A stretch of 64,000 nt of DNA, taken from NCBI GenBank assembly GCA_947172415.1, contig OX359200.1, positions 5,458,501 to 5,522,500 of the forward strand, in the 5' to 3' direction. A program made the position numbers and the translations under genes. Positions 1 to 64,000 of this stretch are shown piece after piece. The first letter of the stretch is position 1. The number at the start of each line of letters is the position of its first letter. Below the pieces are notes generated by a model. That model was not told where the DNA came from and did no database searches. It saw only the letters and a list, made by a program, of their open reading frames with translations. Origin of the DNA: Chondrosia reniformis (Eukaryota > Porifera > Demospongiae > Chondrillida > Chondrillidae).

Positions 1-200
1 ACAGTGATGTATGTACGTGTGTCTGACATACAGTATGTACACAGTGATGTATGTACGTGTGTCTGACATATGTACACAGTGATGTATGTACGTGTGTCTG
101 ACATATGTATACAGTGATGTATGTACGTGTGTCTGACATATGTATACAGTGATGTATGTACGTGTGTCTGACATATGTACACAGTGACGAGTACAGCACC
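1..200. repeat. Minisatellite, about 35-bp unit
   Basis: About five tandem copies of a roughly 35-bp unit containing ACAGTGATGTATGTACGTGT and GTCTGACATATGTA. It lies immediately downstream (minus sense) of the last visible exon of the ubiquitin gene, so it is probably intronic. It may continue past the left edge of the window. Confidence 0.9.
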
Positions 201-239
201 TGACCTCACGGTATTGTTTCCAGTGGTAACAATCTTTAC

Positions 240-3200
240 GAGAGGAGGAATATTGGGATATTGATCTGGGAAGTACATATCAAACAAAAAGCATCCGTAA
301 CTGTATGGAGTATCACAGGGTCCAGTTATCAGAGCGCGGACAAGATCCAAATGATTTTCATCCTTACCAAAAGAAGAAGAAAATATCAAAATGGTAGCAT
401 GAATGAAAACAGAATAGAATATAAGAGGGTAAATATAGAAAAATCAATCAAAAAGAATGGAAACAGATCAATAAAAAATGTAAAGAGCAACCATCATATT
501 ACATTACTCACTTGTCTGATGTAGATGGCCGAGTCTGGATGAGTTTGAAGCAATCCTTCCAGCTTTTTAATCTCACCAAGCAGAGCTTTGACTTTCTGAG
601 GGCTAAAAATGAGTCAGCTTACGTAAGTAGAGTGACCACGTATACTATAGCTGATATAACAGCAGAAAGCAATACACATCAATGTTTAGTTGTAAAAAAC
701 ATATCACTTATGCACTGAAGTGTACATATTTGCATAATTACTTAATGGCTGAAAAAATTACCCATTTTGTATAATATCACACCCTTATAAATCTCCAGTA
801 CTTAGGGATCCATATTACCTATATAGTACATACATACTTGGATGCCATGTTCTCACTCTTGACTTTTGATGCAAAAGAATGGACATCCTAAGTTAATAAT
901 CAGATATATGTACGTAACACTAAATATTAGTTCCCCACAGATTTATATGAATTACCGAAATGCATGATAATCAAACCAAAAGTAATTATAATCATCCTCA
1001 AATATCATGAAGAGGGAAAAACACAAAAGAAGCAATTGCTGAGAATCAAATCCAGAATGGTACAACTGTATGTAAACATACGTACATGCAGTACAATTCC
1101 ATCGTAATTATATTCAGATAGTGTGGACTGGTAGTCTTGAGTGACTTGCTGGTAGTCTATTGTCATATTCCCATAGCCCACACACAGTGACTTGTCAAAT
1201 TGAACAGGAAGGTCAAAGTTCACAGCTGCCAACTAGGACAAGGAGCAGAAGAATTAAAATATGGAAGTGAGACAAATGGACTTATGAATAATGGTGCACC
1301 TGTCTACTAAAACAGATAAATTTGTGTGATGAGGCAAGGTAGTCTCTATTATATGGTCTAGATGCATGGAAGTAAGCCATAATCTTATATGAATAATCTA
1401 ACACCTTTTTCTTACATACTACATTAACTTACGTATTATGTACGTATAATGGTTTACCTGTGAGGAAATCTCTTCCAATATCATCAGTAAATTTTCTGGC
1501 AAAAGCGTATGATTTCTCAGAACAGATTTAGCTTTGACAAATGACTCCAATGAAAAGTCTGGATGTGAAACAAATGACTTAAAAAATCCAGTCTCCCCAG
1601 GTATTTGTGCATTCCATATATGGCAAAAAATAAAGCCTAAGTTCTTCAACATGACTTGAGGGTTAAAGTGATAACTCTCTTTATTTTCGACATTCAGTTG
1701 CGAAGCTTGGGGACCACAAAGAAGTTCAAAAAACTCTGACATCTAAAGGTATAGCATAAAGTCATTTACACTTAAATCAAAACACCCTTTAATTATTGGA
1801 TACAGTACACAAACTGATAAAAAGATTATAAGAAATTAACCAGTAGGACACTAATGAATTTCATAATCAACAAAGTCAACTGTTAAATGGTCGGTGAGAA
1901 CTAGTTATTTAATTAAAGCAACCACATTACAGGACAGTATTTAAGACTCTAGATAAATAATGAACTATATGGTATTAGGACAGTCAGTAGAAGAAACCTA
2001 TAGATATCACCCAATTCTAGTCAGGGTTTGTTTCAGGGAGGGCAGAGGGAGCAATTTCTCCCCCCACCCTGAAAATAACAAATGCTAAAATATGTGCTAG
2101 AATGAACATTGGTGCACTAAATATGTTTGCCCCCTTTCATTTCTATTATCATCATTTTGCCCCCCTTGCTAAATACTCTAAAAGAAACATTGCTAGTATC
2201 TCTATCTTGATCTGCAATCTGCTACCAGAGACAATGTATGGACCATCAAGTAATAACTAATTACGCTTAGAGACTTAATTTAGGGCTGCAATATCATACG
2301 TATACTAGATGGATAAGTTAAATACATTATACCTTTCAACTTACGCAGGCTGCACACTGGTCACTAAGTGGTTCTCTGCACATATCAGCAGCCAGGACAT
2401 CTTCTTCAATCATGACAGCCAAAAACTTTAATAATCTCTCTCCCTGTACATCAATCATTAGATTATATATCAGTGTCATTGTGAAACATCAACAGTACTG
2501 TATCATGTGACTAACATGAATATTGCACCCACGTGCCCATCTTCTGTCCATGTCATAGAACTTCTGTTTCTGAGCTTTCTGGGCTTGAGACAAAGGAGTC
2601 CATTCACGGTCTATAAATAGATATGAAACATTTAATAAATCTGAAAGCTAAATCATGCATATCTTTAGTGTTGTATGGCATGAGGTGTGCTTTAGTACTG
2701 GTAGATACAACTACTTAGAAATCTAGATACCTTACAACACTACTGTTTTATCTTTACAATTACCATTACATATACGTACAAGTACGTATTAGAACTTTTT
2801 AAGGATTTTTAGCTTCTTCCTAAACAGATTTTTTCACTATCTAAGGTGGTTACTTAAAATTACTTGTTTGTAAATATTTATGGATTCCTGCACAATAAGA
2901 TCTGAAACTACATGTCTTACTTTGTTCACACACCATTACACCTATGTACGTACGTACCAGTTCTCCTTAACTTTTCAAATCTTCCAACATCTTTCAATCG
3001 AGTAAGACTTTCACTCAATAAATAGGACAGCATGTCCAGTACACAACGCAGAAATTTCTAAGTGGAAAATTTACAAGAAAATTATTAATATCAAAGTACT
3101 GTTGTTACCATGGTTACCTGGAGTTTTGGTGTCCCAGAGAGTTGTAAAATGGATGCACGGCAATCTCCTCTTTTCCAAAGTTCAGTAAGAATACTTTCAA

Positions 3201-6200
3201 TTTCAGTTCTACATACGTAACATGATGTGTGATCAAGTAAAACTGTCACAATACTATAAACAAATTACTACACATACACACATGCTCAAAGTTTCCACTG
3301 ACAAAAAGGTACATATGCATATACATGTTGATGGCCCGTCCTTGATGACTAAAACAATTGTTTATCTTTTTCCCACTCTCAAATGATGGAAGGCAAATGT
3401 TGCCATGGTGAGGCCTTCCTGTATTGCTTGCATACTCACGTAAGGACCCACTTTGGCTGTGCTATAGACCACACACATATAACAGCAAAGCTAACCGGGC
3501 GCCATATTTTTCAAAATCTTCTTTATCAACATCCACACCCTCTACAGTGTCAACGGCTACGTAGGACTCCAGTAGAGCCGGACCAAGGTGCTCCTTCACC
3601 ACTGGACTGCCTAGCACAATAGCAGAGAGGCCGCCAACAGAACTGAAGGAGAAATGATAGAATGCGAGGGAAGTACACATGACAAACACACTGTTTAAAA
3701 GATACCTGCATTGAGCATTTTATAGAATATAGTACATATACATATACCACAAAGTACATAATAAATAGCATCCAATACATAAACACAGTATGTATACATA
3801 CATATACATATATGTAGGTATGTAGCCCATTGCACAGTGCTTAAAATAAGAACTAGGGCTTGCTTGGACATTTGCCCAACAAATCAATTTTTGTCTTTTG
3901 CATTTTTGGCCAGACATCATCCTATCATCTTAAGAAATTGGATTTAAAACAAATATCAGATTAGAATCATTTTTGCATAGGAAATATATACGCATATACA
4001 CATCAGCTACCACAGTTTTTAAGATAGTAAATAGTAAATACTCATGTTAACATGCAAAACATACAAACACAGGTAAGTACCTTCCCCAATCAATGGACCT
4101 CTTTCCCCTGTATTGTAAAGGAAATAATTATATGAAACACATTAATAAAGAAAAGGTAAACTACGTATGACAACATACGGACCTGTTGGATCTTTGGTCT
4201 GTTCTGATGAATCCATTCAGGATTGAAATGACCTTGGCTTGAGTAACAACATCTTGTAGCAAACTTGGATGTTGCAACAACACAACACAGCAGTCAACAA
4301 GGGGAGTCAGCTACGAGTGGAACAGAGAGCATGGGAAAAGTAGAAAATATACACTTCCTTCAGAGGAACATTATTACCGGTAGAGTCTGATCATTCATAC
4401 GTATACTGTATACAGTTATAGGACACTAAGCCAGTCAGTGTAAGGGGCTATGATGTGATAGAAATAATCACTGGAAGATATTACACCTGACCAACCAAGT
4501 GACCAAAGTCTGATCTTGGTTGGGAGATTAAAGTCCTATTAAATGGTAGCCAGTGATCAACAGTTAAAACTCACAGTTTCTCTCACACACGTACGTACCT
4601 GCATGTGAGCAAAGAACTGAGGTTCAAAGGTAGCCACCAAATTAAACCATTTGGCCATGTCTTTGATAGTATACAGAGGCACAGTAGAAAATATTTCACC
4701 CAATTCTGATGATACATCTGTTAAGGCATCTAAATTCTATTGATGGATTAAAAGAGATTGAATTTCATACATATATATATACGTATCTATATACACACAT
4801 ACATATGATTAAATATGCATATTATACATAACACAATTTTAGGCACTAAAACATTCAAGAGATGCATAGTCTGACGTAGCCCGACCACCGTCCTGCTTCC
4901 ATTTTCCTATGACATCGAGTTATCTACCAGACCACTGTCCTGACCATGACATCATACGTAGGAAAATGGAAGCAGGACAGTGGTGTGGCTACGTCAGACT
5001 AAGAGATGCATGATGATCAATTATACTACTAATTATCTAATATTACAGACTGGATCGGTGACCTATGTACTACAGTAAAACCTCTAATGAAGGACCTCCA
5101 AACAACAGCCAGCCTCTCTACAGTGGACAAACTACTTGCCCTGAATTGACTTCAAAAATAGGACAAAAAATATAGACATAACCTCTAAGAAGGGGAACCT
5201 CTCTAAAAGGGACTAATTCATACTCACCAATGTGTCCTTTCTTCAAGGGTTTTACTGTATATACACGTACATATGTATGCATTTTCAGCTTGTTTGAAAT
5301 ACATGACTTATACCAGGTACATGGAAAGTACGTCGTGGAGGATTTAAAAAATCAAATAATTAAAGACTTGACATGGTCTGTTGCGGGGAGATAACTATCA
5401 CTAATTCTGAACAACATTTACAGCAATTTTACTAAGAATTTTGCTGACCTCTTTGTACTTTTCCATGAGCATCATCAGCCAAACGCAAAAGGTGACATAG
5501 AATTGGGTACACAACACAGCAAAACTGGGATCCAAGAAGTGGGCAACACAGGCAGCAATCACAACCTAAAAATGGCAGACAACTGTGAGTGCATAAGAGT
5601 TGAAGTGTTTTACGGAAAAGATAACAAAACTGTAGACACACGAACCGCATGAAATCGTTTCTCAATTTCCTTCATCGAAGGAGGGAATGACGACCTAATG
5701 AGGAAGGAAGCATTCACTACTGTATATCGGGAATTGAATGTGTGTGTGTGTAAAGAATGCAAGATTGTGAGTTTTGATTGTATGTGCAATCTTTTGACAC
5801 ATACTGATTTGACACCTCAGTAATTCCGTATACACGTCCTGCACACCTAAGCTTTATCTTAACCACAATGTTTACTTATATCCGTAATTTTGACAAATAG
5901 CAATCTTTTACTCTCGCATTCAATTCCCAATATACGGTATATTAGTCCAAAGAGAGGCCGGGCGGGCTCAATTTGGACAAATACTGCATACACCTTGTTA
6001 AGAAATCCTAAATCAGTCCTAGCAATGAATCTCTTAATTCAGGAGTGCAGACATCTCTGCAAGGGACCTGTTGCACCTGGTAAGCTATTTGTGGTTGCCA
6101 GGGGCGACCCTTATCTAGGAGGATACACATCAAATGCACACTTCCAAAAGCTGATTTCAATATTACCAACCTGATCCAATTACAAACCAGGGTTGATCAT

Positions 6201-9200
6201 TAGTACATATAACAAGAAGCACTACACAAAGGGAATACCTTAAAAGATGGAAAGCATGGTCAATTGCTGGAATGAGTCCGACGTGCAACAGTCGCTGGGT
6301 CAGATGAAAGCACTCAGTCATAAAGTTAAAGTCACCTAGACGGAGAAGTCATTCTTTTTCAGTTAACTTAATAGCAATTGCATAATCTGATTACTAACTC
6401 ATTTTTGGTAAACATTTCTCAGCTGTTGAGTCTTCAGCTGTATCTGTTGGAAGTGATCAAAGAATTAAGATAATGGAAGCACAAACACGATTACAAGTAA
6501 ATAGGAATGCTCTAGCACACCTAAACATCCTCTAGCAAGGCACTTCTCCTCCTTAAAGATCAATCTACAGCTGGGAGATCCAGTATATTCCGGTAATATC
6601 TTTTCAAGGTTTGATGTAGGAGTAATTGTATACAGGCTTTGCATCATCTTCAGCATAATGTAGCAGACATTAACAACAAAACCTATGCAGACGAACAAAT
6701 AGGAAGTTCAAACAGAGAGAGTGACGGTGAGTCATTGTACTCTTATCTAGATTCCAGATTTCCCTTGAAGAACTGAAGCAATGTCCAATCAAAAAGTATA
6801 CACACATGTGTACATATCATATATCAGGAATTGAATACGAGTGTCTAAAGATTACAAGCTTTGCACTCATTCACAATCTGTTGACGTGCATTGATTTGAC
6901 ACCTCAGTAATTCAATAATACTATGTAGTCCATACACCCTTAAGCTATATCTAGCATTCTATTAACCACAATGTTTTACTTGTACCTGTAATTTGGATAA
7001 CTCTTAATTTAATACCTTCACATTCAATTTCTGATATATGGTAATATCTGATAAAGTCTAAATCCCTTCTGAGAATGAATATGATGAATCACTGTACTAG
7101 ACCTTAAGTACCATCTGTAGTACAGGACTACTGTACTAGTAAACCTTAAGTACCAACTGTAGTATAGGACTACTGTACTAGTAAACCTTAAGTACCATCT
7201 GTAGTATAGGACTACTGTACTAGTAAACCTTAAGTACCATCTGTAGTACAGAACTACTGTACTAGTAAACCTTAAATACCATCTGTAGTATAGGACTACT
7301 GTACTAGTAAACCTTAAGTACCATCTGTAGTATAGGACTACTGTACTAGTAAACCTTACCATCTGTGGATGTGACCTTAGAAATGGCTTCAGACTCGTAA
7401 CGAGGGCCAGTTCTTTTTTCATTGAGAATTATAACAGCTGCAAACCATCCTAGAACACTGAAAAGAAAAGAAAAGAGAAATCATCATTTTCATTCATCAC
7501 TTGCCATATAATTATAAATGTATTACTGTATGCAAGTTGCACTTTCAAAGAAAGTAAATTTAGAGTTTAATGACTGGAATATATGGGACTATTGAATACC
7601 CATGCACTCTTGGTCAATTGACATGCAGTGATTAACATGCTGTGATTGATATGCAGTGATTGATTACTACAAAGGCTCACAATAACAACTATTGTCACTA
7701 GTGTGCAGTCAGCATCAACGTAACCCTACTTGTTTTTCCCCAAATCTTTAACTTTGGTTAATTTTCTTACAAGTTGAAAGGCAAATTCCTGGCACTTGTT
7801 AATGCCCTGTCTGACTGGGAGCTACAGAAACATACGTAGATTAACCAATCAAACAAACGCAACAGCTTCATACACACAGTCAAAAATGCTACAATTACGA
7901 AACAGGAACACCTACGTACATTGCAAGAATTCAGCCCTGAAACAGTCAGTTGTGGAAATCCTTTCATTGTCAGATAAATTGAGTACTTCTCTCCGGCAAC
8001 TACATCTTGGCTGAACTTTGCAATAACGGGAGTGACAGCAAGCACTTGTCCCAAAAAGGATTTAGCTTCAAAATAAGTAGCCTACAGGAGTAAGTTAATT
8101 ACATTGAAACCTTCAAAACACCTTAAGCAATAAAACTACATTGTGCACCATTTGGCTGTTTTTTGGTCTTTAAAATTGTATCCACAAATACTATTAAATA
8201 ATAAGTATTCATACAAATGTATTTACAATACATCTAGAAGAAGACAAAGATTCCCAGGCTCACTGATAAAGGATGGAATTCCCAAAAACAGCTGTCTGGC
8301 CCAGTGGAGAAGAAGAGAAGGAGAAAAAGTCTTGTATCCTCATTAAAAGCTCCCACTAAGCTACATATAGGCCTTTTACTCTAAAATAGATGTAGCATGC
8401 TGTAAAGTAGTGTTAGATTATTTGTGGCCATTCATTCATGACTTGACTTTACAGTATAACAGATCAGCATAGATAAAGGTGTGGTGATTGCAGTCAAAAT
8501 CAATTAACAATATACATAGACTGTTAACCCTTAAAGATCCATGTGTATATACTTTTCAACTTTCTACTATTTTCACAAATACCTAGAAAACCTATTCTAA
8601 TGTAGAGTAGGTTGATAACCACAATAGTGATATTAATCAATGCAACACATTAGTCATGTACTCACATTAGAAGCCAACGATTCCTCCACTTCTCTTGCAA
8701 GAACATTACAGAGGATATTTACAGCTTCAGACTGTAGAAAGTATTGAAATACAGTATCACAATACAAGTATAAAATGCTTGCAAGGAGAACACCTTTTCC
8801 AGTAGAGGAGAGAGTTTTGACAAACACTTTGAAGCTTCAAAATAAATGTCATCAATTCTATAAAGGCAAAAACATGCTAATTGAACAATGTGCTGTTGCA
8901 ATAATGTGTTTAATTACACAATACACTATATATATTGTTGACTATAAAATACTTACCTTTTAAAATGCATTATTTGTCTTGTACCATTTCTCACCTAAAG
9001 CATTACAGAAACTCCTTTAAAATGTGAATATATGCACAACAACCATATAATCTCAAGGTTTCGTACAATGGATGACACAGCTCTATGCCCAAACTTGTTT
9101 TCTGCAGCGCGACACAACAACTCTGAAAGCATTTCTGGTGGCATGGCCGTTCCTTTGCCATTTTGACCATCAACTAAATCTAGAAATGCTTCATAAATTG

Positions 9201-10567
9201 CCTAAATAAAGATTCCAGCCATAACATCATGTGATGCACTCTTGTGCATAGTCAGATAAACTTACAACTGAGCCATCTTGCCCCAAAACCATACTCCAGA
9301 AATCATCTTCCGGAATATTTTCTCCTGAAGCAATTTTCAAAAGAAAAACAGCTAACTATTATACGTACAGTAATTACTGTCTCAGTAAAATGCACCAGGT
9401 CACATATTACATGAATAATCTAACACACCATTATTCAATATAGTAAATACATCTACTTTAGAGTAAAAAGTTTATAACTGAACCGTTGGATGAGATTACA
9501 AGAGACTTCTTCTTCTCCATGAAAACATTTTAATGGCTTTATAAAAACTTACCTTGAATTAGCTGTTCTAAAGTGACACCAATTACAGCTTCCCGCATCC
9601 CACAACAGATATTAGACCAACACTCTGGGTCCCACTCGGCCTTTGACCGTTGCTTTGATTTGACATAGCACTCGACCAGGAAGTTTAAAATGTTCTAAAA
9701 TAAGTTAAATAGCAAATGTTTGATCCAAATCAACTCTAAATCTAATTATAAGGTATTACCTTAATTTTTCCTAGTCTTTGAAACAGCAAAAACTGAAATT
9801 TCTACAAATATGAAATATAATAATGTTCAAACTGTACATCTTACATTATTGTTACGTATGTGATATGCAGAAGTCCCAGATTATGTATTGCAACATATAG
9901 ATTATATTAGCTTAAGTAAGTTTATGATTGCAACAAGTGAATAGATTGAAATACACATGGCCCAGTGGAGAAAACTGTTGTATTCTCATTCAAAGCTCTC
10001 ACTAGGTTTAGCTTCCTATACAGGCTGGTTTTACTCTAAAGTAGATGTAGCCATGGATTCACAAAAGATCAAGAAAAGACAAAGATTTATAGTTATAGGG
10101 TCACTGATTAAGGGTGGAATTCCCAGAAACGGCTGTCTGTCCCAGTGGAGCAGAAGAAAGAAAAGAAAAGACTCCAGGACCTGTATCTTCACCCAAAGCT
10201 CTCTTCAGGTTTAGTTCCCTATAGGCTTTTTTAGAGTAGGCATAACATGTAGGAAAATGGTGTATTAGAGTTTCATGTAGCATGTTGAGAAATGGTGTGT
10301 TGGAATATTCCTACCTTTTGGTCAGTTGTTGGATTCAGTGGGAGGTCACTCTTTGGTATCACGATCTTTGAATGACTCTTTCTAGAAGAGCTACCTTGTG
10401 GGTTGCCTTCATACAGTACCTACAAATGAATACAAGCATGGGTCTTGTGCAGTGAAAGGATGCTTGCAGTGCTGCATCATGTAGCAAGTAATGGAATATT
10501 AATGAGCTCACTATTTCACAACCAAGTAAATGGGAAAGTCCCGTAGCAGCTGTCCATTCCCGTGTTC
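240..10567 (-). CDS. UFD2/UBE4-type ubiquitin chain-elongation factor with a BIRC6-like E2 domain in place of the U-box (partial)
   Basis: Probable E4-type ubiquitin ligase fused to an E2. UFD2-core exons read on minus include 5449-5565, 4599-4736, 4193-4310 (HPSLLQDVVTQAKVISILNG), 3477-3642 (LGPALLESYVAVDTVEGVDV), 3118-3208, 2958-3057 (FLRCVLDMLSYLLSESLTRL), 2529-2610 (DREWTPLSQAQKAQ), 2345-2443 and 1458-1742 (MSEFFELLCGPQ). These follow UBE4A/UBE4B order closely. Upstream exons include 9553-9694, 9266-9324, 9067-9201, 8666-8731, 7920-8081, 7771-7806 and 6239-6335. Downstream, phase-0 exons 1086-1232, 512-595 and 240-362 run in frame into an E2 fold (LVRALITGPCDTPYSYGCF, then DMYFPDQYPNIPP) most like BIRC6/UBE2O-type E2s. 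The catalytic cysteine and the C-terminus lie beyond position 1. No U-box is seen. The first coding exon and several small exons (near 6.4 and 8.8 kb) are unresolved; a candidate 29-nt exon at 10994-11022 does not join in frame. Confidence 0.83.
4868..5001. mobile_element. Foldback MITE, MULE-like, in an intron
   Basis: Two long inverted arms, about 45 bp each, begin AGTCTGACGTAGCC and end GGCTACGTCAGACT. They flank a short loop and carry GTCCTGCTTCCATTTTCCTA in inverted orientation. The element is flanked by the direct repeat AGAGATGCAT on both sides. A 9-10 bp target duplication is typical of Mutator-type elements. A relative lies at 54593-54708. Confidence 0.8.
5073..5257. mobile_element. 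185-bp MITE with pogo/Tc1-like ends
   Basis: Inverted termini CAGTAAAACCTCTAATGAAG (left) and CTTCAAGGGTTTTACTG (right), flanked by TA on both sides as expected of Tc1/mariner/pogo elements. It has no coding capacity and sits in an intron of the ubiquitin gene. Confidence 0.75.
5718..5941. mobile_element. MITE family B, copy 1 (about 220 bp)
   Basis: The termini are inverted: TACTGTATATCGGGAATTG at the left and CAATTCCCAATATACGGTAT at the right. The interior shares TTTGACACCTCAGTAATT and TTAACCACAATGTTTACTT with copies at 6815-7043, 18736-18893 and 44005-44148. It is noncoding; short ORFs across it are accidental. Confidence 0.75.
6815..7043. mobile_element. MITE family B, copy 2
   Basis: Same family as the element at 5718-5941. 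It has GGAATTGAAT near its left end, CATTCAATTTCTGATATATG at its right end, and the shared interior TTTGACACCTCAGTAATTC. It is more diverged than copy 1. Confidence 0.7.
7101..7355. repeat. Minisatellite, 42-bp unit, about 6 copies
   Basis: Tandem repeats of a 42-bp unit containing ACCTTAAGTACCATCTGTAG and ACTACTGTACTAGT. The unit is a multiple of three, which creates a spurious minus-strand open frame (repeated FTSTVVLYYRWYL). The array abuts the donor side of the ubiquitin-gene exon at about 7360-7449. Confidence 0.92.
8220..8405 (+). mobile_element. SINE-like family A copy (diverged)
   Basis: Shares AAGACAAAGATTCCCAGG, GGATGGAATTCCCA, CAGCTGTCTGGCCCAGTGGA and a terminal TAGGCCTTTTACTC segment with copies at 9950-10300, 16195-16430, 25130-25290, 27870-28100, 48500-48735 and elsewhere. 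Orientation is given relative to the copy at 16195. Confidence 0.7.
9950..10300 (+). mobile_element. SINE-like family A, two overlapping or nested copies
   Basis: A truncated copy (CCCAGTGGAG near 9960) is followed by a fuller copy from about 10047 with GGATTCACAAAAGATCAAG, GTGGAATTCCCAGAAACG and CAGGTTTAGTTCCCTATAGG. It lies in the ubiquitin-gene intron between the exons at 9760-9801 and 10315-10419. Confidence 0.72.
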
Positions 10568-11022
10568 CTACAGGCTAAATAAACACACTAAAGTAACAAT
10601 ACAACCTAGAAACTAGGGAGAGGGAAATCAGGAGGCCAAGTGTTTGGCAACTTTAAGGTACGGACTCGATGATGGAAAGGTAATTGCACTAAACAGTGCA
10701 AAGGCATGATCTGATGGAAATGTAATCCAAGACTTCGTTCACTTGGTTAGTAAGGTGTAATATCTCCCAGTGATTACATTTCCATCATACTTGATGATAT
10801 TCATAACACAAAGAACAATGATTACTGAAAATATTGTAAGACCTAATTAATTATTAATTGTAGGTGGCCCAATACTCATAATTGATACTAATATTTAATT
10901 ACAAATTGTATTTGCAGTCAAGGAAACTCAATTCACAACAGACTCTATTTATCTTATAGATAGCATAGTTCACTGAATAAATGTTTACTTACAAATGTCA
11001 CAGCTTGAAAGCCTGAAGTTGC

Positions 11023-11727
11023 TAAATAGTAAAAATTAAAATAAAGTGTAAAGGGTTTGTAAAACAAGTTAGCTACCACCAGCTAAATCATCTGAAACTA
11101 TTATTTTAAGATAGCTAATTATAAACGAGCAAAACATGGAAAAATGAATAAGCAAAATGGCCGCTTTGAAACGGAACATAATTATTATAAGTTCTTTTAA
11201 TGGATAAAGCTATGTGGCTGCCATTTCTATCTTATAAGTGCAATGTATCAACTTCATAGTCACTAGTGGCCAGCTCCTTAAAGACAGAAGTTATATCTCT
11301 CGATAATGGCGAGCTCACTGGAGATAAATAGTTACATGTATATGTTATATTGCTCATCCTAAAAATTATAAATTACATCATAAATTATCTTGCTAACACG
11401 AAACCTTTCATAGGTCACTACAAGTCCTTTGAGATACAGATTCATGGTAGTGCATTACATATACGAACGCGTACATTAAAGTTCCATATTATTAGAAATG
11501 GTTATCTAATTACTTAGCACATACGACTCACGATCAAAAGATAGATCGTTCATCAATTCGCAAGTCTCCTTCTATCATATTGGGAAAAACCCGAGTCACC
11601 TGAGTTCGTGGGCGTGTTTCAGCCTTGGAAAAATGGCGGCATAGTCGGTATATATATGCATTCATAAAATATGAGAATAGTGATATACGTACACATTAAG
11701 GAAATGGTAAGCTGGGAATGTTTACAA
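11023..11727. other. Intergenic region between the two minus-strand genes
   Basis: About 700 bp between the m-AAA protease stop codon and the first plausible exons of the ubiquitin gene. It presumably holds the protease 3' UTR and the ubiquitin-gene promoter. I see no gene, no strong repeat and no clear TATA box. Confidence 0.5.
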
Positions 11728-23622
<11,895 letters not shown>

Positions 23623-24251
23623 TTTTATTCTATGACGCAATGATATTATAGGAGTTACGTGACCAACACGTGATCCGAAAGCCGGAAGAGAATGTATTAC
23701 TAATTAAATGGCTATATCTCATTCCAATTGGGTGGTTAAATACCTATTGAACATTTGCTATGCATTGTGCATGGTTCACCCATAGATTGCATTCAGCGCA
23801 CTACTCAATCGACCATGCAATTTGCTACAAAACTTGATAGGTTTTGAATTTGTTAAAAATGAATTACCAATTACCAATTACCAATGGAAAGTATACATGT
23901 ATATAGTTAGAGAAGTTACTCTACGAAAATGAAGTCAAAAAGGTGTAATTACGTAGCCTCAGTAGCTGTTTATGGGTGTCAACTCAGGTTTACTGATAGA
24001 ATGCTAATTAGCTACTATGGCACTGAGCACATATTATGCATGTGTATAGCTCAGTGTCATATTAGTTATGTTAGCCTTAATCTATTCAATTTGCATGCAA
24101 AAACTTATATCTCTCGCTTAGTATAACACAATTTGCCCACGGTCATGTAATATAACCCTCATTTCCGCTCCCACGGGGTCTGATTAACCCACCTATAAAA
24201 TGAAATGTCACACCGAGACTTTAATTAGATCGCGGTTTTCCAAAGAGACCG
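23623..24251. promoter_or_regulatory. Head-to-head promoter region of the protease and the first Ig gene
   Basis: The protease start codon (minus, 23622) and the Ig gene start codon (plus, 24252) face away from each other across 629 bp. Close to the protease start lie CACGTG (23667-23672) and an ETS-type CCGGAAG (23682-23688). ETS/GABP-type sites are common in promoters of nuclear genes for mitochondrial proteins. Shared regulation is inference; the Ig gene may have its own promoter near 24.2 kb. Confidence 0.45.
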
Positions 24252-26737
24252 ATGCCTTTGCTTCTTAACTTGTATCTCGTCTTACACTTTGCAAGTACGG
24301 CCAGCGGTGAGTATCGGATGATGTCTGAAGACCTCTACGTGACTATCTACTAGGTTTTAATTGCATTTATATACCTCTCATTGTTTGCAGGTGCTCGTAT
24401 TCTGCTGAGCACAGCTAGCCCTACTTTTGTTACAAGAGGAACTTCAGTGGGAGATTTACAATGTAAAGCTGCATGCAGTAGCTTGTGCTCTATAGAATGG
24501 TATCGTGTCCTTAATCGCACTGTTTCCTTACCAGTCAACGATTTATCTTGGAACATGCGCTACCAGACTTCCAGCACAAATACGATAGCTAGAAATGGTT
24601 GGCATAACATCGTCTACTCTACTCTTATTATCAGCTGTGCAAGTGAGGAGTACGTGGGAACCTATTTTTGTCGTGCCATAGAGGGCGAGGCAACTGCCAA
24701 CTCTAGTCCAATTCAACTTCGTCTTTATGAAGGTATATACTATTATTTCTAAATTATATTAAATATATATGCGCCCATACATGCAGTTATAGGTACATAT
24801 GATATATAGCCATAGTTTTTTGAATTTAGATATAATTTTCATGACTTCTTGCTCCATGTATATAGCTAGCTGCTTGTTTGTTTACATTTAGAGGCCACTT
24901 AGCTATTCATTAGTAGGAGGGCCGGGCCTACATGGGCTAATGTAGTAAATTGTGTGTTAACGAGACTTAAAGATTGTCTATATGCATCTCTTTCTGTAAA
25001 AAGCTAATGAACACCACCTACATTAGTTAATGGTATTACTGGCAAAATATTATTGACTCAATATATATCTGCTATAATATAATATGTATGAATAATCTAA
25101 TACAACACTTTCCTAAGTGTTATATATGCCTATTCAGCAATAGAGATAATAAATCCGGTGAGAGCTTTGGATGAGGATACTGGAATCTTCTATTTTTCTT
25201 CTGCTTCACTGAGCCAGACATGTACAGCTGTTTCTTGGAATGCCACCCTTCATCAGTGACCCTGGAAGTCTTTCTTGAAGATCTCCTTTGAAGCCTTAGA
25301 TTCCTCATCAAAACCTATGAATATATAAATATAGCACTTACACATTAAATTTTGCACCTGTTTTGCATATTACATGCTGAAACATAGTTACTATAATAAT
25401 ACTACATAATATATACGTACGTAGCCTGAGCTTATAATTATACAGAAGTTTATCACATAAGAAATTATCTATATACCTAAGTCAGCTTCCTATTGAAATG
25501 AGTGCTTAGTAAGAGATTGCACAAGGAGGAGAAACAGTGATTGTAAATTTTGTAGAAATTTCTGATGTGTGTTGATTTGCCACGATCATTTCAGTGCTAT
25601 CATCATTTCAGCATGTCAACCATAACTTCCATATGTTATAGATATATAATATATGAAAATTATTATTATGCAACAGTTATAGATTTTACATATGCATGTG
25701 TTTTTCATTAAGAATGCACATTATTTTTTCTGTTTATTTTGTGTACATGAACATGAAGTAATTATAAACAATAATATTTCAATTGCTTTGAAGCCAACAG
25801 TTGTACTACAGCACATATATTAATATGGCTTTATACCTTCATGCCCTATGTACTACCACATATAGGAGGAAGTTCTAAGTCTTGCAGAAACCATGAAGAA
25901 TGGATTAATTCTTGTCGTCTTCCCAACGTGAACAACTTCTTGGCTAAGGAGAATAAGATTACAAATGCCACCACAAATGATGCCACTTGCATAACTATAT
26001 CATGGGAATTTGAAGGAGGCAATGGAACACAGTGGTGTGACAATGTTGAATTTAAGTTGTTCATTACACATTGGAACTCTGTACAAGAAACACCAGATAG
26101 TGATTTTTCCAGTGCTGAAACATCTTCAAAAGAATTCAGTTGGATTTTACTTCATAAAGCACCATTGACATCTCAGTCTCATTTTCAAACTTGTCAAATA
26201 GACCTCAAAAGGTATTATGAGTTTCGGATTCAACTTAAAGACCTCACAACAAGCCAAACAACTAATGTTTACTCGCATGTTTACTACTTTGGATTGCAAG
26301 GTATTATGTTATTACGTATACTAATTGCATACAGCTTTAATTTTGTATATATTTTCCTGTATATGTATATAGCACTTGTTAATCATTAACTATATACCAG
26401 TAAATTTAGTCTCTTTTCTACAGTGCCAGCTACTGTCATGTGGGCTCCAAGAGTCTTGATTGGAACAGCAGGAAAAGAACTCGTGATGGTATGCCGTGTT
26501 GACGGTAAACCGAGGCCTTCCATTACATGGCTGTGGTCTCCAGGTAGATCTATTACAAGAAGACCTATAAAAACAAATGGATATAACCCAATCCATTTTA
26601 CTCGAACGTTTTCAAAGATAAATGCAGATTTTGGAGGGCTATTTTCTTGTCTTGTTGAGAACAAAATTGTCAATCCTCCAAAGGGTGCCAGAATAGAAAG
26701 AGATTTGTGGACTTTCAGACTTGATGTTAAACCATAA
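24252..26737 (+). CDS. Secreted Ig / FN3-like / Ig protein, cluster gene 1 (381 aa)
   Basis: Four exons, 24252-24306, 24391-24732, 25866-26300 and 26424-26737, total 1146 nt with all introns in phase 1. Exon 1 is a signal peptide (MPLLLNLYLVLHFASTASG). Exon 2 is an Ig domain (SVGDLQCKAACSS, IEWYRV, EYVGTYFCRAIEG). Exon 3 is a beta-sandwich of FN3-like character (CITISWEFEGGN, THWNSVQETPDSDF, YYEFRIQLKDL, ending HVYYFGLQ). Exon 4 is a C2/I-type Ig (LVMVCRVDGKPRPSITWLW, GGLFSCLVENKIVNPPKG) ending at a stop with no membrane segment. The same architecture occurs at 47.3-49.5 and 56.0-58.3 kb. I do not recognise an orthologue; a role as a soluble adhesion or recognition molecule is inference. Confidence 0.85.
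25130..25290 (-). mobile_element. SINE-like family A copy, in an Ig-gene intron
   Basis: Reverse orientation: GAGAGCTTTGGATGAGGATA, GGAATGCCACCCTTCATCAG and TGACCCTGGAAGTC match the complement of the copy at 16195. It lies between the first Ig exon and the FN3-like exon of cluster gene 1. Confidence 0.65.
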
Positions 26738-28664
26738 GCATCATATCACAATCAGTTAACATTGATGATTAAGACCAAGCTGACCCAATCTATAGAAATG
26801 TTTTTACATTTGATAAACTAGAAAATTGTGTATTTGTGTATGGAATATATATATAATACAAGTTATATTTTACTCAGCTATTATTATACAAATATATCAA
26901 ATCAACAATTTAAACTTTTGTAGCTTTTTCACTTTGAATTTCAGTATCAATATTCTGTCATTTATATTAAATAGATGATTTAATTTTCGTAGCTTTGATT
27001 TATTGGAACTATAAAACAATCATTTTATTTCTTTTGTAATACAATATTGAAATAATTGGCTTTGCATGTATTTATATTACCTGTCATTATATATATTATA
27101 TTCGGTATATATACATCAATCAATCGATCTCCATGAACAAATACGTATACTTCTTCAAACATGCATGGTACATGGTTGTTCATGTACATATATAATACCC
27201 TATTATATATACGTATATATATTATGTATACAATAAATAATTGTTACATACATATATATGTAGTCACATACACAAAATCAATATATGAAGCAGTATTAAT
27301 CCTCAAGATTCATCTATCCTCTCTCCTAAAGATATATACATAATAGCAATGGGTGATGAATTATATTGTTGTGTACATTATGATGTTGATGTGATACAAT
27401 CCAAACATTCTTATCTATATATTACATCAAAGTAATTAAATTACCAAGTAAATTACTAACCTCTTATATGTCTTGTTGTATTGCTGATTATCACTTCCCA
27501 TATATTATATCGCTAACTTTACAAAGTGGTGATTTAACAAGAGTTTAAAGATGCAAAACCACAATATATATATTATGAATATTAAAAAGTGATAATGAAA
27601 CCACAACCTTTCCATTATATTACAGAAGGAAATACAAAAGATAAATATATAAAAATGTTAATCTACAGTAAAAGGACTACATAAGGAACTAAACCTATTT
27701 ATTGGATGATGCTCCACTGGGACAGACAGCTGTTTCAGGGATATTCAACCTTCATCCGTGACTCTGGGAGTCTTTGTCTTCTCCGCTGCCTTTTGTGAGT
27801 CACATATAAAATGTATATTATTTATGGATTGGCTCAATGTGTCATTTGAAAATTTAATTTGCCTGTACATGTAAAAATCTAAGATACCATTTTCCTACAT
27901 GCTATGCCTATTCTGTAAAAGAGCCTATATGGGAACTAAACCTGAAGAGAGCTTTGGATGAAGATACAGGAGTCTTTTCTTCCTTCTATTCACTTCTTTC
28001 ATCTTCTTCTCCACTGAGTCTGACAGCCGTTTCTGGGAATTCCACCCTTCATCAGTGATCCTTGGAGTCTTTGTCTTTTCTTTATCTTGATCTTCTGTGA
28101 ATCTGTGAATTGGCATTGTGCATTTGTACTTACGTAATATATATAACATGCACTGGCTGAATTACTAGTGTATATTAAGACATACGTATATATGTTGTAC
28201 GTATATATCGGAATATGTATATACGTATAGGTATATATATGCAGGCTTCAATTTGACCCTCATATACGTATTATGGTTCTGCATGCCTACTGTGTACTAT
28301 GTATGCTACATGTACATGTACATACGTATATGTATTTGTGCATCTATATATCTATATAAAGAGGGATATATATATGCATCTTTTTGTGAACCTATGTTTA
28401 TATAATGTTGTCATGGTAATTAAGCTCTTATATATACCTTATTAGACTCACGTTACCTATGTTAATCTGATATGGAATATGGAATGTACGTATATTGTTT
28501 GAGAAGCCTACAAAATGAATAGGATTTTGAGATTTTAATTTTGAGATTTTGTTTCCATCTTCATTGTGTCTGTGATTACTCATGCATGTGGTTTGATTAT
28601 ATCAGTTTGCTTTTCACATGCATATGTATTAGGGATATAATTAATGGAAAATATGTTATATATA
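26738..28664. other. Intergenic AT-rich region with two SINE-like copies
   Basis: No gene is visible. It holds the presumed 3' UTR of cluster gene 1, AT-rich low-complexity sequence with TATA/TACGTATA runs (27100-27260, 28160-28380), and reverse-orientation family A repeats at about 27690-27790 (partial) and 27870-28100 (CATGCTATGCCTATTCTGTA, GGGAACTAAACCTGAAGAGA, GGGAATTCCACCCTTCATCA). Confidence 0.6.
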
Positions 28665-29094
28665 CAGTGCAGCCCACTTAATTCGAATTGCTGGGGACAA
28701 TGGAAAAATTTGAATTATCAGGTTATTTGAATTATCAGGGATTTAAGTTGATCTCAATCTAAGTATAACAAAAAGGGATGTGTTTATGATATTTATGCAT
28801 ATATTGATAAAGTTTTACTATGAACTTGTAAAATCTGTTATTACACTCTGAGATAAGGAGTTAGAGGATGCTTTAGTTAGTGCAATATCTAAGTCTTTCA
28901 AAATGCGAAATGTGGATTCAGGGTTATCACTATTTTGCAGGAGATATGCCTGGATATTTTTGTCAACAAAAGTATAGCCATATACGTAATATTATTATTA
29001 TTATTATTATTAAAGTGACTATCAGTATACAAGCTGACCAGCCAGGTTTGGCTTATTAGTCACAAAAAAGATTGGTGAGGGTGTTTACAATAAA

Positions 29095-32000
29095 TTATGA
29101 TGGGAATAAAAGGGATTGTCTAAGATTATACATTCTATAAATAAAATTAATGACTTTTGTATTGTCTGAGGTTAAAAGATATTGTAATTTAGTGGAGGGA
29201 GGCATACATGTAAAATTGGGATTAAGATTGGTACAGTAGGTAAATAAATCTTTTCTTATAATATTAAGTTTACAACAATCAAGCAAAAAATGTGCTTGGT
29301 CCTCCACCTCACCCCCAGCACAGACCTGACATGTCCTCTGATCAAATGGGATGGAGGTGTAACGACCAACTTCGACTGCAAGGGGAAGGCAACCAGTACG
29401 TAGACCAGCGATGACTCGTCTCCTGCCTTTGTCACATCTCATTATATAACTATCTACCTTGGGAGCAAATTTTATCTTACGGTAAAGATTTAATCTACCA
29501 CCAGAACTGGAGTTATAAGGGATTCTATTAATATTTTGATACCAGAGTAAATCATAATTAACACAGATACTTTGGGTGGTAAGATGTACAATAGAGTTAA
29601 GATCAAGTGTTGCAGGGGGGGAGTATTGGGGCCAGTAGCTAGAAAACAAATTATTTACAGAGCTAACCCAATTATGGGTGCCTTGTTCGGCCAATCTACA
29701 TGCTTCAATAAAAACTGCTTTTGTGATACGATTATTATGTAGGGTGTGTAGTCTTTTCCAAAATTTAATACATGTGATTTTTGTCAGACATGATATAGGT
29801 TTCCAACCCATCTCCCCTATTAAAGCGTCAAGAGGTACATTCCGATTAAGTCCTAAGAAGTTTCTAATTAGTTTAAACTGTATTTTGTTAACCTGATCAT
29901 AGGACTTAAATCCCCATAAAAAGGAGCTATAATTAATGACTGGTAAGATTAGACTTTCATATATTTTACTGTATACATTGTAGTTAAAATTACCTGAGGT
30001 CCTAGATTTACAGATTAAAAGGCTGGCAGCTCTACTGGCTGAGATGGAGGTTGCTTCAATTGTAGCCTTCAGACTAAGGTGTTCAGTAAATATGACACCT
30101 AGGTACTTGTATTTATCAGTGTAAGTAATATAAGCATTACAGCATTTAAATATTTTTGAGTCTAGTGGTTTTCTGTTGTTTCTGAAATGCACTGTTTTAG
30201 TTTTATCAGGGTTTATAGACAAATTCCATAAGTTACAATAAGAGGTAAGAGAATTTAACTTATTCTGTAGGATTCTAGGAGAGTCTGCTATGATAACTAA
30301 ATCATCTGCATATAGTAGAGCATCGATCTTTATATTACCAAAGCTAATTGGGGCATTTACTTCCCTGAGGGAAACCGGTAGATCATTGATATAAATGTTA
30401 AATAGAGTGGGGGACAAAACACATCCTTGCTTAACACCTGTATTAACTTGGAACCAATCAGTGGTACCATTTTCAGTACATACTGCATATTGTGTGTTAG
30501 AATAAAGTCTACGGATAGAACTGAGAAAAAGGCCATTGATACCTATATTGTTTAATTTTGACCATAATTTCTCTCTTGGTATAGAGTCAAAGGCTTTTTT
30601 AAAGTCAACAAAACAAGCAAATGTATCTTTTTTCCTTGACTTTCGATTTTCAATAATGCTAAAAAGAGAAAATATTTGGTCTTGACAGCTTCTATTTTTC
30701 CTAAATCCACCTTGCTCTTCACATAGTAGATCATTAGAATCCAAGTATGCTGTAAGACGATTATTCAGGATTTTACAATAGCACTTAGTAATACAAGATT
30801 GTACTGCTATTCCTCTGTAATTATTTGTGTCATATTTATTTCCAATACCCTTGTATATGGGTGTCAGTGAGCTATAGTACCATTCATCTGGTATCAATGA
30901 TTTCTTAAAACAGAGATTAAATAGTTTATGTAGATATTTAAGAGTATTAATGTTTTTAAGTGTACTAGGGCCTAGACCATCTGGACCTGCCGCTTTTTTA
31001 TCTTTTAGAGAGTAAACTGCATCAGTGACTTCTTCTAAGGAGATTTCCCTATTCAAGTACGGTTCCCATTGGGTCTGATTATTGTTAGTTTGTAGTGTCT
31101 GTACCAAATCATCAGCCATTGTAACTAACTCTTGATTAGGCTGCTGTTGGTAAGGGGGGTTTAGTAAGTTCTTAAAGTAGTTATGCCAGATATCTTTTAT
31201 TTCTTGAGGATCAGATGTTAATGTACCATTAGCATTTAAAAGTGATCTTGGCAGGGTATTTTTTTCTGGGGTGCTAGTGATACTAATTTTATCAAATAGT
31301 TTCCAAAATTTCTGTGAATTGCCCATGCTTAAATGGTTTACTAGGTTTAAATTCATTCTATTTTGATACTTTCTTTTTTCATGTCTGACCAGGGTGTCAA
31401 AAACTTTTTGTTTATTTCTAAATATTCGCCATAATTGTAGCCTAATTGGGTCAGATCTATTACAGGCCAGCCACTTTTTCTGAGCCTCCTTCAACTCTTT
31501 TCTACAGATGGACAAATCACTATTCCACCAAGGTTTGGGGGATGGGCCGTAACGTCTTGTATTATTAGGGCTTTGACCATCGACTTCAGACTTGATGATA
31601 TTACAGAATGTACTAAAATTTTTATTAAGCTTAGTAGGGTTTGGTTCTGAGGAGATAGTTTCAAGTTCTGTAATAAGTGTATCTATAGTATTAGTGGCTT
31701 CCGGGGTTGATAGACAAGTCTTTGATGGAGCACAGTGATAGGTACGTCTATGTCTATAGGTTAGTCTAGACTCATCTTTTCTTGAATAAAATTGTTGGGC
31801 ATTGTATGTAGAATCAATTAAATATTTCCATGTAAGAAGGGAGTGATCAGGTGCATTAGAGTCGTATGGTAAATTTAATTCCTCAACTAAATCTAGTACA
31901 GTGTGTACTTCAAAGTTTGAGAAATAAGCCAGAGTGGACTGGGGGACAATTACATAATCTACTACTGCCCTACCAAGTGTTGATATACTGGTAAAATTGT

Positions 32001-32733
32001 TATACTTGGGGTCAGATCTACCATTAAGCATGATCATGTGTGAATCTAATAACAGATCAATAAACTGCCGCCCGTGGGAGTTCACCACGGAGTCAACTAC
32101 CTGCCTCTTAGGGAGGTGGGGCATGTCTGTATCACTCAGGTTGCCGGTCCTAGCATTAAAATCCCCGCATATAATAAGGTCACCAAGGGGGTAAAAAAGC
32201 ATTATTTGAGTTCTTAGGGTCTCAAAAAATTCTACAGATGAGTCTCCACGGCTAGAGCCTGATGGTGGCAAATAACAGGCACACAGGCAGAAGGAATTAC
32301 TGGAGTTAATATGGTTAAAGGACAACCACAAGATGCCTTCATAACTATTATTGAGGATAGAGGAAGTATAATTACAAAGTAGAGACTCTTTAATTAGGAC
32401 TCCCACTCCACCAGAGCCTCTGGCAGCCTTTTTAGATAATTTAGTACGGTTATGGCCTATCCATAAGTATCCAGGTATAGTAACTACGTCTTTATCCTTC
32501 AAAAAGGTTTCACAAATAACTATTATATCTAGACTTAAACTCTCTAAAATTTGTTTACGTAAATTACAATTACTATCTAAGAAGCCTCTAGTATTCCATA
32601 AACCTAATCTTATCTGTGACATTGTGATGGCATCAGTTGGGCTGGTGGTACTTGTAGCTGGTGTATCATTCTCCCAAGCAGCTTCAGCTGGTCCACCTGA
32701 TTTTCCATTGCTCTGACCATCTGGCTCTGCCAC
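29095..32733 (-). CDS. LINE ORF2: EEP endonuclease plus reverse transcriptase
   Basis: Provides target nicking and target-primed reverse transcription for the LINE. The frame is open for 1212 codons. The first ATG is at 32733, but the endonuclease homology begins at MSQIRLGLWNTRGF, whose ATG (32620-32622) overlaps the ORF1 stop; I favour that start. Endonuclease signatures include VICETFLKDKD, GGVGVLIKE, ICGDFNARTG and APDHSLLTW. RT signatures include LTPIYKGIGNKYDTNNYRGI, FVDFKKAFDSIPR, GVKQGCVLSPTLFNIYINDL and YADDLVI (near residue 808 of the long frame). A C-terminal Cys-His patch (CQVCAGGEVEDQAHFLLDC) is typical of many LINE ORF2 tails. No stop or frameshift is seen, so the copy looks young. 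Confidence 0.93.
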   Translation of the reverse strand: MAEPDGQSNGKSGGPAEAAWENDTPATSTTSPTDAITMSQIRLGLWNTRGFLDSNCNLRKQILESLSLDIIVICETFLKDKDVVTIPGYLWIGHNRTKLSKKAARGSGGVGVLIKESLLCNYTSSILNNSYEGILWLSFNHINSSNSFCLCACYLPPSGSSRGDSSVEFFETLRTQIMLFYPLGDLIICGDFNARTGNLSDTDMPHLPKRQVVDSVVNSHGRQFIDLLLDSHMIMLNGRSDPKYNNFTSISTLGRAVVDYVIVPQSTLAYFSNFEVHTVLDLVEELNLPYDSNAPDHSLLTWKYLIDSTYNAQQFYSRKDESRLTYRHRRTYHCAPSKTCLSTPEATNTIDTLITELETISSEPNPTKLNKNFSTFCNIIKSEVDGQSPNNTRRYGPSPKPWWNSDLSICRKELKEAQKKWLACNRSDPIRLQLWRIFRNKQKVFDTLVRHEKRKYQNRMNLNLVNHLSMGNSQKFWKLFDKISITSTPEKNTLPRSLLNANGTLTSDPQEIKDIWHNYFKNLLNPPYQQQPNQELVTMADDLVQTLQTNNNQTQWEPYLNREISLEEVTDAVYSLKDKKAAGPDGLGPSTLKNINTLKYLHKLFNLCFKKSLIPDEWYYSSLTPIYKGIGNKYDTNNYRGIAVQSCITKCYCKILNNRLTAYLDSNDLLCEEQGGFRKNRSCQDQIFSLFSIIENRKSRKKDTFACFVDFKKAFDSIPREKLWSKLNNIGINGLFLSSIRRLYSNTQYAVCTENGTTDWFQVNTGVKQGCVLSPTLFNIYINDLPVSLREVNAPISFGNIKIDALLYADDLVIIADSPRILQNKLNSLTSYCNLWNLSINPDKTKTVHFRNNRKPLDSKIFKCCNAYITYTDKYKYLGVIFTEHLSLKATIEATSISASRAASLLICKSRTSGNFNYNVYSKIYESLILPVINYSSFLWGFKSYDQVNKIQFKLIRNFLGLNRNVPLDALIGEMGWKPISCLTKITCIKFWKRLHTLHNNRITKAVFIEACRLAEQGTHNWVSSVNNLFSSYWPQYSPPATLDLNSIVHLTTQSICVNYDLLWYQNINRIPYNSSSGGRLNLYRKIKFAPKVDSYIMRCDKGRRRVIAGLRTGCLPLAVEVGRYTSIPFDQRTCQVCAGGEVEDQAHFLLDCCKLNIIRKDLFTYCTNLNPNFTCMPPSTKLQYLLTSDNTKVINFIYRMYNLRQSLLFPS

Positions 32734-34310
32734 GGAGGGTGGTACTGTGGGGGGTTGAGCAGAGGAACATGATTTGGTAGATGATATGTGGGGTGAGGAG
32801 TAAGATGATGAGGGAAATGAGGTGGGAGATGAGGTGGGGGGTGAGGTGGGGGGTGGTACAAAAAATGAGATTGATTGGGGTGATTGATTAAGTGGTTCCC
32901 TATTCTTTGTTGTGTTGAGTGATGGGCTGATTGTGTTGAATGATGGGCTGATTGTGTTGAATGATGGGCTGATTGTGTTGAATGATGGGCTGATTGTGTT
33001 GAATGATGGGCTGATTGTGTTGAATGATGGGCTGATTGTGTTGAATGATGGGCTGATTGTGTTGAATGATGGGCTGCATTGGGTTGGTGGGCTGAAGCTG
33101 GCCCTGGGAGCTTGATATTGGAGGTAGATTGCGGATTGGTTGCTGCAGTCTTAGTAGTGGACTGCGTCTCTTTCATCCCTGCAGCCCCAGTCGAAGGTTT
33201 GGTTTCAACAGAGGAGTGGCCTGGAGTAGCAGCTGCTGGAGGTGGGTTGGGTGGGGAGTTAGACAGCATCCATCCACAGCGTCTAAACCTTTCGTTTATG
33301 GTTGATCTTATACTTGACAATGCTTCCTGCGATTTGATGGTGAGTTTGTAGAACATACGTCTGCCATTGAATTTGGAAACTGTTTGTTCTACATAGATGT
33401 CATCCATGTGAGTTACGTTCTTTTCCAGGATTTTCAGTAACTCTATCTTTGAGAGAGTGGTGGAGATACCTCTCAAGTATTGCACTTTATTTCTGAAGCT
33501 CTTGTTGTCAGGCATAGAGTTGTTGTTTCTGGTCTCATGGTTGGTTGGTGTTTCAGGTCTTCTGGTCTCATGGGCTGTCTTCTGGTTGTTTACAACCGTC
33601 ATTGTCTGATTTCCATTGGTCCCAGTTGTCTGACAGTGACTGATTTGCTGCTGTAAGATGGTAATTGTTCTTTCCAGATTGGCCATCCTCTGTCTTCCCC
33701 TCACCAACTCCTGGAACATACAGGGACTACAGAGAAAGCAATCACACATACTAGACATACCTGTGCAGGATAAATGGAAATGATGTTGGCACCATGCACA
33801 TTTAATGAGTTCCACTCCGGTTGTGTTAGTCTTGCCACAGTAGCAATTCAGATCAACTGACTGTGCTTCTTGTGGCAGTCGAGTGGATGGGACTTCCTTG
33901 CAGAGAGGGCATTCCCATGGGGCATCTGATTGGGATAGCTGGGTATATTCGGTCATCTCCATTCTAACGCAGAGTCTGTGAATCCACAGACCGCATCCAG
34001 CATCACAGAGAATAGCCTCAGAGGCGTCGTTGTCAGCTACAACTTCGTTGCACATCGGACAAATGGTAGCATCTCCGCTGTTGTTGCTCTTTCCTGCTTG
34101 TGATTGGCTAGATCGTGAAATACGATCGTCTGTCGATCCATTCTCTGCAGTAGGGGATCCTACTTCAGTCCGACCGTTCCCGTCGCCAATTAAGTTAATC
34201 TTGCGCTTGGCTGCAGTGGCTGCAGTGCCTTTCTTACTACGGTTCGTAGAGCTAGCTAAATTCTTCGCACGATCACCACGATCACCACGCTTCGCATCCT
34301 TTTCCGCCAT
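32610..34310 (-). CDS. LINE ORF1: PHD-finger nucleic-acid-binding protein with heptad repeats
   Basis: 566 codons. Probable RNP/chaperone partner of the LINE. The N-terminus is basic (KRGDRGDRAKN). Two adjacent zinc-binding modules of PHD type follow: CPMCNEVVADNDASEAILCD...CGLWIHRLC...WECPLC, then CYCGKTNTTG...CAWCQHHFHLSC. A coiled-coil-like stretch follows (LVRGRQRMANLERTITILQQ), then an RRM-like region (about residues 270-345), then eight tandem AHHSTQS heptads (21-bp DNA repeat at 32905-33075) and a Pro/His-rich tail. The heptads are probably free to vary in number. Confidence 0.88.
   Translation of the reverse strand: MAEKDAKRGDRGDRAKNLASSTNRSKKGTAATAAKRKINLIGDGNGRTEVGSPTAENGSTDDRISRSSQSQAGKSNNSGDATICPMCNEVVADNDASEAILCDAGCGLWIHRLCVRMEMTEYTQLSQSDAPWECPLCKEVPSTRLPQEAQSVDLNCYCGKTNTTGVELIKCAWCQHHFHLSCTGMSSMCDCFLCSPCMFQELVRGRQRMANLERTITILQQQISHCQTTGTNGNQTMTVVNNQKTAHETRRPETPTNHETRNNNSMPDNKSFRNKVQYLRGISTTLSKIELLKILEKNVTHMDDIYVEQTVSKFNGRRMFYKLTIKSQEALSSIRSTINERFRRCGWMLSNSPPNPPPAAATPGHSSVETKPSTGAAGMKETQSTTKTAATNPQSTSNIKLPGPASAHQPNAAHHSTQSAHHSTQSAHHSTQSAHHSTQSAHHSTQSAHHSTQSAHHSTQSAHHSTQQRIGNHLINHPNQSHFLYHPPPHPPPHLPPHFPHHLTPHPTYHLPNHVPLLNPPQYHPPWQSQMVRAMENQVDQLKLLGRMIHQLQVPPAQLMPSQCHR
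32905..33075. repeat. 21-bp coding minisatellite inside LINE ORF1
   Basis: Eight copies of TTGTGTTGAATGATGGGCTG plus A on plus, read on minus as AHHSTQS. Near-identity of the copies indicates recent expansion. Confidence 0.95.
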
Positions 34311-34549
34311 TTTTTTTTTTGTATAGTAGCTTTCCTTTATTATGACACCTGTTACGCACGCTGTGCTAATTTGCTAAAAATCACACTGAAATATGATACA
34401 TCCTGTGTGGTAACTTGTGTCAGCAGATTCGATTTAAGCGAGTTTTTTCCGTACGAAATAATGTATTAGCTGCATACAGGGAAATAGAAAAACGTTCGAA
34501 TTAAACGGTAATTCGAATTAAGCGAATTCGAATTAAGTGGGCTGCACTG

Positions 34550-35110
34550 TATGTATACTTTTTATCATTTTAGGCTGGCTTTATATACATGGGCTATATA
34601 GCTATATAATAAAGTTTTACATTGCTATATCCAGGGTTTTAATTATTGAGTGTATTCTTCTTATTATTATTAATATTTTTAGAGTGCCCATACATACAGT
34701 AAATGTATAAAATGCAAACCAAAAGTGGTTAAGGGGCACAGGGCTATACCTGGACATGTATAAACCATCGCCACTTAAGGATACCAGGCTACACACTTCC
34801 CAGACAGCCACATACGTACCAGCACCAAGTTCAGAGATGATGCATCATATAAGTATATATATACGTATAAAACCAAGCAGAACAAAAAGTGCAATATATT
34901 TACATGTCAAAATAAAGATTGCAGAATACATACTTTTTGCTTAATTTGTGAGTACACACATATTATTAAGGTACCACCCTCTTCTTGTTTAAATGTGACA
35001 ACGAGACCTAATATTTCAATTTTAATACTTATTCTCACGATATAACCAATTCTTTCTTCCCTATAATTAATAATTACTGGGTACCTTGATAGTATACAGC
35101 CATTGGCCAA
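34550..35110. other. Intergenic, no feature seen
   Basis: AT-rich sequence without convincing ORFs or recognisable repeats. Confidence 0.5.
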
Positions 35111-35126
35111 GTAGTCAAAATAAGAC

Positions 35127-35850
35127 TTGACTCAACCTCTTTCCCTACCCCTGAGTACCCCTGGAGTACCCAATCCCTACCTCCAGAGTACCCCACCCTT
35201 ACCCTTGGAGTATCCAATCCCTACCTCCAGAGTACCCCACCCTTACCCCTGGAGTACCCAATCCCTACCTCCAGAGTACCCCACCCTTACCCTTGGAGTA
35301 TCCAATCCCTACCTCCAGAGTACCCCACCCTTACCCCTGGAGTACCCAATCCCTACCTCCAGAGTACCCCACCCTTACCCCTGGAGTACCCAATCCCTAC
35401 CTCCAGTGTACCCCACCCTTACCCCTGGAGTACCCAATCCCTACCTCCAGTGTACCCCACCCTTACCCCTGGAGTACCCAATCCCTACCTCCAGTGTACC
35501 CCACCCTTACCCCTGGAGTATCCAATTCCTACCTCCAGTGTACCCCACCCTTACCCCTGGAGTATCTCATCCCTACCTCCAGAGTACCCCACCCTTACCC
35601 CTGGAGTATCCAATTCCTACCTCCAGAGTACCTCACCCTTACCCCTGGAGTATCCAATTCCTACCTCCAGTGTACCCCACCCTTACCCCTGGAGTACCCA
35701 ATCCCTACCTCCAGTGTACCCCACCCCTTACCCCTGGAGTATCCAATTCCTACATACCTTCCAGAGTATTACCCAGTATCCTATCCCTACCTCCAGAGTA
35801 CATCCCTTACCCCTCCAGAATACCCCACCCTCTTACCCCCCAGGATGCAT
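35127..35850. repeat. Minisatellite, 44-bp unit, about 16 copies
   Basis: Pyrimidine-rich units of CCCTTACCCCTGGAGTACCC plus AATCCCTACCTCCAGAGTAC, 44 bp apart. A 44-bp unit cycles through all three frames, which is why three overlapping long plus-strand open frames (repeated PTLTPGVPNPYLQ) appear. None has coding character beyond the repeat. Confidence 0.95.
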
Positions 35851-37700
35851 CCTAGCTCCCAGCACAAAGAGGAGTTTGAGCATGCAGCATTAGAGGGTCA
35901 AGTTGATCATGATTTTACCTTGCATTGCTATAAAAAAACTACAATAAATAGTGCGATTGGCCATTGAAAGGCTATATTATACATAATTCACTTAGGTGTT
36001 ACTAGCTGGTGTACCTTTGTTTGCTGTTAAGCAATGATTTAGGTTGACATTACAACAGTTAGATAGTTGTACTATTTTCATTCTGACAACAAACTAAAAA
36101 ATTGAGTTGCATTCTGTCCCTCCTCCTCCTGTAGAGTGTAGCTTCGAGTAGGAGGAGGGTCTAAGTGTCTAAGTAAAATTATTATTATTATTATTATTAT
36201 TATATATTTAAGTGCACCATGTGCAAAATACGCACTAGGGCTATGTGCCCCATGCAGCACTAACCAAAAAGTTTGAAAAATTAATGCACTTGTGCACTGG
36301 AAGTGTGTCATTTCTATGTAGTACATTGCATGCAAAATGGGGCAAGTAGCCCCTAGCGGAGTCTGCACATGACACACTCAAAATAATAAATAATATAGAC
36401 GTACGTGCGTATATTGTATATATATATATATGACTTGCATGGGGCAGAGATTGAGAGAACAACACAGGTATTGTCGAGACTGTAGTTTTCCTGGGCCATT
36501 CTGTGATTGAGGTGATTGTACCTACCAGAAAAAAGTATTATACTAGTGTAGATGTTTGAGTTCAAGTAAATGAATGAATCCGTTTCCCTCCTTCAGTTTT
36601 GATATAAACCACGAAAAACACTGGTATCTCATATCTTAGGATTTATACTTATCAAGAATTGGCTACACAAGTGATTAACAAATTAGAGCTCAACTCAGCA
36701 GAAACTTACTTCTACAGATTTTCTTAGTTTAACAATCCCAATGACTCCAACCTCTCAGCATCATGGATGGGGTAGCATTCAATTATATTTGGTCCAATAC
36801 TTTTCTTTAGAGTTTCTTTACCAATAATCCTCATTGGACAGTGTTATAGATGTCTGTGAAGGTTGCCAACAAGTACTAGCTTCGTACGTATCTGTCAAAT
36901 TAATTGGTGATGTCGTTGTACTAAATGTACATCAAATTCAGTAGCATACAAACTGAATATATGGTGTGAGATACAGCAAATATATAGTATACATCAAAAG
37001 TTTTGAACATTCTCTAAGGATGTCCATAAATGCTGATACCTGGTGCGTGCTATTTCAATATTAGTCCATTTGAGAGAGTTAATGGATTAACTCTGCGTGC
37101 TTTGCCTGTGTTTTATCGGGAACTCTACCTCACACCTCATGCCACAAATCATGTAAATCACTCCTAGCCCACTTTTATATAACATTTAATTTTACATTTA
37201 GCACTGCAACTCTACCAAATGGCCAGATATGAAGCTGAAACTTGGTGTCAACATTCACAAACATCTCTATATAAATTATGTTCAATGAGTATAATAAAAT
37301 TTTGTTCTATCCCTATCTCTCTCTCTCAATATACATTAAGTTAGTATATATATAGTAGCAATTTAGTGCTACAATACATCAAATATGGACAGATATATTA
37401 CACTTAATTAGTGTCAGCATTCACAGTCATCTAATAGGCATGTCCAAAAAAAATCAGAGGTATACCTTAGATCTGGACCTCTATATATAGCCCTATCTCT
37501 CACCATACATTAACTTTGTATACAAGCATCATGTATATTCAGTGCTGCAACTCTACCAAAATCTAATATGAAGATAAAACTTGGAGTCAGCATTCACTAA
37601 AATCTAAACCATGCATGCATGCAGAAGTATGTACTTGAAAATATAGCTGAATACAGTATTTATGTTACAATTATGTTTGCATGCAGCATATTATATACAC
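35851..37700. other. Intergenic with ATT microsatellite and a degenerate roughly 170-bp tandem repeat
   Basis: An ATT microsatellite is at about 36177-36203. A degenerate segment containing CACTGCAACTCTACCAAA and TGAAACTTGGTGTCAACATTC recurs near 37200, 37360 and 37540, and again near 43590. No gene is visible. Confidence 0.5.
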
Positions 37701-37714
37701 AGATGAGTATAAAC

Positions 37715-37935
37715 ATCATTATTATACTCTGGAAATTACCCCTACCCACTCATGTCCCCTGAGGAGCGCAATGAGCTAATGGGCGGAACCGAAGTTCACT
37801 CAATGGGAACTAGAGTCTCCCCCTAGCCACTCAAAAAGATAGTCAAGCCATAGACAGCTATTTTATCCTTATTAGGACTTATCAGTATGGCATACGATGG
37901 AAGTTTGGTGAAAGTTCAATGATGATAATGAATAT
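37715..37935. mobile_element. MITE family C copy
   Basis: Carries ATACTCTGGAAATTACC, CACTCATGTCCCCTGAGGAG, ATGAGCTAATGGGCGGAACC and TCTCCCCCTAGCCACTCAAA, ending GTTCAATGATGATAATG. Inverse copies are at 59470-59665 and 60868-61212. Confidence 0.65.
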
Positions 37936-40777
37936 CAATGCTTTAAGATCGGCTATAGATCTCCTGCCTAAGAGTTAACCCCTATAATATTAAAATTATT
38001 ATCCTAGAATAACAAGTTATCTTTAGGCTAGGAGTCAGGGCACCTTTATATACACATTGAATTCTGATCCTGTAAAATACCAACCTCTTCTTAAACTCCA
38101 AAATCTTATGCTTCCAAAGCTAGAGCTTTTAGAAATTCATACAGAAATAGCACTGCATAAAACATTTTGTCTAAATCTCTATATTGATATAAGAGAAAAC
38201 GCTGATGCAGAAGGTATTAGATATCTACGGTTACGATTATGCTACAGCTAATTTTTATAGGTATTTTGCAACCTTGGCTTCGTATGTATATTCAAGTAGC
38301 ATGATTGCATGCTTCGAATTTATGCAAAATTGGGGATTATCATCTCATCAATTCAACAAGAGTTGTCTGAGTTGCGGTTTTCACTTCCCTCATTACCGGA
38401 TATATCCTTAAAGGGTAGAATGAACAACGAAGTTGGAGGTCTATAGCCAGCCGCATGTCACCGATGGTGAGTCTGTTAAATCAAGAATCTAGATTTCTGT
38501 AACGTCGTTTGGGCGGAGGGGTTGTGCTTCGAGAGTAAATTCATAGGATGCCTGATGACGTAGCCAAAACGCAACGTGGGCGTGTACTGGATGGAAGATG
38601 TGGCTTTTGTGGTGCCTTTCGCTAAGTTTCTTAACGACCTTGATTAGTAGCGAGTTTGCTGGTGAGGATCCTTTTGATAGCAGACTTGGTAAGTGTACTG
38701 TGAGCGATTTTAAGTTCCAAAATCGGCAAATTAAATATTTCGTGATAATCAATTCACTCGTCCTTTGACTCGGCAAACTTCAAAAAGTGGTCATGTACAT
38801 TTTACTGTTAGCTTAGTTGGGTAAAAAATTCCGTATTTAACGTTTACTGACTACTTGCTTAAGTAGTTAAGCATCCTCGGTGCAAACTTTAAAGTACGCA
38901 ATAATTGCGCTGTGCAAGGTGGAGAGAGAGTTGGTAGGCGAAAACAGCTGAGGAAGCCGTACAATAATTGCTAGGTGAATAATGTAGCGGTGTAAAATAT
39001 CCGTACAAGTATTGCTGCTTTGTGCAAACTGTGGTTGCGTACCAAGCATTTTCTCTGTATCAACTAGTGTAGGGCTCCCTAATTATTGCGCTACGCTTGT
39101 TCTAATGAAGTATATAGCATGTTAACATTTTTGGAATGTACTTCTACAGGTGTGATGGGGTTGGGCTGTGACGCTGTAAAATGTTTATCTGTTTGGCTAC
39201 AGTGAGTGGGGGTTTGCGTATCCACATTCTTGCCTTGGTTAAGTACTTATGTTAGTAGTGGATGGCTTGCTTGGCATGCTCAGAGCTGATGATGTGTATA
39301 TGATGATCAGTAAAGAGACAATCAGTATGTTTACATAAGACAAATAGGATGGATGGTTTTGTTAATTGGTCTCTCTTAATGTAATGAGAGAAGTTACATA
39401 TAAATTAGTTAACATTTTATTTTTGTAGAGCTGCATAGTTATGCAGGTAGTTTGGGAGAAGTGGAGCCATCAATGCTAATTGGGCTATGTAAAGCAGTAT
39501 CTGTATATACAGAGGATTATCTTCGGAAAGATGACCCTTTCCAAAGATAAGTTCGACACAGTTAGAAGAAATCCTTATTCTATTATACAGAGGATTGTAG
39601 ATCTAACATCCTTTTTGCTGTTTATTTATTTTCCTGAATCCCTAGATATGCAGCCATTAGTACATTCCATCCACTGCACCTGTTTACTGTAGTGTCAAAG
39701 GTGACTGTATTATTGTGGCTCCATTGAATGTGTTGATTGACAGCTGGGTGGAATCTTATTTATAGATATTCAGTGCCTATGTATTGGTATATATTAAATT
39801 GATTGTATTTTATAAGCAGACTTTCTAGTGTCTCAATCCTTGACTTTCACCTGGAAATTCCAAATCTTGATTGTTTACCTTTCTGCCCTTTCACCTTTGC
39901 TCTTTGATCTGTATGTACATAGCTAATGGATTTGTGTTGGATTGAAATCTTTCTGGCTGGTGCTATTGATTTCCTGTTGATTTAGCTTTCAATAACATGC
40001 AAATATGCTTTCAATATAGTAGAAACTATTTGACACTTTCTTCTCTTGGCTGATGGTTCTCTCCAGCCTAAAAGTGTGTCTGTTTTTGTGTAATATAAAG
40101 CACTAGAGTGATAGGAGTATGCTTGGTGAATTGAAATGTGTTATGATTTGACAAAGCATTGTATATTATTTTGACTAGAAGGTCTTCACAAGCAATAAAT
40201 GCATTAACTGATGATTCAGGATTGAAATAGAATGTTTTTTTGCAATATTTCTCTTGTAATGGTTAGATTGTCCTACTGTAGTTGTATAATATGTTGTACA
40301 ACTGAATTTATCCCAGCAGGAATGCCTACCAGACTATCTGTAATATTATATATCTAACATATATTGTCTACTTCACATACCTACCTAGCTCGTTTGTCAG
40401 TAGTTTAGTCTATGTGTCCTATTAGTTTATTAAATAGATTTCAAATTAATAAGTATAATCTGTAATGTACCATCGAACCAGGTGTTCAGTGTACTAAGCC
40501 ATCGTTTTGTTTAAGGCTAGTTACATGAAAATATACATAAATCGAAATAAACTAATTTTACAAAATTGACACACAGCAGAGGTACTGTGAATGATATAGC
40601 TAAATCTACTTTTCATCTACCAGTTTCTTTACAACTGAATTTTGACTAAACCTACATATTATATGCCTTCAATACCAATGTTTTACTGTCCCTGTCTACA
40701 TAGTATACTTACTTGACAACGGGTGAGTAATATGCTTAATCAGGAAGTAATCACTGTTGGTAATTCTTTCACATTAG
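37936..40777. other. No gene recognised; presumed upstream region of cluster gene 2
   Basis: By analogy with its neighbours, cluster gene 2 should have a signal-peptide exon, and perhaps an Ig exon, somewhere in or before this stretch. I could not find a convincing hydrophobic phase-1 first exon. Short open frames here show no domain signatures. Confidence 0.4.
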
Positions 40778-43700
40778 GTAGAAGTGTCAGCAATAAGATT
40801 TGTCCTTCACTAACAGATGTAAGGCTATCATGGAGAAGTGTTAAAGAAAAACTCAGGGCCGATTTGACATTTAAGACAGAATTTCAATCTGCACCCCAGC
40901 AGTGTGGCTGTCCGTCCAGGTCCTGGTACTGCTATACTGTTGTATACAGAGAATGGAATGATGTAGACCTCTTGCCATATAATTCATCAGATGCTGACTT
41001 AGAGCTTGACATGATGAAGTGGCGGAAAAGACCAAAATACCTTATTAAGAACGGGCTTCAGAGATGGTCTAAAAGAGTGCTTACAGATAACTTTTACACT
41101 TTCAGGATTACACTTGGCTGCTGTGCACGACATAGAATGAAGTCAAAATTAGAGCAATTCACTACAGAACTACATTTTACAGGAATACCAGGTATGTGCA
41201 CTCTACAGCTAAATGCCAGAGTTATATTTACAGTTACACAAGTAGTGTGAATCTAATAAGATGTCTTGTGAGACCATTTATCTAATATCTTATTTTTGAG
41301 GCAACCTACATTGTTTTTATTTTAGATCACAATAATATCGTTTCCTGTTTGTCACCATATACTGTGAAAACCAGTGAAAACTGGTTAACACGAAGTCGCT
41401 TTATACGAAAGATTGCTTAATATGAATGATTTGCCCAGACCAGGTTATTTACTGTATTAAAATGTACTGTTTAACATGAAAAGTACCTGTTAACACGAAT
41501 GCCTGAACGTGCTTGTAATTGTCAAGATGGCAGTCGCAAAGAAGCAACAAAGCTACTCGATAGACTTCAAAATGAAGTCGAAGGAGAAAACTCCAGTGCC
41601 AACGGGAGTAGGAAACGTCTTCGCAAGGCAGCCTACTCTGATATCGACGAAGCTCTGTACAGATGGTTTCTGATGGTATACGCCAAAATGCTATCCCCAT
41701 CAATGGTCCATAATATTCAACCATTGCATTACATTACATGTATGGAGATCTGATAACAAGAAATACTGTTAACGAGAAATGATTCGACCTGCACCATGGA
41801 TTTCTCATTAACCAGTTTTCACTGTATATACATACAGTGGAACCTCCCTTAATGGCCACCTCCTTAAAAAGTACACATTTCCACAGTCCCGTTTGAAATC
41901 CCATTCAGTCTAATACTTAAGCACCCTCCAAATTCGGACACCTCTCTATTCCATATTCCAGTCATTTCTATTGGCCCCAACTTATCTCTTGTATACATTA
42001 TTTACTCTATAATGCAGACAGCTCAAATTTAATCCGAAACTTTTGGCAAAAGTGATCTTTACAAGGAACTTCAAGACCATAATCTACACTACAATTTATT
42101 GTATTACCTGTAACTTCAATGGTGCGGTGCCCCTTGTTGCAGTCCTTTACAATATATGATGAGATGTGTGGAGTCAGATTATAGGGCAATGCCTAACCAT
42201 TATGTTTCCAGCTGTAACTATAACAACTGCGTGCTTATGCTGGCAATTGTCCGGCTCTCTCTTTATGTTCAAGATTTGACTGGTCCTTGGTTGACACTGT
42301 TCTTGGTAAGCTTGCACTCCCCTTACAAAAGAACAAATTTTACAGCAAGCTAAATATGCTTCTCTAATAACTAGCTGACTTGCCATTTCACTGTACTCTC
42401 TTTTTACGTATATACTGTTTAATGGCACTGTATAATTAGTGTAGTTATCCTTCGGATATCTGTCATAGATCATACGACTTATGGCAATCATTTTTGAACA
42501 CAACATTTGTATGTATATAGTGAACTTCTATCAGGACACCTCCTAAATCAGAACACCTCCATAATCAGGACACCTCCATAATCAGGACACCTCCTTAATC
42601 AGGACACCTCCATAATCAGGACACCTCCATAATCAGGACACCTGAACACGGTCTCAATGGTGTCCGGATTATGGAAGTTCCATGGTATACTTCTGAAATT
42701 ATGGAGCAGTGATGTCCTCACTAATCATTAAACTATTGTTAACCATTACAAAATCTTCAAAGGTGGCACCTTCATGAACATCAAACCTCTCCCAAATGTC
42801 ATTTACATTCACTCCTACTGTGATGTCCATTGATTCTTCTTCAGGTTCCAGTTTGGAATCCAGCATGCCAAAAACATCCCACAGTAGTTCTTTGTTCCAC
42901 AGCAGTGCTTTGTTCCACAGCAGTTCTTTGTCCCACAGCAGTTCTTTTTCCACAGCAGTTCTTTTTCCACAGCAGTTCTTTTTCCACAGCAGTTCTTTTT
43001 CCACAGCATTCCATGCTGAATTCTACATATGGATGGCCTTTAGTACATTCACTGAAGATTCCTCCAGTCAGTGACGTATCTTTTTAAAGGTCAACTTTTT
43101 CTATAGTGTCCTTTTACATTTTTGATGATGCCCTGATCCTTTGGTTGTAACTTAGAAGTTGTGTTTGGTGATATACAATAACACTGTCAGAACTAACATG
43201 TTTGGGCACATTCGTGTTATCTGATCATACGTACTGTATATATCCTTATTATACAGTATTTATATGCGAATCAACCAAAACATGACAGATTTGTGCAAAG
43301 CGAATATTTGTCTTAAGGATATTCATTCTAACGAGTTTCAACTGTATAATACTATCTGCCAAAATGGCGTCTCTTTGGCTTTAAATAAGCTTTCTCTTCA
43401 CATGCACCACACACTGAACAGATCAATAACAAATCTTTCAAAAACATTGTTAACAATGCTTGACCAGCATAAAGCATGCGCAAAAGGTTTTTTGGGAGAT
43501 ACAGCCTTCAAATTGATGGCAGTCAAATGACAATCTAAAATTAGTGAAACTCTCCACATGTGATAAATATATGCTGGAATTTGATGTACATTTAGGGCTG
43601 AAACTCTAGCAAATGCACAGACATAAAGCTGTAACTTGGTGTCAACACTCGCAGACATCATATCTTCATTCTTCAGTTTTAGAAACTCTGATAAAATTTT

Positions 43701-45406
43701 ACATGCCCACTATACATTTATGTATTAAAGCCGACGAAACCAACACATACGTAGTTTGGGGTAGCCCATCAGTCTTTTTAACTTGAAATACTTGTTTGTG
43801 TAGTTACATAGTACAACTAGATATTATGTCAATGCAAATAGTATGAATTAAAATACGTGTTGGTCTAGCACACCCTGAGCTCAAATTACTTGGCCCCTTG
43901 TTAGACTTATTCCTCCTACCTTTATGATTCCAGACCTCAAGTTTCCTCAAAATTATAAATTATGAAAAAGGAAAGTTTCCCAAATACTGCCATTTGCAAA
44001 ATTAACTGCAATCTTTTGACACGTATTGATTTGACACCTCAGTAATTTCCTTTGACTTCCCTGTACACCTAAGCTTTATCTCGCATTCTTTTAACCACAA
44101 TGTTTATTTATACGTAATCTCGCATTCAATTCCCAATATATGGTATATGACTAAATATTAGCAACAATGGTAATTCTGGTCACTTTTATGTATTAATTAT
44201 TAACCACAGAGAACTCTTGAAGTAGAAATGAAAAGCAATCAAACGATGACTACATATAATACATACGTATATACTTTTTGGTAGAGAAACTAACTTAGAT
44301 ATGTTCTAGTATATCTTTATTGTATAAACAAAACTGACAAGTTTTTTTAATGTTCATATGATTAAATAATAGAGTTAGTCATGTACAAATCTGACGTCGC
44401 TGACAGGTATGTTGAGCCTAAGCAGTGTCACTCCCAGTACATTAATGCAATTGTGCTCAAAAGCATTATGCTTAGTTGTAACGAGTGATCTCTTTGTACC
44501 TTCTTATGTTAATTTCTTTTTTCAGCTCATTAATACGGGTTTTAAATTTAATAAACTCATCATTTATGAAATATTTGTTATCCATCTCTAGTCTTATATT
44601 GTACATATGAAGCTAAGTGCTACTTGAAGTGAACATTTTGTTTATTTATGTCATATTTGTGGTAAATTGTTGATTTCCCCTAGCCAAGCTAAGACTTTGT
44701 TCACTGAGTTGTTTGGATAAACACTTTCTAGTGATTATTCATTTCTCTAATAAAATACATTTAGGTTATTGTGCTTTCCGTAGCAGTGTGAAACAATTAA
44801 CATATTTCAGGACATTTGGTCCGTAGACCTTCATCAGCTACAGAAAGTTCAATAACCTATGTATCTATCATACAAACAGACAATGTAGCAACGAACCTTT
44901 ATACAATCAAAATGAATTTAGTTTCTTCTTCCTTTTGGGGAAGCTACACTATATATAACCTTTGTTACGTACATGCTTTCTCTTTCACACACACAGCGGA
45001 AGTACGAATACAGCCATTCCCAGAAGACAAACAAAATGTGACTTTAAAAGAAGGAGATTCTTATAGTCTTGTCTGCAATGCCACAGGAAATCCACCTCCA
45101 ACTGTGGATTGGCAATTTGTTCTGCCAGATACGGATATTCTTGAATTTAAATTTATACCTCCTGGTAACATGCTAAGCTTTGATCACATCACGGTCTATG
45201 ACACAGGGACATATGTTTGTATTGCCAAAGTTGATACGAATTATGATAGATTCAACAGTTTGGACATTCAGGAAGTCACTATTAATGTTGGTATGTTTAT
45301 ATGTTCTCATGTGATAATATTAACACTAATTTACCCTCTGACAGCAAAACCTCAGTATATTACAATGACAACAGTTTCATTGCGTGCCAGTAGTAGAAAT
45401 TGTTGA
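40778..45406 (+). CDS. Ig / FN3-like protein, cluster gene 2 (5' end not found)
   Basis: Three exons are supported: 40778-41191 (FN3-like: ICPSLTDVRLSWRSVKEKLR, YTFRITLGCCARHR, ending LHFTGIP), 44997-45290 (Ig: EGDSYSLVCNATGNPPPTVD, WQFVLPD, YDTGTYVCIAKVD) and 45345-45406 (short tail ending SLRASSRNC and a stop). Lengths 414 and 294 are multiples of three and the introns are phase 1, matching the other cluster genes. The 54-bp gap 45291-45344 has splice signals but is also stop-free and in frame; read through, it adds a hydrophobic stretch (VGMFICSHVIILTLIYPL). The FN3-like then Ig order matches the ectodomain of the kinase at 49.8-54.0 kb. The signal peptide exon was not located. Confidence 0.65.
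41372..41824. mobile_element. Pogo/Tigger-derived element with a transposase DNA-binding-domain relic
   Basis: Inverted ends CAGTGAAAACTGGTTAA and TTAACCAGTTTTCACTG, about 450 bp apart. Inside, a plus-strand frame at 41499-41753 reads GSRKRLRKAAYSDIDEALYR followed by WFLMVYAKM, which resembles the CENP-B/Tc5-type helix-turn-helix of Tigger transposases (R-K-x-x-Y-x-D-V-E-x-A-L-x-x-W-F). TA flanks only the right side clearly. It lies in the long intron of cluster gene 2. Confidence 0.75.
41835..42685. mobile_element. Second pogo-like TIR element, adjacent
   Basis: Left end CAGTGGAACCTCCCTTAATG and right end ATTATGGAAGTTCCATGG are imperfect inverted repeats, with TA at both flanks. Near the right end lie six copies of an 18-bp unit (AATCAGGACACCTCCAT). 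No coding remnant was recognised. Confidence 0.65.
42699..43170 (-). pseudogene. Tigger/pogo transposase 3' remnant
   Basis: Reading minus from about 43170: SPNTTSKLQPKDQGIIKNVK then GHYRK matches the conserved Tigger DDE segment (PPNTT...LQPMDQGxI...K). A stop (TGA) follows soon after, then a tandemly repeated segment (KKNCCG/EKELLW units, 42880-43010, 17-18 bp DNA repeat), then an acidic C-terminal-like piece (NDIWERFDVHEGATFEDFV). It is broken by the stop and the repeat expansion. It lies in the same intron as the elements above. Confidence 0.75.
44005..44148. mobile_element. MITE family B, copy 4 (left-truncated)
   Basis: GCAATCTTTTGACACGTATT, GATTTGACACCTCAGTAATT, TTTTAACCACAATGTTTATT and right end CATTCAATTCCCAATATATG match the copy at 5718-5941. 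Confidence 0.7.
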
Positions 45407-47318
45407 AGATTGCAGTAGAACTTTACTATGTATGTCTATGTTATATTAATGGTATAGCATTTAATATTTGACTAAATCTTCTTCATATAGTCACACCTTG
45501 TCCAAACTGCAAATGCAATCTGTTTCTAATAAATTCTGGATCCCTATGGTAAAAAGTAACCCCAGCCTATGGGTAATATCAGCTGCCATTCTGTGTCCCT
45601 ATGGTAAAAAATAACCCCAGTCTAAGAGTAATATCAACTGGCTATTCTTGCTGGCAGTGTTCACAAATAATATGTGTGCTGTTTAAACTAACAATTAGGT
45701 CTATATAGGTAATAATGCTATTATATAATTGATATGATTAAGTCTGGTTTATAGATGGGAGTGGCCTTGGTCCACCATACCTAATGAACACATAATAACT
45801 AGACCTTCCTCCAACCCTGCTGTGGTTTGTGGATAGTTATTTGGTTCTTACTATCAATAATAAGCATTGTGTGGCCTTCATATGAAAACATATCACTAAC
45901 CCCAGTTTACCAGTGCTCTGACCTATGGGTACTGGTATAGACAGTAGCATTGTAGAGGGATGAACAGATAAACAGATTACTGGACTATTTACTTGCCATA
46001 TTTGATAATTTAATGTTATGTAACTGCAATGAATAATCTATTTGTTCTTGAGGTTGTCATGAATGAGAAAATGTCCAGGAATTATAATAGACAGTTAATC
46101 AGTGATTAGGTACTCTGATAAATCTATAACCATTTCCCTGTCACGGTTCTAAGCAATACCTGGGACAATCTTATGTGCATGTGTTTATACTAAGCCTGAA
46201 ATTGACAAGTTCCTCAGACTTGTACAGCAGAAAGATTAGCCTATGTTAATTGCTGGAAACCTGCATTACCTGGAATAAGCATGTACATATCATTTGACAC
46301 AGCCGCAAGACCAGTTTGTTTACACTTCACTTCAAGCCTATATGTGAATGTTGGTATTTTTAGATTTAAAGTTTCTTAATGGCCATAATTGCAGTAATGA
46401 AATTGACTATTTGCTGCATTAGTATTACTTTGATTATTCTAAATGTATGTTCAATATTTGCTACACTTGCCATTGAGTTTTCAAACCACCTATTAAAGAA
46501 TAGCTCTATGTAAGTTTATTTATATACTCTTTACATGCTAACTTACTATAGTAATTGAGATATCCTACTGATAACTGACTGTGCTTGTCTGATGGTTTTA
46601 TGCCCTTTTATTTAGATGTGTACTGAAATTATGAGACTAGACCATACTAACTGCTCTAACTAATTATATAGTCAGGATCTCTTTTGAAGGGCTCTTAAAT
46701 TAAAAGCATCCCCTTAAAGAATGTGAAATTGCCAAATTTTCATAGTAAACAAACGTATTGAACTTTGTTGCCCATTGGTATATGATATTAAAGGAACCTT
46801 GATATTGTGTTTCTATTATAAATGAGCCTTGGGCTAGCTCTTTCACCCTTTTGTTTCCAAACGCAGCACTTTCCCATTGTGTGTTCAGTAATTGTACATC
46901 TTGTTGACAAATTCATCAACCTGTATGGCTTGTGGTGGGCAAACTGTATTCATTGACAAGATGATAAGCAATTGATACCATGCAATCATATGTGATCTCT
47001 GTAAATTTAGTATTATATGAATATACACTAATGATTATGTTTGCTTATTCTAGTGTCTTCTAACAATTTGTACTGAAGAAGAAGGACTTTGTTGTATATT
47101 AAAGACTTACAATCTTTATTTTCTAACTTTTGTATACACGCATAATTACACACTTTGTCAACCACATTATTATACTGTTTATAGTGTTTTGGTTAGAATT
47201 TGTGATGCTGGTTTTATTTATCGCCCTAAGTGCAGATAACGGAACCACAACCGACTTATAAAATCTGCGAACAGGCTGTAATTAGACAGTTTTGCAAGTC
47301 TCGGCTGGAGGATTGAAA
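45407..47318. other. Intergenic between cluster genes 2 and 3
   Basis: No gene is recognised. There is a short direct repeat (GGTAAAAA(G/A)TAACCCCAG, 45548 and 45602). The promoter of cluster gene 3 presumably lies near 47.2 kb. Confidence 0.5.
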
Positions 47319-49488
47319 ATGCCACCTTTCGCTTATCTTGTCTTGCTGGCATTATTTATGTTTAGTACTGGTAAGAGAATAACGGCGCCATTCAACTCGA
47401 CCTTATTCTTTTGATTATATATTCTGCTTGTATTATAGGTAGACGATTCCCGAGTCTCAGTGCAGACGAGACTAGGCTTAGAGTTAAAGCTGGATTACCT
47501 GCTAAATTAATTTGTCGAGGCACAACTTTAAACACTTCAGCCCATATCGAATGGGAACGAATTAATTCAACTACCTTTTCCTCACTATCCAAAGACAACC
47601 TTTCTTATCAGATATTTGAACAAAAAGACGAAAACAGCAACTGTATAGTCATAACTAGCGTTCTAATTATACCGCGAATGACCAGAGAGTATACAGGGAT
47701 TTATAGGTGCAATTTAAGACTAGCAGTCTCGCCACAAATTAAAGTGAATCTGCAACCATATAGAAATAAAGGTAAGCGCTTTTGTATATACTGTCTAGAA
47801 AAGTATACAGCAGTTAATAAGTACTTGATGAAAGTATGCACATTGCTATGATTAACTATACAGCGTTCAGTCTAGGTCAATCATTACACAGAGTCTCATG
47901 AATAAGCTGATTCTATTGTCTAGTATTATAATTCAATGTATGTAAAATGTAGTCAATAACTTAAATTGGCATGAATAATGTATATTAACAATACAATGTG
48001 TTATTATAGTATATTGTTATAAACATTTTACAGTACTAACGTCATATTGTAATTTAATTGAATATATTACAGTTATGTATATAGCACATTCAATTATTTT
48101 CTTTAGGTTCGTTTTCTAATAAGCTACCTATTGGTATTCAGTTGCACAATTTTATTGCAACACAGATGGATGCACAGCCATCTTGTGTCAGAGTCACATG
48201 GGAGATGAAATGCAACCATGATTATCCTGGTGAAGTGCAGCTATACAGCACAACATGGAACCGGAGTGCTGATATTCCATCTAGTGACTTTGCAGACAGT
48301 GATATTTCAAATGCCAATTTTAACTGGGTTTTGCAAAATGCGTCATCCAGATTATGCGGTTCATTTGAAAGAATACTTTGTAATGTAAACATTGAGAATT
48401 ACATTGAGTTCAAACTTTGTTTACTCATCAATGGAACAATCACCAATATAACTTCTTATATTTTTTATTTAAGTCAGCAAGGTTGGTCATATACTATCAC
48501 ATGAAAAATCTATTTTCCTACATGCTATGCCTATTCTGTAAAAGAGCCTATAGGGGAACTAAACCTGAAGAGAGCTTTGGATGAAGATACAGGAGTCTTT
48601 TCTTCCTTCTTTTCCCTTGTTTCATCTTCTTCTCCACTGGGTCAGACAGCTGTTTCTGTGAATTCCACCCTTCATCAGTGATCCTGGGAGTCTTTGTCTT
48701 TTTCTTTATCTTGATCTTCTGTGAATCCTTGGCGTGTATAAATTAATCTAAAACACCATATCCTATACATGATTATGGTTGACATCTCCTGAGCTGAAGG
48801 AAAAATATGGATTGATTACTTAAGGGATACAGTTGTATACTGACTTTTCTGCATTTTACCAACGAGTAAGACTTTTCTGGGAGTTAACCCTGGGAGTCTT
48901 TGCTTTCTTTTCTTCTTCTCTAAGACCTAGTCCTAATTTTTTTCCTCAAGGAAAGATCTAAAAGATGTACATAGTACAAAGCTCTCACCAGGTTTAGACT
49001 GGGGGTAGGATGTATGAAAATGGTATATTAGATTATTCATGCATATATTCATTTTCTGGGTATTTGTTTTACTAGCAATTATAATATAACTTCTGAATCA
49101 ATAATTATGTCATTAAAATGCTAACATGACATTTTAATATCTTTCTTCTGCAGAACCAGCTGCTATTATTACAGGAACAAGGAGGGTAGTTGTTTGTCAA
49201 GGACAAAATATATCACTTAAATATGACTACCAAAGCATTCCAGAGTCTCATGAAACCCTAACTATTTCACAACCAAGGACTGCTACAAAGCCAAGTTCAC
49301 CTAATGGGCAAACACTTAGCAATGAAAATGTGCAAAATAAGATGTACCGGAAGCAAGTCAATTTGCCAAAAGGGAAATATATGTTAAATTTTATTGTGGA
49401 AAATGTACAAGTTAATCCTCCAAATGGATTACAGAAAGCAGTAGATTTGTGGAAAACTGTACTCAAGGTGAAAGACTGTCGAAAGTGA
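47319..49488 (+). CDS. Secreted Ig / FN3-like / Ig-like protein, cluster gene 3 (364 aa)
   Basis: Exons 47319-47370, 47439-47771, 48107-48481 and 49154-49488 total 1095 nt; all introns are phase 1. Exon 1 is a signal peptide (MPPFAYLVLLALFMFSTG). Exon 2 is an Ig domain (LPAKLICRGTTL, HIEWERINS, EYTGIYRCNLRL). Exon 3 is FN3-like (PSCVRVTWEMKCNHD, TTWNRSADIPSSDF, YIEFKLCLLING, ending IFYLSQQ). Exon 4 aligns with the terminal Ig of cluster gene 1 (FIVENVQVNPPNG against CLVENKIVNPPKG) but has lost the core tryptophan and the second cysteine, so the fold may be degenerate. There is no membrane segment. The last intron contains family A repeats. Confidence 0.83.
48500..48735 (-). mobile_element. 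SINE-like family A copy, near full length
   Basis: CATGCTATGCCTATTCTGTA, GGGAACTAAACCTGAAGAGA, CTGGGTCAGACAGCTG, AATTCCACCCTTCATCAGTG and GATCTTCTGTGAATCCTTGG: the complement of the 16195-16430 copy. A second, diverged fragment follows at about 48870-49045. Confidence 0.75.
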
Positions 49489-49824
49489 CCATGGTGACGA
49501 CACTAACTTCTTATCTGACTTTTAATATCAACAAAAACAATCACCTTTGACCTATATTTTTGGCATTTACACTAATTGCAACTTACTGCTTATACCCTCT
49601 TTTGATTTTAATCATTTTAGCGTGCAATATTAACGCAAGTAATTACACAATAGGTTAATAGGTTAAATATTGGGTTTGCATATACCGTAAACTAAGGGAG
49701 TTTCCCTATTATTATTATTAATCACTTGATATATCCCGGACCGTACATAACATTATTCATAGTACCTATCTGGCCGCCAGAACGCTGATCTGGTTCTATG
49801 GCAGAGAAGCATCAGTTACGGAGC

Positions 49825-52800
49825 ATGAAAATGAATCTCTCTCTTCTCGTGTGGCTTGGTGTGATTGGATTCGGTCTTTCCGTCACGGGGAGCACTGAAG
49901 GTAACGAACTGCAGGCGGAGCAGGATTGATATCGTGCTGCTACACGTGTTTCTAAAGATGTTGGAATCACTTAATGACAACTTTATCCGCTCTACATATT
50001 GATAAAGGCTATTATATAGTAGCTTTTGGTATTGCCTCTAGTTGTCGAACCTAGAGTTAAGTTTCACTGTAGTCAATGCGATATATTCTAAATAAGATTA
50101 GTCTTAATAATAACGATTTACATAAAAGATAAGTCTATAGTGATTTACATAAAAGAAGGCTAAACCGGTCGAGGGCATATTATAGTCTATAGGTATGTAA
50201 TTTTTATTATACTATCTGTCTAATATCAAAGACTGCTGTCGCTGTTGTATGGTGCTGCATGTACTGTAAAACTACGTGCGGCTCGTTCGAGGAATACTGT
50301 CTTTCGTTGTTGACTTAGTCTAGGTTTGTTGACTGTGAATATCAGGCTATGAATATCATTATAGTAAGAGTAATTCTCATAGGAAAATTACATAAGCACT
50401 TTAAGTCCTAAGTCATTAAGGGTATCACACCTTAGTATAGAATATACCGCTTCAGGCGCCATTTGGAGCTGAAAGTCAGAGTTCTGATGACAGAATACAT
50501 ATTATGTATGACACGAAATACAACAACTACAGAGCTACATCATGCATCTCAGTCTTCTATTTCTGCAATTTCCTTTGTTATATACAATATATTCCATAGG
50601 GAATTATAATGATATTCATAACCTGAAAATTTACATGTGTCATAAAGCTTGTCGGAGCTTCTCTACTTTTGCTATTGCAATTTAGCTATGAATATGCAAC
50701 AACTGTCAACCTGGTATATATAGACTTCATCCCTTTTTTAAATTTGCAATAGAAACATACTCTTAGACTAGTGTAGTGACTATATTTTAATCATAACAGA
50801 AATACACAAATATGGTAACGTTTAATTATTTTTGCCTCGATTAATTAAGCTATACTGCTAGTAGGAATATTTGTTGTCATAATAGCATTTACACAGGCCC
50901 TGTGCAATTAACTCCCTTACTTCATTTATACTGCTATTGTTTATGGTTGTTGATAAATAACTAAGGCCTGCATAGATTACAAGACTCTGATCAGCTATGA
51001 GTAAATACTGATATTCTACTAAATCCCAAAGAGTTTGTAGGTCAAAATATCATGAACACATATATTGAAGTACATGCATCTTATCTTGAATTTCAAATTC
51101 AGCAGGTTTACATATCATTTCCTCTCAAATGTAGATTGCACAGTTAAGATTATTAGTGTTCACCACATTGAAGATGAAGGTCATTTGGTTATTATTGTAC
51201 ATGTTAACGCTTCAGTTCATTGTTGCTGCAATGGATCCCAAATGTTTACAAGCATTAATGGCTGTTCTCATCGGAGGGACTGTATTTATAATATGAATAA
51301 TGGTGAAGTTACCAAATCTGTAAATGGATGGACCCCGCTGGATGGAAAATGTGGTGACAAATATTATGCCATCAGAATACCCTTCAATGATAGTCTGTAC
51401 TACCTAGTACAGATTGCTTTGAGTAGGAATGGTAAAAATTACACCAGTAATTCAGTAGCTAAAACAATTTATTCCATGGTAAACCAACGTAAGTTCAACT
51501 AAATGGAACTAGTTGGTGAAACTTTGTGACGTCTCACACCTCCTCACATGTAGAATGTGCAAAGATTCATAAAAATGAAAACCACTTCACCAGGATGGTT
51601 GGTGAAAGTGTAACAATATTCTGTAATGCCAGTGGCTTTCCAGTACCCTCCGTCTCTTGGAGTAGAAAGGTTTCTGACTCAGCATCCTCATCAATAAACC
51701 TTACGGGTCCTTACTTATATTCAAAAAAGTTAACACTTGAAGATACAGGAATGTATGATTGCATAGCTAGTAATATAATAGTCAATGGACTATCTGAAGA
51801 ATTTTGCACAGCTGACTCATGGACAATTTATTTAGAAGTTGGTGAGTTTTCCAGGAATTCCTTATAATTAGGTGATAGTGATTTATTCCAGCTATCTGCA
51901 CTAAACTTTTCTTTGAAATGATTCATCTCTAGTCTTTTGAGCATCTAAAGACTTGGTTCTTGAGAAAGTCAGACATTTCAAACCTTCTTATAATCAGTTG
52001 CTGAAGAAGACTGCAAGGGTTGAAATGTCCACCTTCTCAAGAAACTAAAACTACGTGTACATACATATGTCTTTAGATGTTCAAAAGGCTAAAGATGAAC
52101 CATCTCAATCTCTCCATAACCCTTGTAATTTTATGATGTTGTTCATTCCATCTGTCATGTCTAGTGAGTCAATATGAAGCTACAAATGTGACAAGGTCAG
52201 TTAATAATTATATTCATTGTTTATAGATATAATGTAATTATAAATCATCAAAGACAAATTAGTTTGTTTGGGAAGCCATATTTTATACACATATTTCTGA
52301 AGGTTATCTACTGTTACTCAATGTAATTACCAATCTGGAAGTAAACATGGGTACAGTGTGTCCTAGGTTAACTTTCACTTTCATGGCTCCTATTTGGGAG
52401 GGGCTAAAGGTTGCTGTCAGACTGTTAGGCTAATACACAGCACCTCTATAGGATGAATAGTCTAACATAACATATAGTACATGCTCCTAAGCACTATTTT
52501 CCTACATGCTATGCCTATTCTATAATAAATGCCTAGAGGGAACTAAATGTGGAGAGAGATTTGGATAAAGATACAGGAGTCTTCCACTAGGCCAGACAGC
52601 TGTTTCTGGGAATTTCACCCTTCATCAGGGACCTGGGAATCTTTTTCTTTTTCTTTGTAAATTCTTGGCTACATTTACTTGCCTATAGGGAACTAAATCT
52701 AGCATATACGTAAGTATACAAGTAGAGAGCCAGGTAATCTCATTTTATTAATTTTATTACTGCAGTGAAAATACTACGAGTACACAAGAATCATGTGAGT

Positions 52801-54028
52801 TCAAGTATAAAACTATTTATTTGTTTATTATATTGCTACCATTTCTCTACCCTTAGCCTACCTACCGCTAATTGTTTTGGTACTTTTGGGTCTAATTCCA
52901 GTTATATTAATCGGCATATTTTGCAGACTGAAGGTTTGCAACCAGTCAAGGAATAGCGGAAATTTGAATTTGCCATCTTGTGTACCCAAACAGGCTCAGT
53001 GTATTGAAGTGATAAATTTCCATTTCCATGTTGATTATTACAGATCAAAGCAGGGAATAACAGATAGCTTGTGGGAAAAATTACCACAAATCCCACTTTC
53101 TAACATTGATAACAAGAACGGAAACTTAATGTTAGGAAAAGGCAAATTTGGTAATGTCTACTACGCTTACCTTAAAGTTAATGAGCAGTCAATCCCAGCT
53201 GCTATCAAGGAACTGTCTTATAGCGGTATTTCAGGAGAAGGCATTATTCAAGCAATAAAAGAATCAAGTATTGTTGCTTCGTTGAAGCATAAAAATATTC
53301 TAGAATTGTATGGAATTCATATAGAGACGAAACCCTTTCTGTTAGTATTTGAATATATGGAAGAAGGTGATTTAAAAAGATTCCTCCAGCATAAAGTTGG
53401 CATAAGCAAAATTAGTGTATATAAAGAATCTATCAACTCTGTCCCAAGCTCTCCAGAAGTTACAGGTCATGACTATCAAAACTTACCTTTGACTAATCAG
53501 CAACTCTTGTATATAAGCCTACAGGTTGCAGAAGGAATGGCATATTTGACTGAAAGAGACTTTGTTCACAAGGACTTAGCGGCTAGAAACTGTCTAGTCG
53601 GAAAAAATCTGACGGTAAAAGTTGCTGACTTTGGACTTAGTTGCTCACTAAACCAGCTTACTAATACAGAATCGCCCAAATTTATTCCCGTCAGAAATAT
53701 GCCACCGGAAACTATAACAAATGACCAATTTACCCATGAATCAGATGTTTGGTCATTTGGCGTGCTTTTGTGGGAGATATACACATTTGGCATTGATCCC
53801 TATCCTGGAAGGGGCCCTGAAGAAATCTTCAGCATTTTAAGAACACCTATATCGGTACTGAACGTACAACCTTATTTTCCCCAACCCTTTCTTTGTCCAG
53901 ACCCAATCTATCAAATTTTAACTTCATGTTTACAGGCACAATATTCAGTTCGACCTTCATTTTTTGAACTCAGATCCAATTTATCATCCAACTGTAGAAT
54001 ATATCTCACAACATCCAGCATTGTTTGA
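49825..54028 (+). CDS. Receptor tyrosine kinase with FN3-like and Ig ectodomain, cluster gene 4 (629 aa)
   Basis: Exons 49825-49900, 51135-51488, 51554-51841 and 52857-54028 total 1890 nt; introns are phase 1. Residues 1-25: signal peptide (MKMNLSLLVWLGVIGFGLSV). About 26-143: FN3-like. About 144-239: Ig (VTIFCNASGFPVPSVSWSRK, EDTGMYDCIASN). About 241-262: TM (YLPLIVLVLLGLIPVILIGI). About 330-615: kinase with glycine loop LGKGKFGNVY (332), beta-3 Lys357 (PAAIKEL), HKDLAARN (Asp479) and DFG (Asp497), then HESDVWSFGVLLWEIYTFG. The AARN catalytic loop marks it as a tyrosine kinase, and the catalytic residues are intact. Odd points: no tyrosine in the activation loop, RNMPPE in place of the usual RWMAPE, and a kinase insert carrying YQNL. 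The whole cytoplasmic region sits in one exon. AATAAA at about 54134 may be its poly(A) signal. Family placement among animal RTKs is not clear by eye. Confidence 0.9.
52490..52690 (-). mobile_element. SINE-like family A copy, in the kinase gene
   Basis: TTTTCCTACATGCTATGCCT, GGGAACTAAATGTGGAGAGA, AGGCCAGACAGCTGTTTCTG and TTCACCCTTCATCAGGGACC match the family. It lies in the intron before the transmembrane/kinase exon. Confidence 0.7.
52766..52794 (+). other. Candidate 29-nt cassette exon in the kinase gene
   Basis: A strong acceptor (TTTTATTACTGCAG) and donor (GTGAGT) bracket 29 nt in the last intron. Skipping it keeps the frame into the transmembrane segment. Including it shifts the frame and meets TAA within five codons of the last exon, which would give a secreted ectodomain. 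Use of this exon is only a prediction. Confidence 0.35.
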
Positions 54029-54592
54029 AAATTATTGTCTAAGTTGACTTAAATTGCATGCTGGCAGTATCTTTGGATGAGGACCTAAAATTCATACATG
54101 TAGTTCTGATTGTCAATGAGACCTTCCCACTAATAAAATTAATGCCACAACTGAAATGATTCAAGCCACTTAAATTCTACATATTGTACAGACAATAGCT
54201 ATAGAGGCGCGGCAAAGCCTTATATAGCTTCTTGTACAGTGGTAATTGTGCATGACTAGATATCAGTAATTATATTCATTGTCTGTGATAAGACCTATCA
54301 CTAATTATTTATGTAAATTTTCACAAAGACAGACGATTAGCTTAAGGAAGCCAAATTCCAAAGGTTATCTACTGACTTGATGTAATTAATGTAAACATGC
54401 ATAGATAATAGATAATATGTCTCAGAAATGCACTAAGTGATTTTTGTTTTCAATCCTGTATATAGCTATAGTCATTTGACAGTACTAGTGTGGCTGTTCT
54501 GATACTTTTGAGCTATATAAACAAATAAACATAACGCATACATGTGGAAGGTCAAAGGTTTTAGCTCTCAAGCTTTGCCTGGATCGACAATA

Positions 54593-54708
54593 GTAGTCTC
54601 GTGTAGCCAGACCGCTATCTCGCCTCCATACTTATATGGTGACGCCGACCGTGTCACGTCACCATATAAATATGGAGGCGAGATAGCGGTCTGGCTACGC
54701 GAGACTAC
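54593..54708. mobile_element. Foldback MITE, MULE-like, near-perfect hairpin
   Basis: Arms GTAGTCTCGTGTAGCCAGAC and GTCTGGCTACGCGAGACTAC pair over about 50 bp around a tiny loop. Flanks GACAATAGT and GGCAATAGT look like a 9-bp target duplication with one change. It is related to 4868-5001, and a fragment (GTAGCCAGACCACTATCTTG) is at about 15702. Confidence 0.82.
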
Positions 54709-54774
54709 GGCAATAGTGGTACGGGATAGGAAAGATCTCTTTGCTGTATGTATGGTAGTGAGCAGAAGGGTAAC

Positions 54775-55010
54775 ACGACTAAGGACCACAAGACAGCAAG
54801 ACTACGAGACAGTAAGACTACGGGACAGCAAGACTACGGGACAACAGGACTACGAGACAGCAAGACAATGGGACAGCAGGACTACGAGACAGCAAGACTA
54901 CGGGACAGCAAGACTACGGGACAACAGGACTACGAGACAGCAAGACTATGGGACAGCAGGACTACGAGACAGCAAGACTACGAGACAACAGGACCACGGG
55001 ACGCAGAAAA
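54775..55010. repeat. Minisatellite of GACAGCAAGACTACGG units
   Basis: Irregular units of roughly 15 bp (GGACAGCAAGACTAC / GAGACAACAGGACTAC) in higher-order sets. It lies 65 bp beyond the foldback element. Confidence 0.9.
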
Positions 55011-56044
55011 CAGGACCAATTGCAATACTCCTGGAATCACTTGTAGTATATTTAATATATAGCTGTACACACAAATGACACTGATTTATACAGTCATTAA
55101 ATACCACGTTCTAGATGATCACCCCACAAACCATTCTCTACTCCTATTTATTTAGGCTGGACTCAAACTAGATTCCTTTGATCGGAGTCTGAGAGATATT
55201 GCTGAATCCCTGAATAGACTTGTCTAGTATCTCCTTCCCAATCGCTAAACGGATTCGGTACGACTTTGAATTCGAAAGCGTTTTGTCTTTGACATGTGTT
55301 CTAAACTCTATGCGCATACTGGAATAACTGTATTACAAGAGTAGGAGGAGTTTCAGGGAGGATTGTAAAATGGTTGGCAACCGATGTTAATTGGTTTTGC
55401 TATCTTAGCTAGCTAAAATTATTATTTTAAAAACAGGCCTAGGCATTCTAATTAGTTAGTGTACATGTTCAACCATAGACTATGGTGTAACTAATGTATG
55501 CCTTAGCTTCACGAGCACGTCATCATTTTATATATGTTAGCCATGCATTGTGAATCCATCCCATTACAGCAGTGTAGTCTATATATTAAATATGTAGACT
55601 AAAATTAATTTTATGAATCACTACATTTTGTATAAAAAATTTAATGATCAAAATCAACACTAAACTGTCCAACTGAAATGTGAACCATAATATGCATATG
55701 TATAGCCTATGCAGTCTATAGACTAGACTATATACTACAGACTATAGACTGCATGCAGACTATAGATTACAGAATATAGCCTATAGCCTATAGACTATAG
55801 ACTATAGTCTATAGTATATATAATATAGTGTAGAAGTTGCATACTTCACATTGCTTCTTTTAGACGGTATATACCAGTGCAGTGATTATCAGTTCAGAAA
55901 GATGTACGAATCCTCGATCAATGCTATTGCTGATATGATTCAGTCAACTCTATCCTTGATATACATTTATGCCATTAATTTATATATAAATTCAAATATA
56001 CATAGAAGAAGTTAAATACGTATATACATTTAATTTACATTTAT

Positions 56045-58326
56045 TCATGAGTTGACAGTCACTGTAATAATCTTTGAGTCAAATGTTTTATAAATATTTT
56101 TGAGTGAATTAACGAGGGTGTTCCAAGCAAGACATTGATAAGTACCACTATGATCGGTAGTTGCATTTTCTATAACATTTGGAACCTTTGACACAGATGA
56201 GGAGTTTTGAACAGGAACATAGTTTAAGGGAGTTGTGTCCCATGGAAAGGATACCCTGTATGCTCCCACCTCAGGCTGTGGAACTCCAGTGGCTGCACAA
56301 CCTAGATCAATAGTTTTTCCTTGCTTTACTTGAATGACGGCAGATGGACTTGTAACTTTGGCAGGCACTATAAACAAAACAAGCTAACATTATTACCGCT
56401 CTATATACTGTACTAAGAATAACAAGATACTACAGCTCCGTATACTAAGAATAACAAGATACTACAGCTCCGTATACTAAGAATAACAAGCTACTACAGC
56501 TCCGTATACTAAGAATAACAAGATACTACAGCTCCGTATACTAAGAATAACAAGATACTACAGCTCCGTATACTAAGAATAACAAGATACTACAGCTCCG
56601 TATACTAAGAATAACAAGATACTACAGCTCCGTATACTAAGAATAACAAGCTACTACAGCTCCGTATACTAAGAATAACAAGCTACTACAGCTCCGTATA
56701 CTAAGAATAACAAGATACTACAGCTCCGTATACTAAGAATAACAAGCTACTACAGCTCCGTATACTAAGAATAACAAGATACTACAGCTCCGTATACTAA
56801 GAATAACAAACTACTACAGCTCTGTATACTAAGAATAACAAGCTATATACCACACTTATACATATACTTAGAACTAGCTAACATATTACTACAGTTCTAT
56901 AATTGAATGAAACTCTTACCTTGTCTTCGAAAATTATAAAAGTTTGTCTTGAATGTAAGGGGAGAACATCTCTCATCCGAAACTTGAACAAGTTGGAACT
57001 GATAATAAGCCTCATTATTAATATTACACTGGCGAAACTGCATAGCGCCTGCTGAAAGTATATATGTATCTATCACTTTACCATCTTCCCCTCTTGTTAG
57101 ACTAGAAATATTTGGCCAAAGCAGTGTTTGTATTTTCCAGTTTATGTTGTTGATGACTGGACAACCTGCTCCAGTTGTGCTGTACTCCCAGGAACACAGA
57201 ACACTGACATAGCTCCCCTCCTCCATAGATTTATGCTTGCAACGGAAGTTATGAATTGAATAACCATTACACCATGTTGAAACAGTCTCTTCCAAACGTG
57301 TATCTTGTTCTATATAATAAGGATATATTGTTGTACTTTAAAATGCATACAATATACATTCAATGTGATTATACATATAGGTCTGATTTGTAATTATGGC
57401 GTTAGAATGTGAATATTCTCTTTCCTATGATGGTTGAGGCTAATGAGACAGTAATAGACTTAATACACTTAGAGAAACACACAGCGCTTTGGAGGAGGAT
57501 ACAGTTTGGTGTGCAAACAATAACCAACAAGCTATGTTTACAATACTCAATTTATATATTCCCACTTTATTGTTGTGATAGTGGAGTTGTCTTTTACAAA
57601 TTACAAACTGTTTTACATACTGATATACACTGCGGTGTACATATTCAATGCATGCATGTCTACATTTTGCAATTAGCACAATAAAAAGATATGCACATAG
57701 AAGTTATGTTACAATTCCCTAGGTCTTATGCTGTATATATGAAGAATTGCCTATAAGACACTCCAATACTCCCTGCTATAGGCTACCATTTGAAGAATTT
57801 CCTACTCGTGTGTGGTTTACATGTGTAAATTAACTTAGCTGCTCACCTTTGTTGGTGACATGTATGTCATAAGAACGTAACAACGGATTGGATTGGTCAT
57901 CTGTAACGCGACAGAAATAATAGCCATCATAGCTGGCGTTATAGTCACGAATAACAAGAGTTGCTGCATAGGAGAAGCGTCCTGTTTTGTGTGAGTTTTC
58001 GGACATGAGCAGGCCTTGCCGGACCCAAGAACAATCCCTTATTGCCCTTTCGCTTCCAGACTGAGAGGTAGCCTTATACCAGTTGATATGACAGCTGGAG
58101 GAGCAATCTGCTCGACACGTGAGAATGATAGTCTCTCCCGAGGTGGCAGTCCTCACATCCGGGGGAAGGCTTGTAAAACTAGCCGATATTCCCGAGGCTG
58201 GGGAGGGAGACAAGCAGACATGTATACACAATCGTTTAAATCCTACAGTTATTCATCCTTCTTACCAGCTGGGACTTGAAGTACGCACATCAATACAAGT
58301 ATAAGAGGTTTCATCGCAGCAGGCAT
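56045..58326 (-). CDS. Secreted Ig / FN3-like / Ig protein, cluster gene 5 (374 aa)
   Basis: Minus-strand exons 58266-58326 (signal peptide MPAAMKPLILVLMCVLQVPA), 57847-58197 (Ig: TSGETIILTCRADCSSSCHI, NWYKATS, YDGYYFCRVTDD), 56920-57309 (FN3-like: YVSVLCSWEYSTT, NINWKIQTLLW, YYQFQLVQVSDE, ending FYNFRRQ) and 56045-56367 (Ig: KTIDLGCAATGVPQPEVGAY, DHSGTYQCLAWN, stop). The total is 1125 nt with phase-1 introns. Same architecture as cluster genes 1 and 3. The last Ig lacks the usual core tryptophan (tyrosine near that position). No membrane segment follows, and AATAAA overlaps the region right after the stop. Confidence 0.85.
56400..56845. repeat. Minisatellite, 32-bp unit, about 13 copies
   Basis: Units of ACTAAGAATAACAAGATACT plus ACAGCTCCGTAT, 32 bp apart, in the last intron of cluster gene 5, immediately upstream (minus sense) of its final Ig exon. 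Confidence 0.95.
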
Positions 58327-59923
58327 TTCTGCAAACAGCTAATTTTCAGCTGGGGAGTGCAATTCCTTTGTTTTATAGAGACGAATTGTAATTGTGCAGT
58401 TTAAAGGTCACTTACCTATGTAGCAATAGCAAATCATGTGAGCAGCATTCAAAAGGCATGTATACAAATGTGTATATGTACAACTCCTACATAATGAAGG
58501 TGTGTTTATAAATATATATGGGAAGAGGCTAATTTTTAAAGGAAGCTTCCTCTATACTTCAGAGGTCATGTGTGTATAGTTAATGACCACTTGACAGAGA
58601 TATATACTTAAAAAGTAGTCATGTGTAGGTGTTTACAGTTCCAAATGACAGATTTGGATTGGAAGTAGCATGATTAGGCCCTGAACATTAAAATGAATAA
58701 TTGATCCTGGGAGTCTTTGTCTTTTTCTTTATCTTGATCTTCTGTGAATCCTTGGTATGGTTCTGATCACTTTATGATCTCTTAATGAATAATTGTACAT
58801 GTGTAAGGACGTGGTTAGTTTCCTGACAATTGTGATCCGTATGTTTTATATGTAGAGTAATTCACTAATGTAAACATGCAAAATCAAGTATGCACATACC
58901 TATAATGCAGGGATGTTTAGTATATATACTATACTAATAGATTTGTATTGTATAAGTAGCCATACATGATGCAGTATGATTGAGGCAGCTATAGTAATAC
59001 CAGTACAATATATGATCATATGAACCAGCTTATATAGCACTATATAGTCATATCATTATATATTTTTCACATTTATGAAATTCGGAGATATCCAGTTCAA
59101 AGCATGATTCCATTTTTTTTATTCCAACAATGTACAAAAAAACTTTTTCAATCACATACTGGTGGCCTTCTTTAGAGATAACAATGCCTAATTCAATACT
59201 ACCATCTGAGCTCAGCTGCTGCTGCATTATAGGGTAGGTACCCCGACCTACAGTATATACAATACATAGACTTTGAACTAATTAGCCTGTGACAATCTAA
59301 TCATGCATTGTGACATCAGTTGACATCTCTATATAATGATATACTTATATAGCTATTTCAGACCTTTGGTATCCACCAATCATTCACTGTTTTGCTTTAT
59401 CATGTGTTTACAAGAGTTAAGGTCATAGTGTGTTGTTGAACAGTTTATGTAAATTGGTGGTTGCAGTAAAAATAGAATTTATCATCATCATTAAACTCTG
59501 GATATGAATAGGGACGAAACAACTGTCCGTGGCTTGACCATCTTTTTGAGTGGCTAGGGGGAGACTTTGGTTCCCATCAAGTGAACTTCGGTTCTGCCCA
59601 TTAGCTCATTGTGCTCCTCAGGGGACATGAGTAATATCCAGAGTTCAATGATGACAGTGATATCAATTGCAATGCTTTAAGATTGGCTTTAGTTTTCCTA
59701 TTTTTCCAAATAAAATTTACACACATATATAAGCAACTTTGCAGACATATTAATATTCCTTATTTCCATTTTTGTAGCCTTTTTCAGTGACTCCGCATGT
59801 ATATATAATGAGCAACCAGTTGAAAAAAATACTTGGTGACTATATAACACTATATATTCAAGTTAAAATTCTATGTACATAATGTTGACATGAAGCGAAC
59901 TCCGTATTATATAGTTTCTACTG
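58327..59923. other. Intergenic between cluster genes 5 and 6
   Basis: It contains the presumed promoter of cluster gene 5, a family A fragment at 58700-58756 and a full family C MITE at 59470-59665. No gene is seen. Confidence 0.5.
59470..59665. mobile_element. MITE family C, best copy (about 190 bp)
   Basis: Inverted ends ATCATTAAACTCTGGATAT and AATATCCAGAGTTCAATGAT. The interior includes TTTTTGAGTGGCTAGGGGGA and CCCATTAGCTCATTGTGCTC. It is in inverse orientation to the copy at 37715. Confidence 0.75.
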
Positions 59924-62900
59924 TTAAATAGTAACAGAAATATTGACACACTCTAGCTGGTAGCTATGCTGAAGATTGGCCAGACCAGGGTTTTCCAAGT
60001 ATATCTGTTCTGCAATGCAACAGTAATGTCCTGTATCAGCATACTCCACAGTATGCAAATGTAGTGAATGAGTGGAGTATGAAAGAGGAACTTCATTAGC
60101 CTGAGCTCGAGATGTATTCCTAATCCATCTTAGTCTGGGAGAGGGTGTTCCTGTAGCATTACATTGCAATGATATGGTGGTATTAATCCTTACAGATAGA
60201 TTGTTTCTCTTGAATGGGGCCATCTTCATAGTAACTGCATATAAGGATTTTTTAATCAACTAATATCACTTACACATATCATATGCATTTGGTACATTAA
60301 TAACACAGTGACTTTCTATATCTATGTACGTATATAAATAACGACTAGATATTCAAAGTTAGTGTAATGTATGTATAGACTAACCAACTGTGCCCGAATA
60401 GAATAGTTCTGAAAATACTGGCATTGATGAGAATCTACCTTCCAAATTATTTCTTACAAAAATTGTGATTTCAAAAATGTAGTACTTTTTCCGGGATAAT
60501 GGAACAGGCATAGTAAAGATACTTGTGGTTTGGCTGGAGTCAATCAAGTCATATTTCTTCTCATACCATTTTGACCACTTGTAATGCAAAACGCCACTCT
60601 TTCTATAAAGAAAGAGGTCATTGTTACTCCATTCTGTAAACCGAACTGCAATTATCTGGTTTTCACACAATGACATATCTGAGTTGGAATGGCTTTGGTT
60701 GAAAAGAATGAATGTATTAACACCACTTTCTTGTTCATGAAAGAACAAATAAGGATCTGAAGGTGTTTGTATAGTGCAAGTTTGTGTGTCATGCACAGTA
60801 ACTATAGAAATAAATATAATAAGATCAAAAGTTAATCTTAAGCTGATCAGATGTTATCCATCAGTGGACTCTGAATTTATCCACTCACTCATGATCATTT
60901 CTCCTGAGGAATTAGCTCAATGAGCTATAATGGATGGAACTGAATTCATTTAATGGGAACCAGAGTCGCTAAAAGATGGTTGAGCCATAGACAGCTGTTT
61001 CGTTCTTATTAGGACTCATCATGATCAGTATGGCAGAAAATGGAAGTCTGAGTGCATGGCTACTCAGCTGCTATAATAAGTATACTCCCAAAAGCTGTCA
61101 TTTTGAGTGGTTAAGGGGAGACTGTAGTTCAAATTAAGTCCACCCATTAACTCGATCATTGAGCTCCTAAGGAGACATTGGCGGGGTAAACCCAGAGTCA
61201 TTAATGATGATAAATATAAATGATTGTTTATTATAAAGTGTATACATACATTACATTGAATATATATAATGATCTACGTATATACAGTATATATATACCA
61301 CATATATATACATCTATACTATTACAGTACATCTCTCTAAACTAAAACTTAAATGACAGTTGGTACTCAAACCTCCGGCCATAGTATACTCCAAGATTTA
61401 TCAGTACAGAATCACTAACACTGATGTTCCCTTTAGTAATAAACAGCTAGGCCTTTATCCAATATGCATTACAAGAATTTAGCATTAAATGAATGACATA
61501 AGGATGTAAATAGGATAGAAGTCAATAGTCAGTCTGGTGCTAGGTTGGCTTTCTACAGACTCTCGAAAGGTACCCCTCTGTACAGGAGTATGTGGTGATG
61601 GGAGAGGTGTACAAAAGGAGAGTCCTGGCATCTCTGAGGTGTGCCTGGTTGTAGTACTTGGCAGAATCCGACATCCTAAGGTGCCACTGGAGGACCGGGT
61701 CTGTAGACTGTGTAACGTTAACCTTGGTGAGATTGAGGATACCACACACTTTTTGATCACATGTCCCTTAAACAATCGTCAATGTAAGTTATTTAATGAA
61801 TGCATTATAATTAACTATCACTCCCACTTCTATTATTTAACACCCTTGCAAAATTATGTATACTCTATCATACAGTATCCTAGTGTACAAATCACCAATC
61901 TTAATTATGCATGACATGTATTTAAAGCACAAATCCCTTAGCTAATTACATGGATCTTTATAGTAACATGTACCCCACTCTTCACCCACCCTCACCCACC
62001 CCACCCACCCCTCACCCACCCCTCACCCACCCCAACCACCCCTCACCCACCCCACCCACCCCTCACCCACCCCTCACCCACCCCACCCACCCCTCACCCA
62101 CCCCACCCACCCCCACCCACCCCACCCTATATAGCTGTCAATTCCAGAAGAGCAATGAACTTTCAAGTACTATTTATCATGAATTTCTTTGTAATGTGAT
62201 TTATAAACCTGCACTGGTTGGGCCATCCTTACTAATCTTAGTTTTGTAAGGCATGTCACAAAATAAACAATCATTATTATACTGTCATGATAATACACAC
62301 ACATGCATGTACAGGTATGAACACCTAACTGCTTCGTTCATTATATAGGCTATCATAATTATATGGTGTCTAGTAATCCATATTAAGATGTTGGTATTTT
62401 CTGCCACCCACAGTTACATAAATTTACATAGAAAACCAAATTCATAGATACAACCTTTTCCCTTTTAGGAAAACCTTGTTTGGATGAACCAATGTACCCA
62501 CACGTATACCCTTTACCCCTCTGTACTTATCTTACATATTATGTAGTAGGTATTATGTCATAACATAGTTTTTACATAATATGTATTATAAGCTATACGT
62601 ATATGCATGCATTAGGGTGTGTTACTATATATAGTAACACTGACATCATCACACTCGCGATCGTGCCAATAACTGTGCTAAAACTCTAGCAGGCAGGTGT
62701 AATTTCTACATGCCTTTCATTTTGATCTATAATTATACTGACAGCACAGAATCTTACATATAATTTTAAGTCTGTGAAGAAATCGATCGCCAATTCCAGC
62801 ACCATCGATATAGCTTTTCTTTGGTCTATAAATAGTCCAATCTCTAATGACTATAAGGCTATATAAGATATTTTATAGATTAATCATAATCTCGCGAGCT

Positions 62901-63091
62901 CTTTGATAAAATTACCGTGCACGCGCACGCGCATGCAGCTCTCTGTAGTCCATTCAATATGTGGCATTTAGTGTATTATACAGTATACACAGATAAACCT
63001 CACCATCCTTGCGGTTCAAATCCATGGTAGTGTTGACGACGCAGAAGAAATTTAAAAGAAACATAAACGAAATGAAAATTAGCACATTCAT
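59924..63091 (-). CDS. Secreted FN3-like / Ig protein, cluster gene 6 (271 aa)
   Basis: Minus-strand exons 63004-63091 (signal peptide MNVLIFISFMFLLNFFCVVN), 60385-60801 (FN3-like: NQIIAVRFTEWSNNDLFLYR, YYIFEITIFVRNN) and 59924-60234 (Ig: TTISLQCNATGTPSPRLRWI, YADTGHYCCIAEQ, stop). The total is 816 nt with phase-1 introns. The order signal/FN3-like/Ig equals the ectodomain of the kinase (cluster gene 4), but it stops right after the Ig with no TM or kinase. The first intron is 2.2 kb and holds a LINE relic, a family C MITE and a C-rich repeat. An unseen extra exon in that intron cannot be excluded. Confidence 0.78.
60868..61212. mobile_element. MITE family C, diverged or composite copies
   Basis: CACTCATGATCATTTCTCCT, AATTAGCTCAATGAGC and AGCCATAGACAGCTGTTTCG, then a second partial unit (TTTGAGTGGTTAAGGGGAGA, AGGAGACATTGG, CCAGAGTCATTAATGATGAT). 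There are probably two overlapping insertions. Confidence 0.6.
61537..61914 (+). pseudogene. LINE ORF2 C-terminal relic
   Basis: A plus-strand frame contains RIRHPKVPLEDRVCRLCNVN then LGEIEDTTHFLITCP, the Cys-His tail patch seen at the end of LINE ORF2 proteins (compare CQVCAGGEVEDQAHFLLDC in the intact LINE at 29.1-32.7 kb). It is 5'-truncated and from a different LINE lineage than the intact copy, judging by the low identity. Confidence 0.75.
61975..62130. repeat. C-rich repeat (CCCACCC/CTCACC), G-quadruplex-prone on minus
   Basis: About 150 bp of CACCCACCCCTCACCCACCC-type units. The complementary strand has many closely spaced GGG runs. It directly follows the LINE relic. Confidence 0.92.
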
Positions 63092-63308
63092 CACAGTACT
63101 GCAGACACTCGAAATTCCTACTAAGAATCTATGCTATAATAATCGTAGCAATCAAGTGACCGGACCACGCCTATATATATAGATAGTCGTGGGAAATGGT
63201 ATGCGTATATAGATGTAGATCCGGAATGGGCCGCGTAGTTGAGTCATACGCACGAGCACACAAACGATCTGTTAATAATTACATACAAGCATGGCAACAT
63301 TTAAAAGG

Positions 63309-64000
63309 TCAACAACACACGTAGGTCACATCTGAATGAGTTCTAACACCAGTCGGTGGGTTCATAATTACATTCTTAGCTATTAACCTGTATATACCTT
63401 GCCACGGTAAAGTGGTGCTATATACGGAAAACGTTTTGTTGTACGCAATCTCTTGTGTCTGTATGTCTACTGGATGCAGAATATTGGAACTCTTATTTTG
63501 AAATCCCCACTCAAATGTAGCCTTTGGAAAGCCTGACACGGAAATATTCACCTTCCTAGTCTTTAGATTCTTTTGTATGGATACTATGTCTACTGGTACT
63601 ATATAAAAGACAATATTGCAGTGTAAGTATAATTATGTTCATGTGTGTATAAATATTACAGAGAATTAAGCACATAACTACTTACATTGACTTCCAAAAT
63701 AATAAATGTGAGAATTAATGTGAAGTGACTCTAGTGTCGCTTGATGGAAGTGGATGGATAATTGAAATATGTAATACATCTCTTGTGTTAGATTTTGGAG
63801 GATAACATTCTTAGTTAGGACGGAAATATTTTGGCATTTTGTCCAAGATATCTGAGCAGGTTTCTTGAAATCTGTTTGAGGAGTTAAAGTAGTGTTCCAT
63901 GACGCCAGACAAACTGTAAAGTACTGAACTGAACAAGTTTTACACGTTCCACTTTTTTGATCAAGTTTCCATTGCAAAGATACATTTAGTTCCTTTTGAT
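63309..64000 (-). CDS. Ig / FN3-like protein, cluster gene 7 (3' part only)
   Basis: Two minus-strand exons are visible. 63686->64000 is FN3-like (KELNVSLQWKLDQKSG, LASWNTTLTPQTDF, EMYYIFQLSIHFHQ, ending HIYYFGSQ) and runs open to the window edge. 63309-63598 is the terminal Ig-like domain (KVNISVSGFPKATFEWGFQN, PWQGIYRLIAKN, VIMNPPTG) ending in a stop. The intron is phase 1. It matches cluster genes 1 and 3 (ASWN...DF, YYFG(L/S)Q and NPPxG signatures), but the terminal domain has lost both disulfide cysteines. The 5' half lies outside the window. Confidence 0.8.

Follow-up and report, generated by a model that had tools for sequence, protein, structure and literature searches.

A predicted gene of Chondrosia reniformis carries a BIRC6-type E2 after a UFD2/UBE4-type core, at the position of the U-box

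Introduction

In the part of a published survey that we draw on, all Ufd2-related proteins have their core N-terminal to a C-terminal U-box (Marin 2010, PMC3087547). The survey started from U-boxes and so probably had no means of finding a gene of the kind reported here. The tail of Ufd2 binds ubiquitin chains or substrate while the U-box head binds an E2, and the section consulted raises as a question how ubiquitin travels from an E2 at this head to a substrate at the far tail (PMC5303827). An excerpt of a snail inventory lists a ufd-2 that showed only Ufd2P_core (PMC6548493). A limited text search, which mostly covered less than full papers, returned no description of a UFD2-core/E2 fusion.

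The original prediction for the locus studied here placed a UFD2/UBE4 core directly before a BIRC6-like E2 in one reading frame, with no U-box between them. We followed it up by curating the gene, identifying its domains and searching its surroundings for a U-box.

Results

Structure of the gene

The window, the whole 64,000-nucleotide stretch analyzed, is C12:5458501-5522500 in a 117-Mb genome of 15 contigs. From beyond its position 1 we retrieved 18.5 kb and read the adjoining 4.5 kb; positions in the stretch beyond the window are prefixed L009. The gene lies on the minus strand and runs from window position 9694 (tentatively 11553) to L009:5432, that is, 3.6 kb outside the window. Automatic gene-finder models of the locus, in which the choice of exons differed in several places, were set aside for a hand-curated model of 31 exons from 9694 to L009:5432, which encodes 1109 amino acids plus a stop codon and has 0 internal stops (Table 1). 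Four further exons, which are without homology support, extend it to 1184 amino acids and to an ATG at 11553, a tentative start codon. With scripted boundaries, 33/34 donors were GT and 33/34 acceptors AG; the 34th intron is also GT-AG after a 1-base shift from 9552/9323 to 9553/9324 (CAAG/GTAAG and TTCAG/GAGAAA), which leaves the protein unchanged. Splice sites and phases are consistent over the entire model, and the median intron length is 231.5 bp (n = 34 introns of the gene). These phases and the ordinary intron lengths suggest one mRNA and one polypeptide.

The four exons that had been predicted to lead from the core into the E2 were all described as multiples of three with phase-0 junctions. 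This holds for 1458-1742 (285 nt) and 1086-1232 (147 nt), which had been placed correctly, and fails for the other two: the supposed exon 512-595 extends to 602 (91 nt), and 240-362 begins at 205 (158 nt, end phase 2). Nor does the former directly follow 1086-1232, since a 50-nt exon at 838-887 had been overlooked. Despite the missed exon and the two wrong boundaries, the frame does continue from core to E2, through 31 exons without an internal stop.

Table 1. Coding exons and other features of the locus. Positions refer to the window unless prefixed L009.
Feature	Position	Strand	Remarks
Tentative first coding exon, MNDLSFD	11532..11553	-	ATG, GT donor, phase 1; no homology
Tentative exon 2	10512..10567	-	GT-AG, in frame, no homology shown
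Tentative exon 3	10315..10419	-	GT-AG, in frame
Tentative exon 4, KFQFLLFQRLGKIK	9760..9801	-	GT-AG, in frame
Exon 1 of 1109-aa model, NILNFLVECYV...	9553..9694	-	Curated model; 3' boundary shifted 1 base
N-terminal exon	9266..9324	-	Curated model; 5' boundary shifted 1 base
N-terminal exon	9067..9201	-	Curated model
N-terminal exon	8957..8994	-	Curated model
N-terminal exon	8794..8857	-	Curated model
N-terminal exon	8666..8731	-	Curated model
Exon opening the Ufd2 profile alignment (FEAKSFLG); Pfam core match starts at exon end, residue 216	7920..8081	-	
Ufd2 core exon	7730..7821	-	Curated model, Pfam
Ufd2 core exon	7360..7457	-	Curated model, Pfam
Ufd2 core exon	6521..6682	-	Curated model, Pfam
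Ufd2 core exon	6399..6443	-	Curated model, Pfam
Ufd2 core exon, MTECFHLT	6239..6335	-	Curated model, Pfam
Ufd2 core exon	5646..5694	-	Curated model, Pfam
Ufd2 core exon	5449..5565	-	Curated model, Pfam
Ufd2 core exon	4599..4736	-	Curated model, Pfam
Ufd2 core exon	4183..4310	-	Curated model, Pfam
Ufd2 core exon	4081..4107	-	Curated model, Pfam
Ufd2 core exon	3496..3642	-	Curated model, Pfam
Ufd2 core exon	3118..3208	-	Curated model, Pfam
Ufd2 core exon	2958..3057	-	Curated model, Pfam
Ufd2 core exon	2516..2610	-	Curated model, Pfam
Ufd2 core exon	2345..2443	-	Curated model, Pfam
Last Ufd2 core exon, ELLCGPQ...EISSQ, phase 0 both ends	1458..1742	-	Core match ends at its final residue, 812
Junction intron, core exon / linker exon, 225 bp, phase 0, gtaaac...cctag	1233..1457	-	
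Linker exon, residues 813-861, 49 residues	1086..1232	-	Open in acceptor phase 0 only; no detectable homology
E2 exon, 50 nt; BIRC6 match begins here, residue 864	838..887	-	
E2 exon NPQKVKALLGEI...IRQ, 91 nt	512..602	-	
E2 exon DENHLDLVRALITGP...NTV, 158 nt	205..362	-	
E2 exon beyond window, Cys973 codon at 7747	L009:7670-7781	-	
Gene's next exon beyond window	L009:7278-7370	-	
Gene's next exon beyond window	L009:6694-6778	-	
Last exon, stop codon	L009:5432-5589	-	
35-bp tandem array within following E2 intron	1..187, on into L009 down to 8164	.	

Several repeats lie in and near the gene. The 35-bp tandem array in the E2 intron (window 1-187 and L009:8164-9187) has 29 copies in L009, and all three minus-strand frames are open across its approximately 1 kb. 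A minisatellite with a 42-bp unit occupies window 7101-7358 inside another intron of the gene, and two more are found at 12581-13213 (51-bp unit) and 13671-14000 (25-bp unit). Three introns share, by eye, a dispersed element (around CTCCACTGGGCCAGACAGCTGTTTCTGGGAATTCCA); it occurs at window ~8250-8380 and ~9990-10280 and at L009 ~7030-7190. The upstream neighbor, at window ~11739-13600 on the minus strand, we take from its appearance to be an AFG3L2-type mitochondrial protease.

A near-complete UFD2/UBE4-type core

Residues 216-812 of the 1109-aa model match Pfam Ufd2P_core (9.2e-83) over positions 31-626 of its 628, and the match runs through 17 exons, from the end of exon 8081-7920 to the final residue of exon 1742-1458. 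The latter exon, with its GPQ motif, had been read as the end of a UFD2 core, and this is where the match ends; on its own it matches the Pfam core at 2e-9 in a profile search of the genome. Among solved structures the core matched Ufd2 (6e-16), and a two-sequence profile of the core aligned with Ufd2 (2qiz) at 3e-35 over chain residues 230-898. This alignment, which opens at 2qiz residue 230, leaves out the N-terminal exons present upstream, the part that would correspond to the chain-binding tail of Ufd2.

BLAST with the core in its own genome returned only its own locus, and the Pfam core profile found two other loci, on C3 and C10. We call these UBE4B-like and UBE4A-like, respectively, letters that we assigned by reading their sequences. 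Their gene models are raw and partly wrong, and only conserved stretches were compared, except in one alignment, which used the unedited UBE4A-like model as far as the end of the core. In these raw gene-finder fragments, the C-terminal core of the fusion is identical at 51/249 positions to the UBE4A-like gene and at 46/224 to the UBE4B-like gene, which are identical to each other at 63/237.

A complete BIRC6-type E2

Pfam UQ_con matches residues 895-1012 (2.4e-22) in the same open model as the core. At the sequence level, the proposed order of core and E2, with no U-box found between them, is supported. Once the DNA beyond window position 1 is included the E2 is complete, and the gene ends after it. 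Of the solved structures, BIRC6 (3ceg) gave the best match, 5.2e-67 and 229.7 bits over residues 864-1098, in agreement with the predicted BIRC6-like type. The likeness to UBE2O that had been proposed alongside is weaker (1e-36, 129.5 bits); with BIRC6 scoring 100 bits higher, we rejected UBE2O as the identity of this E2, and likewise UBE2Z (9e-33).

The active-site stretch RFNPNLYRDGKVCLSLLGT corresponds to RFNPNLYNDGKVCLSILNT of BIRC6, and the FNPN...GKVCLS motif is retained. Cys973 lies within GKVCLSLLGT, aligned to GKVCLSILNT of BIRC6, and is the predicted catalytic cysteine. In the PDB, names in the BIRC6/UBE2O group include 'dual E2/E3' and 'E3-independent E2'.

The E2 is identical at 103/217 positions to the BIRC6 of 3ceg, which we take to be human, and at 96/217 to the genome's own BIRC6-like gene. 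These two share 139/217, which places the fusion E2 outside the pair. Searching the genome with the E2, the next matches were this gene on C14 (51-57% in pieces) and one on C2, which we named BIRC6-like and UBE2Z-like from reading their sequences. A recent copy of BIRC6 was rejected at 44% identity, with no common intron position by eye. Since core (20%) and E2 (44-47%) are both divergent, the fusion is not a recent copy, and BLAST with E2 and core showed no second copy in the genome; it is a divergent lineage. A BIR domain is absent among Pfam matches of the 1109-aa model up to E 1.

The junction between core and E2

The core match reaches position 626 of the 628 in the Pfam model and stops precisely at the donor of the phase-0 junction intron, which measures 225 bp against the gene's median of 231.5 bp. 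At the upstream edge of the linker exon that follows there is a stop codon, and of the exon's three phases only the required one is open. The exon matched no Pfam family above cut-off. At first sight the linker resembled the flank of the BIRC6 E2; we dropped this after a shuffle test. In local alignments of residues 813-863, shuffles scored as high in 773/2000 cases against the BIRC6 of 3ceg and in 447/2000 against the genome's own BIRC6, compared with only 1/2000 in a control that aligned the own and human BIRC6 flanks. The outcome was no different in global mode or with only residues 835-863. One profile alignment reaches further into the linker, with a profile that includes a BIRC6-like row. 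As the linker has no detectable homology to either side, no homology bridges residues 812 and 864, and it is between the end of the core match at 812 and the start of the BIRC6 match at 864 that core gives way to E2. The failed linker test lowers the odds of a fusion and raises those of two separate genes.

Setting aside as spurious the exons placed in between, one raw gene-finder model of the UBE4A-like gene gives phase 0 both at the end of the core-end exon and at the start of the U-box exon. This fits an exchange of exons, with a phase match at a single junction having a chance of one in three. AATAAA and ATTAAA are absent from the junction intron but also from the scanned 0.8 kb downstream of the stop codon; their absence from the intron is therefore uninformative.

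Search for a U-box

No U-box was present among the Pfam matches of the 1109-aa model up to E 1; apart from Ufd2P_core and UQ_con these were UEV, zf_ZIC and Stress-antifung, all below cut-off. Genome-wide, 9 U-box matches reached E 0.001 or better, with 0/9 on C12. A 32.5-kb region around the gene (window 1-14000, L009 and L010) was also screened, as 1856 ORFs with a minimum length of 12 aa, with a model of five of the genome's own U-boxes, UBE4-like ones included, and the best E was 6. With this model the UBE4-like loci, both part of it, scored 2e-26 and 1e-15. When the UBE4-like rows were removed, their first U-box exons were still found at 6e-8 and 1.5e-5, and a further U-box exon, from the UBE4A-like gene, reached only E 1.1. 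On these results we rejected a hidden U-box exon between core and E2. The U-box that had been thought possible after the E2 did not materialize either, the gene stopping there and the screen past position 1 finding none. A U-box near the gene could have escaped the screen if it is very divergent or split into small exons.

Other E2 proteins in the genome and searches for relatives

An unspliced 1131-aa frame at C9:1465341-1468733 (L024:4341-7733, minus strand) has UBL, E2 and U-box matches above cut-offs and vWA just below. On C6 (L025:1803-4897, plus strand) the UBL-vWA-E2-U-box kind is split into two overlapping frames of 681 aa (vWA) and 365 aa (E2 and U-box). Three related unspliced vWA and E2 frames lie on C12, 30-154 kb beyond the window (L021:2711-5488 and L022:2258-5032 on the minus strand, L023:1490-4363 on the plus strand); a domain scan of L021 and L023 gave no U-box match. 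By eye, their E2s are without the active-site cysteine, for example GIGLPIL against GKICHS in the U-box-bearing relatives, and cysteine and U-box may have been lost jointly.

Relatives of the fusion were confirmed neither in bacterial and archaeal contigs (0, full protein and E2 alignment) nor in viral contigs (0, full protein, E2 alignment and core alignment). As the scanned collections were of bacteria, archaea and viral contigs, absence there says little.

Discussion

The locus has a UFD2/UBE4-type core followed by an E2 without a U-box, in an open frame and with an intact active-site motif. We favor a single gene comprising a near-complete core, a linker of about 50 residues and a complete BIRC6-type E2 at the U-box position, and give this reading, working model included, a probability of about 0.58. 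It would be a third UFD2-like gene, in which U-box exons were most likely swapped for E2 exons of the BIRC6 kind at the phase-0 intron after the core. The helical core would grip the substrate or its ubiquitin chain, together with Cdc48/Rad23-type partners, as Ufd2 does; E1 would charge the E2 with ubiquitin at Cys973, and the E2 would pass it on in cis, making a U-box dispensable. That such an E2 bypasses the recruitment of an E2 by a U-box, as originally proposed, would be reasonable. We infer a single transcript, transfer in cis, an E4-like role and independence from other E3s; in the simplest view this would be an E4 requiring only E1 and ubiquitin. For the fully self-contained version, in which a single protein would accept ubiquitin from E1 and, with a BIRC6-type E2 replacing the U-box, lengthen or branch chains on substrates bound to its own UFD2 core, so that an animal lineage would have united the E2 and E3/E4 steps, we would put the odds somewhat short of even.

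A single gene could also encode an E2 that needs a partner E3 or modifies only itself, with the core as a targeting scaffold and not an E4. Over the compared stretch the core shares just 20% identity with the two UBE4-like genes, and its partners may accordingly differ; but the E2 belongs to a group whose PDB names, given above, speak of E3 function. We regard this as unlikely. Somewhat less probable, but to be taken seriously, are two adjacent genes on the same strand, a U-box-less UFD2-like gene ending in the junction intron and a BIRC6-like E2 gene starting at Met835. This methionine is in frame in the linker exon, the core read on into the intron meets a stop after 12 codons, and the linker exon shows no homology to link it with either the E2 or the core. 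A U-box-independent role of Ufd2 has been reported, in the portion consulted (PMC4582114), and artefacts that merge neighbors are common: by the excerpted account, most helminth-specific two-domain fusions were judged likely gene-prediction artefacts in 2026 (PMC12964723). However, about 225 bp would have to accommodate both the end of one gene and the start of the other, the core match is all but full length exactly at the donor, the 22 codons from the linker acceptor to Met835 are open in the phase that joins the core and in that phase only, and the introns at the junction are of ordinary length.

A decaying pseudogene or an assembly error seems very improbable. Arrays such as the ~1-kb one in the E2 intron are error-prone spots; this one, however, lies within the E2 and away from the core/E2 junction, the exons flanking it rebuild the VRFNPNLY motif across it, and no other near-identical E2 piece was listed in the genome. 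Decay is hard to reconcile with 1109 open codons over 31 exons.

If the single-gene reading is true, two normally separate ubiquitin enzymes reside within one protein, and the U-box would be exchangeable for an E2. A natural protein with an E2 on its head would offer a clean test of Ufd2 transfer, because the cis geometry would be fixed and E1 plus one protein should suffice.

Compared with known systems, the fusion protein is like UBE4A, UBE4B and Ufd2 in its Ufd2P_core, matched across almost the full Pfam model, but where these carry a C-terminal U-box it has a complete E2, and a U-box was not found. With BIRC6 (Apollon/BRUCE), an E2/E3 hybrid, it has the E2 in common, whereas its model is without a BIR domain, the flank before the E2 is dissimilar and intron positions differ by eye. 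UBE2O, an E3-independent E2, is a large protein with an E2 of related type, at the lower similarity noted above. The UBL-vWA-E2-U-box proteins of the same genome are long unspliced frames with a U-box and without a Ufd2 core, unlike the fusion, yet like it they combine, within one polypeptide, an E2 with an E3-type module.
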